From NCBI GenBank assembly GCA_026419785.1, contig JAODTK010001610.1:124001-188000 (forward strand): DNA of 64,000 nt, in the 5' to 3' direction. Position numbers and translations under genes: made by a program. Source of the stretch: Sclerodactyla briareus (Eukaryota; Echinodermata; Holothuroidea; Dendrochirotida; Sclerodactylidae). The first letter of the stretch is position 1, and every line of letters starts with the position of its first letter. Shown here in pieces: positions 1-64,000 of this stretch. The notes under the pieces are model-generated. The model was not told where the DNA came from. It did not search any database and saw only the letters and a program-made list of their open reading frames with translations.

Positions 1-569
1 CCATCCTGACCAAAGTTCAGGGAGTAGACTTCCAACTCCTTTTGTGTGTGTATGTGTGTATGCGTGTGTGGTGTGTTTGTAGTAATCGGGGTGGGTGACC
101 ATGATGTGATCCATTTTGGGCACAGATTTCACTACTTAAGTATGAGGTAATTAGCCCATTTTCAGTGAGTTTATTGTTTGCTCGTTAGCAAGATTACGGA
201 TGAACGTGATATGGTGATTTGGTGTAGCACATAGTTGCAAAATATGAAATGGATAAACTCATTAGATTTTGCAGCTTGAAATATGCTAATTATAATTCTA
301 ATTTGGTCATTGATTGAAAATTGATCAAAAGTTCGTCAGATTCTCATGATACCTGGTGGGTAAGGTTTACCTTTAGTTACGAATCTTTTCATCATGGATT
401 CAGGTTCAATGAAGGTCATTAGTCCACGTAAGCGGGGGGGGGGGGGGGTGTCTCGTTTTGCCGGATCTCATAAAATTGGTTGGTTATATGGCTTACTTTA
501 ACTTTCCAACATTTTTATTCCTTGACGAAGTCAGAGGAATCTATGCAGTCATGACAGTGGGTGTGTATG
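1..569. other. Left edge: TG-rich tract and non-coding DNA
   Basis: Bases 41-80 are an imperfect TG microsatellite. It is preceded by a CCTGACCAAAGTTCAGG-like imperfect palindrome, which resembles the TCTCGCCTGAAC start seen at 8704 and 25072. A run of 14 G lies near 436-449. No reading frame or splice pattern stands out. The stretch may be the 5' part of the repeat that continues at 570, but that is inference. Confidence 0.5.
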
Positions 570-2778
570 TGTTTATGTGACGCTGCTTGTAAACACGAAT
601 ATTGCCCCCCTGAAGGATGAAGCTCGTACTGTATGTGTGTTCCCCTGATAGTACATGAACCCTATTGTTTAATGGTCAGGTCATAGGTCCTCTGAGGTCA
701 ACAGAGTCAAAGTCTGAAAACTTTGTAAACACGTTAAGTCCAAGATTTTGGTCTGATCAAGTTGAAATTTGTGTCTCGCTTTCTATGGGGAGTACAAGGA
801 CCACCCTATTGTTTTTAAGTTCTGGGGTCGGGGGTGATTTCGTCAAAAATAAGAAAATTTGTGAAAAGTCCATTATTTTGGCTTGTAAACATGATAACTG
901 AACGCGACCCCACCCTGATTGGTGAAGCTCATACTTGGCATATGTGTTCCCCATGACGAGTACATGACCCCAATTGTTTTGGGGGGGTCTGGTCAAAGGT
1001 CTTCTGAGATCAACAAGGTCAAAGTCTGAAAACCTTGTAACACGCTATGTCCCCAGATGGTTGGTCTTATCTCAAGTTGAAATATGTAAGTCTTTCTTTT
1101 GGGGAGTCCAGGTAACCCTACTGTTTTGGTTGGTCGGGGTGAATTTTGTTCGAACATAGAAATTTGTGAAAGTCCATATTTTGGCCAATTTTGGCTTGTA
1201 AACATGATAACTCACCCCCGCCTGGTAAGATGGAGCTCTACTTGGTATGTGTGTTCCCCCATTATAGTACATGAACCATATTGTTTTGGGTCGGTCTTGA
1301 GGTCAACAGAGGTCAAAGTCTGAAAACCTGTAAGCAAACAAAACGATAAGTCCATAATGGTTGGTCTTATCGAGTTGAAATTTAGTGTATTTGCTTTCCT
1401 TTGTGGAGTACAGAACCCTATTGTTTTGGTTGAGTGTCGGGCGTGAATTTTGGTCACAACGTAGAAAATTTGTAAAAGTTTGATATTTTGGGGGGGGGGG
1501 GGGGGCCAATTGTTGGCTTGTAAACACGATATTCCAGAACCCCGCCTGGATAGTGGAGCTCATACTTGGTTGATGATGTTCCCCATGATGAGTACATGAA
1601 CCCTATTGTTAGGGTCGTCAGAGGGTCATCTGAGGTCAACAGAGGTCAAAGTCTGAAAACTTTGTACAACGGTAAGTCAAGAAGGTTGGTCTGATAAGTT
1701 GAAATTGGTGTATAGCTATCTTATGGGAGTACAGGAAGCCCTATTTTTTTTAGTTCTGGTCGGGGTGTTGATTTTGGTCAAAAATAGAAAATTTGTGAAA
1801 AGTCAAATTTTGGCTTGTAAACATAAAACTAGACCCACCCTGATGGAGGAAGCTCATACTTGGCATATGTGTTCCAGAAAAAAGGGGGGGGAGTACATGA
1901 CCCCAATTGTTTGGGTCTGGAAAGGTCATCGAAGGTCAACGAGTCAAAGTCTGAAACACCTTGTAAACACCATAAGTCCAGAAAATGGGTGGTGTCTTAT
2001 CTCAAGTGAAATTTCGTGTATAGCTTTCTTTTGGGGAGTACAGGTACCCCTACGTTTGGTTGAGTAGGGGGTTGTGAAAGTGAATGTTGTTTCGAAAATA
2101 GAAAAAATTTGTGAAAGTCCATATTTTGGCCAATTTTGGCTTGTAAACATGATTAAACTCACCCGCCTGGTAAGATGGAGCTCATAATTGGTATGTGTGT
2201 CCCATGTGAGTACATGAACCATATTGTTTTGGGGTCAGGTATGAGATCAACAGAGGTCAAAGTCTGAAAACTTTGTAAACGATAAGAAAGGCCAGAATGT
2301 TGGTCTTATCGAGTTGACATTTAGTGTAGTGATTTCTTTGGGAGTACAGGAACCCTATTGTTTTTTGGTTGAGGTCGGGGGTGAAGTTGAATTTTGGTCT
2401 CAAAAGTAGAAAAATTTGTGGAAAAAGTTGATATTTTGGCCAATTGGCTTGGAAAACACGAATAATTCAACCCCGCCTGGATAGATGAGCTCATACTGGT
2501 ATGTGTGTTCCATGTGAGTAAATGGACCCGATTGTTTTGGGGTCAGGGTCAGAGGTCACCAGCGGTTCAAGTCAGAAAACCTTGGAAACTTAGTGTGTAG
2601 CTTTTTATCAATAGTACAGGAACCCTAATGGTGGGTTGGGAAAAAAAATGGGGAAGTTTGTCAGAGGTTATGTTGCCATAATGAACTGGTACAATCTCCC
2701 CCTTGTCCTTTTGTCTGGCCATAGGTTTGTCAGAAAGAGTCAAGGAATCACTAAGCCTTTTGGCTTTTCTGGTTAACA
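570..2778 (+). repeat. 310-bp tandem repeat with trimeric higher-order structure
   Basis: Six full units and two partial ones. The marker AAAGTCTGAAAAC/T recurs near 709, 1020, 1316, 1646, 1943 and 2254, about 310 bp apart. Units 1 and 4, 2 and 5, and 3 and 6 share private variants. Units 2 and 5, for example, share GGTCTTATCTCAAGT and a GCCAATTTTGGCTTG segment. Units 1 and 4 share a GGCATATGTGTTCC variant and ACCCCAATTGTTT. The higher-order period is therefore about 923-938 bp. Every unit carries GTACATGAAC, CCTATTGTTTT and GAGGTCAACAGAGGTCAAAG. The array ends in a distinct 3' segment (about 2545-2778) containing AAGCCTTTTGGCTT, a perfect 5-bp stem with a 4-base loop. The same end occurs at 19262. 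Small frames inside are products of the repeat and not genes. Confidence 0.9.
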
Positions 2779-3056
2779 TAGGACTGGATGGTCACTGGTG
2801 TCATTCGTCCACTTATGTTGTTTTATGAAATTGTTTGAAATTCCAAAGATTTTCATGAGCTTGAGGTATGATCTACCTAAGTCCCCATAAATTTTCAAAT
2901 TGACTCGAGTAAATGGGGGGTTATTTAATGTGTTATAGTTGCTATTTATGCAAATGTTCAGCTTGTTTGGATTCCCTGAAATGTGTGTGGTCGTCCAACT
3001 ATTGGTCCTGCGATCAATGAGAAAAGGGGTCAAGGGAAGCAGAGGATTGTGTCTCA
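2779..3056. other. Non-coding spacer
   Basis: No repeat sister found inside the window and no convincing exon. It follows the sharp end of the satellite element. Confidence 0.4.
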
Positions 3057-3300
3057 TTTGGTAAATTATACATTTAAGTCACATTTCCAAAAGACTTATA
3101 CTCCTTCCGTAGACATGGTCATGATCAGTCCTACAAATTTGCAGAAGAATAGTCACTGATTTTTAGTAGGCTATTCAGTTTAATGTAATACCAAAATCTT
3201 AAAGCAACACATGGAATGACCTGGTAATCATTCGCATGGTGACTATAGAAGAAACCACTGATCATGCACGCAGCGCGTCACTGGGGGGGATCGCATTGTT
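3057..3300 (+). repeat. Dispersed repeat module, copy 1
   Basis: Shares a series of blocks with 11185-11425: AGTCACATTTCCA, AATCAGTCCTA, ACCAAAATCTTAA, AGCAACACATGGAATG and GAAGAAATCACTGATCG with scattered changes. Its right half also matches 29170-29270. Three copies of the same right-hand edge point to a defined repeat boundary near GACACTGGGG. Confidence 0.75.
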
Positions 3301-5584
3301 AGATCCAACCATCTGCTGGTTAGGCTAGTGTGATGCCCATGTCATCTTTCTATCGATCCAGTGTGGAAACCTTTGCTTTGTTGGCCACCAATGTCGTGCT
3401 TCGTGGATCTGACTAACTTGGGTCACAATGTTGTTATTGACTGATGGTCATGGTTGACCATTTGAAGGTCAAGGTAAAAAAACATCAAAGGGCACCCTGG
3501 GCCATATGTGAAAATTGCCCCAAAAGCGATAGCGATCACTTCTACAGATTAGGGTGGATTGCCATGATCCGTGAGCAGTGTAATCATTGATAGTGTTACC
3601 TATGCAGTTGTACAGGAATTGGAGGTGAAAGGTCATGAAGGGTGGTGGAGTAGGTGCTTGGTAAACCGGTAGTAGGCAATTATGTTCAAGTTGTAGAGAA
3701 AATATGCAAAATTGCAGTTTTCCGCTATCAATATCATGCTTCGAGGATATTGACACACTTGGTCACAAGTTTATTGACCGATTGGTCATCATTGACAACC
3801 TAAAGGTCAAGCTCAAGTACAATGGTCTTCAACAGATATCTTTAAACTGGCACAGATGAAAAGAGGGCATGTTGAAACACCTTGACCAGAATTTTGGCGG
3901 ACGATTAGATTCTGGCATGGTCCCCTATTTACTGGAATTGAATCACACCCTCATGATGCCGGTCACCGAGTATTAAAGCTACACTGGTCACAAAAAAATC
4001 AAACTTTTTCATAATTTTGTTGGGAATGTTATCAAAAGCTAACAAATGATCAGTGTAATTGCCAAAACCGACTTCAAAGTCAGTAACATGAAGTGACGTC
4101 ACGCAGACCTTTCTGCTAGATCGTTCCATGAATGTTTGTGTCTACATGGACAGTCAAAAGATGTAACATAGCACGCCCGAAATCAAGCACTGCCGCGAAG
4201 AGTATGAACAGAGAACAGAGAATCTGTACAGAAAAACGCACACTCACGCGTCTTTTTCTCTGAAGCCAGGTTTTGGCGCGATGCTTGTTAGCGCGTGGAA
4301 TGAAAGAAACGTGCTGCCTGCCCTTTCACTTTTTTCCCAGAATATTTCATCTGTGGTGTTTTGGCCAATGCATTACTTATAAACTACTTGGGCCAATAAA
4401 CCCACAGTACACACCATTATCAAAATAGAATTTTTGATGGATTGCATTGATTGTAAAGTACAGAAACAAGTAATGAATTTGAAGAAAATCATTTCGGACC
4501 ATTGTACCTCAACGATGCAAAGGGGCCCTAAATTGCTTTACACAGTAATTGCTGATATTTTGCACGATTTATAGCTGAAATGAAAAATATTTTAATATAT
4601 AAATGAAATTATTCTTTCATACCGTGTGAACAAATGTTATAAGTTGTCAACAGTGTACCATGTTAGTTCTATGGTTACTAGGTTGGTTAAAATACATGTT
4701 TGGAAAATTGTATGACCCACAGGGTCACAGGTTACTCGCCCTGACTTCACAGGTCACATTGCACGATAGCAGAACTGTCTCCTTTTCACACTCGAATCGG
4801 CTGAACGGAATTTTTTTAGAGGTTTGGTTCCCTAAAATTACAGTATAAGACACCGAATAGCAGAGCCTGTTTACATGACCATGTTAATCTTGTAGGTCAC
4901 ATGGGCCATGGATGGTGAAAACGCTATCTCGATTAGTGGACTTCCCATTGAATATGTGAACAGTATAAATCAGTGCTAGTATACTTATGGGGTTTCACAG
5001 ATGTAGGTGGAAGGTAATTTAGGGGGGGGGGGGCATAATAGGGATTTTGTTAAAATCGTAGAAAATATGCAATTGGCATGTTTTTAGCCCTTCACTACTC
5101 AGGCTTTGGACATGTCAAAGTTGGAATAATATTTCATTGACAGATGGGTGAAATTTCGAGCCACCGAAGTCAAAGTCATTGAGGAGCTGAGGGCCAATGT
5201 GTGAAAAACTGTATGTATCTGTCCTCTTTACAAATGAAGTTGTACCTTCATGGTGCTTGCTCAATGTCATCAAAGGTCCGTATGACTGAGATCAGTGCAA
5301 ACTCCACTACAGACCTCATACCAGTTCACTAACATATTAAAATTTGACGAGCTACGGATCCATTGGTTCTCTAGTTTTTGGATAGTCTCTACCTATCCTA
5401 TTACTCTTCTACTGATGACCCGGCCAGCGTTCTCAGATAGTGTTGGGCCCACAACGAAAGTGTTGTGAAACAGATATCTGATAATGTTGGTCCAACATGG
5501 CCAATAGTGAAAAATGATATGATTTGTACACAGAGTACACTGGTTAGAGTAATGCCTATTCTTTTTGACCATTGCATGGTGTGG
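3301..5584. other. Non-coding, partly repeat-derived DNA
   Basis: Scattered GGTCAAGGT and GGTCATNNAAGGTCA motifs at 3430-3860 relate it loosely to the other AGGTCA-rich modules. 4140-5560 is AT-rich with no reading frame above 62 codons and no paired splice signals that I trust. The frame at 4660-4848 has no supporting context. Confidence 0.4.
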
Positions 5585-6110
5585 CTATGTATGTGTGTTC
5601 CCCATACTGAATAAATGATCCCTACTATACATTGGGGTCAGGTTATTTAAGGTCAAAGTTTGGAATTTCGTGTTCAACAGTATATTGCAATGATTCTCTT
5701 TGAAAGTTCCTGCAAAACTAGTCAAGCCCACCAGCAGTTTAAAAGTTTTTGAAAGGCAGCTCTGTCAAAGGCAAAAAAAAAGCGAACCTAGTTATTCTTT
5801 CAGGTACGATGTAGCCCATGATCAGGGGCTCTGTTAGACAGTGGCGACCTCTGGGATTGTACGTTCCCACGGAACCCATTTCTGTGAGTTCACCTCTATT
5901 GTATTTACAGCTTCATTTAAACCTGACGGAATATCTTGGCTCCAGAATGATAGAAGGGCAATGTTGATGTGCATCATGGATAACACTAAAATTGACAATG
6001 CAATTCATAACCACAACTGACTAAAAACCAAAACACTGGTGGTTAGTATTAATGACAGAATTATTAGAAGCAAGCGTTATCTACATGTGGCAACCCTACA
6101 ACCATACAGT
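5585..6110 (+). repeat. Duplicated module, copy 1 (sister at 15695-16215)
   Basis: Co-linear with 15695-16215 over about 500 bp. Shared blocks include TGAATAAATGATCCCTA-like, CAGCAGTTTAAAA, GATGTAGCCCATGAT, TGGGATTGT and ATAGAAGGGCAATGTTGATG followed by TGCATCATG. The left end resembles a unit of the 310-bp satellite family. Identity is clearly higher in the 5930-6010 block than elsewhere. Confidence 0.8.
5804..5883 (+). pseudogene. Degenerate sister of the exon-like segment at 15920-16000
   Basis: Bounded by TTCTTTCAG on the left and GTGAGTTCAC on the right, exactly as in the sister copy. It is 80 bp against 81 bp and is out of frame: the YDVAHD-like start runs into a stop after a few codons unless an indel is allowed. 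It reads as a decayed exon copy, or as chance splice-like flanks carried in a repeat. Confidence 0.4.
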
Positions 6111-6242
6111 TCTAAAGTTTAGGGAGTGAGCTGAAAGATTTGTTATATTTCATCACGTGTGAAAAACCCAATTGTAGGCTGGTCTGGCAACTTGATCATT
6201 ATCTTCAGGTCACGAAGGCAGAGGAGATTGAGTCAGATTACC

Positions 6243-6420
6243 ATGCACATATATAATATTGATGGTTGTCCATAGCAAGCTTTTGCCCTATGGTAACAAT
6301 AATGGTGGTCAGGGATTATCTACTGAAAGGTACCCTATGGTTGGGTGCCCATGGGTGTTGGGTGTTTTAGCAGAGGTGCACTCGCAAATGGTAGCTGTGT
6401 TGTGTTTGGCGTGTGGTGCG
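6243..6420 (+). repeat. Module shared with 13285-13480
   Basis: Shared blocks: TTGATGGTTG, CCATAGCA, GGTGCCCATGGGT with TTGGGTG, and GTGCACTCGCAA. A second shared piece (GATCAGGGGTT..TTCAGGTGTTG) lies at about 7256-7285 here but adjoins directly in the sister at 13448-13472. Copy 1 has therefore been interrupted by about 800 bp, or copy 2 has lost them. Confidence 0.65.
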
Positions 6421-7560
6421 CATTGGTGTGTCCGTAGATTTTTTTATGGTTTCCGCAAATATCTCCACTTGGAGGTGGTCCCCCGAACATGGTCAAATTT
6501 ACTCACTCATAAAATAGTCACAAAACCCAGTTTACTCTCCAATTGGACACAATTTCTTCAAAATCATGAAAATTCAGGGGGACTGATGAGGGTAGTGAAA
6601 ATGGCCATTTTTGGCAAAAAAGTCATTTTGCCATTTCTCATGCGTTGTCCAAGATGTTCGGTGATGGTTGAGTACAAAAATGGATACCCGATTATTGAAT
6701 TTCCTAACAAGGCAGGAGGTAACAACATGACTATTCCTTGCATTCAGGCAAAAAAAATTGTGAAATTTTGGAATGAGAGAGAACACACATTATATGAAAA
6801 TGTGAAGTTTTCTTAAAGATTATCGGTGACTGAATGATTTCGGAAATAGTTCATAGGTGAATCGTGATCGAAAAAAAAGTTCAAAAACACAGATTTAACA
6901 TGTACTTCTAGTGAATTTGATTATAATGTTGGTACTGAGCGAGGAAACCTCAGTTAATACCCCCTGGACTAGACCAGGCACGATGAGTAAGGGGGGGGGG
7001 GGGGGGGGGGGGGGGGTGGGGGTTGTAGAGGTGGGGAATTCAGGTGATTAGTTACTGACAGTATTCAAACCAGAGCAGACCAAACCTGGAAGCTGAGGAC
7101 TCCTAAGCAGGTGTGAACATCGGCTATCACGCTTAGGGCTAGCTACCATGGTAAATTTAGCGGAAAACAGTACAGTATATTGGTATGGCCCAGTGTTAAC
7201 GGATGTTGAGTTACGTTAGGAGGTAACTAGTAGGATTAAGGTTAGGGTTAAGTGGGATCAGGGGTTTAGATTCAGGTGTTGATGGTAATGATAGATTTGG
7301 GATTATACATATGGAATTGGATTCTGAACCTGTTGGCTAACTCAAAAAAAGCCATTGATCCACACTAACAAGGCTCGGAATAGTCATTTTCGGTACCTAA
7401 CATTGCCCATTTTCGAACCAGATATCATATTTTGAGCAGGAAATTTGAAGCAAACAGAACAGTGAAAAATTTCAATGGGAACAAGCACAATAATTAGATC
7501 TTCATTCATTTATATTTACGATACAGCCTTGCAGGCAACATTTTTAGATCAAACCAGAGA
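6421..7560. other. Interruption, 26-G run and non-coding DNA
   Basis: Contains an uninterrupted run of 26 G (6991-7016). The 185-codon frame at 6259-6816 starts inside the shared repeat module and has no codon pattern, domain or splice context that I recognise, so I do not call it a gene. Confidence 0.45.
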
Positions 7561-8660
7561 ATCTGCATGTCACTCATTATCGATCTATCTATCTATAGGT
7601 CGTCTGTCTGTCTGTCTGCTGTATACCAAATCTTGGACCAATGTTAATGACCCATGGGATATGTTTGACCTAGTGAAGGTCAAGGTCAAAGGTCATTAAA
7701 GGCAGTATAGGCCATTATGGCTGAAATTTCAAATGTATCTCTCCTACAAATTTGGTGCACACTGCTGATGTTCCGTCACAATGTGGTATAACAGCATACT
7801 TCGGGGTATTCAGGACTTTAGTCCAAGGTCCAACTTGGCACGAGGGTCCATTTTATGAAATTTCACACAATAGTACTTGAAATGCATTACTACTCCACAA
7901 GATTCAAATTGAGTTCTTCAAGTTACATGGGGTCCTGGGTTGAAGAGGGCCCGCCATAGAGGGGTTCGGGAATTTTGGGGTCAAGGCCATAAATATGCAA
8001 TACGAAAAGGCTATCTGTATCTCCTACAAATTTTGTTGCACGGGGCTGATGTCAGTTATAATGGGGGTCTTAATACAATGTACCGTCAGGGTTTGCCCAG
8101 AAATTTAGGTCCAAGGCCAGTCAGGGCCTAGGGGGCCCGTCATGTGGAATTCGCAATGGCCTCTCACTCAAGAATTCAGTGCACAGGCTGACATTCGGTT
8201 AGTGATATTCATCAGCAGTCCCATTGGCCCTGGGCCCATTTATAAATTTCACCACAATGCTACTCGAAATGCATATCCTCAAAAAGATTCAATTGATGTT
8301 CTTCAAAGTGACAGTTCAATGTACAGTCTCGGATTAGAGCTGGCCATGGGGGTGTTCGGGAAGAATTTGTGCTAAAGGCCAGTTTGGGACAATAGGGCCC
8401 ATCATATGGAATGACTGCAAATTTGTATCTCCTATTATAAAGTTTGTGCACAGTGTCATGTTCAGGTCATAATGGTGCCAATTGCCATATCTCTGGTGCC
8501 CAGGATTTAGGTACCAAAGCCCAGGGTGCGCGCCCTAGGGCCCATCATGTGAAATTATGCAAATGCTATCTTCTTACGATTTGTTGCACATGCAGTGCTG
8601 ACATTGGGTCATACTTATGGTCTAACAGCGGCTGCTACCTTGCGGGGTTGTTCAGGATTT
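7561..8660 (+). repeat. AGGTCA / CTCCTACAAATTT repeat, copy 1
   Basis: Begins with a TCTA/GTCT microsatellite (7578-7618), then AAGGTCAAGGTCAAAGGTCA at 7676-7695. Several related units follow. Their shared words are CTCCTACAAATTT, GTGCACxxTGCTGATGTTC, ACTTCGGGGT, GTTCAGGATTT, GGCCCAGTTGGGCC, GGGCCCATCATGTG and CTTGAAATGCAT. The same order is found at 11500-12960. Confidence 0.8.
7677..7695 (+). promoter_or_regulatory. Triple AGGTCA (DR0 plus DR1) nuclear-receptor-like site
   Basis: AGGTCA at 7677-7682, 7683-7688 and 7690-7695. The last two form a perfect DR1 (one-base spacer). DR1 is the known binding layout of RXR, HNF4 and COUP-TF type receptors. Here it belongs to a repeat, so function is only a possibility. 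Confidence 0.35.
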
Positions 8661-8703
8661 TGGTCCAAGGCCTCCATAGACTGGCCGTGGACGGCACATT
8701 TTT

Positions 8704-11430
8704 TTCTCGCCTGAACTTTGTTCAAAAGAGACATAGGGGTCAACTTTGTGGTGTGTGTGTGTGGGTTTTGTCTGTCGGGATGTCCGTCCGTTCTGTCTGT
8801 CCGTATGTGCGTTAGATATCTCCTGCTGAACCGTGGAACCATCATGCTGGACCTTTTTTGTGGAGGAGGCGCCGGTGAAGAGCCTCTGTGCATCCACTTT
8901 TCGTCTCAAAGGACCATACTCATTGCATAAAATTGCATATTTAATGAAAATTGGCCCAGAAGCTTGTGTGCACGATGTCTCTTGATCGGTGGATGCATTG
9001 GTGATGCCGTTCGGAGATTAGAACAACTATGAAGTGTATTTATACAAACTAATAGATTTCTAGGAAGATATATGTAATTAAGTTAGCATTTGCATAATTT
9101 CTTGCAATATTTTTGAAGTTCGTTGGATTTTGAGAAACTCGGTTGGGAAGTGGAGATGGTTTATCTATAGTCAATACATTTTACCAGTAGTGACGAGGGT
9201 CACAAAGGCATTTAATGTTCCTAATTTGCATTTACCTAGTCTAATGTGCATGCAGATTTAAAGTTGGTTGAATCTCATGATGGTTCACCTTTATCCTGAT
9301 AAATTTAACAACAGTGCAAAGGTCACTGAAGGTCATTTATTGTGAATAATTTGCTAAATTACGCAATTTTTCAAGTTTTGGTTAAATGGCCAATGACAAT
9401 TGGAGGAATGAGTGCAGTTAGGGTGCTCGTTAATGTAAAAGATTTGTATGGGAATTTTAGGTTCAGGGGATCCAAACAACACAAAGACGAGGGGGTCAAA
9501 GGTCAAAGGTAAAGTTATAAGAAAATGTGCTTATTTTAGGAGTTACAGGGCAAAGAAATGAAAAACCGTCAATTTTTGGAATTGTGATAGTAGAGCTCTG
9601 TGTGCTACATGCTGAAACCAACCTCCTGCTTCGATTCTGACACCTGGTCTCCAAGTAGAAGGGGCCAAAGGGCGATTTGGATACCTCTGGCGATAGGCAT
9701 AGGGTGTGTATCTGAATTACATAATGCTTTTGGGGGCTGAGAGGGCATCCCCCAAAAACACTCGAGGCAAGCATTTTCCTATACAAACTTCATGTCATCA
9801 AAGGTCATTCAAGGTTCACTCATGGACAAGAACGGCCAAATAATAACAGTCCCTGCAACAGCCTCTAGTGACTGTGATGTGAATATGGCTGAAATTTGGG
9901 GACAGCAGCATATTAATCAAGGGTGACCATTTTTCATAAACCGTTAAGTCATCAAAGTCATCAAGGCTCACTAGGGACCAACTAATGCAAAATAAAACAT
10001 TTCCTGCAACGGCCTTCTAAGGGAAGTATGTGATATGGCAGATGTGTTCTGAGACAAAATTGCTCATCTTAATGGGAATTTTGATTTCATTAAAACTGTT
10101 TGTTACAAAGGCCCACATTCAATTATCAGATCCTAATTGTGAAGAAAGTATTGAAATAAGTAAAATAGTCCCTACAGAACTCCATACATTTTTTGATAAT
10201 TATTATTACCTCCGGTACCCATTTAAGAATGGGATAGTCTAGCTCAGCAGCATCACTATTAATATGCAGAAACGGATCTATGAATTTTTACTCATTTCAC
10301 CTTTCAACCCCTCAGGTATGGTATTTCATTCATGTTAACTAGTATCTTATCTGTAACAGACAGAGATTTAATTATTGTCTTATTCATATCAACTTCAAGG
10401 GCATACCTGTTGACAAAATGTAGAGGAACATGGTTGCCCAATTGATCGCAGCAGCGAGTTACAGTGGAATCCCCTAGTAATCACCTATTAAATAGCCAGA
10501 GTCCAGCAACACAGTACTGTTCATGTCAACAGCCAACAGCCTGGGGTCAGGTACACCTGCTTGGGAAGTGGCGAAGAGCCAATTAGATGGCTTATTCCCA
10601 CTCAGACAGGGGATGCTGGGACAGTAGCTGTGAGAGGGGGGAGGGGAGGGCACTGCCCTAGGGACGTTGCTGAAGGAGAAGATGTAATATATAAAGGCAT
10701 TAATCTTGATGATATGTAGAATAAACTTTATAAATTTAGGACATAGCCATGTGAGCTATGGTGGGGCATAGGGCCGTTACATCGTTTGACATCTGGAGGG
10801 GGGAACTATGAACTCCAGTAATATTGAGTTTTAAGGGGGAGTACAGGGTACAGTCAATGATGGCCGATGAATGTTTAATATTTAGAGGTATTAGGATTAA
10901 CCATTACATGTAGACATTTTACTGGATCACTTTGCTATTGCTAATATTCTTTTTTTTCATTCCATTCACATTATTTCTGGATTATTTGCTATATAAATTT
11001 ATGATTATTATTAGTACTATTATATTTATATAGACTGGGGACACTGGAGGTCATTCGTTGTGTTTATTTTGCATGGTTCATTCCAAGTTCATTCGAGTTT
11101 CTGCATGTGTGAACCATTTTGAAGAATATTTGAAGGTGAGGGAAAATGGGGTCGGTCAAGGAATATATTTCCGTTGACTATTGTGTCTATTTGCATAATT
11201 TAGTCACATTTCCACCAAACTTGTACTTTTTAGCGACATTGTCAATAATCAGTCCTAACGAATTAGAAATTGGTCACCGAGTAGTCTGGCTGTTTCTGTT
11301 TTTCTGTTGAATGCATATACCAAAATCTTAAGCAACACATGGAATGCCTGTGTGAATGTTTGCCATGGTTGACTAAATAGAAGAAATCACTGATCGCGCA
11401 ACAAGGGCGAGACACTGGGGCGGGAAATTC
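8704..11430 (+). repeat. Large dispersed repeat, copy 1 (sister at 25065-29270)
   Basis: Starts CTCGCCTGAACTTTGTTCA, then a GT/GTCT microsatellite, then a segment with GCATATTTAATGAAAATTGG. Further on come ATGGTTTATCTATAGTC, TTTAACAACAGTG, GTGCTTATTTTAGGAG, a CTGACACCTGGTCT block, CCCCTCAGG, GACAGAGATTT and GATAAACTT. It ends GATCGCGCAACAAGGGCGAGACACTGGGG. All these blocks recur in the same order at 25065-29270. No long frame runs through it. Its structure (hairpin-like start, microsatellite, AGGTCA tandem units) resembles pearl/CvA-type Helitron-like non-autonomous elements known from oysters and sea urchins. That comparison is from memory and not from a search. Confidence 0.8.
9493..9512 (+). 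promoter_or_regulatory. DR1 (AGGTCA) site inside the repeat
   Basis: GGGTCA, one A, AGGTCA, one A, then AGGTAA. The sister copy has a perfect AGGTCA-A-AGGTCA at 27963-27975, so the DR1 is ancestral to the repeat. Function is not shown. Confidence 0.35.
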
Positions 11431-12960
11431 GGCCTTGTAGAAAGTAAAACAATAGTGCTTGAAATGATTCTCCTCCCACAAGCTTCATTGATTTTCTCCA
11501 AACTTACATTGTAATGGTCATTGGTAGGGGACATTGGAGGTGTTTGGGAGTTTGGAACCCTAGGGCCAAATATATGAACATTCTGCAAAATCTTGTAAAC
11601 TCCTACAAATTCTGTGCACGGGATGCTGTTCAGTCCTAATGATGGTCTAGAAGCTGTATCTTTAGGGGGCCCAGGGATTTGGGACCCAAGGCCCAGTGTC
11701 ATGTGGGACTGTGGCCATTATGTGGAATACTTTAGTGAATGCTAAGGCATCTTTGGGGCAATATGAAGATCATGGTCAAAAGTTGTGAAAGGGGGCACAG
11801 AGTAGGCCATTGTTCAAAACCGCCACCTTGGCCTCATGATCTTGAACATATATTTACCTCATTGACATTAGTCTTTCACTTGGGACATTTGTGCGGTGTG
11901 AGCTACAGCACCATTGGTGCTCTAGTTAGCTCAAAACAGTCTGCTGGTTGAGCTATTGTGATGCCATGTAATATAATATCTATCTATCTATCTATCTATC
12001 TATATATCTATCTTCTATCTATCTATATATCTGTCTGTCTGTCTGGTCTGTCTGTCTGTCTGTCTGTCTGTCACCTCTTGCTTTTTGGAAAACAAAATGT
12101 TTGTACTTGGATGAATCTCGATCCAGCCATTGGCAACATTGTTCATTGACTGATTGGGTAATCTTTGTCCACCTAAGGGTCAAGGTCAAAGGTATTAAAG
12201 GGGCACAAGGGGCGTGGAACACTGCAAAACGCTACGCTTCATAACAAATTTTGGTGCAGAGTGTTGCTGATGTTTGCGTCATAATGAGGGTATATCAGCC
12301 GCTACTTCGGGGTGGTGGTCAGGAACTTCTATGAATTCCACACACATGGTTCTTGAAATGCATCCCCCACAAGCTTCAATTAATTTTCTCAAAGTTACAT
12401 GGAATGTTCTTTGGTAGAGGGCCATTGAGGGCGTCAGGAATTTTGGCCAGGGCCCAGTTGGGCCTGAGGGGCCCATCATGTGAAAAATGCAAAAGCTTTC
12501 CTCTACAAGTTTTGCGTGACAGGTACTGACATTATATTATAATGATGGTCAAACAGACGTACCTTCGGGGTGTTCAAGATTTTTTTTTAACCACGGGCCC
12601 ACTTGGGCCTGAGGGCCCTTTATGGCATTTTCACACATTGTACTTGAAATGCATTCCTTCACAAGTGCAATTGATTTTATTTGAATGTTAAATGCACTGC
12701 TCCTGAGTTAGTGGTCCATCAGGGGAGTTGCCAAATTCTGGCTGAAGGCCCAAGGTGGGCCTAGGGCATCATGTATCACGAAACATGATGCTACAAATTT
12801 TGATACACAGGTTAGTTAGTGCTGATGTTCGGTCATATAATGACAAGTTTTAATAGCCGTATCTCAAGGTCCAGAATTTGGACTTGACTTGAGGCCCAGT
12901 TGGGGCCCGAGCCTCAAGGGCGGCCTATCATTTGCCATCATGCAAAATGGTAGTCCCGCA
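11431..12960 (+). repeat. AGGTCA / CTCCTACAAATTT repeat, copy 2
   Basis: Sister of 7561-8660, with the same words in the same order. It includes a TATC then GTCT microsatellite at 11976-12073, GGTCAAGGTCAAAGGT at 12179-12194, and several GGGCCCATCATGTG units between 12470 and 12950. Units are about 280-300 bp with indels. Overlapping minus-strand frames at 11263-11702 are repeat-derived. Confidence 0.8.
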
Positions 12961-13284
12961 GAAATATACTCAAATCGAATATATAAAACCTATGTTAAGT
13001 TATACTCTCATAAGCACCAATCCTGGAATTGCGACAGCGCCTCAGTGGTAGCAGGCATGAATAGGGTTATGTTCCTGATTGAGTGGGCAATCTTTCAATG
13101 TTGGGACAGTTAAAGCAGTTCAATGTGTGAAATATTGCAAAGGAAGCTTCTCCACCTAATCATGGTCTTTTGTAGTATCTAATAATATTTCGGTACATTT
13201 ATATGGTTTGAAGGCTACAACACCATTGGTGCTCTTGTCTATCTCAATCGCTCCCGAAGGGCCGGAATGAGATATTGTAGTCAG
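12961..13284. other. Non-coding spacer
   Basis: Contains CTCTTGTCTATCTCAA and GCTACAACACCATTGGTGCTC, which also occurs in similar form at 11902-11922, so it is repeat-derived at least in part. No gene seen. Confidence 0.4.
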
Positions 13285-13520
13285 TTTACGATTTCACCTA
13301 TATATACTCTTGATGGTTGCCATAGCACAGTTGCTTTGGTAAAATTACTGGTGGTTAGGAACTATCCACTGAGCGTGTTATGGCAGGGGTGCCCATGGGT
13401 ATTGGGTGGTCCAGTAATGTGGTGCACTCGCAAGGGTGTTAGTGAGGATCAGGGGTTAGGTTCAGGTGTTGCGTAACAAATAAGAAGTTAGGATTTGGGA
13501 GTATACATCTGGAATTTAAA
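13285..13520 (+). repeat. Module shared with 6243-6420 and 7256-7320
   Basis: Compact copy of the module described at 6243. Here GTGCACTCGCAAGGGTG is followed directly by GATCAGGGGTTAGGTTCAGG and ATACATCTGGAATT. Confidence 0.65.
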
Positions 13521-15313
13521 TCTGACCCCTAAACCCAACCCTAATCCTTATATGAATCTCATACAACCAGGTTGACATGGCTATACATTATTATACAACC
13601 ATGCTAATTTAGCAACTTACAGCTTGCAATGGGAATTTCCTTTTAATTTAAAGGACACTGCAGGATGATTTATACAGAAGCTAATTAATAAGGCTGGATA
13701 AAAAACGAAATGGTCAGTCCAAACCGGAAAGTTCATAGGACTTTCCGTATGGAGTTATAGTCATTTGAAGGTTGTGTATTGTGAAGCTGTGTATGCGCTG
13801 AAGATCGAAATGCATCCATTCATGCAATATAAATGAAGTGTCACACTGCACAAACACCTGCAAACATTCTTGGTTTTTATACTGAAATTCAAACCTTAAT
13901 TTCACTGTGAAAAGCATTTAGTCTATGGGAGAGATTGCTGTAGTGGGGTTGGTAGGTGTTGATGGTTTCGTTGGGAGAGAAAAGACAAACCAAAATTCTG
14001 CTAAGTTTTGACTTATTCAACAAAAGCAAACAATCAAATAATAGATATTTCCATGTGTGGAATGGTTTTGACGTTGTGCGTGATTGCACAATTGGGTTCC
14101 CCCCAATTTCTCTGCTTACTGACCCAAAAACTTTGAAGGCCAATAACTCCACATAGGAGGAACATCGTAGTTGAAATGGGGTTTTGGGACCTATAGTTAC
14201 AGTTTCCTTGTTGTATCCAAGCCTGCAGTTGTTTAAGCAACAGTTGTACTAGCCAGGCTTTAGCGAGTATAGACTAGGCCTAGCCTACTAAAGGGTAGTT
14301 TAACTTAACATCGGGTGGTTATAGCCCCTTATACCCTAAACTTGTTAGGGGCTTAGTCAGAATAGAATTAAATAATTGTACTGACAAAAATGGCACCAGT
14401 AACTTCACTTCACACCCTTTTCTGAGCCCAGAACAAGTTATTACTGGTAGTATTACACCCTCCATTGTTGAAGCTAACAAACAACAAGCATGGCAGCTAA
14501 AGTTTCAGACTATTTGAGTCTGTCCAGTGATTGTTTCGCGTGATGGCTGCTTGTGAGCTAGCAGACCCTCCCGACATATTGTCACAGGATGAATCCCATA
14601 TCATAATAGGACGGGAAATATGAAGAGAAAATACATTCAAAGTGCAGAGCCAGATTCAGGTGAATGTATACAAATTCACTCAGACGAATGTGTACTATCA
14701 GATAAGGGCAGAATGGATACAGCCTTCTGAGGAGCTAAACCCCTAATTGGCCAAAAAGGGAAAAACAAAACGGGTATATTTGGGGAAGGGGACAACATGA
14801 GTGAATGGAATCAGATGTAGGTGTGTGCTGCCTTAGTCAGTGTTATTCCTCAATAAGAGAATAAAAATTGCGCACAGTTCGGAGGAAAATGAGAGGCTCA
14901 AGAACGGGTCGCCGCTCATCCCTCTCATCAGAAGAGGAATACACGAGAAAAGTTAGCCTAGCCTAATGATATTTGCAAAATAGTTGGAGAATGACTGCTA
15001 TAAATATTTGCATTCCCCCGGTCGGAAAATGGAATTCATACCCATCCGATATGAAAGAGCGGGACAAACCTCGAAGACTTCATTTTCAAACCTAAACAAA
15101 TCGTCTTGGAAGACTTGGTCAAGAAGCTCCTACCGGAATCGAGACCATCTCCTGCCACTGCACACTTACAGTGCACCAACCGCTGGTTTAGACAGCTATT
15201 CCAGGCGATTTCATGCGGTATAATTTCCTGAAGGTTCTGAACTTCTGCAGAGTGAATTTTCAGTGATGCCAATGAGATAATGCAACTCCGGGGATTGCCC
15301 TCTTGTTCTAAAA
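13521..15313. other. Single-copy non-coding DNA
   Basis: No repeat sister in the window. Two opposing frames overlap at 14984-15344 (79 codons plus, 102 codons minus). The minus frame has an ordinary amino-acid composition, but I see neither a start context nor a confident splice pair. I record it as unproven and not as a gene. Confidence 0.4.
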
Positions 15314-16735
15314 ATTTTGGTCCATCTTCTTTGAAATACCTCACAAGCTGTTCCTTTATTTGACTAGAAACTGAATGAAATAGTAATATTGCATTATATT
15401 CATTTTATTTGATAATAGCTTCCAATCGGAACATTGAATCCTGCTGTCATTGAAGGGGACTGACCGTTTTTTTTCCCCCGCCACACGCACAGAGCTCAAT
15501 TACTGGGGGTAAGCAACCAAAGGGAAATATATTCTACCAATTAGAGTGAAAGTACAATAGCTACTAGTTTTCTCGCCTAAACAAAGTTCAGCAAGTGACC
15601 TACGATCTACAAGTGTTGGAACAAATCTTCCCGTAATACCGTTTTTGCAGCTAGACAGTCAGTGTAAGCATGATTATTTTCTGCACAATGGTGTGAGTTG
15701 CATGTATGTGTATTCCCTATAACTAATAAATGATCCCTATACAATGGGTAGGTTATTTAAGGTGACTAGAGGTCTAAGTTCAGAATTCTTGTAAACAGTA
15801 TAATGCGCTGATTCTCTTTTGAAAGATTCCCGCAAACTAGTCGAACCCACCCAGCAGTTTAAAATTTTTGAAATGTATCTCTGTCAAAGGCTAAAGTGAA
15901 CCTTCTTTACCTCTTTCAGTCCGATGTAGCCCATGATTCAGGGTCTCATCTAGACTGTGGCGACTCTGGGATTGTCCGTTCGGCCCCAGAGCCCATTTCG
16001 GTGAGTTCACCTCGGGTTTACAGCTTCATTTCAATCTCTGCTCCAGAGATGATAGAAGGGCAATGTTGATGTGCATCATGAATAACACTAAAATTGACAA
16101 TGCAATTCTAAACCACTCTAATAGGCTGAGATACAACACTGGGAGGAGTTATACTGACGGAAGAACTAAAAACCAAATCTTTATCGGTCTACATGTGGCA
16201 ACCCTACACATCACTTCCTAAAGTTTAGGGAAAAAATAGCTGGATGGGGGAGCTGATGAAAACTTCCTCTTAATTTAAGGGAACTCCAAGAGGGTAATTG
16301 GAGCAATTCATGTCTAAGTATGGTCTGATTTATTTTGATGGTTTTAAACCATTTTGGTGCATCTTCTTTGAAATACCTCACAAACTATTCCTTTATTTCG
16401 GCTAGAAACTGATTGAGATAGTAATAGTAATATCGCATTATATTCCTTTTTCAAATAAAGCTTCCAATCGTAACATCGAATCCAGCTGTTATTCAAGGGG
16501 CTGACCTCCGGAACCTTAATCCCGCATTACTGCAAGAGCTCAATCTACTGGAGGGGTAAGTCTGACCAAAGGAACATATATTCTACCAATGATTGAAAGT
16601 ACAATAGCTACTAGTTTTCTCGCCTGCCACAAATTCAGAGAGAGACCTACAATCCCTGCAAAAAGTGTTGGAACAAATCTGCACATAATGCCGTTATTGC
16701 AGCTGGGAAGTGCACAGTCAATTCCATAGCACAAC
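15314..16735 (+). repeat. 1037-bp tandem duplication, second unit truncated
   Basis: ATTTTGGTCCATCTTCTTTG at 15314 recurs as ATTTTGGTGCATCTTCTTTG at 16351. The following about 360 bp are co-linear: AAATACCTCACAA, GAAACTGA, GCATTATATTC, TTCCAATCG, AGCTCAAT, ATATATTCTACCAAT and GTACAATAGCTACTAGTTTT. The rest of unit 1 (15695-16215) is the sister of 5585-6110. Unit 2 breaks off before that part. Confidence 0.8.
15920..16000 (+). CDS. Candidate exon A, 27 codons, phase 0/0
   Basis: Open segment between CTCTTTCAG and GTGAGTTCAC, two good splice signals. It reads SDVAHDSGSHLDCGDSGIV and then RSAPEPIS, with no stop. Its length is a multiple of three, so it can be included or skipped without a frame change. 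It sits in a duplicated module whose sister at 5804-5883 is broken. This may be an expressed exon in a duplicated intron, or a repeat with fortuitous splice sites. It ends in phase 0, which fits exon B at 18568. No domain is recognised. Confidence 0.4.
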
Positions 16736-16823
16736 AAACCCACCATACCCCCCCCCCCCCCATTTCAATGCTGTTCAGGAATTTGAGACAAGAGTCTCAA
16801 CTAGGGGTTTGCCACTTTGTTTG

Positions 16824-18452
16824 AATGAATACGAGTCATCTCACCTGAATATTGATTTGAGTCATCTCACTTGACCCCCATGATTACTGAATTGAGTCAT
16901 CTCACCTGAGCCCCATGAATACTGAATTGAGTCATCTCACCTGAGCCCCATGAATACGAGTCATCTCACCTGAGCCATGAATATTGAATTGAGTCATCTC
17001 ACCTGAGCCCCATTAATATTGAATTGAGTCATTCTCACCTGAGCCCTGTGAATACGAGTCATCTCACTTGACCCCCATGATTACTGAATTGAGTCATCTC
17101 ACCTGAGCCCCATGAATACTGAATTGAGTCATCTCACCTGAGCCCCATGAATCGAGTCATCTCACATGAGCCCCATGAATATTGAATTGAGTCATCTCAC
17201 TTGACCCCCATGATTACTGAATTGAGTCATCTCACTTGAGCCCCCCATAAATACGAGTCATCTCACCTGAGCCCCATGAATAATGAATTGAGTCATCTCA
17301 CCTGAGCCCCATTAATATTGAATTGAGTCATCTCACCAGAGCCCCATGAATACGAGTCATCTCACATGAGCCCCATGAATACGAGTCATATCACCTGAGC
17401 CCCATGAATACGAGTCATCTCACCTGAGCCCCAAGAATACGAATCATCTCACCTGACCCCCAAGAATACGAGTCATCTCACCTGAGCCCCAGGAATACGA
17501 GTCATATCACTTGAGCCCCGTGAATACTGAGTCATCTCACCTGAGCCCAGAATACGAGTCATACTCACTGACCCCATAAATATGAATTGTAGTCAGCTCA
17601 CCTGACCCCATGAATACTGAGGAGTCTTCCTCACCTGAGCGCCCCCAGTGAATGCTTGTGTAATTGTGAGACATACTCAACATGAGCCCAAGTATATACT
17701 GGAAATTGAAGGCATTCACCTGAGAGCCCCATGAATGTTGTAATGAGACAGCTCACATGAGCCCCATGAATACTGAACTTGAGTCATCTCCCTGAGCCCC
17801 ATGAATATTAAATTGAGTCATCTCACCTGAGCCCCATGAATACTGAAGTGAGTCATCTCAACCTGACCCCATGAATTCTGAATTGAGTCATCTCACCTGA
17901 GCCCCAGAAGGCTGTAATGAGACAATCTCACATGAGCCCCATGTATACTGACTTGAGGCATCTCACTGAGCCCCATGAATATTGAATTTTGGGAGTCATC
18001 TCACCTGGCCCCATGACATATAAATTGAGTTCCTCACCTGAGCCCCATTGAATACGACTTGAGTCATCTGACCTGTGCCCCATGAATAATGAATTGAGTC
18101 ATCTCACCTGAGCCCCATGAATACGGAATTGAGTCATCTCACCGAGCCAGATGAATTGGAATTGAGTCATCTCACATGAGCCCCATGAATGTTGTATTGA
18201 GACATCTCACATGGAGCCCCAGGATTACTGAATCGAGGCATCTCACCTGTGCCCCATGAATACTGAGTTACGTCATCTCACATGCGCCCCCATGAATACT
18301 GAAATTGAGTGATCTCACCTGAGCACCCTGAATATGAATGAGTCATCTCACCTAAGCCCCATGAATACTGAGTTGGTCATCTCACTGAGCCCCAAGAATA
18401 ACTGAATCTATCATCTCCCTGAGCCCCATGAATACGGAGTTGAGTCATCTCA
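16824..18452 (+). repeat. Minisatellite of 35-bp and 29-bp units
   Basis: About 1.63 kb of direct repeats. The long unit is GAGTCATCTCACCTGAGCCC followed by CATGAATACTGAATT (35 bp). The short unit lacks TGAATT (29 bp). Units with a TT before GAGTCA contain TTGAGTCA, the AP-1-type heptamer TGAGTCA. Short units carry CGAGTCA instead. A TTGACCCCCATGATTACTG variant unit recurs about every 150-300 bp in the left part. The right half is more diverged. It lies in the interval just upstream of candidate exon B. Confidence 0.95.
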
Positions 18453-18567
18453 TGAGGTGAGTCTGGAGTTGTGACGCTCAGAGCATACAATCTTTCCACT
18501 AACAATCGCTGGCTCTTTCCTCACTTTGGTCTTTTCTTTTTTTTATTGTTCCTCTTTTCAAAAACAG

Positions 18568-18663
18568 GCACCAACATGTGATCGGTGGACCAATCAGCAC
18601 CCGCCCAACCTTCCATTAACAGTCAGTGTTCCCATAACATCTTTCAAGGTGGAGCGTGAGCAG
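18568..18663 (+). CDS. Candidate exon B, 32 codons, phase 0/0
   Basis: The acceptor is a T-rich tract ending CAAAAACAG and the donor is GTATGTG. The frame reads APTCDRWTNQHPPN, then LPLTVSVPITSFKVEREQ, without a stop. The other two frames stop. The codon sequence looks like ordinary protein and the flanks are not part of the neighbouring minisatellite or satellite. It joins in phase to exon C. Product unknown; it may be a linker followed by the start of a structured domain. Not seen elsewhere in the window. Confidence 0.6.
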
Positions 18664-18759
18664 GTATGTGAATGAGGGACATCAAATATTTTTTATTAGA
18701 AGAAAAAGCACCCTGAACTCCATTCTAACTTCTATAAATACTAACGCTGCACGGTCACT

Positions 18760-19264
18760 TCGGAGGTAGTCAGAGGTCAAAGTACAGAAAACCTGGTAAC
18801 ACGATAATAAGTCCAGAATGGTGGTCGATCAAGTGAAATTGTTGGTGCATGGCTGCTAATGGGGAATACAGGAAGCCTATGTGATTTCAGGTCGCGAGTC
18901 AAGTTGGGTCAAAAGTAGATAATTGTGACAAGTCGATATTTGGCTAATTGGATTGTCAAACATAATAACTCACCAGGTGGATGAATGAAGCTCATTCTTG
19001 GTAGTTGTGTTCCCATGATGAGTACATGAACCTATTGTTCTGGGCAGGTCAGAGCGTCACCAGAGTGTCAAAGTCTGAAAATCTTGAAATTCAGTGTATA
19101 GCTTTCTTTTCAAGAGTATAGGCACCTATTGGTTGGTGGGAACAAAATGGAAAATTTGGTCAAGACGTGACGTTGCCCATAAAACTCCAATTTTTCCTTG
19201 TGTCTAAGTATAGGTTGTCAGAAGAGTCAAGGAATCACTAAGCATTTTTGGCTTTCTGGTTAAA
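18760..19264 (+). repeat. 310-bp satellite family, second locus with the same right end
   Basis: About 1.6 units of the family at 570-2778. It ends in the same terminal segment: AGAGTCAAGGAATCACTAAG, then CATTTTTGGCTTTCTGGTTA, against CCTTTTGGCTTTTCTGGTTA at 2778. A shared, abrupt right end indicates a mobile element with internal tandem units and not a pure satellite. Confidence 0.85.
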
Positions 19265-19344
19265 TTTTGTGATATTGAGTACGTTAGCGTCAATGAGAGG
19301 ATTCTCCAGTCTGTACACTTACTGACTTTCAACTGTCATTACAG

Positions 19345-19378
19345 CTCCTGCGCATCTGCAACATTCCGTGCAGCACTG
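19345..19378 (+). CDS. Candidate exon C, 34 bp, phase 0/1
   Basis: The acceptor is CTGTCATTACAG and the donor is GTAAGT, a consensus donor. It reads LLRICNIPCST plus the first base of a glycine or alanine codon. It continues exon B in phase (KVEREQ then LLRICN) and supplies the G that completes the first codon of exon D. The short length makes it weak alone; the matching phases on both sides are the main support. Confidence 0.55.
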
Positions 19379-22300
19379 GTAAGTTTTTCCATATCACCAG
19401 GTGTATATATACGCTAGATATAGACAACTGTGACATGATTTATGTTCAAAGATACAATGCAGTTCTGGGTGTGCAGCGGTGACTTAGGCTACACTGGTCC
19501 CACAGGAGTCGAAGTAATTTAAGGTCATCAGGGACTTTTTTGCATAAATTTAGGTTGTTCATTCAAAGTTTGTTGGATTATAATTAGGGTTCTAGCATGT
19601 GCCTTGTTGAGATATTCCAATTGACTTCGATATTTTAGGCTTCTATGACATCCCACAGGGGGAAAAACTTTAGACCTTGCATTAGTAAATGCTGCATTTT
19701 TGCGCCATGATGGAAGACAGGACAAAAAAGCTAGCCACAAGAAAGTAATGAGAATTCTCTAATATTTTGTGAACAATTCGCTGTTCCTATTGGGATATTC
19801 ATATGTAAATTTGTTCGGTACAATATTGTCTAAGTCCATGTTTTACATGACTTTGTATTATAGGGGACCGTGCGCCCCTGTGATGTCCAGAAAAATTTCA
19901 CCATAGCTGAGTGTGCCTTATCGGGTCACTCGAATCGGCTGAAAATTTTGTCATGAGTTAAACAAATAGATGTACCAAGAGTTCATCATATTTACATGAC
20001 AGCTGGCCAATTATGATAGTTATGTCATTGATATGATTGGGTCTGTTGCAATGGGGGATACGATATTTTTGCAACCGGTCTGATGATAAACAATCGGTTT
20101 GAAGATGCTTGTGCAAGAAATGATGGTGATTGTCGATGGCAATAATGAAATGAGGCTGATAATGATGATGATATGGAGATGTTTCCGCTGGTATAATTAT
20201 GCTAGTGCGTTAGGGATGTATCTACAATTATTTATGGTTCTGGCAGCAGGCGTGGACGGGATGCGGTGGCTGTTGAAATGGCCCATTGTTAGCAGCGTCT
20301 GGCAAAGGAAGCTCCAGGCGGACGCCTCCGCCAACCTCAGCAAGCCTGTATTTGTTGTAAAAGAGAGTCATAAGTAATCTGCGGTTGCGCCGGCTCACGC
20401 CCGTGGAGAGAGCGATGTCCAAACCGATTGTTAGTGGTCTATTCAGCGCGAGAGAACAGACCTTAGATACATAGCCAACAAAAAGAAATGAAGTCCCTGG
20501 TTTCATTAGTATCGGTACACTGTACGCTGATATTATTACTGGGACGTACATATTTTACCACATACAAGTGCGAAATGGGAGTGTTGATTTTTCTAGCACG
20601 TGTATTTACATTTCATTTTGATAACGTTTCTGCTGTCACAAGTTATGTAGGAAATTTAATATAATTCCCAATTGCTGTTTGTGTCTTATTTTTACCCATA
20701 TAGTCATTCCCCTATATACAAGACCGCCGAAAATTAGCAATAATATTTGCCGTATACGTAGTATGATCGGTACTGATGCTACGCGACTTCCCTATTACGG
20801 TCTTACTCTTTTTCCTTGACATAATTTCATGACTTTTACCCAGTTCCCACTCCAGAAAACGGCCCATAACTCGAAAACGGAGAGGGATTTTCGAACTTCC
20901 GGTGGTTAAGCGGATCCTAAACCTATTTAAGATGTCTTTCCATCGGTACCACTTTTGAAGAAAATCTAGTCGTAGCCCGGTGTGCTCCGACCAATGGTCA
21001 GTTCCGCAGCAAAAGTTATAGCAACTAGACGGGCTAGACCGATTTTATCGGAAGACGGTAAAGATGGAAAGGAGGCATCCTTCAATGGTTTTTAGGAATC
21101 CGCGAAAAAGTGAGGAAACCTCCCGTTTATAGAGGATGAGCGATTTTTCTGTAGCGGTACACAATCTTTCTGCCCAATAAAGTCGGAGCCGTGGAAGCCA
21201 ATCTACTATTGTATTGTTTTGTAATGTGCTTTCATGTACGAAGCTGTGTGCGTTTTTAGAACAACCAGGCATATGTAACATGTTTGCCATACGGTGTCAC
21301 ACGATCGCGAATCATTAGCCCCACCATAGACCACCACCATAGCCACCAGTGTCGTAGCTTTATTGATTTTTAAAGGAAAAGTAAAGAACAAACTAGGAGA
21401 GAAACCATCTTTTTCATTCACCGCTTGGGGAAGAACGTGCATTGACAGTTTTACCACCCAATTTATTGGACTTACATGACTGTTAGGAGCAATTCATGAA
21501 TTTCAGGCTGGAAAATGGAAAAAGCAAAATTCATGACTTTACGGGTTTCCCATGATCCGTACGAACCATTCTCTTATAAAATCAAGGCAATACGCCACCT
21601 AGGTGAAATCAACATAATTGTCACAAAGCTTATTTGTAAGCCAGTGAAGTAGAAAAGACGAAAGGAAGCTCACTGGGCCAGAGAGGCTCGAAAAAGGTTG
21701 CAAAATACTTTCAAAATGTTAGGCCCTCCCACCTACAGATTACATAGTGATTGACACGACTATGTAAAAAAGTGTATGTGAAAAAAAAAAAAAATTTACA
21801 ATATCGATACGGATATTGAGGCTGTAAAACGGATTAAGGAGCGCCGAGAAAGAATGCACGGCAGGCAATTGAGCTGAGAATTGGTGTTAATAGGAATAGC
21901 CTGATGACTACTAAAAAATATCACATTATTTCCGGGATGACACCCGTTACATGTTCAACACCACTACTCGTTGACCTGTGACTAACATTAACCGAAGGTT
22001 CGTATATATTGGCTGCTATACTATAATCAGTGAAAAGAAACGATCGACAGAGTAGAGTAAGTAGGCTTATTCACAATTCACTACTCGACGGCGTCGCTCT
22101 CCTCATGTTTGCTCAGCCCTATGTAGCCATTTCAGCAGAGATTTTAGATGTTTTGCAAAAACTGGAATAAGCGATGTACTTGTACAGTATCTCGCCGGAA
22201 CTTGCATCGCAAGGGCTGGATGGGCCTTATGATAGACATTCCAGCTACCAGCACTGTTCAGCCTTTGCCGTTGCTCTTAGCGGGGGCCCTCGCCAGTAAA

Positions 22301-22891
22301 AGTAACAAGTATACGGTTCCTCTGCCTGCAGAAGGGTTGGGGGGGGGCATACAAAGGGCCCCGATGTGGCCTAACTTTCAGACATCACGTTAGATGTTTG
22401 TAGAAATGGGGGGAGAGAGGAAGAGGTCCTTATTGTAATTCACTCAATAGCCAGTTAGCACCCTGTTGTTTTCACGGTGAGTCGACATTCAGACTATTCC
22501 AACGAAAAGGAGTGGGCTACCAACAAAATAACCCGTTTCCCTTTCTTTTATATTGAATAGCATGGAGGGGGGGGGTTTGAGAAATACAGAGAACCCACTC
22601 CATACACTCTCGCAAAATGAAACAAAAATCATGTTTCCGTAACGCAGTTATCATGCATGGGAAATGTGCCTAGTTAGGATACGCAAACCTTCAGGCTTAA
22701 AATCTATTTGCGCCGCTCGAAATCTATTTCAATTATTTTTGGTCTCAGGAGAAATGAGTAAAGTTTCAGGGAGAGAGAAGTGAGGAAACTCCCCCCCCCC
22801 CCATACCCTAGGCAATTATCCACGTGATCCCTACTCCAATGCCAATAAAATATATCATTCCCCAATATGTTTTATTTTGTCATTCCCTCAG
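19379..22891. other. Intron-like single-copy DNA
   Basis: Lies between exons C and D. No sister copies found in the window. It contains CCCATAACTCGAAAACGGAG (20862-20881) and a poly-A run at 21781. The small frames at 20099-20377, 21045-21457 and 22148-22393 have no splice support that I trust. Confidence 0.4.
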
Positions 22892-23053
22892 CTCCATACC
22901 ACCAGCCTCCCTTGGTACCACCAGGCTTTTGCAGCACTGTACAATCAGTATTGACTAGGATACAGATAGTGCCAGACAGCGGAGTGGCATGGGATCCGCC
23001 CATCCAATGGATAGGAAACTCACAAATACTAACAGATAGCTGGCGTAAACAAA
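22892..23053 (+). CDS. Candidate exon D, 162 bp, phase 1/1
   Basis: The acceptor is a pyrimidine-rich tract ending TCCCTCAG and the donor is GTTAGT just before an in-frame TAG. With the G from exon C the first codon is Ala. The frame reads APYHQPPLVPPGFCSTVQSV, then LTRIQIVPDSGVAWDPP, then IQWIGNSQILTDSWRKQ. It is proline-rich at the start and then mixed polar and hydrophobic. No family recognised. The unbroken length and phase match make it one of the better exons here. Confidence 0.55.
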
Positions 23054-24844
23054 GTTAGTGCAGAGTTACTTAAAATGTTTTCAGCACGTGCGCGGGATGT
23101 GATGCAATCGGTTATCCGGGGGAACACAATGTGCTCTCGGCCAGCACTTGTATAGACAATTATTGTGCCCAAAAAGACAGGAATGCCGCGAGAGCGGAGA
23201 ATAATGTATGTCCTCGAGCCCCCTTGTTTCGGAAACGGGACACGTGAGGGCAAACAGGAGGGGGGTTGGGGGGGGGGGGGGCTCGACGATTGATTGTGTC
23301 ATATCATTCCCCCCCAATTTATGGAGGAGGGTAAACTCCAGCATCGCTGTATTGTGTATAGATGACAGTAAACAACTTGAGAGCAAATTGCTGTCCATAA
23401 AATTGGTTGGAACAGTTATACGAGGCATGTTTATGAAATTCCTCAAATTTCTGTGATGTTCGAATTGAGCGAATTGAGTGGATGAGGCGAACGGAAATGA
23501 GAACGTAAATGCTGAGGGGCATGGTTAGCGAAACAACACGCCTGCACTGTAGCCCGCTTGGCGAGTGGAAGGGAATTACTACTAACCATTTGTTTTAGCA
23601 ACCGGTTTATATAATTCTGATCGATCCTACGCGTAATCTGTCTTATATTACTTATTTATCGAAGAAGATGCAAGCCACAATTGAATCGGAATCCCTCGAT
23701 AATTTCCTTGCCATGGGAGTAGTAAGCGCAAGATGCAACTGGTTGTACACAATTCTTGTATTCGTTTAGTCACCAGCGGCCGCATGTAACGCGAGCGCTT
23801 TTGCAAATTAGATTCGTCATTTTCCCATTTTTTTTTGGTACCATGTACGAGAATATGGTCAATATGGACATGATTATTACACAGAAGTTATTCACTACCA
23901 GACTTACACGTTAGAAACCTTTTAGAAACATCAACCACTAGAATGGTCGCAGAACGAGAACTAATAATTCCACTTGGTACCAGTTGAACTTGCATCTGCG
24001 ATTTTATCCTAGCCTCTAATCCTTCCCGGAATCATCTCAGGCAACGATCACAAACATGCTTTTCTATCGCACCAGCCACTCAGCGTCATGAATATTACAA
24101 TACATCAACCAAAATGATGGGAAAAAAGGGAACGAAAATAAGCTGAAGTGGAACGATCCATCCCCCCCGCGAGTGTTAAGTTGTAAAGGCGTTGCAACGT
24201 ATGAGGCGCAATAGTATCAAGATATGGAAACATTCAACCCCCCCGCTGCTCACCGTTTGCACGGGGCCCGGGATAGAACTGAATGCAGGCCATGGATTTC
24301 CAAGTATCGGCAACGCACGGTGTGCAGGTGTGGTCTTCCATTGCAGCTTCATGCTTGTGTGCAGGTGGTGGTATTGCGAAGAAAGAGGATAAACGGTTAG
24401 ATGAACAAACTCCAGGAAAATCTAGCCACCCTTTTCGCGATTATTTCGGTAGGTCCTATCGACCATTAAATCATGCAGATTAGGGCAGGGAAGAGCAGAT
24501 TTTCCAGGAATAGACTAGACTTACCAGGAATCTTCAGAAGGCTTGAGATGAAAGTCTCCTGATCGTTAGTGAAACGGGAAATATACTAACCTTTTGTTAA
24601 TAGCATGGGGCAAAATTGTAAACTGCTTAACAGTTGTAAATTGCGTTTGATTGAAGGCATATTTTGCTTATTTATTCTCCAAACCCTGTTCTATTTCGCT
24701 ACTCCATTAAGTGATCCGATGTTAATATTCTATTACACCTGTACATATCAATGTTTATTTTGTTTATTTCAGTTGTGAAATAAGTTACAAGGGGGGGAAC
24801 ACGCACTTGCACCGTGGGGGTCTTAACACTACCCTACTTTCAAG
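23054..24844. other. Intron-like single-copy DNA
   Basis: Contains G and C homopolymer runs (near 23265-23281 and 22791-22802). A frame at 23208-23456 ends in a lysine- and leucine-rich stretch (SKQLESKLLSIKLVGTV) but lacks a clear acceptor. Nothing else is supported. Confidence 0.35.
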
Positions 24845-24956
24845 GAGTCTCCATGCAAAAACATATTCTTCACACGCCACGTCTCGTAACGGCTTGTACC
24901 CTGCAATTACTTCTAGACTGTGCATCCGCACCCCCCCCTACGCTGCCCAATCAACA
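24845..24956 (+). CDS. Possible exon E, phase 1 start, end uncertain
   Basis: The acceptor CCCTACTTTCAAG gives phase 1, as exon D requires. It reads VSMQKHILHTPRLVTACTLQ, then LLLDCASAPPPTLPNQH. The C8 run at 24931-24938 could hide a frameshift. Donor choices are GTGCAT (24920), GTGATT (24957) and GTAGCG (24964); none is strong, so the right end is a guess. It could equally be a chance frame. Confidence 0.3.
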
Positions 24957-25064
24957 TGTGATTGTAGCGGGGTTTAAGACGTACAGACTACATTTCACTA
25001 TAGACATATTCATATAAAGAACAATTACCGTTATAATAACAATATGAAGCAATAGAATTTCAAC

Positions 25065-28000
25065 AGTTTGGTCTCGCCTGAACTTTTTCAAGGAGAGACA
25101 TAGTGGTCACTTTGTTGTGTGTTGTCTGTTGTCTGTCTGTCTGTCTGTAGTCTGTCTGTCTGTCCGTCTGTCTGTACCGATGTGCGGTTAGATTCTCCGA
25201 ACAGGTGACGCCATTCAGGTGGACCTTCTTGAGGGAGGTGTGCGGTTGAAGAGTTGCCGATTTTGTGCATTCCATTTTCGGCCCAAAAAGACCATTCTCA
25301 TTTGCATAAATGCATATTTAATGAAAATTGGTCCGGAAGCTTGTGTACAAGATATCTATGATCGGTAGAGGCAGTGGTGATTGCCGTTCAGGCTATATAA
25401 CACATATGAAGGTACACAAATTGATCGCTTCCTGGCATGATATAGATAAATAAGTAGTCTAATTGCATTATTTCTGCGAGATTTGAAGTTTGTTGGCTTT
25501 ACGAAACTTGGTTGCGAGATGGTTTATCTATAGTCCAATGAATTGACAGTAGGGATGAGGGCCAAGGGCATTCAATGTTACTAATTCTGTTCATCAAGGG
25601 TCACTTGGGGTCAAAAACTGTTTTTGGCCGTAATCGAAGAAGAATTGAATGTCTGTGGAGGCTGGAAGGTTCACCATGGCTATAATTGTTGACCTTGCAT
25701 GTGTGTGAACTCTGACCTCATTTACCTCTGTCGGGGGGGTCATGTGGTAAAGGTTGGTCTTGAATATAAATGTGCTATTTAAGGAGGGACAGCAAAAACC
25801 AAATAAGAAGGCAGGAAACTGGTAATTTTTGGATATGTGATTAGAGGTGTGCTTTCTGGAGGAGACAACTCCCGCTTCGATCGGAAGCATACTTTGGTAG
25901 TTACAATGGGGTCAAAGTTAATTTATAGCTTTTTCGCATAACAGTGGGCGTGTTCATTGGAATGCATATGCTTCTAGGAGCGGATGCATCACATGGAGAT
26001 AAACAATTTATAAAGCCGCCATGTCATTGAAGGTCATCAAGGTCACTTAGGGTCAAAAACTGAATTTAGTGACATTTTTGGCAATAGCATGGGATGTTCA
26101 TCCGAATGCAAAATGCTCCTAGGAGGGAGTGTATAACATGGAAGTTACAATTTTAAGAAAAACTGCAAATGGCATTTAAGGTCATCCAAGGTCACTTAAG
26201 GGTCAAAAAACGTTTTCTGGCAGTAATCGAAGAAATGAATGGCTGTGGAGGCTGGAAGGTTCACCATTTGTGATTATAATTGTTGACATGCATGTGGTGA
26301 CATCATGACCTCATTGGACCCTGTGGGTGGGTTCATTGGTCAGGATGAGTCTTGAATAAAGTGCTTATTTAAGGAGGAACAGGCACAAAAAATAGAAAAC
26401 TGGGTATTTTGGAATATGTGAAGAGGTGGGCTTTATGGAGGAGACCAACTCCCGCCTGCGATCGGAGCCTTACTTTGGTAGATTACAAGGGGTCAAAGTT
26501 TATTTAATAGCTTTTTCGCAAAACATTGGGCGGGTTCATCGGAATGCAATACGCTTCTAGGAGCGGAGCATCACATGGAGAGTCAACAATTTTATAAAAA
26601 CCGCCACATCATTGAAGGTAATCAAAGTCATAGGGGTCAAAAACTGAATTTAGACTTTTTGGCAATAAGAAATGGGCATGTCCATCAGATAGCAAAAAGT
26701 CCTAGGAGTGGATGTATCACATGGAGAGTTACAATTTTCATAAAAAAATGCATGTCAGGAAAGGTATTCAAGCGTCACTTAAGGGTCAAAAACTGTTTTT
26801 CTGGCCATAACGGAGAATGAATATTGTGAGGCTGGAGGTTAACTATTGTCATATAATTGTTGACCTGCATGTGGTGACCTCTGACTCAATTTGACCTCTG
26901 TAGGTTGGGCATGTGGTTTTAACGTTGAGTCTGAATGATGGTGCTTATTTAAGGAGTACGGGCAAAAAAATAGAAAACTGGTATTTTTGGATATGTGAAG
27001 ACTTGTGCTCATGCGAGGGAGACCAACTCCCTCTCTGATCGGAAACAACTTGTTAGTTACAGGGGTCAAAGTTCAATTAATAGGCTTTTTGCAATAAAAT
27101 TAGGGGTGTTCATTGCACTGCAATATGCTTCTAGGAGGGGATGCATCACATGGAGAGAAACAAGTTTAATAAAAACCGTCAGTAATTGGGTGGAAGGTCA
27201 TCAAAGGTCACGTAAGGGGAAAAAACTGATTATAGTACTTTTGGCAATAGCCACTGGAATGTTCATCAGATGCCAAAATGCTCTAGATGTTTGTGGATTA
27301 ACATGGAGAGTTACATATTTTCATAAAAACTGCCATGTCATTAAAGGGTCATTCAAGGTCCACTTAAGGGCGTCCAAAAATGTTTTCTGGCCCTAATCGG
27401 AAAATTGAATATCTGTGAAGCTGGAAGGTTCACCATTGTGATATAATTTTGACTGCATGTGTGTGACCTTGACCTCAATTTGACCTCTGTCGGGGGGTCA
27501 TGGGGTGTTTTAAGGTTGAGTCTTGATAAATAAATGGCTTATTTAAGGAGTACGGGCCAAAGAAAAAAACTGGTTATTTTTGGATATGTGTAGACCTTGT
27601 GTGTTCTTGATGGAGGAAACCAAATCCCGCTGCGATCGGACGCAATACTTTGTGTCTACAAGAGGTCAAAGTTAAATTTAATAGCTTTTTCGCAATACAT
27701 TAGGCGTGTTCATTGTGAATTCCTCATGAAACTTGGTGGAGATGGTTACACCTTTGATCCTGATTTAACAACAGTGTAAAGGTCATATAAGGTCAATTTA
27801 ATGTGAATAATTTGCATACAATTACACAATGTTTTCGAATTTTGTTAAATGAGAGTAGTAAGGAGTAACAATTGGAATGAATGCAGCTAGGGTTGCTCAG
27901 GAGAGATTTGTCATGGTATTTTGGGGTTTCAGTAATCAAACAACAGCTATAGACAAGGTTAAAGGTCAAAGGTCAGCTTAGAAAATAATGTGCTTATTTT

Positions 28001-29270
28001 AGGAGGTACACGGCCAACAGAAATAAAAACGTGTCGATTTTTGGATATGATGATATTTATATCTGACATAGACGAAACAAACTCTAGCTTCAATCTGACA
28101 CCTGGTCTTAAAGTACAAAGGGGGTAAAGGTGATTTTAACCTTTGTGGCGATAGCATAGGTTGTTATGTTACATGAGACATAATGCTTTGGGGCTTGGTG
28201 CATTCACATTGAGGCAAGCATTTCCATAAAAAAACCGTATGTCATCAAAGGTCATTCTGAGGTCAAAAACTGCCAAATATTAACATTTTATGATCATTTA
28301 GTTACTGTGTGTTATATAAACTGAAATTTCGGGATGCTGCATATGATTAGGGTAACATTTTGCATGAAAAACCGTTATGTCATCAGTTCATCAAGTCACT
28401 TATGACACAAACTGGTCAAATAAATAACATTTACTGCAAACAAGGCCAGAGGACTGTACGCTACTGCTTACGAATGGTTTAGTCTTGGGCACCCTAGCTG
28501 ACCAAGCATGATGCTGGAAATCGCTTATTATTATCGATGATACAAGAACAGAAATGTTTTACTCATTTCAAACCCCTCAGGCATGTTATTCCATTCATCG
28601 TAAACTAGGATTCCCATCTGTGACAGACCGAGATTTCGCCATTGTCAAAACTGCATTTGAGGTTCACATCAGCCTGTCATAACCTTTTCTGGGCCCCATA
28701 CACTGACAATATAAAATTGTAACAATCAGTCATTTGTTTCTTACTCCAGGCACATATTCAAGAATGGAAGGGGTGTCAGGTGTAACCTGCAGTAGCTCTG
28801 GGTGTAGAGGGGGGAGGGAGCGTAACGCCTTGTAGCACTTATTGTCATAGCTTCAGCTACAGTAGGGCCTACATGTCCATAATTAGATGCTTATTCCACT
28901 TTCGACAGGGGATGTGAGAGGGGGTGGTGTGAACTACCTAGGGAGTTGATGGACGTAGTAGATGTAGAGATGTATAAAGGGCATACTCTTTTGATGATAT
29001 ATCTAGGATAAACTTCTTAGATTTAGGGTTCATTACATGGTTTGGACAATTACAGTAATCTGAAGGGAACTATTAATAGGAGTATGGTTTATATGGGAGG
29101 GACAGTAGGGTGTTGTCAATTGATGGCAATGAATGTTGGAAATATTTAAGAGGTATGGGATATTAAAAGCAACAATGAATGCCAGTTGTAATTGTTGCCA
29201 TGGTGACTAAAGAAGAAATCACTGATCGCGCAACCAGGCGAGACACTGGGGGCGACTAGCCTTGTAAATC
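25065..29270 (+). repeat. Large dispersed repeat, copy 2, with internal tandem expansion
   Basis: Sister of 8704-11430 in the same order and orientation. It starts GTCTCGCCTGAACTTTTTCA, has a GTCT microsatellite (25120-25177), and ends ATCGCGCAACCAGGCGAGAC then ACTGGGGGCG. It also holds 25560-27720, where the anchor TAATCGAAGAA..TGAATG recurs at 25631, 26224, 26808 and 27394, a period near 588 bp. Each such unit splits into two related halves, both with CTAGGAG, CACATGGAGAG, AAGGTCATCAAGGTCACTTA and GGGTCAAAAACTG. Copy 1 lacks this array. Confidence 0.85.
27963..27975 (+). promoter_or_regulatory. Perfect DR1 AGGTCA site in the repeat
   Basis: AGGTCA, one A, AGGTCA. Orthologous position to the 9493 site in the sister repeat copy. 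The layout suits RXR/HNF4/COUP-type receptors; activity is untested. Confidence 0.35.
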
Positions 29271-31340
29271 AAAGCCTTTAAAACTCAAATGTTGCAGCTC
29301 GACGCGGAATAATGAGTAAAGTCATTTTCATGAATCGGAATAGGCAGCATTAATAACGAGGAAACTGGAGTCATTATGTTAACGGGAAGGAAAGGCGGGA
29401 TAACGAGCAACCAAGTCATGATTATGCCGCCGAAATAGACGAAGAATATGAGAAAAAAGGAAAAAAGTTAACAGCATGAGACGGTGCAATAAGACTAAGG
29501 AACTCATTATTACAGCACTGAAAAACTGACGGGAAGGTAACACCTGACTGCCTTGAATTTTGCCGCAAAATGGCGATAATTTTTAGTCCACCAAATTTAT
29601 TGGTGAGAAACGAGCAAATTTTCTCATTATGTGGCTTGGAACATAAGTTGTCAGGTGGTATAATGATTCTAGTGTTCGTTATCCGTAAGAATCAAGTTCA
29701 GACGAGTAATCATACAGCACCGAGCCTCTGAACGGGGGCAAAATGTAGTAACGGCAGTGAGGTACAGCCTGGGATTTTTCCAGTTCACGCGATTATGTTT
29801 GACCAGGCACTGGCTGCTGGCACTGGCTCGGCGCGCCGAGGACACGACCGAGATCGGCACGTGCTCGAGCCTGGAATGACAACCAGAATACACAATGAGC
29901 GTTCTAGTGCGAGTGCAGTATATTTATTCTTCGTGAACAGAAAAAAGTTTCGGAATAAAGATTTTCTCAAAAACTGACAATTGTTCAATTGTCGCACATG
30001 ATACACGTTGGTGAGTGATATGGTTAGAAAGCTGACACGGGTTTGAGTCTCTGTGAATAGCTTGCTGGGGGGGGGGAGGAGGGGGGAGAGGGGAGGAGAC
30101 ATATGGAAATGTAAGAGCAAGTTGACGGGAGGCTTACAGCCTCATTATTCAATCTTCTAAAGCCGAGTAGGATAGGTGGGATCGTCTGGCCCTAATGGGC
30201 GTGGGGATGGAGGATAAATGAGACAGTTTTCTCTTTTATTTTATCATATAGTACAGGTTGATATCGAACAAAAAACACAGTTGACAATGGCGCAAATTCA
30301 CATGAAACTACTGGTGAGAAGAAAAGAATGATACTTCAATTTAACCTGTACAAGTATGATTAAAAAGAGAAAACAATCAAAACACTATTTTTCGGCCCGC
30401 CGTCTGTGAAATCAAACGAGATCGTCGCTACTGATCACTTTGCCTATGCACATTCACGACCCAGTAATTCTGACTTTTCACGGTGATAGTAACTTGTAGG
30501 CCAGTGTTGCGGCTTGTCTCGTCCGCACGGAGATAACCGCGAGTATAACTTCCGCCACAATAAGTAATGATCACAGCAGGCGCACGGAGGAGCAGTATGC
30601 ACAGCTCGAGGAGAACAATAGCGAGTGTGCAGACGGCAGGCAGCCGTGATCGCGATGACCCGCTATGAATGGACGCCCGTGAGTAGGCGATTACTGCGGG
30701 AGACGCAAAGGAATTTAGATTAACGTCCCCTCCTTATATGAGGTTATGAGTTTTAATGTTTATGATGACAGTTGTGGTGGATCTTGATGGGACAATAGCT
30801 AATGCTATTGCGATTCCACCCGCTTACTGATATCTTGATGAGAATGGATATGTTGGTGGTGATGTTGATTATACCCACGGTAATGGCCAAGGGCGGCGAT
30901 CAGGAAAGGGATGCAATACCCCCCCTATTTGGGTGGGGGCATGTAATGCATCTGTCCCCCCCCCCCAAATATTTGAGCCTGACTGTTATATCGCTGACAT
31001 TGTATCCGACCTATCCAGCAGAACAGGTTTAAACAATGCACGATGACCTAAATGATCAAGCTGAGTGAATTCTGCTGCTCCATTTTCGAAATTTTTGCGC
31101 GCTGTGCGCGGCCCTGCGCGCGGGTATTTCATGTGTCGATAGTGTTCAGACATATGATGTGCCTTCTGCAGACATTATGAGTTCCTTACAAAAAATGCCT
31201 GAAATTTACTCTGGGTTGTTATTAATTACCAATGAAAGAAGGGTTCTCCTCCAATCCCTATCATTCACAAGCCTACTTCCACCAGCTTGGTGTGTTCTCC
31301 TTCATTGGACGTTGTCAAACAAATTGCTATCTTGAGGTGA
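29271..31340. other. Single-copy non-coding DNA, locally GC-rich
   Basis: 30400-30700 is richer in CG dinucleotides than its surroundings (CCGCCGTC, GTCCGCACGG, GGCGCACGGAGG), but no gene start can be placed there. The frame at 30802-31032 ends TLYPTYPAEQV before a possible GTTTAA donor. It also runs through a C-rich homopolymer and is not called. Confidence 0.35.
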
Positions 31341-31940
31341 AGGGGGTTGAGACGACGGGGGTAGGTCTACCACCTGGCGCGATCTGTGATTTCCATTTAT
31401 TCATGGTATGACCACTTGTTGAAAGTTGAGTGCACTGTGCACATACTATCACTATGGGGGCACACGGTGCGGCATCGAAAATGCAGCCAGGGAACGCCAG
31501 CCAGGGAAATTGTGTTGTCAGAGAGACATGATTCAAAATTCAAGTGGAGAAAAGGCTGTCCAAAAGTGGAGTCCAAATATTGCCTGAATGTTTAATGGAG
31601 TGCCCAAAAGTGTAACATTTGTTGTCTCCGAAGGGAAGAATATTGGGGCGACGGGGCTAAGTCTACCCAACTGGCGGGACCTGTGATTTGTTTTTGGCAA
31701 AATATGGTTCTTCGGCGATCAATTTATGGGTTGCGACTTTTAGATGGTTGCCTGCACGGTACACATACTAAGTGGGCAGGCACACGGTGCGGGTGGAAAC
31801 CCCATAAAATAGCCTTCGAAGATTCAGCCAGGGAACGCCACAATTTTGCAAAGACATGATTAAAATTTTTGGTGAAGACAGGTTTATATCCAAGATTGCC
31901 TGTCTTTTAGATGGAATGTCCAAAGTGAAAATTTTCGCGC
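31341..31940 (+). repeat. Two-unit tandem duplication of about 300-340 bp
   Basis: Shared landmarks in order: GACGGGG..GTCTACC (31354, 31650), CACACGGTGCGG (31461, 31781), CAGCCAGGGAACGCCA (31484, 31825), and GACATGATT..AAAATT (31526, 31854). Spacing grows from 296 to 341 bp because of indels. No other copy in the window. Confidence 0.75.
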
Positions 31941-32367
31941 AGTTGCGGTTTATTTCGGTGTTATACTCATTGGCCACAAGGCTGGCTTCAAGTAGAATGT
32001 TCCTCAAATGCGATGTGTTGGTCGCAAAGAAGATAAAAATGGGGGCCGTAATCTTTGAGTAAGAAAATCAGGCCGCCCTATCGTAAGTGATAGGTCAGAG
32101 AGGGGTCTTTGCAATGTGGATCGTTGGTCAAATTGGATCCTGGGAAATCTCGCGCTTCGCCGAACGTAGTGGTGGTGGCATGTCCCATTTCGATTGATCC
32201 TTTCATGACTGAAACCTCAACGCAAAAAACCTTGAAATTGATCCCTAAGGCGATAAGTTTTTAGAGAACCTCTCCTGAAATAAAAATTTGTTATCAATGT
32301 TAGCAATGCTGCTGACTGTCCCATAAGTCACGGGAAGTGCCGTTTCCTGCAATCTAGGGGGTCTGTC

Positions 32368-32425
32368 AAACGAAAAAAATCTGTGCGCTATGCGCCAACC
32401 TGTGGTGGCTCTCCGCTTAGATGGT
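32368..32425 (-). repeat. GCGCCA-hairpin repeat motif, minus-strand copy
   Basis: On the minus strand it reads CCATCTAAGCGGAG, AGCCACCACAGGTTGGCGCA, then TAGCGCACAG followed by a T run. It matches 44327-44380 including the CCATCTAAGCGGAG lead, and it matches shorter copies at 47059, 47636, 48157 and 48517. Confidence 0.7.
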
Positions 32426-33988
32426 ATTCATCTTCTCCGTCCCACCCAACCGCCAACACAAATCGCCCCCCTTGGTAATGGCCATGATGGCAATGCTGAC
32501 CTTGATAATGATCACACAAATTGTAGTGATAACGACGATGGTGGGAGGCAATGATCGCTGCCACCAATCAGCTTGGATGACATGTAACCAGAAAGCTAGG
32601 CAGGCCCAAATAGCTGAAATTCTCTCATGCTGCATCTCAAAAAGAACTGTAGTTGAATCAGCAACTGCAGACTGAAATTCAGGATATTAGGTTTCTTGAT
32701 CTCTCAGGTGCCATACCCATACGCAAGGGGAATGTGGGGGTCAAATCCCCCCTTGACCCATGTGTCCACGTTTCAGTTGACATTTTACAGCTGACCTCAA
32801 CCCCCCCCCCCCCTCCCTCCCTCCAAGACGAATCAGTACAGAATCGGTACGCCACTACCCTGTCCTTTGCTCTGTATCAATGAAGTCCTATATAACATCC
32901 CCATATAAATATTTTCACGTTTTTTCCACGGCACATGCCATCACATCAACCATACCCCCGTCGAGTGTTGACAGCATGGTCAGGTTACCGAACAGTGAGT
33001 AATCAGCTATCACTCTTTTAGGCTTACCTGCATGGGTAATGCACATCTCCAAAGTATGTTCACTTCATAAATGTTGATTATTTATAATATAACTTTAGGA
33101 AATGGCATAACTCGTAATGTATGTGATCCATGTTATGCACTCTCAGACGGTAGTGGCCTAATAATATAAACACTAGAAGCACCTGGGTCACAGGTGACTA
33201 ATTTATCTAAAATGCTTTTAGCACTCCATTGGAAAGATGTTATATATTGCATGTGATATTCTTCATTATCAGCTTTCGAGGCTCTGACTTGAAAAAATCC
33301 AATTCATGTTGATGTTCAAAAATTAACGTGCCCTTGACCATCCCCTGCAAATCATCTTAATGGGAATCTGGAAACACAAAATGGACTACATGCACTGTGG
33401 AATTCTTAAGTTTTGCCAATTTTCTAGGCACATTCATAACCTATATCATGTGCCGATGTGCATAACGTATTGCTCTAGATCGATCGGTTGCATGGCAGGT
33501 ATGAAAATATGCCATTATAGGTGTAGTAGATGTTGAAACATTTTATGCTATTTCTCCTCATCGAGTAACTAACTCTCATCCTGATACTGAGAGCTCCATG
33601 TGTTGATTTTTCATGTTGGTCTATTGTGTAAAGGCTCATAGCATTATATACATGTCTCCTAAGTTGTATAACTTTGATCTACATGTCAGAGTGACCCAGA
33701 TTATCAGGAATAGGGGGAATACACCATCAGCTCATCAGTGCCCGGTCGACATGAAAACTCAGAAATAAAATTAGCATCTTCGAAAGACGAGACAGATTAT
33801 TCAGTTTTGTTTGAATTGAAATATAATTGCCTCGTCTATAGCCTGAAGTTAATTGCAGTTATTCAGAGGAGGGGTAATACACCTTCTCTTCAATAGAGGA
33901 GCCATTGGCTTCCGGTTGCAGCAGTCGATATACGAACAGTGATTGATTAGTGGTGTCATGTGACATTCTGGAAGTCTTCTTTCCGTAG
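32426..33988. other. Intron-like non-coding DNA
   Basis: Contains an AT-rich single-copy stretch. A 76-codon frame at 32653-32883 crosses a CCCTCCCTCC tract and has no domain. No exon is called. Confidence 0.35.
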
Positions 33989-34095
33989 CTGCTCCCAGAC
34001 GACAATGACATGGAAGATTTTCTGTCTCACCTGTATACAAAAGTTCAGAAGGAGACCAAAGTTCTGTTCCCATGTGTGGGTAGAGTTGGTGCTCT
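33989..34095 (+). CDS. Candidate exon X, 107 bp, phase 0/2
   Basis: The acceptor is CTTCTTTCCGTAG and the donor is GTGAGA. The frame reads LLPDDNDMEDFLSHLYTK, then VQKETKVLFPCVGRVGA, and ends with CT, which the first base of exon Y completes to Leu. An earlier donor (GTAGAG at 34080) would give phase 1 and put exon Y out of frame, so the GTGAGA donor is preferred. An acidic start followed by an amphipathic helix-like stretch fits a helical-repeat protein. Family not recognised. Confidence 0.6.
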
Positions 34096-34514
34096 GTGAG
34101 AAGCATCGATCGTAAATTCCACTGTGACTGTTTCCATTTGTCCGTCCGTATGCATAATGCGCAACATGCTATGCGTATGAAGACCAAATGCTACTGTAAC
34201 TGTCCAAACATTCATCACGCAAAATAAAAGGGGAAATCCCTCATTTTCATGATATCTAGGACAACAGCTGTGTAGGCAGATTTGCTGGTTCCTTGCTGCG
34301 AGTAAGCCTCAATGTGGGTGGGAAATCGTCTCCCACATTTTGTTGGGGGTGGTGGAACTGATATTCAAATTTCCCCCCCCCCCAACTATGTTTGTTGTGC
34401 AACAAAGATAGGTTGATTTTAGTTGGTAAATACACCTTCTTTTTGTGAATCCTGTGTATTGCAAAGGGCTTGAATGTTTCTTACTTAATGCTGGCAGCAC
34501 TGCATAATATGTAT

Positions 34515-34622
34515 ATTTAAAATTTCATGCAAATGTCAATAAATGTAATGATTGTGAAGCGCTTTGAGATGTGGTTGCCACATGTAAGGCGCTATAAAAA
34601 TCAAAAATCGAAATCGAAATAT
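34515..34622 (+). mobile_element. SINE/LINE 3' tail fragment
   Basis: GTGAAGCGCTTTGAGATGTG..CATGTAAGGCGCTATAAAAATC followed by an AAATCG-type tail. The paired words GCGCTTTGAG and AAGGCGCTATA(T)AAA form the well-known 3' end shared by many invertebrate and vertebrate SINEs and L2/CR1-like LINEs. The 5' limit is not clear. Confidence 0.7.
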
Positions 34623-34785
34623 CATTCCATTGTCATTCACAGCTAGGCTATAATAGACATAGGCCGTATGACTTTGGCCAGATGCTTAGCCTAACCATCT
34701 GGCCTAACAGCAGTTATAAGCCACTGCTTAGCCTAACCATCTGGCCTTACAGCAGTTATGAGCCTCTGTTTTTGTATTGTACCAG

Positions 34786-34898
34786 GGATGTAGCTACGGC
34801 TGACGGTGGCTGGCAGGACCTTCTGGCACTTGGTAGTGCGCCAGAACTTGAAGCAGAAATGGAGCCATGCAACCCAGCACTAAACAAAATTATTGCCA
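34786..34898 (+). CDS. Candidate exon Y, 113 bp, phase 2/1
   Basis: The acceptor is GTTTTTGTATTGTACCAG and the donor is GTATGT. With exon X the join codes Leu. The frame continues DVATADGGWQDLLALG, then SAPELEAEMEPCNPALNKIIA, and its last base completes an Asn codon with exon Z. It is acidic with regular leucines. This is the middle of a three-exon chain whose phases all agree. Confidence 0.65.
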
Positions 34899-35248
34899 GT
34901 ATGTACATTAGTGTACAATGCACAAATATAACTGGTCCATGATGTGAAAACCCATCATCAAGTCCTGGTCATGACCTGCTGCTCATCCCAAACTCAAATT
35001 TCTCTAACTATAACCCTGTATCGCACATTACACACAGAGTGAGGGTTAGTGTTAGGATCAGTGTTAGAGTTAAGGTGGTGCTATGGGCAGTGTTTCTATG
35101 TAGAGACTTTTTTACAGATTGAGAGCATATTGTACATAGTGTGTTATAAAGGAGCATGGGCTGTCCTATTAACAGAGAGGCCTGAATCCATATGACTTAT
35201 TTTTGGTGTTTCTGACCTGATTCGGTTCTCAACCTCTCTCCCCCTCAG

Positions 35249-35708
35249 ATGAGTCAACGACCAGTGGCCAGTGCTCTAAGACGCTCGCCGACATACTCAG
35301 ACTTACGGTTCAGCAGAAGCAGGATATTGTGCTGATAATTAACTTGAGTCAGCATATGGTTGAGGTTATCTGTGGACTGCTAGGAGTACGAACCTACACA
35401 GCAGGATAGTTATGTCCAGTACATTCAGCTTGGAAGCATGGATGCCCTACAGCCTCTTAAAGATAAAGAAACTCAGCTCAACCAGGTGCCGCTAGCGCTT
35501 CTCCTCTATGAGCTGATGAAGGGTCTCCGTGGTCCTTCAGCCACAGAGAAGTCTAAGGATGCGGAGCACAAGCTGTCAGTGGTGGAGAAGCTCACTGACA
35601 TGATTCATTCAGGTCAAAACTGTCGTCTATGTCGGGCAATCTCTGCCAGCTGCAGACATTGGTGAACTGCAGGTCGTCATGAAGGGCCTACTAGAGCATC
35701 GGCGGTAA
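35249..35708 (+). CDS. Candidate exon Z, about 460 bp, two apparent frameshifts, possible C-terminus
   Basis: The acceptor is a strong pyrimidine tract ending CCCCTCAG. The first part reads ESTTSGQCSKTLADIL, then RLTVQQKQDIVLIIN, then LSQHMVEVICGLLG. Near 35383 the frame must shift by one base to continue EYEPTQQDSYVQYIQLGS, then MDALQPLKDKETQLNQ, then VPLALLLYELMKGLRG and so on. Near 35615 it shifts again to reach KTVVYVGQSLPAADIG, then ELQVVMKGLLEHRR and TAA. The coding-like sequence on both sides of each break suggests sequencing indels or a recent lesion, not separate genes. GTAATC at 35705 could instead be a donor, extending the gene. Leucine-rich helices resemble HEAT/ARM-like C-terminal regions; no family assigned. 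Confidence 0.65.
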
Positions 35709-36500
35709 TCCGTCGGGAGAAAAAAAAAATCTGGCAAACATCAAAGTGGTGACCAATGTGAGAATATAGGCTCAGTCACACTGTAGCGATGACAATAAAA
35801 AGTATCGCTCATACACCATTTTTATCGTTTATGTGTGGTCACACATGAACGATTAAAAATGAACGGCAACTCATCCAGTGAGTGGTTACCTATGGGTGCG
35901 TTTTTGTCGACTGTTAGTGATAGATACTCTCGCACGGCGACTCGAACACAGAATGGTCACGTGATCAGTGATCAGTGTGTTGCCAAGAGGGACGTAATTT
36001 TGTATACAAAATCTGTGCTAGCATGAGCGTGGCGCAACTATCAGTCTCTTGGGACTGTTAGCTCTGTTAGATGATTTAAGGGTGTCACATGACTCGTCAA
36101 CCAATCAGGTCCCTTGATTGAAGGCACCTTACGTAATTATTTAACACAAACAGTCGACTAAAACGCACCCTTCATTGAGGAACTGTTGACCAATCAGGTG
36201 AATGCTTACATCTGGCATCACAGCTCGTTCAAAAGATAGCTCTAGTAGTTCTTGGTTTGTTGCACATTATACTCATCTCTACAGTGTGACCGCTCCAATT
36301 TCATCGTTATCCCTAATGTTACAGTGCGGCCAGATTCCGACAAGAAAAAGCCCAATTCTGGAGAGAATCAGGAAATCTCATTATTGTAATAATAAATCAA
36401 ATATTTGAGAATTTCTGTGGCGCAACTTACACGGATTGCAGGGTTGTATCAAGAGCGTTTCAGAAATATTATTCTGCTCATTGGAACAACCTCTTTGTTC
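35709..36500. other. Non-coding DNA after exon Z
   Basis: Contains an A-run at 35720-35728. Two paired phrases, GACCAATCAGGTGAATG (36189) and CAACCAATCAGGTC (36098), and GTCGACTGTTAG (35907) with ACAGTCGACTAAAACGCACCC (36150), form loose inverted pairs. They suggest a decayed palindromic element. The sequence GGGTGCGTTTTTGTCGACTG at 35894 is close to the reverse complement of CAGTCGACTAAAACGCACCC at 36151. Confidence 0.5.
35894..36170. mobile_element. Possible short terminal-inverted-repeat element
   Basis: GGGTGCGTTTTTGTCGACTG at 35894-35913 pairs with CAGTCGACTAAAACGCACCC at 36151-36170, an imperfect 20-bp inverted repeat 237 bp apart. The size suits a MITE of about 277 bp. The bases just outside (CCTAT left, TTCAT right) do not form an obvious target-site duplication. 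Confidence 0.5.
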
Positions 36501-36700
36501 ACAAAAACATAGGTATATGCTGCACCGAAGTGCGCTTTAACACATGTTGCACACAGGTACCCAATTAGCACCTGGATGGAGAGAAACAATCGAGAATAAC
36601 GCACCTTGCTCCAGGGTGCAATGTAGACTCAAACCCACAACCTCTGGGTTATGAGCTTAACGCCTTAACCGTTAGGACACTACGTTCCCGACATTATGAG
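36501..36700 (-). mobile_element. tRNA-derived SINE, minus strand
   Basis: On the minus strand it reads GTAGTGTCCTAACGGTTAAG, then GCGTTAAGCTCATAACCCAG, then AGGTTGTGGGTTTGAGTCTA. This gives an A-box-like promoter, a CAT anticodon position and a B box GGGTTTGAGTC close to GGTTCGANTC. Downstream comes a body with GTGCACCCTGGAGCAAGGTG and an inner CACCTGGATGG/GGTACCCAATT block, as in many metazoan SINEs. The lack of intact acceptor-stem pairing argues against a functional tRNA gene. Confidence 0.75.
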
Positions 36701-36956
36701 AAAGGGAAGTATAAATAGTATAAATAACATCCAGAGAGTATTTGGTAACCAGTCACTGTCGTCTATATACCACCAACAATCAAAACATTTTGAGGCTTCA
36801 TGAACTCTCCACTCCACTCGGTGCTAATTTGGTACCTGTGACGTATGTTTTGCTCTGAATGTGGCTTCACCTATGGGAAGTCGTCCAGGGGCTTGATGAT
36901 GTGGCAAAACTTGTCAGTTTGTCAGGTGCGAACAGCTAGGGCTGTGCACTATGTAG

Positions 36957-37032
36957 TGCAAATTTGACAAATTACCAATGGAGCAGGGGTCATGGATGAT
37001 TGTGAAGGTGCTCAGAAGAAGTGGTCCCCACA
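36957..37032 (+). CDS. Possible exon, phase 0 start, phase 1 end
   Basis: The donor GTAAGTC is consensus; the acceptor GCACTATGTAG is weak. The frame reads CKFDKLPMEQGSWM, then IVKVLRRSGPH, with no stop. It does not join exon Z in phase if GTAATC is the donor there, so either an exon is missing between them or this is chance. Confidence 0.3.
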
Positions 37033-37382
37033 GTAAGTCGCTTTAAACATCTAAATCATTATTACTCATGCCAATAGGTGAATGAGTTGGCCAAGATGTA
37101 ACCTCTCTGAATTGGCCTACAACTATGGTCCTGTAGATATCTTCATAAAATGTGTAGAATTACAGGCATCGGACTCATCGATTGGACAAATATGATATTG
37201 GACTTTTCTCAGAATTGGATTGGAAGCTTGGGGGTATGAATCTTGCTAGGATTGGTCTCAGCCATGCTTGTAACCACCCCGAGCGAGCCATTCTTGTTCA
37301 TGTACCAGTGCGTGACCCTGAACGAGTCACTCTTTCATGCACATGTGCGTGACCCTGTCCGGGAAATTACTGGTGCTGTTGG

Positions 37383-37383
<1 letters not shown>

Positions 37384-37435
<52 letters not shown>
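37384..37435 (+). repeat. Uninterrupted run of 52 G
   Basis: The longest homopolymer in the window. It is followed by three TTGGTTGTAGTTGGTCAGAG-like direct repeats (about 37440-37585, period about 45-55 bp) and by a repeat-element end at 37605-37675. A run this long can be an assembly or base-calling artefact, or a real G-quadruplex-prone tract. Confidence 0.9.
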
Positions 37436-37436
<1 letters not shown>

Positions 37437-37599
37437 TAATATTTGGTTGTCGCTGTTGGTTAAAGGGGAAGGGTGACTATATATTGTTGTAGTTGGTCAG
37501 AGGGGTAGGGTGAATATTTGGTTGTAGTTGGTCAGAGGGGTAGGGTGAATCTTTGGTTGATGTCGGCTAGAGGGGTAAGGTGAGGTTTGCTGTCAGAGC

Positions 37600-37680
37600 T
37601 TAAAATGGTTTTTTTCGCACCCCTTGGGGCCCTGGCCCCCCTTGACTGGCAATTCCTGGCATCGCCCCTGTCACTATAAT
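37600..37680 (-). mobile_element. Terminal fragment of a CAGGGGCG-type element
   Basis: The minus strand starts ACAGGGGCGATGCCAGGAAT, then TGCCAGTCAAGGGGGGCCAG, and ends in a T-rich stretch. The CAGGGGCG start is shared with 46998 and 47594. Only one end is visible. Confidence 0.45.
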
Positions 37681-39048
37681 AATTTTAATATAGAGAGGGT
37701 TGGGCTTTTCATTGTGAAGGCATACTGACAAAATTGTCTATTTCTTCGCTATGTATTGCGAATATAACACATTTATTGATATCCTATGTCCCTAATCCAA
37801 GATTAAATTGATCCCCCTGTTCTGACAAAAATGTGCCTTCATGAAATTTAAACATTTATTCATTTCTTTCTCTTTGGAGTAACAAACTGTGTAATTTGTC
37901 ACACTCGGTTATTTCTTTTACTACTGCCCTTTCAACTTTATAATGTTAATATTCTTCCAATGGTGTATGGTCATGTATGTAACATAGTATTAATTGAATG
38001 TATTGTGTATTAACTGCCAATCAGTGACAAACTGATTCTGAGCCAATGCAACACACAAGGAAATAAAAAAAAAGGTTTTGAGCTCTGCAGGGTAATTGTG
38101 AGTTGAAATATTGTCTGAAAATTCAGTGGGCTATATTTTGGTGCAAGTTCAAGAATTGTGTATGCATATACACCACACTTCACAGTCTATCATTATCATC
38201 ATTTGTAGATAATGTCAGAAATAATCAATACAGTAATGCAGGGTTATGGCCACAGAGTTCTTTCACCACTATGGCCCCCCTGGTGCCCTGCTGCATGTAA
38301 ACAGAAGAGAGTGTGGGTTATTGCCAGGTGTGTAGAAAAGTTGAAAAACGATCAATGCATTGGCGAATGCACGACAGACCCCTAATACCCCAGGGATGGT
38401 ACAAATTGACTTGACTGTGTCACTCCCCCTAAATTCAGCTGACTCTAGGGTTTGTATTCTACTCAGATGATGTTAGGAAGAAAAACATGGAAAGTTGGAC
38501 CTACTAGGGGAGTTGTGAGTACATCAATGTACAAGGATTGTATGACCCCCTATGACCCCCCCGCCTGGGTCCCGGGTAGGGAAGGTGTGCCGTTCTGTTT
38601 CTGTCTACATAATCTGAGTTGAATGAACCGCACCCCCTGAGCACTTTGTCACGACTGTCAAGGGAAATTAAGTATGACCATGTGAGTCACTTTAGATTTG
38701 GACAAGTGACCCATATCATTTGACCGGCCATGCCATGGTATTAGGTGTGTCATGCAATCGACAGTGCAATAGTACAGGGTGCAGACTCTAGTCCTTGAAT
38801 GCCTATGTGAGTGGTGGAGCATTGGAGCACAGTGGAGCACTCACAATAATTACAGCTAGGTCCCTGGGATTATACCAGGTCAGTCATATCAAGGGCTTCA
38901 TAGACGGCACTAAGCTATGTTTTGCATGTAATGTAGTGAGAAGCCCGATATAGGGGAAATTTTATTGTCCAGTGTGCCGCAACTGGAGAAACAGGTAGTC
39001 CTTTTTAAGGTTTCCCTGATTTTCTGTCTGGGCTGCCGATGTTTTCAG
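37681..39048. other. Non-coding DNA
   Basis: AT-rich at 37680-38080, then mixed. No repeat sisters and no exon that I would defend. AATAAA occurs at 38061 but nothing ties it to a transcript. Confidence 0.35.
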
Positions 39049-39204
39049 CTCTCCAACCAGATCATTACATTTCTTGAGTGCGCCACCACTGGCCAGACAG
39101 ATGTATCAACGTCTTGTTTAAATACTGAACATCCTTATTGGAAGAGACTTTTAGTCCTGTTTGAATGCTTTGTTACCTGCTGTTATGGTTCAACCATTCG
39201 ATGA
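39049..39204 (+). CDS. Candidate exon P, phase 0 start
   Basis: The acceptor is a T/G-rich tract ending CGATGTTTTCAG. The frame reads LSNQIITFLECATTGQTD, then VSTSCLNTEHPYWKRLL, then VLFECFVTCCYGSTIR, then TGA. It is cysteine-rich and hydrophobic with helix-like spacing. Without the stop it could end at an earlier donor, so the right edge is uncertain. It may belong to a gene downstream of exon Z or to its continuation. Confidence 0.45.
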   Translation, partial: LSNQIITFLECATTGQTDVSTSCLNTEHPYWKRLLVLFECFVTCCYGSTIR

Positions 39205-39340
39205 ATGAAAAATCTGGATACCTCTCAGCGGGTGTGATAGCATCTTGCAAAATCAGGAGGAACAATTTTTGAACAAGCCCGTTCGGTCGATACAGTAGGC
39301 TGATTGAAATGTTATGTTGGTGCTGCGTGCCTGATACAAG

Positions 39341-39432
39341 CCAGCTGGTATCAAGAATACATCAACACCTTAACTGACGAGAAACTGGTAAAGGCAGCGG
39401 ATACTGTTAGTCAACCCAGCAGAGATGTCGGG
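39341..39432 (+). CDS. Candidate exon Q
   Basis: The acceptor CCTGATACAAG is weak; the donor GTAACC is fair. The frame reads ASWYQEYINTLTDEKLVK, then AADTVSQPSRDVG. It is a polar, helix-forming composition with no stop. It lies 140 bp after exon P and is probably the same transcription unit, but the phase link between the two is unproven. Confidence 0.4.
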
Positions 39433-39760
39433 GTAACCCTCTATTCTCCAAGACCCATTATACACTATCAGGCGTATCCTGGTCTTGTTCTGTGTATAGT
39501 TTTCTATCACTGACTTGGGTCTAAGGATGCTTCCCCGATCTAAGTTGCTTGATAGCGTCATTTCTGTATTGATATAGATGTAATAGAGTCATAGAGTTTG
39601 TAAATATTGTAAAAACAATGAATGGTCTGCGAAACATTCTATAAATATAGGATCTTTCTTATCAAAGAGGATTTAGTGGCATTCTTCTTCACAGTTGTTA
39701 TCCTGGTGTGACAGAAGGAGTTTCTGCTAGATTGTCTCGAAGATTGTTTCCAGAAAACGT

Positions 39761-40090
39761 ACCAAGATGAATACTGCAAATTGCATTAAAAGGAAGTTGC
39801 GAGGGCGCATGTTCCACCATAGTTAAGAAGCTGTATTAGCATTAATTTATTTGTCAGTGCATGCACCTGAATTGACAGAGGAAACTGTGCAAAACTGATG
39901 TATAAAATGGGAGACATACACACCAAGATGAATACTGCAAATTGAATTGGAAGCAATTAAAGTTACGAGAGCGCATGTTCCACTACTCTTTAAAGTGAAA
40001 AGCTGTGGAAGCATTAATTTATTTGTTAGTGCATGCACCTGAATTGACAGAGGAAACTGTGCAAAACTGTTGTATAAAATTGGAGACACA
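39761..40090 (+). repeat. Two tandem units of 161 bp
   Basis: ACCAAGATGAATACTGCAAA at 39761 recurs at 39922. Both units contain GGCGCATGTTCCAC-like, AGCATTAATTTATTTGT and AGTGCATGCACCTGAATTGA then CAGAGGAAACTGTGC. The two are close to identical apart from indels, which implies a recent duplication. Confidence 0.85.
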
Positions 40091-41008
40091 CTTGCATCTA
40101 TTTCTCCAGTGATGTTAACCGACGAGGAAGCACCCAACATAGGTCCAAAAGTGTCTGATAACGCAAATTTCAGTTGGCTGTGTTGAAAAAACCTCAACAT
40201 AGGCCAATACTGTGTTAAAAAGTCTTAACACAGGCCGAAAGTTATCAATGACAATGTGGTTGACATGCAGCAGTAGTTGTCATATTGGCTAGTCGAATTG
40301 GTTGACTTAAAACAGTCACTGCAACTTGAAGGAAGATCCATCATGTGATGGGTTTGGTGCGTGTTGTATAGGCGTGTACCCTCCCATTTTTTGGAATTTG
40401 GACAGAACTCACTGGAACACCTGAGACATTGAACTCCAATGCAGCAGTGTTGGTTGCACGAACCCCTCCCTCTTCCCTGGACAATGTTGCATCAATCACC
40501 ACAGCTCCAAGCAGAAAGTCTGCTGCTCAATTTTGCTTGGAGAAGGGGAGGGGGTATATACAAGTGTTGTAGCAGTATGGAACATGGATATTCCTATGCC
40601 AGACCAATATATCAATGAGTAGTCCAACAGTTCTGTTCATGATTGTAGGTGTCTTCTAACATATTGGATCGAGCAATTATCTAGCTAAAAATGCAAGTGT
40701 GAGTGACGATGAATGTAGATGTTGGCAGTTGGCACAAGTAAATTCTTGAACAGTTCACTAAGGATGCTTCGTGGATAAAGTTCCAATAATCATGCAACCT
40801 TGGAATGTTGCGCTTTCCATACCCACCCAAGAGGTATCTGAACAGGTGGTCATGTACTCTATTACAATGTGAAGGCACTTAACGACAGTCAGGAGTGCTA
40901 GTGTCTGATATCAAGGTCTTCCAAGTTGATTGTGATAGAGCAACAAATACATTGTGGATGGACTGGCAGTTTGTTTATTTGTGTCATGCATGAGCTTTTG
41001 TACTACAG
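40091..41008. other. Non-coding DNA between exon candidates
   Basis: Two AACATAGGCC / AACACAGGCCGAAAG phrases (40136-40230) hint at a short decayed repeat. No frame or splice pair is supported. Confidence 0.35.
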
Positions 41009-41246
41009 CGCAGCACCGACCTTAGCAAGTAGAATGATGTCTAAAGGTTTGAAAACCTCAATGTTGGAAAATTATTCCAATGAGGTTAACATCAGGTTAC
41101 AGCTCCAGAGTATATTTTTAGAATTATTATTTGATATGCAAAAGCATTTTCTGTCATCTCGAAAGGAAGAAGTTCAATCAATAATGGAGTTTTTATTTAG
41201 CAGCAAAATCGAAAATACCTATGCACCAACGGAAGAATCCTCTTGA
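41009..41246 (+). CDS. Candidate terminal exon S, phase 2 start, ends in TGA
   Basis: The acceptor is GAGCTTTTGTACTACAG. The frame reads AAPTLASRMMSKGLKTSM, then LENYSNEVNIRLQLQS, then IFLELLFDMQKHFLSS, then RKEEVQSIMEFLFSS, then KIENTYAPTEESS and stop. It holds about 80 residues with strong heptad-like leucine, phenylalanine and charged spacing, typical of an alpha-helical domain end. If the upstream AG is not used, the same frame opens at a Met at 40926. Family unknown. It is one of the more protein-like frames in the window. Confidence 0.5.
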
Positions 41247-41354
41247 CCCATAACAGGAATTTGTATGTTGTTTTGGGTTGACATATTCAGTTAATCCGAG
41301 CTTATAACCTGCATTCTTCATGTTCATTGTTTCTGTTTTGTGTTGTGTGTGTAA

Positions 41355-42010
41355 CATCCCTGCCTGGTATGTGTGTTCCCCATGATGAGTAACATGATTC
41401 CTATTGTTTTGGGGTCAGGCTAGAGGTCATCTGAGGTCACCAGAGGTCAGTCTGAATTCCTTGTGAACTCAGTCTAGAATGCTTGGCCCTATCAAAGTGA
41501 GTTTTTTTGCGTAGCTTTCACAGGGCAAGTATAGGAACCCTATGTGTTTGCTGTTGACCGATGGTCATTCTGAAATATTGTACTCGCCACTTCAGTTGGA
41601 ATAATTGACCCAACTGGTTGGATAAGCTCTGATACTTGGTATATGGGGTCCTCAAAATAAGTACATTAACCCTTCTATTTTCAGTCCAGGTCAAAGTTTC
41701 AAAACCCAAAGTAAAATAACAAATTCCAAAATAATTGGATAGATCAAGCTGAAATTTTGTATGTCTTTCCTTCAAAGAGTACAGTAACTCTATTATGTTT
41801 GGTTCATATTTGAGGTAATTAGTGAAAATGAGGAAACTCAATTCATAATTGGGTGACCTCGTGTGTGAACAGGATAACTGGAAGGGTTAAGCTCATACTT
41901 GATATGTGTGTTCCTCATAATGAGTACATGATCTCTATTGTTTTGGGGTCTGGTCAAAGGTTATTTGAGGTCAACACAGGTCAGAGTATGGACCCTTAGG
42001 AACATGGAAG
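41355..42010 (+). repeat. 310-bp satellite family, third locus, two diverged units
   Basis: Contains TGTGTTCCCCATGATGAGTA, CCTATTGTTTTGGGGTCAGG and AGGTCATCTGAGGTCACCAG, and repeats them near 41900-41990 (GTGTGTTCCTCATAATGAGT, CTATTGTTTTGGGGTCTGG). It is more diverged than the 570-2778 locus. A fragment with GGGGAGCTCACATTACTTGG sits at 42331. Confidence 0.8.
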
Positions 42011-43104
42011 GAATGGACAGATTCAGTCACAAGTAAGCCTATAAGCCTTAACTCTTTTGGTGTGTTGTGATGCTAAACAATTGGACGGCAGTCAGAGTGT
42101 GAAATGCTTGTGAATTGAGGTGCTGTTTCATCTAAGGAAACTATTCTGTGTACTATTGTGAATATTTTTCCCTTGCAGCTGCATTCAGTTAAAATTCATT
42201 TCTTGCTTTCATAATTTTCATTCTCTTTGCACAAACCTCATTACCTTGTGTAAATTGTGCTTCTAATTGTTATGTACATTGCATTACTGCAATCATGTTA
42301 CTGTAATAAAAACTATTTGATGACATCATATTGGGGAGCTCACATTACTTGGTATGTTTGCAGTTCCTCGTTGAGGGGGGTGGGGGTGGGGTTGGGGTTG
42401 CTCTTGTTGTACTGTTTACATGTTGGAGACTCTCATCCTGAGACATTGTGAAAACTGTTACAGTAGATAATATGCTTCCCCCATTGTGATCCGATGGATG
42501 TTCTATTTCACAGATGGCAGAGTGACTATTGCAGCCTGTTCTGAAACCATACCTCATAGTCTGCAGTTTGCAAATTGGAACATCCTCTTATTCCCCTATA
42601 CGGCCAGGGTCCTGTATATATATGCGAATTTTTTTACTGTCTCAACTCAAACCAGCCACGCTGGTTGAACCTTTGTGATTTGCCTCCATCAGTCTATCTG
42701 CCAGCTGTTCATCTGTCGGTTCAGAGGGTTTAAGGTCTTTTTTCTGAAGGTCATTGAAGGGGCATAAAGAGCTATTATGTTTTAAAAAAATGGGGAAATA
42801 TGAAAGATGTTATTTCTCCTACATTTGAATTTCCTGGATGACTGGTAAGTGTTTTTCCTGGACTAGTGCTACCAACCTATTGGGGTGTCAGGGAATTAAG
42901 GTCAACTCATTACATGGCCTAATAAACTTTCAGGCTAAGAACTGTAGAAATCCGCAATTGCTTTTCCTCCCATCTAACACGAGGCTATACATCATATATC
43001 ATCCTCTATTGAATCTCAGATCCCTATCAGTACCCAATGTTTTAACATGTTCAAAAGCAACTCATGGCATATTTAATTTATTCCTAAGGCATTTCCTTGA
43101 GCCA
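42011..43104. other. Non-coding DNA
   Basis: Holds a diverged satellite fragment at 42331-42400 and no clear exon. The long frame 42838-43446 runs into the SINE and is treated as accidental. Confidence 0.4.
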
Positions 43105-43572
43105 CAAGCGATACTAGGAGTCGGAAGAATGGTAGAGTGTATGATATCAGTGACAATTTCAACCAAAATATTCCGGGTTCGATTCCAGCAGTCACCGGAC
43201 GATTATCTCGAGGTTGCCGTCTTGGCCTTCAACTTCATGGTTCCATCTTGTGATGCAGTGGATTTTACTGGGGTTTGTTACGAGATGTTTGCGTTTAAGT
43301 CTCAGCTGCGGCTCCTCCATGATCAGAGAAAGTTGTCGTGTCCTGGAGTTCCACTGAATCCTTTCGGACTGGGCCGAAACGGGTGGTCGCCGGAGCAGGT
43401 TGGGGTGGATTACACTCCTGCTTTTTATCTGTTATCATCTGTCTGAGCACTAGTGAGCAGGCTAGTTATCGCTAGTGCTCCTCCACGATCGATACCCCAG
43501 GGTTCCAGATGAACTTTAGTTGGCCTCCTGACCCCATAGAAATCAAATCAAATTAAATCGAAAATCAAATCA
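43105..43572 (+). mobile_element. tRNA-derived SINE with AAATC tail
   Basis: The head is GGAAGAATGGTAGAGTGTAT (A-box-like) followed by CCGGGTTCGATTCCAGCAG (B box GGGTTCGATTCC). A body of about 330 bp follows, then a tail of AAATC units (AAATCAAATCAAATTAAATCG). The longest open frame of the window, 202 codons, overlaps this SINE and is therefore not a gene. The 5' boundary is approximate. Confidence 0.75.
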
Positions 43573-44326
43573 CTGAGTATTGGGTTCCTTCAGATGTTGT
43601 CGATAAATAAACGTATATGTAAAATATATTATTAATCTAATCATAATATAGTAATATTATAGGCCTATAAGGCATATTCTACTTCCTTACTCCTTATTCA
43701 TCTGGGTCGTATGACTATTACGCTCTTTTACTTCCTCCGATGCATAGAAGCTCCCTGGTCCCAATATAGCTCAGTTGACCTCCGTTGACCCTTGTTGATG
43801 GTCGTACTGTCACAAACGGTGATATGAATTATCTAGCCTGATCTTAGAATAACCTGATAACCTACCCATCGGATAGCAGCCAGAGGCGGCATGCATTTTT
43901 CTGATGACTTCAAGCCGGCGCCACCAGGTTGGCCCGCAACATCCCTACAAATGTTTGTACATATGGCAGGACACTACACTCCCCCTTTCCGTGCCTCTAG
44001 AAGTAAACAACACCTCTAAAATTTACAGAACTTCCACTTTCATCATTCCGGGAAATATTCTCGAAAATATCTAGTTGATAGGCTCTGGCTACAATTCACT
44101 TTTTTTTAGCATTTCCCTAGTTCATGCATCATAGAGAATTTACACGGGGCTCGCAATATGAGTTTCAGATGGGCCAAAATTATGTGAACTAAATTTATGT
44201 ACCACTGACTTCCTGTCCGCGATCTAAGCTGCTCACACCACTGATTGCCCGCACTCGAATTCACGTGGCTCACTTTGAACTGGGGGGTGGGGGCACAGAC
44301 ATTTTGTGGGGGCACAAGTAATACCA
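43573..44326. other. Non-coding DNA
   Basis: No repeat sister in the window and no supported exon. Confidence 0.35.
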
Positions 44327-44380
44327 TCTAAGCGGAGCTTCACCATAGGTTGGCGCGAAACGTACAAAGAAATTTTTCGG
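44327..44380 (+). repeat. GCGCCA-hairpin repeat motif, plus-strand copy
   Basis: CCATCTAAGCGGAGCTTCAC, then CATAGGTTGGCGCGAAACGT, then ACAAAGAAATTTTTCGGG. The first block is shared word for word with the minus-strand copy at 32368-32425, so the element extends beyond the hairpin itself. Confidence 0.7.
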
Positions 44381-44851
44381 GTTGCGGCCGACCCCCCTAT
44401 GGCCGAAATGAACATTCCGAGCGGCTGCATGTACCAAGCTTCAGATCTGGGCATTTTGTGATAACAAATTCCGTAATCGGTTTAAAATTTTAACATTTTT
44501 GTCTGACCTCGGTCTTATCGCGCCCAGGTTTTTTAGCCACAATATTCAATAATTTGTGCTCGACACTACTTGTTCACCAGTGAGCGCTAAGCGCGCAATT
44601 TTTTCCTGGGTTTCCCGACATATCTGGAAAAAACAGGATTTCACCATAAAATTTGGGACATTTAGCCATCTTCAGCTCTGCTGTCCCCCAACCATGATAT
44701 GACTTCAGTAGCAGTTACCTGGAGGGAAACATGCGTTGAAAATCGAAGCAGTCTAATACCTAAGCAGTATGGGGGGGGGGGGGGGGGATCTGTAGTTCCA
44801 ATCGCGCGTGGTCATGAGGAGGAAACGGACCTGATGCTACCCTTCAAAAGC

Positions 44852-45175
44852 TATAATTCTATTTTAAAAAATCTATAGAAAATCTTATACATATTCTATA
44901 GAGCCCCTCTTAGAAACTCTAAAATTTTCCAAAGAATTTCTAAGAAAATCTTAGGATCTTCTATAGGCACTCTAGAAAATTCTAAAAGATTTCTAACGAA
45001 CTCTATAAGATATTCTATAAAACTCTAATATATATATCTAATAATTTCTAGAAAATCTATAAGGCATTCTATGGATCTGTGAAGAATCTCTAAAGGAATC
45101 TAACACTATATTCTTGAAACTCTGTTGGGGTCTCGAAATAATTTCTAAGAATCACCAAATGATTTTTTAAAAAAA
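44852..45175. repeat. Degenerate TCTATAGAAA / TTCTAAGAAA array
   Basis: More than ten imperfect words of the type TTCTATAGAA, TCTTAGAAACTCTA and TTTCTAAGAA in 320 bp. The core TTCTATAGAA is its own reverse complement, so orientation cannot be assigned. The same word family returns at 54060-54130 and 54905-55112. Confidence 0.85.
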
Positions 45176-46529
45176 ACATATTCTAATTCTGGTATAAACC
45201 AGGCATATATATAGGTTTTCGGGAGACGATCGTTATCGGGAGTCGATCATGCGTATCTAATATTAATTAGCCAATGCGGGAACAGCAAGCGATGATTGAT
45301 TAAACAATGTACCAATATTCATCAAACTGAGTGATTTTTGGGAGAAATTGTCCTATCCTGGTCACCAGAGAACGCAAATTTACCATTTTCAACCCACAAT
45401 TTAGGTAAATCTGGAACAGACTGATTGACACACCTTTTTCAAATAGCCACCCATTAACGGTTGGAATATTTCTCCTGATTTCTCTTCATTCACATGCTAA
45501 CGAACAATTCACATCGTACATATTTCAAGCTGTCACCACTATTGTTCATGTTTAGCAGCAAGTTGCACAACTCACCACAGTGATTGACTCGCGATAACTC
45601 CTAAGTTGCTGAGCTGTAAAAGTGACCGACTTCAACATTCCATTCTCATTAATTGTTCCATGGAACTGATGCAAACTGTGGCATGTGGAAGATATGATCC
45701 AATAAACCATACGCCGAATTCCGTGTATTTTGAATGGTGTTCTATAGGAAAAAATGTGAAGAATAGTTTGCTGCTCTCGTTAGGTGATTTGACTCCAGAA
45801 CACTCCATTTATACTCCTCGATTGGCCGGGAAATAGTTGAATACCTTTCTTTACCCCCCCCCCCCCCCAATCCCTCTCCCAGACGGGACCGGTCCTCGCG
45901 CTCAGGCTAACTGTTATATCAAATATATTGTGTGAATATTGCGCATCGGAAATAAAACTATGCAGTGCCAATACCCACAACCTGAGGCTATGGAATAGCA
46001 TGGCCTAAATAAATTCTTCCCTTTGAATGTTTGGCTAATTAAGCTCGTTTCCACATCATTTCCAAGAATAACACAAGGGACCCTACCGGTCAGATAATTG
46101 TGAATCCTCCTTTTTCCTGTCAAAAGGCATATCAAATACACATTGTTCAACATGTTAATACCAGTAATAGGACTAACCATACACAAATTGCACCCATACT
46201 TTTTGTCCACTATATAGCACATACAAACTTTGTGTGTACTACTTGCCTATGTTCTACACTTGAATAGTCGTTAGGCTTGGCCTACACATTCACTCTACAA
46301 ACATTAGGTTGAATATAATAAAATAATCCCAAATAGTAATACCAATCATAATTTACAATTGACAAACTTTGTATAATAATTCCTGGTCATTAATACTCAT
46401 ACATATCCAATGTTCCTTGAATACTAACCAATTTAGACTGTAATGGCTGTCCATTCGAACTACATGCCCTAACTGCCGGGGTCTGCTCGATATCCATCAG
46501 TTCGATATCCCCATAAAGGGGCATTATTC
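45176..46529. other. Non-coding DNA
   Basis: AT-rich; C15 run at 45856. No repeat sister, exon or RNA gene found. Confidence 0.35.
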
Positions 46530-46945
46530 TAAAGGTTTCGTCATTCATACGGCAAATTTTTCGAAAAAAGGTTCGTACTTCTAATGGAAATAAAGGTTCA
46601 TATTCATATAAAAGGGGTCATAAGCCTAGGTTCGATCTTCATAAAGAAGAAGGTTCGGTATCATAATAGAACAAAACGTCGATAGTCATAGCGAAAAAAA
46701 GGTTCGATATTCATAATAGAACAAGGTTCCTATTATTCATAATAGAAAAAAAGGTTCGATACCTAATGGACAAAAGGTTCGATATTCATAATAGAAAAAA
46801 AGGTTCGATATCCCTAATGGACCCAAATTTTCGATATTCCTAATAGAACAAGGGTTTCGATATCCAGACGGACGCGAAAGGTTCGATATTCATAATAAAA
46901 CAAAGGTCGATATCCTAATGGGACCAAAAGGTTCGATATCCAGTA
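46530..46945 (+). repeat. GGTTCGATATTCATAATAGA array, left arm
   Basis: About fifteen units of roughly 25 bp. Two unit types tend to alternate: GGTTCGATATTCATAATAGA and GGTTCGATATCCCTAATGGA, each followed by an A run. The reverse complement of the first type forms the array at 53335-53790, so the two are inverted relative to each other. Confidence 0.9.
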
Positions 46946-47058
46946 ATAATCCTAAGTGGGTAGGTTGCCGGGAGAAATGATTTTTGAAGGTTTATACCAG
47001 GGGCGTACCCCCGGGGGGGGGGGGGGGGGTGTTGGCACGCATGACTTAAACTGGCCAC

Positions 47059-47092
47059 CACGAAGTTGGCGCATAGCGCACAATTAATGTTG
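47059..47092 (+). repeat. GCGCCA-hairpin motif copy
   Basis: GGCCACCACGAAGTTGGCGC followed by ATAGCGCACAA. It lies about 60 bp inside the CAGGGGCGTAC end. Confidence 0.65.
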
Positions 47093-47593
47093 AGGTCTAG
47101 AACCCACATATCCCAGGAACATTTCCTGGGCACAAAATTGGACATCTGAATTCCTCCGTTAGCCTCAGAACTAATGGTTTTTACATCCATATTTTTTTAA
47201 TTGCTTGCCAACTTTCACATATTTATAGGTTTGAACCTTAAAACATCGCATCTTCCGTAAACTTCCAACCTTTCTTCTATAGGCCAACTCAAAGTCTCGG
47301 CTCTTATATAAAGAAGCTATTCCAATAAATATAAAGTTACCCCTACCCATAATTTGGCACGAATGTCCTCTAGCCTAGGACAGCTGAACAAACACGTAGT
47401 TTATAGGAGGGAATCGAAAAAAATCAAATTCGCCAACAGCGGGTAGGTGAATGCGGGTAACGACTTCAATCGGAGAGTTGAAAAATAATTGTTCCCTCCT
47501 CTCCACTTTTTGTTTTGGTGAGAAACATTGTTTAGTTTGCGTGGGCCCTTTTATCTTGATTCTAGACCCCATCCCTTATAATATAACACATGT

Positions 47594-47712
47594 CAGGGGC
47601 GTAATGAGGTTTTGTCAACCCGGAGGCGCGGTTGAACGGAGCGCCACCACAGTTGGCGCGGAGAAATCATTTTAGGGTTTCGACACCTCCCAGGACCCGG
47701 AACTGACCCCTC
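47594..47712 (+). mobile_element. CAGGGGCGTA-type element fragment with hairpin motif
   Basis: Starts CAGGGGCGTAATGAGG, then GGAGCGCCACCACAGTTGGC then GCGGAGAAATCATTTT and GGTTTCGACACCTCCCAGGA. It shows the same order (CAGGGGCGTA end, then GCGCCA..TTGGCGC hairpin) as 46998-47092, which links the two motifs into one family. Confidence 0.55.
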
Positions 47713-48156
47713 TGAAGCCTGTGAGAGACCGTTTATACTTACACTATCTGTTAAAACGAAGTGCCTGCTCGTGGTGGAATCCCACTCAAAACAAAAATGA
47801 TTTAAGCACTCTAACTGGAATCTGTTGAATCTAACGTGAGGGTTGGGTGTTCGAATAATTGATGTTTATGAGCGGTCATTCTCCTCCTTCTGAACGTGTG
47901 CATTCATATCAGGCTGAATAACATTGATCATTGCATATGGCTTCATCTCTTTTGTCGGACAGGATGAAACTGCATTGGCCGTGGCTTCGCGTCCTCCTTG
48001 CCAAGAACATTCCCTTTTTGCAAATGACTCCCCTCCTGGGGCAGCTTTTTTTTTCCTCCTATGCAGACATTAAGAATGCGTAGTCTCCCCCCTCTCTCTG
48101 ACGTGATCCGGTTTGAGGAGAACAGAGACAAAGTGGGACTGCTGAATGAGTATCCT

Positions 48157-48210
48157 AACGGAGCGCCACCAATGAGTTGGCGGTAGCGTACCGAGATATT
48201 TTTTACTTTT
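48157..48210 (+). repeat. GCGCCA-hairpin motif copy
   Basis: CGGAGCGCCACCAATGAGTT, then GGCGGTAGCGTACCGAGATA, then a T run. It is closest to the consensus among the plus-strand copies. Confidence 0.65.
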
Positions 48211-48512
48211 CCTACCACCTGGACCGCCGGATCGAACTTCTGGGCTACCTTGCAAACTTGGATGTTCAAATGTTTTTTTTTTTGGAAAGAGTATGTCAGC
48301 AAGTGATTACAACTAGCTAATTACCAAGATCCCACTGAAAGTTTATAATTTACGTGAACAGGTGAAACTAAGGAACCCCCTCTGCTTAGCCCTTACGATC
48401 TGACCGGCAAAATGACAATATGTGAATAAATGTAGACCCCCTTGTGAACATACAGTGGGGACGCCGGAAGAGGAGGGATAGGATATTTTATAGTGTCGTC
48501 GAGTTACATCTG

Positions 48513-48565
48513 GCGAGAGCCATCATCAGTTGGCGCGTAGCGTACACAAAATATTTGTGGGGAAA
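48513..48565 (+). repeat. GCGCCA-hairpin motif copy
   Basis: GGCGAGAGCCATCATCAGTT, then GGCGCGTAGCGTACACAAAA and TATTTGTGGGG. Confidence 0.65.
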
Positions 48566-50808
48566 GGTCCTAGATGCAAGGGAATTACACTTCCTATTTT
48601 CCCCCGACTATTTTTAACATAGCTGATGCAGTAGCGCAGCCCTAGTTTTTGAAGGGGGATGAACAATGAAATATTTGCTTATTGGTATATCCGATAAAAT
48701 AACCAAATCCTTAACAAAAAAGTTGCCTAAATTCCATTGAAGTTCATGAGCCTACAGTACCTATACAGACCCACTATTTTTGTTGGCACTCAGTAGTAAA
48801 TATTTTGGGTAAACATTCCTCTTTTTCTTCCTCACCTCGTATCTCCCCATTCTTCCCCCGAATTGCGCTATTCGAGTTCTCGGTCTCAATTGATTAGGCA
48901 CTGCCACGGAAGCCTGTGATATTTGGGTTTCTATCCCTAAATCATTGGTTTTCTTAATTATGACACCCGGGCTATACTGTCTGACTATATTTGGCAGGGA
49001 CTTTCGTTTGACCCAATCTCATGGAGAATTTTACCTTCCTTAATTGAGTTTTTCCGAGTTTTACCAATACGAATATTCGGTGTAAGCATATATGCTAAAA
49101 TGGTGAAGCCTGGTGATGCAGTCATGGCATGGAGCACATGCTGTTTAACAAGGTGATGGGGTGATGGGCTTTCGAACCAGAAAATACTCAGTTGTTAATG
49201 TTGAAGTCAATGGAGCGCCGCTAAAACGTGACGGTATATATATATATCCTCTCCATCCCCGGGGTGGGGCGCCCACAGTGTAATGCCACAGCCAGAAAAC
49301 GAACTCGTCGGAATTAAGCATATCAATACACGATTACAAAAGTCTCCGTTACATCATTGGGCGTCCACCACCGTCAACAGAAAATTGGAAATAGAAAAAG
49401 AGAAAAACGTGAAATGTTACGGCCCCAGACTACATAAATATCTTTGCTCCAGATCGCATGTAAGGCGCGTTGTAGAGGCTGTTATATTAATATTTTTTTT
49501 TTTTTTTTTTTTGGGGGGGGGGGGGGAGGGGGATTATTACCTGAACAACTAAGTGGGGCACCATCATCGGCTGGAGCTGATCGTAATATTATTTTGTTTA
49601 GGGGGGCTTTAGTAGAACCGCGCCTGATTGTACCGAACAGGGTAACGTTGTGCTATTGAGCTGTAATCTGCAGGCTGTGGGGTTTGCTTTCATGGAGCAG
49701 GATAATGGTCCATCCACCAAAGGATTTCAACATTAATTTATGTCGAAATTGAATAGAACTCATGCCTTATAACGACTATGGACGGACCACCGGGATCGTC
49801 ATGGTCCCCGTGACTTTTTTCCAGAGATAGGCTGTGTGGGTCGGATTTTGAAGAGCTGTTTCTGGGGGTCGGATTTTAGGACGGAGCCTGATGATGTAAA
49901 CAACGGTGATTGTCCAGCAAAGTAGGGGGGGGGGGGGGTCTGTCCAGTAGTGATGGCGAAGACACTTCGAAGACCTTTTTAGCAAGCATAGGCTAGGCCT
50001 AGGATAGCATTTGATAGGATGGGGCGGAGTGGAGGGGAGGGGGCGGGCTATAGTGCTAGAATGTAGGAAACATTTTGACATTATTTATATTTAATACAAT
50101 TCCCGCTGGCATGTAGAATACACCCGACACCACTCCATTCACGGGAATAAGACCATAAGAGGTCACTACTGATGGCGCTTGTTTTCCGCGACATGTGATC
50201 AGCATCGTGGACACTCTCAGTATTTCGAGCACCCTGTCATTGTAGGCCCGATTTGTATGATATATGACCTATCACTGCACCCACCCGCCCTTCTTCGCCT
50301 CCTACGCCCAGGAGTGACACTCGCGAATCACCTCCCGCATTTACATTATACAACTTCCCGGTTGATCCATGATAGTGAGTATAGGCTATACATACGCTAT
50401 GAGGGCGATGATTTATAGCCTCACCGCGATCAATGTAAGACACCAAGAGAGAACGTATAGCCGTGCTGTACAATGTGTGGGAGGGATCGGAAGAGAAACA
50501 GCCTACTGAAACTCATCATCTGTTGCATGTGATGCCTTCATTTGAATTATTGGAAACATTCCCAAAAGCCTAATTATTTTAAACAGACGCTCCGATTCCC
50601 CCTTCAGGATGGTTTTTAATTTCAAACATTGAACCCCCTATTATACCCTGGACAATAGAAAAAAATCGGCCGTAGGTAAGCGGCAGGCATTCCACGACTC
50701 ATCAAAGGCAACTACTATATTAGTGATCAATGAGAAATCTGGACAATCTGACGTTATCCATAATAGATATTCTTAATAAAGCATTCGCCAGGTGTGTGTG
50801 TGGGTGGA

Positions 50809-50811
<3 letters not shown>
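48566..50811. other. Non-coding DNA inside the inverted-array interval
   Basis: T16-20 followed by G14 at about 49493-49526, and G13-14 at 49925-49938. Two small frames at 49283-49659 exist only because they cross these runs. No gene supported. Confidence 0.35.

Positions 50812-50839
<28 letters not shown>
50812..50839 (+). repeat. Run of 28 G
   Basis: Uninterrupted G run after a GTGTGTGTGGGTGGAGGA lead. It lies just upstream of the LINE relic. Confidence 0.9.
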
Positions 50840-50934
50840 TGGACCAAGACCACTGTGTCAGTTTTATAGAAAAAATAACAAAGAAGGTAGCGCAACGCGA
50901 CACAAGGACGTAGCAGGAGGCTGGGGGGAAGGAA

Positions 50935-51570
50935 TGAGTGGAAGTCGGTGCCTGAATAAATTTTGGAGACGCAGTGGAGAGGAAATCAGTCTATCAAAAT
51001 GCAAAGTCTTGCCGAGTCACAGGAAGATAAAACCTTTAACCCGAGTGTTGCCGACTTAAAAATGTTGCGATTCACATTAGGAGAAACTGACCTATCCCCA
51101 CGCGGTTAAACTATTCAACCACGACCTGCGATGAGTTCAGAAGATGCAGGGAAAGCCACAACTGACTTTTTAAGGCGGTGTTTATCATGCTCCTCTGACA
51201 TCAAAGAGAGGCTCTACTAGACCTTACTCTTGTTCGCCCACATCTGGATTATGCGACTGCAGCCTAGGATTCCTACACTGTTAGAAAAGTTCAACGGCAG
51301 GCGGCACGTTCTGTTAAAGGACAGTTATAGAGAGTGCATGCAGTGTCACCAATCTAGTCTTTAAAGCTAGAAGAGAGGCAATCGCGTGTCTTGTCCTTAT
51401 TTATATGTTGGTTGCCACACTATCCCAAAACGTGAAAGATGGAGGAGAGGTTATCAGAGCAGTGAAATTGTCCCCTCAGCAGCTTCTGACGTCCATATTA
51501 TTATTCCTAGGACTATAAAGCACGGACTGAAGATTGTCAGAAATTTGTAAATAAGACCGTCGGCCTCCTT
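50935..51570 (+). mobile_element. LINE (Jockey/CR1-like) reverse-transcriptase relic, C-terminal part
   Basis: Conceptual pieces in shifting frames follow the order of the C-terminal reverse-transcriptase and thumb region of Jockey/CR1-clade LINEs: SLSKCKVLPSHRK (family: W..xFNxSKCKVLRVT), then FLRRCLSCSSDIKERLY (family: FLRRNL..C..DIKExxY), then RPHLDYATAA (family: RPxLEYAxxVWDPY), then VQRQAARSVKG (family: VQRRAARFV), then SVTNLVFKARREAIACLV (family: L..RR...RL..MYK). At least three frameshifts and several stops separate them, so the copy is dead. Assignment rests on remembered family motifs. Confidence 0.75.
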
Positions 51571-53282
51571 TTTCTAAAAGAACTTTCTCTCCCTAATTAC
51601 TGTCAACCCCGCTGACGACTCAGTTTGACCCCGTCGTGCTTTCGTCCACTTCGACCAGGTCTGATCTCTGTGCGCTGATTAATTCCTTCCGTTTCGTTGG
51701 CGTATCTCGCAAGTCCCGGAAAGAATTGGCTTCTTGTTTCCCCAGTCGGCTTCCGAAGTGCCCAGATGTTGGAGCCACGTGATATGCACTGTATTTAGAA
51801 TCCCGAGTTGCTGGCATATTCCCGTGATAATGACTACTATCCGATTGAAAAGTTTTACACTCCTATATCTTCCACGTGATCCGCTCTTCTCTGTCTTCTT
51901 CACATCGATTTCATGTTTGTCCCTTCCTCTCCCGTGTCTATTTTCTCTTCCAAACTTTTGCCGAATGGACAAAAAAATCCGCCCACCGACGACCAAATAT
52001 TGGGGTTGTTCGCCGGGCCGCCTCAATAATGATCATCTTAAATTGCCGTTTTAACTGGCTTCAGTGCTCTTATTCCCGCATTGCCCCTTGGATTCATATT
52101 CTATGGAAGTTTGCCGCAAAGCCGTACAAATCATCCACCATGTACAGACATTGCGGCATAGATGCCCGCCGCCTCAACGGGCCATCACAAGTCTCGCTGG
52201 GTGTCATTGTTTACCCATGGGACCATTTGTTTTACCAATGCATAAATCCAATTATTTTCAACCTATACGCGATCGAGTGTTTGTTTTTCTCAGTTAAAAA
52301 CAGACTACACGGACCATGCTTGCCCCGGATTAAAAATAAGTTGATTGCTATACCGGCGATGCCATGAAAACAAAAATACTGTAAAGCCCATCACGGGGGT
52401 TTTGTCACGGACCACGGACAATTTCCACGTACTACAACAGTGGAATCGTCCAGGTGTTCTGTGGGCAACAAAACGACCCATGGTAAAAGAAATATTGGAA
52501 TCGTACCTGGACTGAAAGCCCAATGTAAAGCCCCCCCCCCCATCCACACAGACACGACAAATATTTGAGATGCACACATTACCTTCCGCCCAATTGTTTC
52601 ATTACATTATTAATATTCCTTCAAAAATGATGGGAGGGACGGCCTTCCGTCTTTCCGTCTTGGACTGGGGGAGGGAACATGGTTTTAAATGGGGAGACGT
52701 CTTCCCGCCGTCATGATTTTGGTGTTTTGTGAGATGGCAGGGAATACGAGGGCGATTTCATACCCTATCCTTCTGGGAGCCCATGCGATTTTTCGAGGGA
52801 AGGGGAAAAAGTACTTGGTACTTAGGGTGGTTGCCACAGGAAGTTTCAACTGGAGGTACACGGTTGGCCACTATATAACAAAAATAGGCACGGTCAATTT
52901 CCGTAGAAGTTCTGCAGCTGAGGTTATGCCAACAATTCCTTCCCCATTCCCCCGCCCCTCCTTGGCGACTTACTAAGCATTAATGAATTTCGAACCGTTA
53001 CGAATTCCCAATCCTCTTGCTTCATGGCCGGTACCCACCGGGCACCGGGGAGGGGGGGGGGGAAGGGGGAGGTTGGGGTCAGAACCGCCTCCCCCCATGA
53101 CCCAGTGGCCAATAAATTTTTTAACAAACAAAAACTGATTCTTTTTTGCAGTTCAGTAAGGTTTTGGCCCTGTTTTAGCAAATATTACAGCACAGTGTCT
53201 AGGGGCCCATAAATTGTACTTATTATGGGTTAGCCCAATAGGGATGGGGAGGGCGCACTTTTGCTTTGGGGTCCGACTTCCA
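51571..53282. other. Non-coding DNA
   Basis: Overlapping frames on both strands at 51620-52577 lack splice context and recognisable domains. The plus-strand frame 51876-52367 (163 codons) is serine-, proline- and arginine-rich and ends without context. I see no gene that can be supported. Confidence 0.35.
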
Positions 53283-53334
53283 CCCCCCCCCCCTCCCCCC
53301 CCCCCCCCGCCCTCGTACGCGCCTGTCTTGCTTT

Positions 53335-53790
53335 CTATGGATATCGAACCATTTGTCCTATTTATGAATATCGCACCTTTTTGTCGATTATGATTACGAA
53401 ACTTTCTTCTAATATGAATATCGGAACCTTTTTTTCTATTATGAATAACGAACCTTTTCCTATTATGATAGCGAACCTTTTTTTTTCTATTATGATATCG
53501 AACCTTTTTTTCTATTATGGATATTCGAACCTTTTTTTTAGTTTGGATATCGAACCTTTGTTTCCATTATGAATATCGAACCTTATCTTCTATTTGAATA
53601 TAGCCGAACTTTCTTATATTATAAAAAACAACCTTTTGCTATCATTGATGATACCGAACCCTTTTCGGCCATTATGAATAACGAACCTTATGAACAAGAA
53701 CCTTTTTGCTCATTATGATACGAACCTTAATGAATAACGAACCTTATGAATAATGACCTTTTTGACAATGACCCTTATGAAATATAAACG
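53335..53790 (-). repeat. GGTTCGATATTCATAATAGA array, right arm (inverted)
   Basis: The plus strand reads TATTATGAATATCGAACCTT with T runs, about sixteen units of 22-28 bp. This is the reverse complement of the 46530-46945 units. Toward the right the units decay to AATAACGAACCTTATG. Confidence 0.9.
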
Positions 53791-54900
53791 CTTATGAATA
53801 TCGGGCTGTCACCTAACTGCCATCGCTGCATTTGAATTAGGGCGTCCAAATACAAACTGTCTTGGTCAGTCTCTGGTTTGTTTGAATCTGACTAAATATT
53901 ATTTAAATTTATCTGTAGACAGTAATAAATTAAATAATTATAGTGAAGGCTAATTAGTCTACAATTTCACTATAGATTCCAAAACATTTTTTCATGATGG
54001 TTTAGATTTGATAAATGAGCATACATGTTTATGAAATAGCCTAAAATGGCAACCCCCATAATTATTCTATAGAATTCTATATAAACTCCTATAGAAACTC
54101 TATATAATCCTATAGAAATTAATGAAACTGTTTATAAGTAAAATCAATTTCTCATCCATCTTTTGCAGTAGGCAGATAATCAGGTCCTTTCGGACAAGCT
54201 AACAGAACAGCCAGACGACCCAAACATCTTGAGGCCTGTCCACATATCTAAATCTCCTCTTTTATTGTTATTTAGAGCATAGAATGTCTAATTTCTTAAA
54301 TGGGCTGCATGTTGTGTTGCGTGGGGGGTGGGGGGGGGGGGGTTACATATAGCCTATAACGAACCAAAATGAAACAAAGTAACATTGTGGCAGGCATGGC
54401 GCGCTAAAAAGTGGAAAACGTTGAGGTGAGCGCATTAGCAGTAACGAACTGCTTCGCCGCCTTCCTGTCATTAACACATTATGAAGGTGTTAAAAGATGC
54501 GCGGATATACTGCTTATTCCTTAATCTGGCCAACTCTCCCTCCCAACCATTTGAATTATAGTCAAAGTCAAGTTGTCGTCACCCATCAGTGCAACAGCTT
54601 GCTCCTCATCTTTAAGTTGAAGTGTTGACAGACGAGGATACACAATGAATTGATGTTTCATTGATAACAATTTGATGTTACCCACTAATTAGAATATTAT
54701 CAATACAGATGTTGTGACGTTATCATGTGAGCAGCAAAAATTCCGGAAACTATCCAGAAGACAACAGGACGCCTTTTAACTAGCAGCCCACACAACGTTC
54801 ATCATATTTTTCCACTGCAATTTACCTGCACTATTAATTATTATATTATTAGTATTATTATTATTATTATTATTTTATTAATTATATTCTCAATGCTTAG
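53791..54900. other. Spacer with first TCTATAGAA cluster
   Basis: Contains a short cluster of ATTCTATAGAATTCTATA and CTCTATATAATCCTATAGAA words at 54060-54130, a G run at 54329-54341 and an ATT microsatellite at 54844-54885. No gene. Confidence 0.6.
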
Positions 54901-54904
54901 CTTT

Positions 54905-55112
54905 CAGATTCTATATAGGTCTATAGAGTTCTGAAAATAATCGATAGAACTCTATAAGTGACTACTGCTTACACAAACGGTTAATATAAAATGTTTTTAT
55001 CGAAATCTATAGAAACTATGAAATCTATAGAAAAACATGAGCTTCATTTTAGAAAATTGGCATTTTCTTCTAATAGAGACCTGAACTCTATCGACTACGT
55101 CATAGAATTCTA
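54905..55112. repeat. Degenerate TCTATAGAAA array, right side
   Basis: Words such as TTCTATATAGGTCTATAGAG, AAATCTATAGAAACTATG and AAATCTATAGAAAAACATG. Same word family as 44852-45175. With 54060-54130 it places this repeat outside both inverted arrays. Confidence 0.75.
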
Positions 55113-55369
55113 AGAACTTTTTGTAAGGGTAAGGGTTCGTAATAAAAATACAAGAGGTTGACTGTAGTTTCAAGGTCAATGAGAATTGTTGTTTATGGTA
55201 TAATTTCAGTGTTTAACCTCACTGATATGTATGAGTGGGGAGCCAATGAGGTAGAAATTTCCATAGAGTGTGCGGAGATACGGCCGTGAATCCAACGGGA
55301 CAGAATCCCTACTAGTCGAAACTGAACTACAGAATACTTTTTCGAAAATCAATATCTCATTTGGCTGGC

Positions 55370-55445
55370 CCGGGGGGGGGGCACAAGTTTTCGAGGGGGG
55401 CACGTTCCCCCTGCCTCCCCCCCTTGGCGACGCCACTGGTCCCCA
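55370..55445 (-). mobile_element. Terminal fragment of a CAGTGGCGTCGCC-type element
   Basis: The minus strand reads CCAGTGGCGTCGCCAAGGGG, then GGGAGGCAGGGGGAACGTGC, then CCCCCTCGAAAACTTGTGCC. The CAGTGGCGTxGCCAxGGGGGG start is a common end of non-autonomous DNA elements in invertebrates. Only one end is seen. The minus-strand 143-codon frame across it is accidental. Confidence 0.55.
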
Positions 55446-56880
55446 CTTAGCCCGTAGCCCTACGACTCGATCATTTTCATCTGATCGACCAGATCCACCA
55501 GAGGGGGGGTTTGCTACACTAAATATAACAGGTAACAATCCCCGTCTGGGTGCAAGCTTGCTGGAAACCTCTTCCTCAGTTAGATGTAGGATGAGAATTA
55601 AAACCCCATGACCCACGAGGAGATAGTGGGATTGCATTGGAATTTTATTCCTGGGGTGGTATTTTTAACAAAGAATTCCATCCAGGCAGAGGAGGCTAAT
55701 TTACTAGTCACCCATTCCGACCTTGTCCGACCACATCGACCTGGAATAATGGGAGAAGTGTTTTTTTTTTCATGAAATTGGAAATACTAATATAGGCCTT
55801 CTTATAAGAATGATTGAAGTACTCCTTTCCTCCTCAAGAATTGAAAATACCTAGAGGTACTGGTTGGAGGATATTTGAAGCTATAGTAAACAATCAGCTT
55901 CAATGAGGCAGAAAGTAATCGTAGCTGAATCCCTATTCCATGTTTGAATTGGGGAAATGTGCTAGATGGCCCATAGAGTCAGAACATCCAGGCGGGTAAT
56001 GTTGACCCAACCAGGACGGCTTTTGCTACTTTTCACATAGCGCCCTCCATTCAGTACAGACTTGCCACTTGGACTCGATTCACCTATGGAATTGACATGA
56101 TGTGTTACCAATGACAGGTTACGTACGTTTTCAATAGAAAAGAATCAATTTCAAGCATGAGAAGCAGCATGACAGTTTTGACTAAACTTATGTACTGGTG
56201 TGCACTTCCACTGGCTGACAGTCACTTCGCAGCTTGGTCTTTGAATTGACTTCAAGGTCTGACAATAATATTCTCTCGAATAGGAATCAGATTGCCTGCA
56301 AACCATGGTGAAACTGGAGGATGATTCTTTCGTGCCAAGTTGTGGTAATCTTGTAATTTGCCTCTCCTCTGCCTCTCGCGACTATGTACATTCAGTACGT
56401 TGCAATATACCTAACGTCATGCCTAAGGCCAAGGAAAAAAAAAAGCAGTTTCTGTCCCCCGCCCGCACGCTTTTTTTAGATAATTGTCAAATTTCTTTTT
56501 TTTTTTTGACAACTTCACGTTGGTCACTTCTTCAAATCTGGTTTTTAAAGAAACAAGCTTACTAATGTATGCCATGCAAATTATGTAAGGAACATTTTGG
56601 GATGGCTTTGTGGCCACTAGGGGGTATAACCTCAGGGGAAAAAAGAAGCCTCATGCTCATTTCCAGAACTGCTGTCCCGCGAATACATACAACTACAATA
56701 TAGGTATTCCTGGACTGTCGAGAACCAAAAAAAAAAAAAAGGCCCTCATGCCCAAAACTTGGCAGCGAAGTTAGGACGAGAAAACTTTTTTTTTGAGCTT
56801 GGTAACATTAAAAAAATTACACACGTGTGTATGTAACATAGCCTAGTCCACTAACTTACACTAACTTTTGGTCTCTGGCA
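55446..56880. other. Non-coding DNA
   Basis: Poly-A and poly-T runs at 56433, 56500 and 56725. A frame at 56305-56565 ends in a phenylalanine-rich stretch created by the T run. No supported gene. Confidence 0.35.
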
Positions 56881-58455
56881 GTGAATGGACACTTAAGAAT
56901 ATTCGTTCAATTTTTAGAAAGCTTCCAAATATCATACACACAGAAAATACACCCGAATGTACGTAGGCTTTTTAAAAGTAAATTATAGATCGATCGACCT
57001 TCCAGAATCACAAATTCGAACGAATATTTCAAGTTTTCCCAGGCCGTCACGTCGCTGACTCCGATCCTAGAACCTGGCTAGAAAGCGGACGTGTTTGCAG
57101 TACGTACTGATCGCTAATGCAGCATATGCAGTATCATCGCTATCACATATTCCGATATCGTCAACTAACCCCCAATTTGCTCACCTGTCGCCTATACCTA
57201 GCCACACTAATTCCGTAGCCTAATCGTGGTAGCCTACGCCCCCCCCCCCATCCTAAAATCGGCAATTGGTTTTTCATTCTTCGTGACTGTTTCCATCGTT
57301 CTTGATTAGTCAAATCGCAATTTTTCAGTAGAAAATTGAGTATCTTCTTGTACACGTTATATTACTTCCTGAGACAAAAGTTCTTACTTCGTGGCAGGCC
57401 GCGAATCCGTTCCAAATGCGCAAATTGAGGAGGGTTCAAATAAAAGTACTGATTTTGTTATCTTTCACCTAGTTTTCTGAATTTTCACCGGATTGGCCTT
57501 TAGTATCCATTTTGAAGAGCGTGAGGAGGTGAATCCATGGCGTATTATCATTAGGATCGGAGTCATACGAAGGAAACTTATTGCAGTCAGAGTGCGAGGT
57601 GCGCAAAATTGAGGGAGGACCATGCTACTTTAAACAAAGCACCATGCTACGATAAAGGTCACGGTATAAACTAAAAGCCGAGTCTGAATTCCCTTATTCG
57701 GCCATTTTTTTAGTACTCACTCGAAATCGGCCAATTTTTCCATGTCACATAATAAATACCATCCCTGATAATAGTTCCGCGAAACTGTGCTATTGTCGTG
57801 TTGCTAAGGCAACATTCGATCGAGAAACAGTGTCCGCTATTTACCCAGGGGTCCGGGACTACCCATGATACTATAACTATGGCTAGCGGTCCTGTCCCAT
57901 ATCCTGCCGGAAGAATTATTTGGGTTATAAGGTCCCGCGTGACGGACACTTAAGAGTATCTGTCAATTTTTCTAAGATTCCAAATAGCAAAATACAGAAA
58001 CGCACTCAAATAGTCAAGAAGAGTGTGTACAACTACAAGTATATTTAGATCGATGGACTTTTCAAAATGATGAATTCAAGGTGGGTTTCAAGATTTCCCA
58101 GGCCGTCCCGTCGCTGACAACCGATCCTAGAACCCGGCTAGAAAGCGGACACACTAAGCAGTACGTAACTAATGTATGCATCTTATGCAGTTAATACTAA
58201 CAGCGCAATCAAAAGTTACAAAACTTAAAGCAGCAATATGCTACGATGAAGGTCACTGTCAAAAGCGGATCTGCATCCGTCATTCGGCTATTTTTGTGTG
58301 AGTACTCACTCTAACGGCCCCATTTCGCTGGTAATAATTCCACCCTGATTGGTTCCACGAAACTGGTCCATTATCGTGTTGCTAGGTAACGTTCGATCGA
58401 AAAACGGTGTCCGCTTTTTACCCAGTGTCCGCTTTTTTATCCAGGTATACTACTT
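56881..58455 (+). repeat. 1.06-kb tandem duplication, second unit with internal deletion
   Basis: GGACACTTAAGA (56887, 57944), CCCAGGCCGTC (57039, 58099), GATCCTAGAACC/CGGCTAGAAAG and CTACGAT(A/G)AAGGTCAC..TTCGGC repeat in order, with a period of 1057-1060 bp. Both units also contain GTGTTGCTA..TTCGATCGA..AA(C)GTGTCCGCT. The second unit lacks about 470 bp between the third and fourth landmarks. No coding region recognised in either unit. Confidence 0.85.
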
Positions 58456-59392
58456 TGGAATAGCTAACATCAAACAGAAATGCTGAGTGTTATCCGAGTG
58501 AGTCATGAACGGACCGAAGAGGGCGATTATCCAATGAATAGGGCAATTATTGATTGTTGAAGGGGCAATTATCTTGAAATGTTGGACGGCAGAAACAGAC
58601 TAGTTACATGATAATTTACCAACCATACATGATAATGTACTCCTGCCTAAAGTAAAATTGGAAGAACCAGGAGCCACATCATGTAGGCCTAGGCTGGCCC
58701 TAGGTGCAGCTATCTGTTATTAGGAAGATTAAGGCTGTCGTGAAAATCAATATTTGCACGAAATTTGGTATCCCGGTTTTCGTCAGCGTGGCTGCATAGT
58801 TGTGTATTTAGTGTACTCAGCAACTGAAAAATATTCCAATAATGACCCCAATGCACTCGATTATTTTGATGATTGATCTGGATATTATCGGGGAAAGATC
58901 TCTTGAAGGTTTCCGTATAGGGCCTAGGTCTAATTGTTTTATAAAATCTTCAGGGCACTCACCACTCGATAAAAATCCGCAAAAATTTTTCAATAATAGT
59001 GAGCTAAACTGCTCAGAATTAACAGCGCAGCTGCAGGGCTTGAATTGAGGTATTGCAGGCCCAATTTACATTTGAAAAAATTGATGGGCTCAACTTGAAA
59101 TGAAGGTACAGAATTATCTCAATGTTTGTTTTATTATTCACTAGCTTTAGAACATATCTGTAAATGGATTTTCTGGTAGGCGTCAAGAATGCCTTGATTC
59201 ACAAAAGTGAACAGATAAATGCTCGATTGCGCAATATTTTTAATGTGTATTTCGCAGAGATATCATCACCTTTGTGGTATTCAGTAAATTAGCATTACAA
59301 GTGTGTTGATTAGTGGTGTTCCCCTTTAGACCTCCTGGCATCTGGCTTACAGGGGTCAACTGAAGTTACATTATCGGTACCTGTGTTACTTT
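58456..59392. other. Non-coding DNA
   Basis: No repeat sister, exon pair or RNA gene noticed. Confidence 0.35.
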
Positions 59393-60611
59393 CAGGGTTG
59401 TGATTTTTTTGATTTTTTTTTTTTTTCTAAAATCGAAAAAATCGGATTTATTTGATTTAAATCGGATTTATTTGATTAAATCGATTTATTCGATTCTTTC
59501 AATCTACATTTCCACTTGGTCTCAAATGTTGCCTAAACTCTTGTGAAAACACCCATACACACTGGCCTATTTCCAGTATACACGCACTCTAATCTGGTAT
59601 ATCATTAATGCTCTAGGCTGAACTTCTTGAATATTCAGAAACATACCATTGCATCATATGACACTGCAGCACATTAGGACCATGCCGTGTCAGAGTATAC
59701 CATAAATGCAGGCCTACATGTCCAATGGTGGTCTCGGTTCGGTATTCACCTGGATGGACCCCATTGGGTCCTAATTTGAACTTGTCATTTGAGAATTTTT
59801 TTAAAATCAAGACCAGTTCTGTGATATTACTTGTCACTAAATTTGTCACCATATCACCCATCTCCCACACACAAGTTATATTTCATCAACCGATGAAAAT
59901 TCATGGAGCGGGAATATGAAACCCATGCCACCCATCATTAAGTTCACTGAGGTTCAATTGCTGTTACTGGTAATTCTTTCATTTCAACAGTTCTTGAAGG
60001 TTTTATCTATTGGTGAATTGCTGCTTCCTTGCCTGAATGCATAGTGCAACAATTGAAAACAAATTCATTACATGTGTGTCACAACCTGACCTAATGTGGT
60101 GAATAGTCAGAAAGTGACTTCATGTATTAAACAGGCCACAGTGCACACAAATAGTTCATCTTTGTTTTGGGATCATAGATATCAGTGTTTCCGTCATGGC
60201 TATACTGTCCCTGTTTCATCATAATAAACTATACTTATGGAAGGACCATTGCATAAAGTGAGAGAGAAGCATTAAAAATTCCCTTCAATCAGATCCTTGA
60301 AATTCCAGCAAGAGATGAATCAAACATGTGATTTGGGAACGTGTAACCTAATTCTTGTGTAATGCTGTTGAGTGATTGAATGTTAGGGGTAGGGGTACCT
60401 ACATTTGTTAGAAACATTCTGCAGTGTATATTTTGGTATTTATAGTTCATTCCAATATTTAATTTTACTTTAACTCAAACTTTTCCTGAAAAAAGAGGGG
60501 AATCTTTGAAAAAGTGATATAAATCAGTGATTTTTTGAAAAAATCATTTGATTTAAATTGCCATTTAAATCAGGATTAAATCACTCGTGATTTAAATCAA
60601 GACCAACCCTG
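59393..60611. mobile_element. hAT-like non-autonomous transposon (MITE), 1219 bp
   Basis: Ends in CAGGGTTG on the left and CAACCCTG on the right, perfect 8-bp terminal inverted repeats. Both subterminal zones are packed with ATTTAAATC/GATTTAAAT words (59440-59500 and 60510-60600). It is flanked by GTTACTTT (59385-59392) and GTTTACTTT (60612-60620), a target-site duplication of 8 bp if one T was gained or lost in a T run. hAT elements make 8-bp duplications and often start CAGxG. No transposase frame inside, so it would depend on an element elsewhere. Confidence 0.8.
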
Positions 60612-60620
60612 GTTTACTTT

Positions 60621-61935
60621 TAGATAATTCATCCTGACCACCTTTGACATTTTCCACTTTGGAAGCAAAATAAGATTGTAAAATGAGAGACCAACATGTC
60701 ATGAACATCTTCCCCAAATTCCATCTAAATAACCTTGTTTACTTTTCGAGATTGTTTCTTGTCCGTTAGAGGCCTTCGTTTTTCGTTATAATTGTCATCA
60801 CATAAATTCGAAGAGATGTGGCATAGATTCAAACCCACTTAATCTCAAATTCTTTTGCAGTATACCCTGCGATCATTCAATGTAATATAAAGGTACATTG
60901 CTGTGCACAGTCATTGTAATGATAGGTGGGAAAAAACAAAAGAAAAGAAATACATCAAATTCCTGCCTGACAGGGGTTGTGGACTATAAACACGTGTTTC
61001 AAGTTTACTGCCATCAATTGAAGGGAAAATGGCAGTGCCCGTCTCGGAGCTTCAAACACATATTTGGGAAGGGCACAAAATTTTTGAATGATTTTTTCTA
61101 GCATATTCATATTCAAGCACTACATTCCTTCCTGCGTCATAAGTGGTGGAGGTATTGTTCCACCTTTAATTTAATTCTCCTTTGAGTGAGAGGCCCATCA
61201 TTACATTCCTGTGTGTCCACTGTCTAATTCCTCCATCCACTTGCAATAATATATCTATCAATATATCCAATCGAGGAGTTTGTTGCAATGCCATACAGTT
61301 AGCCCAATTTCAGTTTAGGCCTGATGCTGACTCCCCACTGTATTCCAGTATGTCGCAAGCTTGTTTTGATGACATCAGTGGGGTGTGTCAAATTTGCCAA
61401 ATTGTATCGTATAAGCCTGTTCACAGTTCAGTTCGAGGGTGGTAATGATATCGTGTCAAAGTCATGGGAAACAATGGCAGTTTGACGTTGAACGTACAAC
61501 GTGCAGAACAAACTTTTGGAAACCGGCCGCTGTCGAAAATTACACGTCCTGCCATTCCATACTTGCATGGTGAATGACTTCCACATGACCCTCAGAGATG
61601 GTCCTTATTGTTTGGGATGCCGAGCCCAATTATATTCATGAGTGGGCATGGATTAGAGGAAAATAATGAAATGTCAATAATATATCTTGACAACGATGAT
61701 TTTCTCCAAACTTTGTTGAATATGTTGACATCAGTGAGTACTATGGTGTTGTATTGTTAGCCCTCAATAAGCCGGCTTGAAAGTGAATCAGACTCAATAA
61801 TAATAATCCGAGTGTTATACGCACTTTCCATGCGTTGAACCTGCTCAAACGCGCCTTCACAATATTCCTCCACTTCATTGGAACCGCGTTATGATCTCCG
61901 ACAATCCCAGAGAGTGAATTTTCCTGTCATTGCAG
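60621..61935. other. Non-coding DNA
   Basis: No exon or repeat is supported. The frame 61182-61445 has ordinary composition but lacks splice signals. Confidence 0.35.
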
Positions 61936-62062
61936 GCTCTGTTTTTCAACTCAGGTTCCCACATGTCCCAATTTAATCTTCCTGGTGCATGGGGCAATAG
62001 CGGCGAAGTGCCTGGCCCAAGGGCAACACCGGAACAAGCTGTGTTCAGATTTGGAATTCATT
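61936..62062 (+). mobile_element. Possible SINE body fragment
   Basis: Contains GGTGCATGGGGCAATAGCGG then CGAAGTGCCTGGCCCAAGGG and CAACACC. AAGTGCCTTGCCCAAGGxCACAAC is a block common to many metazoan SINEs. Neither a tRNA head nor a tail is visible. Confidence 0.4.
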
Positions 62063-62203
62063 CGCACTAGTTCTAATGAGCCAATCCAATCTTTTAGGCA
62101 AGGAATCACATGAAGCCCATGGCTTCCTTCTTTCGGTTATTCAAGGCAATGATGTTCATGCCTTGCTAATTAATGTAAAGTTCGGGGGTCGAGTCCGACG
62201 AGT

Positions 62204-62270
62204 CGATGCAGTCCAGAGCGTATTGGCGGTGAATCTACAGGTACAGGCCACTACCACCTGGACTGCATCG
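62204..62270. other. 13-bp perfect inverted repeat
   Basis: CGATGCAGTCCAG at 62204-62216 pairs with CTGGACTGCATCG at 62258-62270 across a 41-bp loop. Strand slippage or a small foldback could create it. Function unknown. Confidence 0.7.
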
Positions 62271-64000
62271 GCGAATGGGCGACTACCTTACCTTTCCGAG
62301 GATATGAAGATCCCGCGTGATTGCTTTTATGAGAATTTTTGTATTTGTACAACAGTGATCAAAATAAAATATCAATTTAATGTTAACTGCCATATAATTT
62401 TCCTAGGCCCACCCCTACAATTTCTAGTTTGAATTGAAGGTTCATGATTACCAAAACATGAACAACATTTCCTGACTCCACAGCAATAATTTAGTCAAGC
62501 AAGCTAATAGAATTATAATAAAATACTCCCTCAAATCCCCAGTGACCCAGGTCCAAACGAAACCCCAAATAGAAACACACTACAGAACACATCAACCACA
62601 TTACGCGTTCACGGAGACGTCCCCTCAGTGCAACACACCACGCTGGGATCCAAATCCAAACTAAACTTCAAATTTCAGAAGTTGAATCCCACACTGGCTT
62701 AACAGCCAATAAAACGACACTGGGGCGGGTTGGTGAAACTCGTGTATCAACCATAGAGGATATAAATCGCACACTCTCATGAGTCTGTTGACGAAGACAA
62801 GTAACCTTGCTGGGAATGCCCCGTGTCTCAGCCTCCAGTAGCTGGGTGTAGCATCGCAAAATGTCATGCAGTTGCTACAGCTGTCTTGCCAATTGGGCTG
62901 TCAGTATACATTATCTCTCAAACATATGAAAGTTCTACTCTTCTTTCAGGCTCTCTCGCTCTCAGGCTCCTCTCCGGGAACAAAGGTCATTTCACCAACG
63001 TTTGAAACTAGCGGTGCGCATCGCGAAATGCTCCTAAACTGAGCAAGATTTCTACACACTTTTGGAGTGCATAGCAGTTCATTTGTACACAAAACTTAGA
63101 CAGCATATAGCCTAAGGGTTCTACAATTCCTCCTAAATTTCTACACAAGTGTCCGGCACTACTTCAAACGCTGAGGTGTACCGGTAAGCTAGACTATACC
63201 ATCCTGTTACACTAACACTAACAGAGGAGAATGATGCGTGATATCACAGTAGGCAATTTTACTAGGTTTTGGTTGGTCGGGCAATTTGGGATTTTTGAGG
63301 CCTACTGCATTTGGCCTGAATTTTGTATACTGAGCATGTTTCTTCTTTCATAATCCTATGTCACAATCCGCAAAATATTTGGAGTTATTAGTTGGGGTAT
63401 TGTACATTCAAGTGTAGCGCTCCGGGTCACAGCTGTATATGGGAAATCACCATGGGGTTTATAATGTTAGTAATCAATAGCATTGTCAACTTACTCGTTG
63501 GCTGTATCTCAGTCGCCGCACAGAACGTCTTGCCGGCCCCTGGGGTAGTTTCGGCCTCGAGGAGTCCCTCCCGTCGGTGGCGATGTTTATTCCCGCGTTC
63601 CCGGCTATGTACACGCTCGATGTAGGGTAGTAAGAAGGACTAAGTCCCACTGACTGGCATATTCTTCAGTGGAGGCAAAATACCTAGTCCATTGGACTAT
63701 GCCTCAATGATAATTAAGGAATTAACTGCAACTGGAAGACTTTAAAACTGGTGAACTACAACAGCTGAACTCTAGTAAATACGGACAAGGCGTTAGCCGA
63801 TTCCTTCGAATTCTGTTTTTCTCGATAACGGATGGCTTGGTTTGTAGAATCATAATGTAGAATATATATAAAATTCTTTAGTGATATACGGTTCCCTGGT
63901 CACTTGGCGGGAATTATATAACTAAGGTGCTCGCAATGTAGTGCTCATGTAACATAAGTATGTAACTTATCCACCCGTTGCAGTGTAATATTTAGACCCG
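62271..64000. other. Non-coding right edge
   Basis: No supported exon. 63505-63625 has a GC-rich frame (77 codons from 63392) without splice context. 62661-62867 holds overlapping minus-strand frames of no recognised kind. Confidence 0.35.

Follow-up and report, generated by a model that had tools for sequence, protein, structure and literature searches.

Results

A repeat-rich window with two inverted arrays

The window, by which we mean the whole 64 kb stretch of DNA that was analysed, holds two arrays of degenerate ~26-bp units in inverted orientation, each accompanied on its inner side by a CAGGGGCGTAC/oligo-G border, with a middle domain of ~6.25 kb between the borders. No open frame in the window is longer than 205 codons from stop to stop, the tRNA and Rfam scans of the whole window returned 0 and 0 matches, and six of the ten window ORFs compared with Pfam had matches, every one of them under the curated cut-offs. 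Tandem repeats are plentiful, with 34 rows reported by Tandem Repeats Finder, and runs of at least 9 G or C bases occur 27 times, the longest, of 52 bases, at 37384. By its look, the window is presumably non-coding DNA of an animal genome. The repeat copies are rich in indels (gap openings/mismatches of 90/79, 37/58 and 4/16 in three pairs), so that part of the decay described below may be sequencing error, and the G/C runs together with these indel-rich copies may point to an unpolished assembly.

Other repeats were observed in the window. A ~35-bp tandem array, TGAATACTGAATTGAGTCATCTCACCTGAGCCCCA, extends from 16846 to 18452 with about 48 copies and 11% indels. A ~310-bp unit is arranged in tandem at 585-2589, part of it being found again near 18.8-19.1 and 41.4-42.0 kb, and a local tandem duplication occupies 25591-27720. 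Colinear similar segments also link 8.7-10 kb with 25-28.4 kb (8696-9226 with 25063-25586, and 9279-10009 with 27741-28439), a similarity that may stem from a segmental duplication or mark a repeated element.

The features of the locus, in order along the window, are the following.

46468..46477, + strand: putative target-site duplication, left copy, CCTAACTGCC; 9 or 10 bp, depending on the placement of the right terminus
46478..46948, + strand: left arm, about 20 degenerate ~26-bp units with consensus GGTTCGATATTCATAATAGAACAAAA; from Tandem Repeats Finder (46628-46948), the unit parse and the inverted match to the right arm
46998..47029, + strand: left inner border, CAGGGGCGTACCCCC followed by a 17-base G-run; from sequence match
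47030..53282, no strand: middle domain, ~6.25 kb, without recognisable coding domain
47058..48556, + strand: stretch with four copies of a ~40-bp motif, GGAGCGCCACCA..AGTTGGCGCGTAGCGTACA, at 47058, 47638, 48160 and 48515
50940..51560, + strand: possible frame-broken reverse transcriptase tail of a non-LTR retrotransposon; from a weak frame reading
53283..53325, - strand: right inner border, CAGGCGCGTACGAGGG with G-runs; from sequence match
53328..53811 (53812 with a 9-bp duplication), - strand: right arm, about 21 degenerate ~26-bp units, inverted relative to the left arm; from Tandem Repeats Finder, the unit parse and alignment
53812..53821, + strand: putative target-site duplication, right copy, CCTAACTGCC, adjoining the right arm

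The 26-bp arrays form a pair of inverted arms

For the 26-bp family, Tandem Repeats Finder gave 46628-46948 on the left and 53336-53689 on the right, where it also reported a 16-bp row at 53672-53800. We took 46478-46948 and 53328-53812 as the limits of the arms, the outer ones being set by the 10-mer that flanks them. Parsed against the 26-bp consensus, the 471 bp of the left arm gave 20 pieces, a further one of 2 bases being omitted, and the 485 bp of the right arm gave 21, including one of 6 bases. The near-equal lengths of the arms depend on the limits chosen, a point that counts against reading the locus as a foldback element.

Matches to GGTTCGATATTC with up to 2 mismatches number 24 in the window, compared with 4.5 expected (100 shuffles, largest 9); 18 of them fall in the two arrays, and the other 6 are scattered. 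All nine matches in the left array lie on the + strand (46499-46941) and all nine in the right array on the - strand (53339-53743). The best inverted BLAST pair joins 46628-46915 to 53634-53339 with an E value of 4e-37, and local alignment of one arm to the other scored 238 in inverted and 22 in direct orientation. Across the whole window, 39 minus-strand BLAST pairs were obtained at E 1e-4 or better, 17 of which connect the two arms; the remaining 22 comprise 21 G-run pairs and one dispersed-motif pair. The first-pass annotation, which had described a GGTTCGATATTC array followed by the same array inverted, is borne out by these results.

The 19-base unit was matched once in viral contigs and twice in archaeal contigs (one per contig), where ~2 matches are expected by chance (257 Gb, both strands), and these matches were set aside, their number being near chance. 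Searches of viral contigs with exact patterns only retrieved no array pair and no dispersed motif.

The arms share an end-to-end register

Identity within an arm is similar to identity between the arms. This favours an explanation by coincidence, in which one repeat family is represented by two independent arrays, or by two short elements bearing arrays, that happen to be inverted and 6.3 kb from each other, the flanking 10-mer being a chance occurrence as well. The register of the arms argues against it. Among 21 rotations, the unshifted register fits best, with a score of 366 (357 if only the 6-base end piece is moved, and at most 331 for the others), and random ordering of the units never attained this score, either in the right arm (500 orders, mean 289, maximum 349) or in the left arm (500 orders, mean 285, maximum 346). 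Reversal of the unit order gave 300, as opposed to the observed 366. When the units were shuffled within blocks of 3, 4, 5 and 7, a score of 366 was reached by 36, 91, 100 and 3 shuffles per 1,000, respectively. The inner 11 units displayed no order (238 of 1,000 shuffles reached the observed score), and the outer units a weak one (17 of 1,000). The register signal seems to come largely from a gradient along the arms, the outer units being short and degenerate and the inner ones full. The fine unit order between the arms is weakly conserved, which, like the single locus known, speaks for independent arrays. Against them, the outermost 40 bp of the two arms align, with a score of 13 that was attained by 0.23% of 3,000 random pairs. 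The terminal bases of the arms are asymmetric (GGGGTCTG vs GTGACAG), a feature that counts against a foldback element.

A duplicated 10-mer at the limits of the putative element

Directly outside the two arms, at 46468-46477 and 53812-53821, stands the same 10-mer, CCTAACTGCC, which was found only at these two outer array edges when the whole window was searched on both strands. Random pairs of 30-bp windows drawn from the same sequence had a 10-mer in common at a frequency of 8.8e-4 and a 9-mer in 0.29% of cases (196,940 trials), and wider random pairs shared a 10-mer in 0.42% of cases at 60 bp and in 1.3% at 90 x 100 bp, all of these window sizes having been chosen after the 10-mer had been noticed. 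The restriction of the 10-mer to the two outer edges is a further point against independent arrays, which we consider unlikely. The CCTAACTGCC pair looks like a target-site duplication of 9-10 bp; a 9-bp duplication, CTAACTGCC, would place the right terminus at 53812, and a 10-bp one at 53811. Because the flanking 10-mer reads as a target-site duplication, one inserted element of ~7.33 kb is the best reading of the locus.

No inverted similarity was detected past the arms, the ~600 bp inside them scoring 20 (null mean 21.5, 95th percentile 27.8) and the ~600 bp outside 19. Farther out lie the matches to TCTATAGAA, of which the window contains 13 with up to 1 mismatch, compared with 2.6 expected. 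Nine of these form three clusters, at 44871-45022, 54065-54117 and 55005-55032, about 1.4 kb outside the left arm and 0.25 and 1.2 kb outside the right arm; the other four are elsewhere. That TCTATAGAA clusters occur on either side is the argument for reading 10 kb of the locus, these arrays included, as an ancient palindrome or inverted duplication. Their core word, TTCTATAGAA, reads the same on both strands and therefore carries no orientation, and the wider arrays fit better in direct than in inverted orientation: the left array scored 38 direct and 26 inverted with the first right cluster (maximum of 36 in 200 single-base shuffles), and 32 direct and 25 inverted with the second (maximum of 31 in 200 single-base shuffles). 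No duplication flanks the TCTATAGAA arrays, the longest strings shared between 70-bp windows being of 7 and 5 bases, and a target duplication at this position was rejected on that ground. With the inverted similarity absent both outside and just inside the arms, the palindrome is already largely refuted, and we regard it as extremely improbable. The TCTATAGAA arrays are probably local repeats unrelated to the element.

The first-pass annotation had proposed a nested mirror of arrays, representing either a large foldback element or an ancient palindrome over the whole 10 kb, and had advised a search for target-site duplications outside 44.8 and 55.1 kb. The mirror holds for the 26-bp arms but was not confirmed for the TCTATAGAA arrays, and the palindrome is not supported, as similarity ends at both ends of the arms. 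The foldback element survives as the best reading, with limits at about 46478-53812 instead of 44852-55112, and a putative duplication was found at the edges of the arms instead of outside the TCTATAGAA arrays.

The inner borders face each other

The CAGGGGCGTAC sequence is exact at 46998-47008 (+) and is found with 1 mismatch at 53315-53325 (-), with about 50 bp between the left array and its border and 2-10 bp between the right array and its border. This 11-mer is not rare, with 10 matches in the window at up to 2 mismatches compared with 6.8 expected. When only the first 12 bases are considered, the right end agrees with the left end at 10 positions, a level matched by four other sites of the window. 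When 30 bases including the G-run were compared at the 9,391 sites starting with CA on both strands, the left site itself included, the right end was the best match to the left end, with a score of 36, the next separate place scoring 28. Since the 12-base match ties with four other sites, the pairing of the inner ends rests on the G-run and on position. The earlier claim that the inner CAGGGGCGTAC end recurs inverted on the other side stands over 30 bases and loses its distinction over 12. An element with CAG...CTG ends at this place would be hAT-like.

A similar terminus, CAGTGGCGTCGCC with a G-run, was observed at 55361-55438 (-), and no partner was noticed for it.

Facing each other like terminal inverted repeats, the right end being, with the G-run, the best window match of the left, the inner ends could also belong to an element of 6.33 kb (46998-53325), bounded by CAGGGGCGTAC...CTG and nested between the arms of a smaller foldback element or palindrome made of the 26-bp arrays, and the comparable CAGTGGCGT and G-run end at 55438 (-) favours such an arrangement. 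Yet the inner ends lack a direct repeat: at 46998 and 53325 no target-site duplication was detected over lengths of 2-11 bp, at most 3 positions agreeing, and a CAG...CTG element with its own target duplication was rejected for this reason. No transposase domain was found in the six-frame Pfam search, and the first 12 bases are no better than four other sites, all of which make nested transposons very unlikely.

The middle domain lacks recognisable coding capacity

A Pfam search of 46900-53400 in six frames, with X at stops, gave 0 families at E<=1. No transposase, of the Mutator type or any other, was found in this copy by the six-frame Pfam search, which counts against a foldback element. 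Beyond its four copies in the middle domain, the ~40-bp GGAGCGCCACCA..AGTTGGCGCGTAGCGTACA motif is present outside the element at 32373 (-) and at 43918 and 44334 (+), for a total of 7 sites, with 0 in one shuffled copy of the window. The stretch at 50.94-51.56 kb, read with frameshifts, may be the weakly recognisable tail of a reverse transcriptase from a non-LTR retrotransposon. Support for this tail came neither from Pfam nor from PDB sequences, among which it had two matches (E 0.53 and 1.6); in viral contigs 13 stretches fitted its pattern, 0 of them confirmed, and a 40-residue piece of it had no match in phages.

Discussion

The two arms are inverted, correspond in register from end to end, and are flanked by a duplicated 10-mer. 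We interpret the locus as a single old, decayed, non-autonomous foldback-type DNA transposon of ~7.33 kb (46478 to 53811 or 53812), with a probability of about 0.7. The structural features of the foldback type that could be tested were found in the element, in one copy only: inverted long arms that hold tandem repeats, a duplication of 8-10 bp directly outside both arms, here CCTAACTGCC in a single copy of the element, and a middle that, like that of non-autonomous foldback elements, lacks conserved coding capacity (0 Pfam families at E<=1). The interpretation comes from one copy at one locus. Target duplications in the Mutator superfamily are of about 9 bp, with which the 9 or 10 bp observed here fit, and from the length of the duplication only we infer that the element may be Mutator-like.

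Each arm, of ~0.5 kb, would consist of an outer domain of ~20 degenerate 26-bp units and an inner CAGGGGCGTAC/oligo-G border. A transposase supplied in trans by another copy may have bound the units of the arms, which would have served as its binding sites, and may have brought both ends together; insertion through a staggered cut would then have left 9-10 bp of target in duplicate. The units could have been kept alike by slippage or unequal exchange, and this copy would have decayed after insertion. It is also conceivable, and in our opinion quite unlikely, that the element stands for a foldback family not yet described, from an invertebrate-like genome, with two-layered arms in which a 26-bp array is joined to a CAGGGGCGTAC/oligo-G border like the terminus of a second transposon. 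If this is true, one set of arms could be served by two transposition systems, with 6 kb of cargo carried along.

In FB and sea urchin (TU) elements, the arms are composed of outer short tandem repeats and a non-repeated inner part, with unit lengths that differ from the ~26 bp found here, the comparison being by description and not by sequence. Galileo differs from the present element by its P-superfamily transposase and by a target duplication of 7 bp, compared with 9-10 bp here. By analogy, the extra transposase-binding sites in the Galileo repeats could provide a model for the unit function proposed above. In the available parts of the cited papers, Galileo, a P-superfamily element with foldback-like arms, resembles the present element by its long, internally repetitive arms (PMC4079207, PMC3573991, PMC3688188), and foldback elements are described in which the arms contain tandem repeats, the non-coding middle varies, and the target duplications measure 8-10 bp (PMC4079207, PMC3169594). 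The Tetris paper cites both the FB elements of Drosophila and the foldback elements of sea urchins (PMC4079207).

The Tm1 Mutator/Foldback elements of root-knot nematodes, as described in the accessible text of their report, carry duplications of 8-10 bp, mostly 9, in 45 of 53 complete elements, and are similar to the present element in their inverted arms, which are composite and repeat a short motif, in the asymmetry of their terminal motifs, in the 8-10 bp duplications, and in having groups that lack a transposase; compared by description and not by sequence, their motif is of ~14 bp, whereas that of the present element is of ~26 bp (PMC3169594). Unlike Tm1, the present element has no transposase-bearing relative found. 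Tetris of Drosophila virilis, in the portion of its report available, is likewise similar in having tandem repeats inside the arms, a non-coding middle of variable size and 8-10 bp duplications, but its repeat unit is of ~220 bp and its arms reach 1,735 bp, again on a comparison by description and not by sequence (PMC4079207).

In the same available portions, foldback-like elements have been linked to satellite arrays (PMC4079207) and to chromosome inversions (PMC3573991). Given these ties, copies of the present element would be worth mapping. Beyond its coordinates, unit and duplication, the element is ordinary. For one foldback element there are now coordinates with defined limits, the unit of its arms and a candidate for its target duplication, which is enough to seek its family in the source genome.
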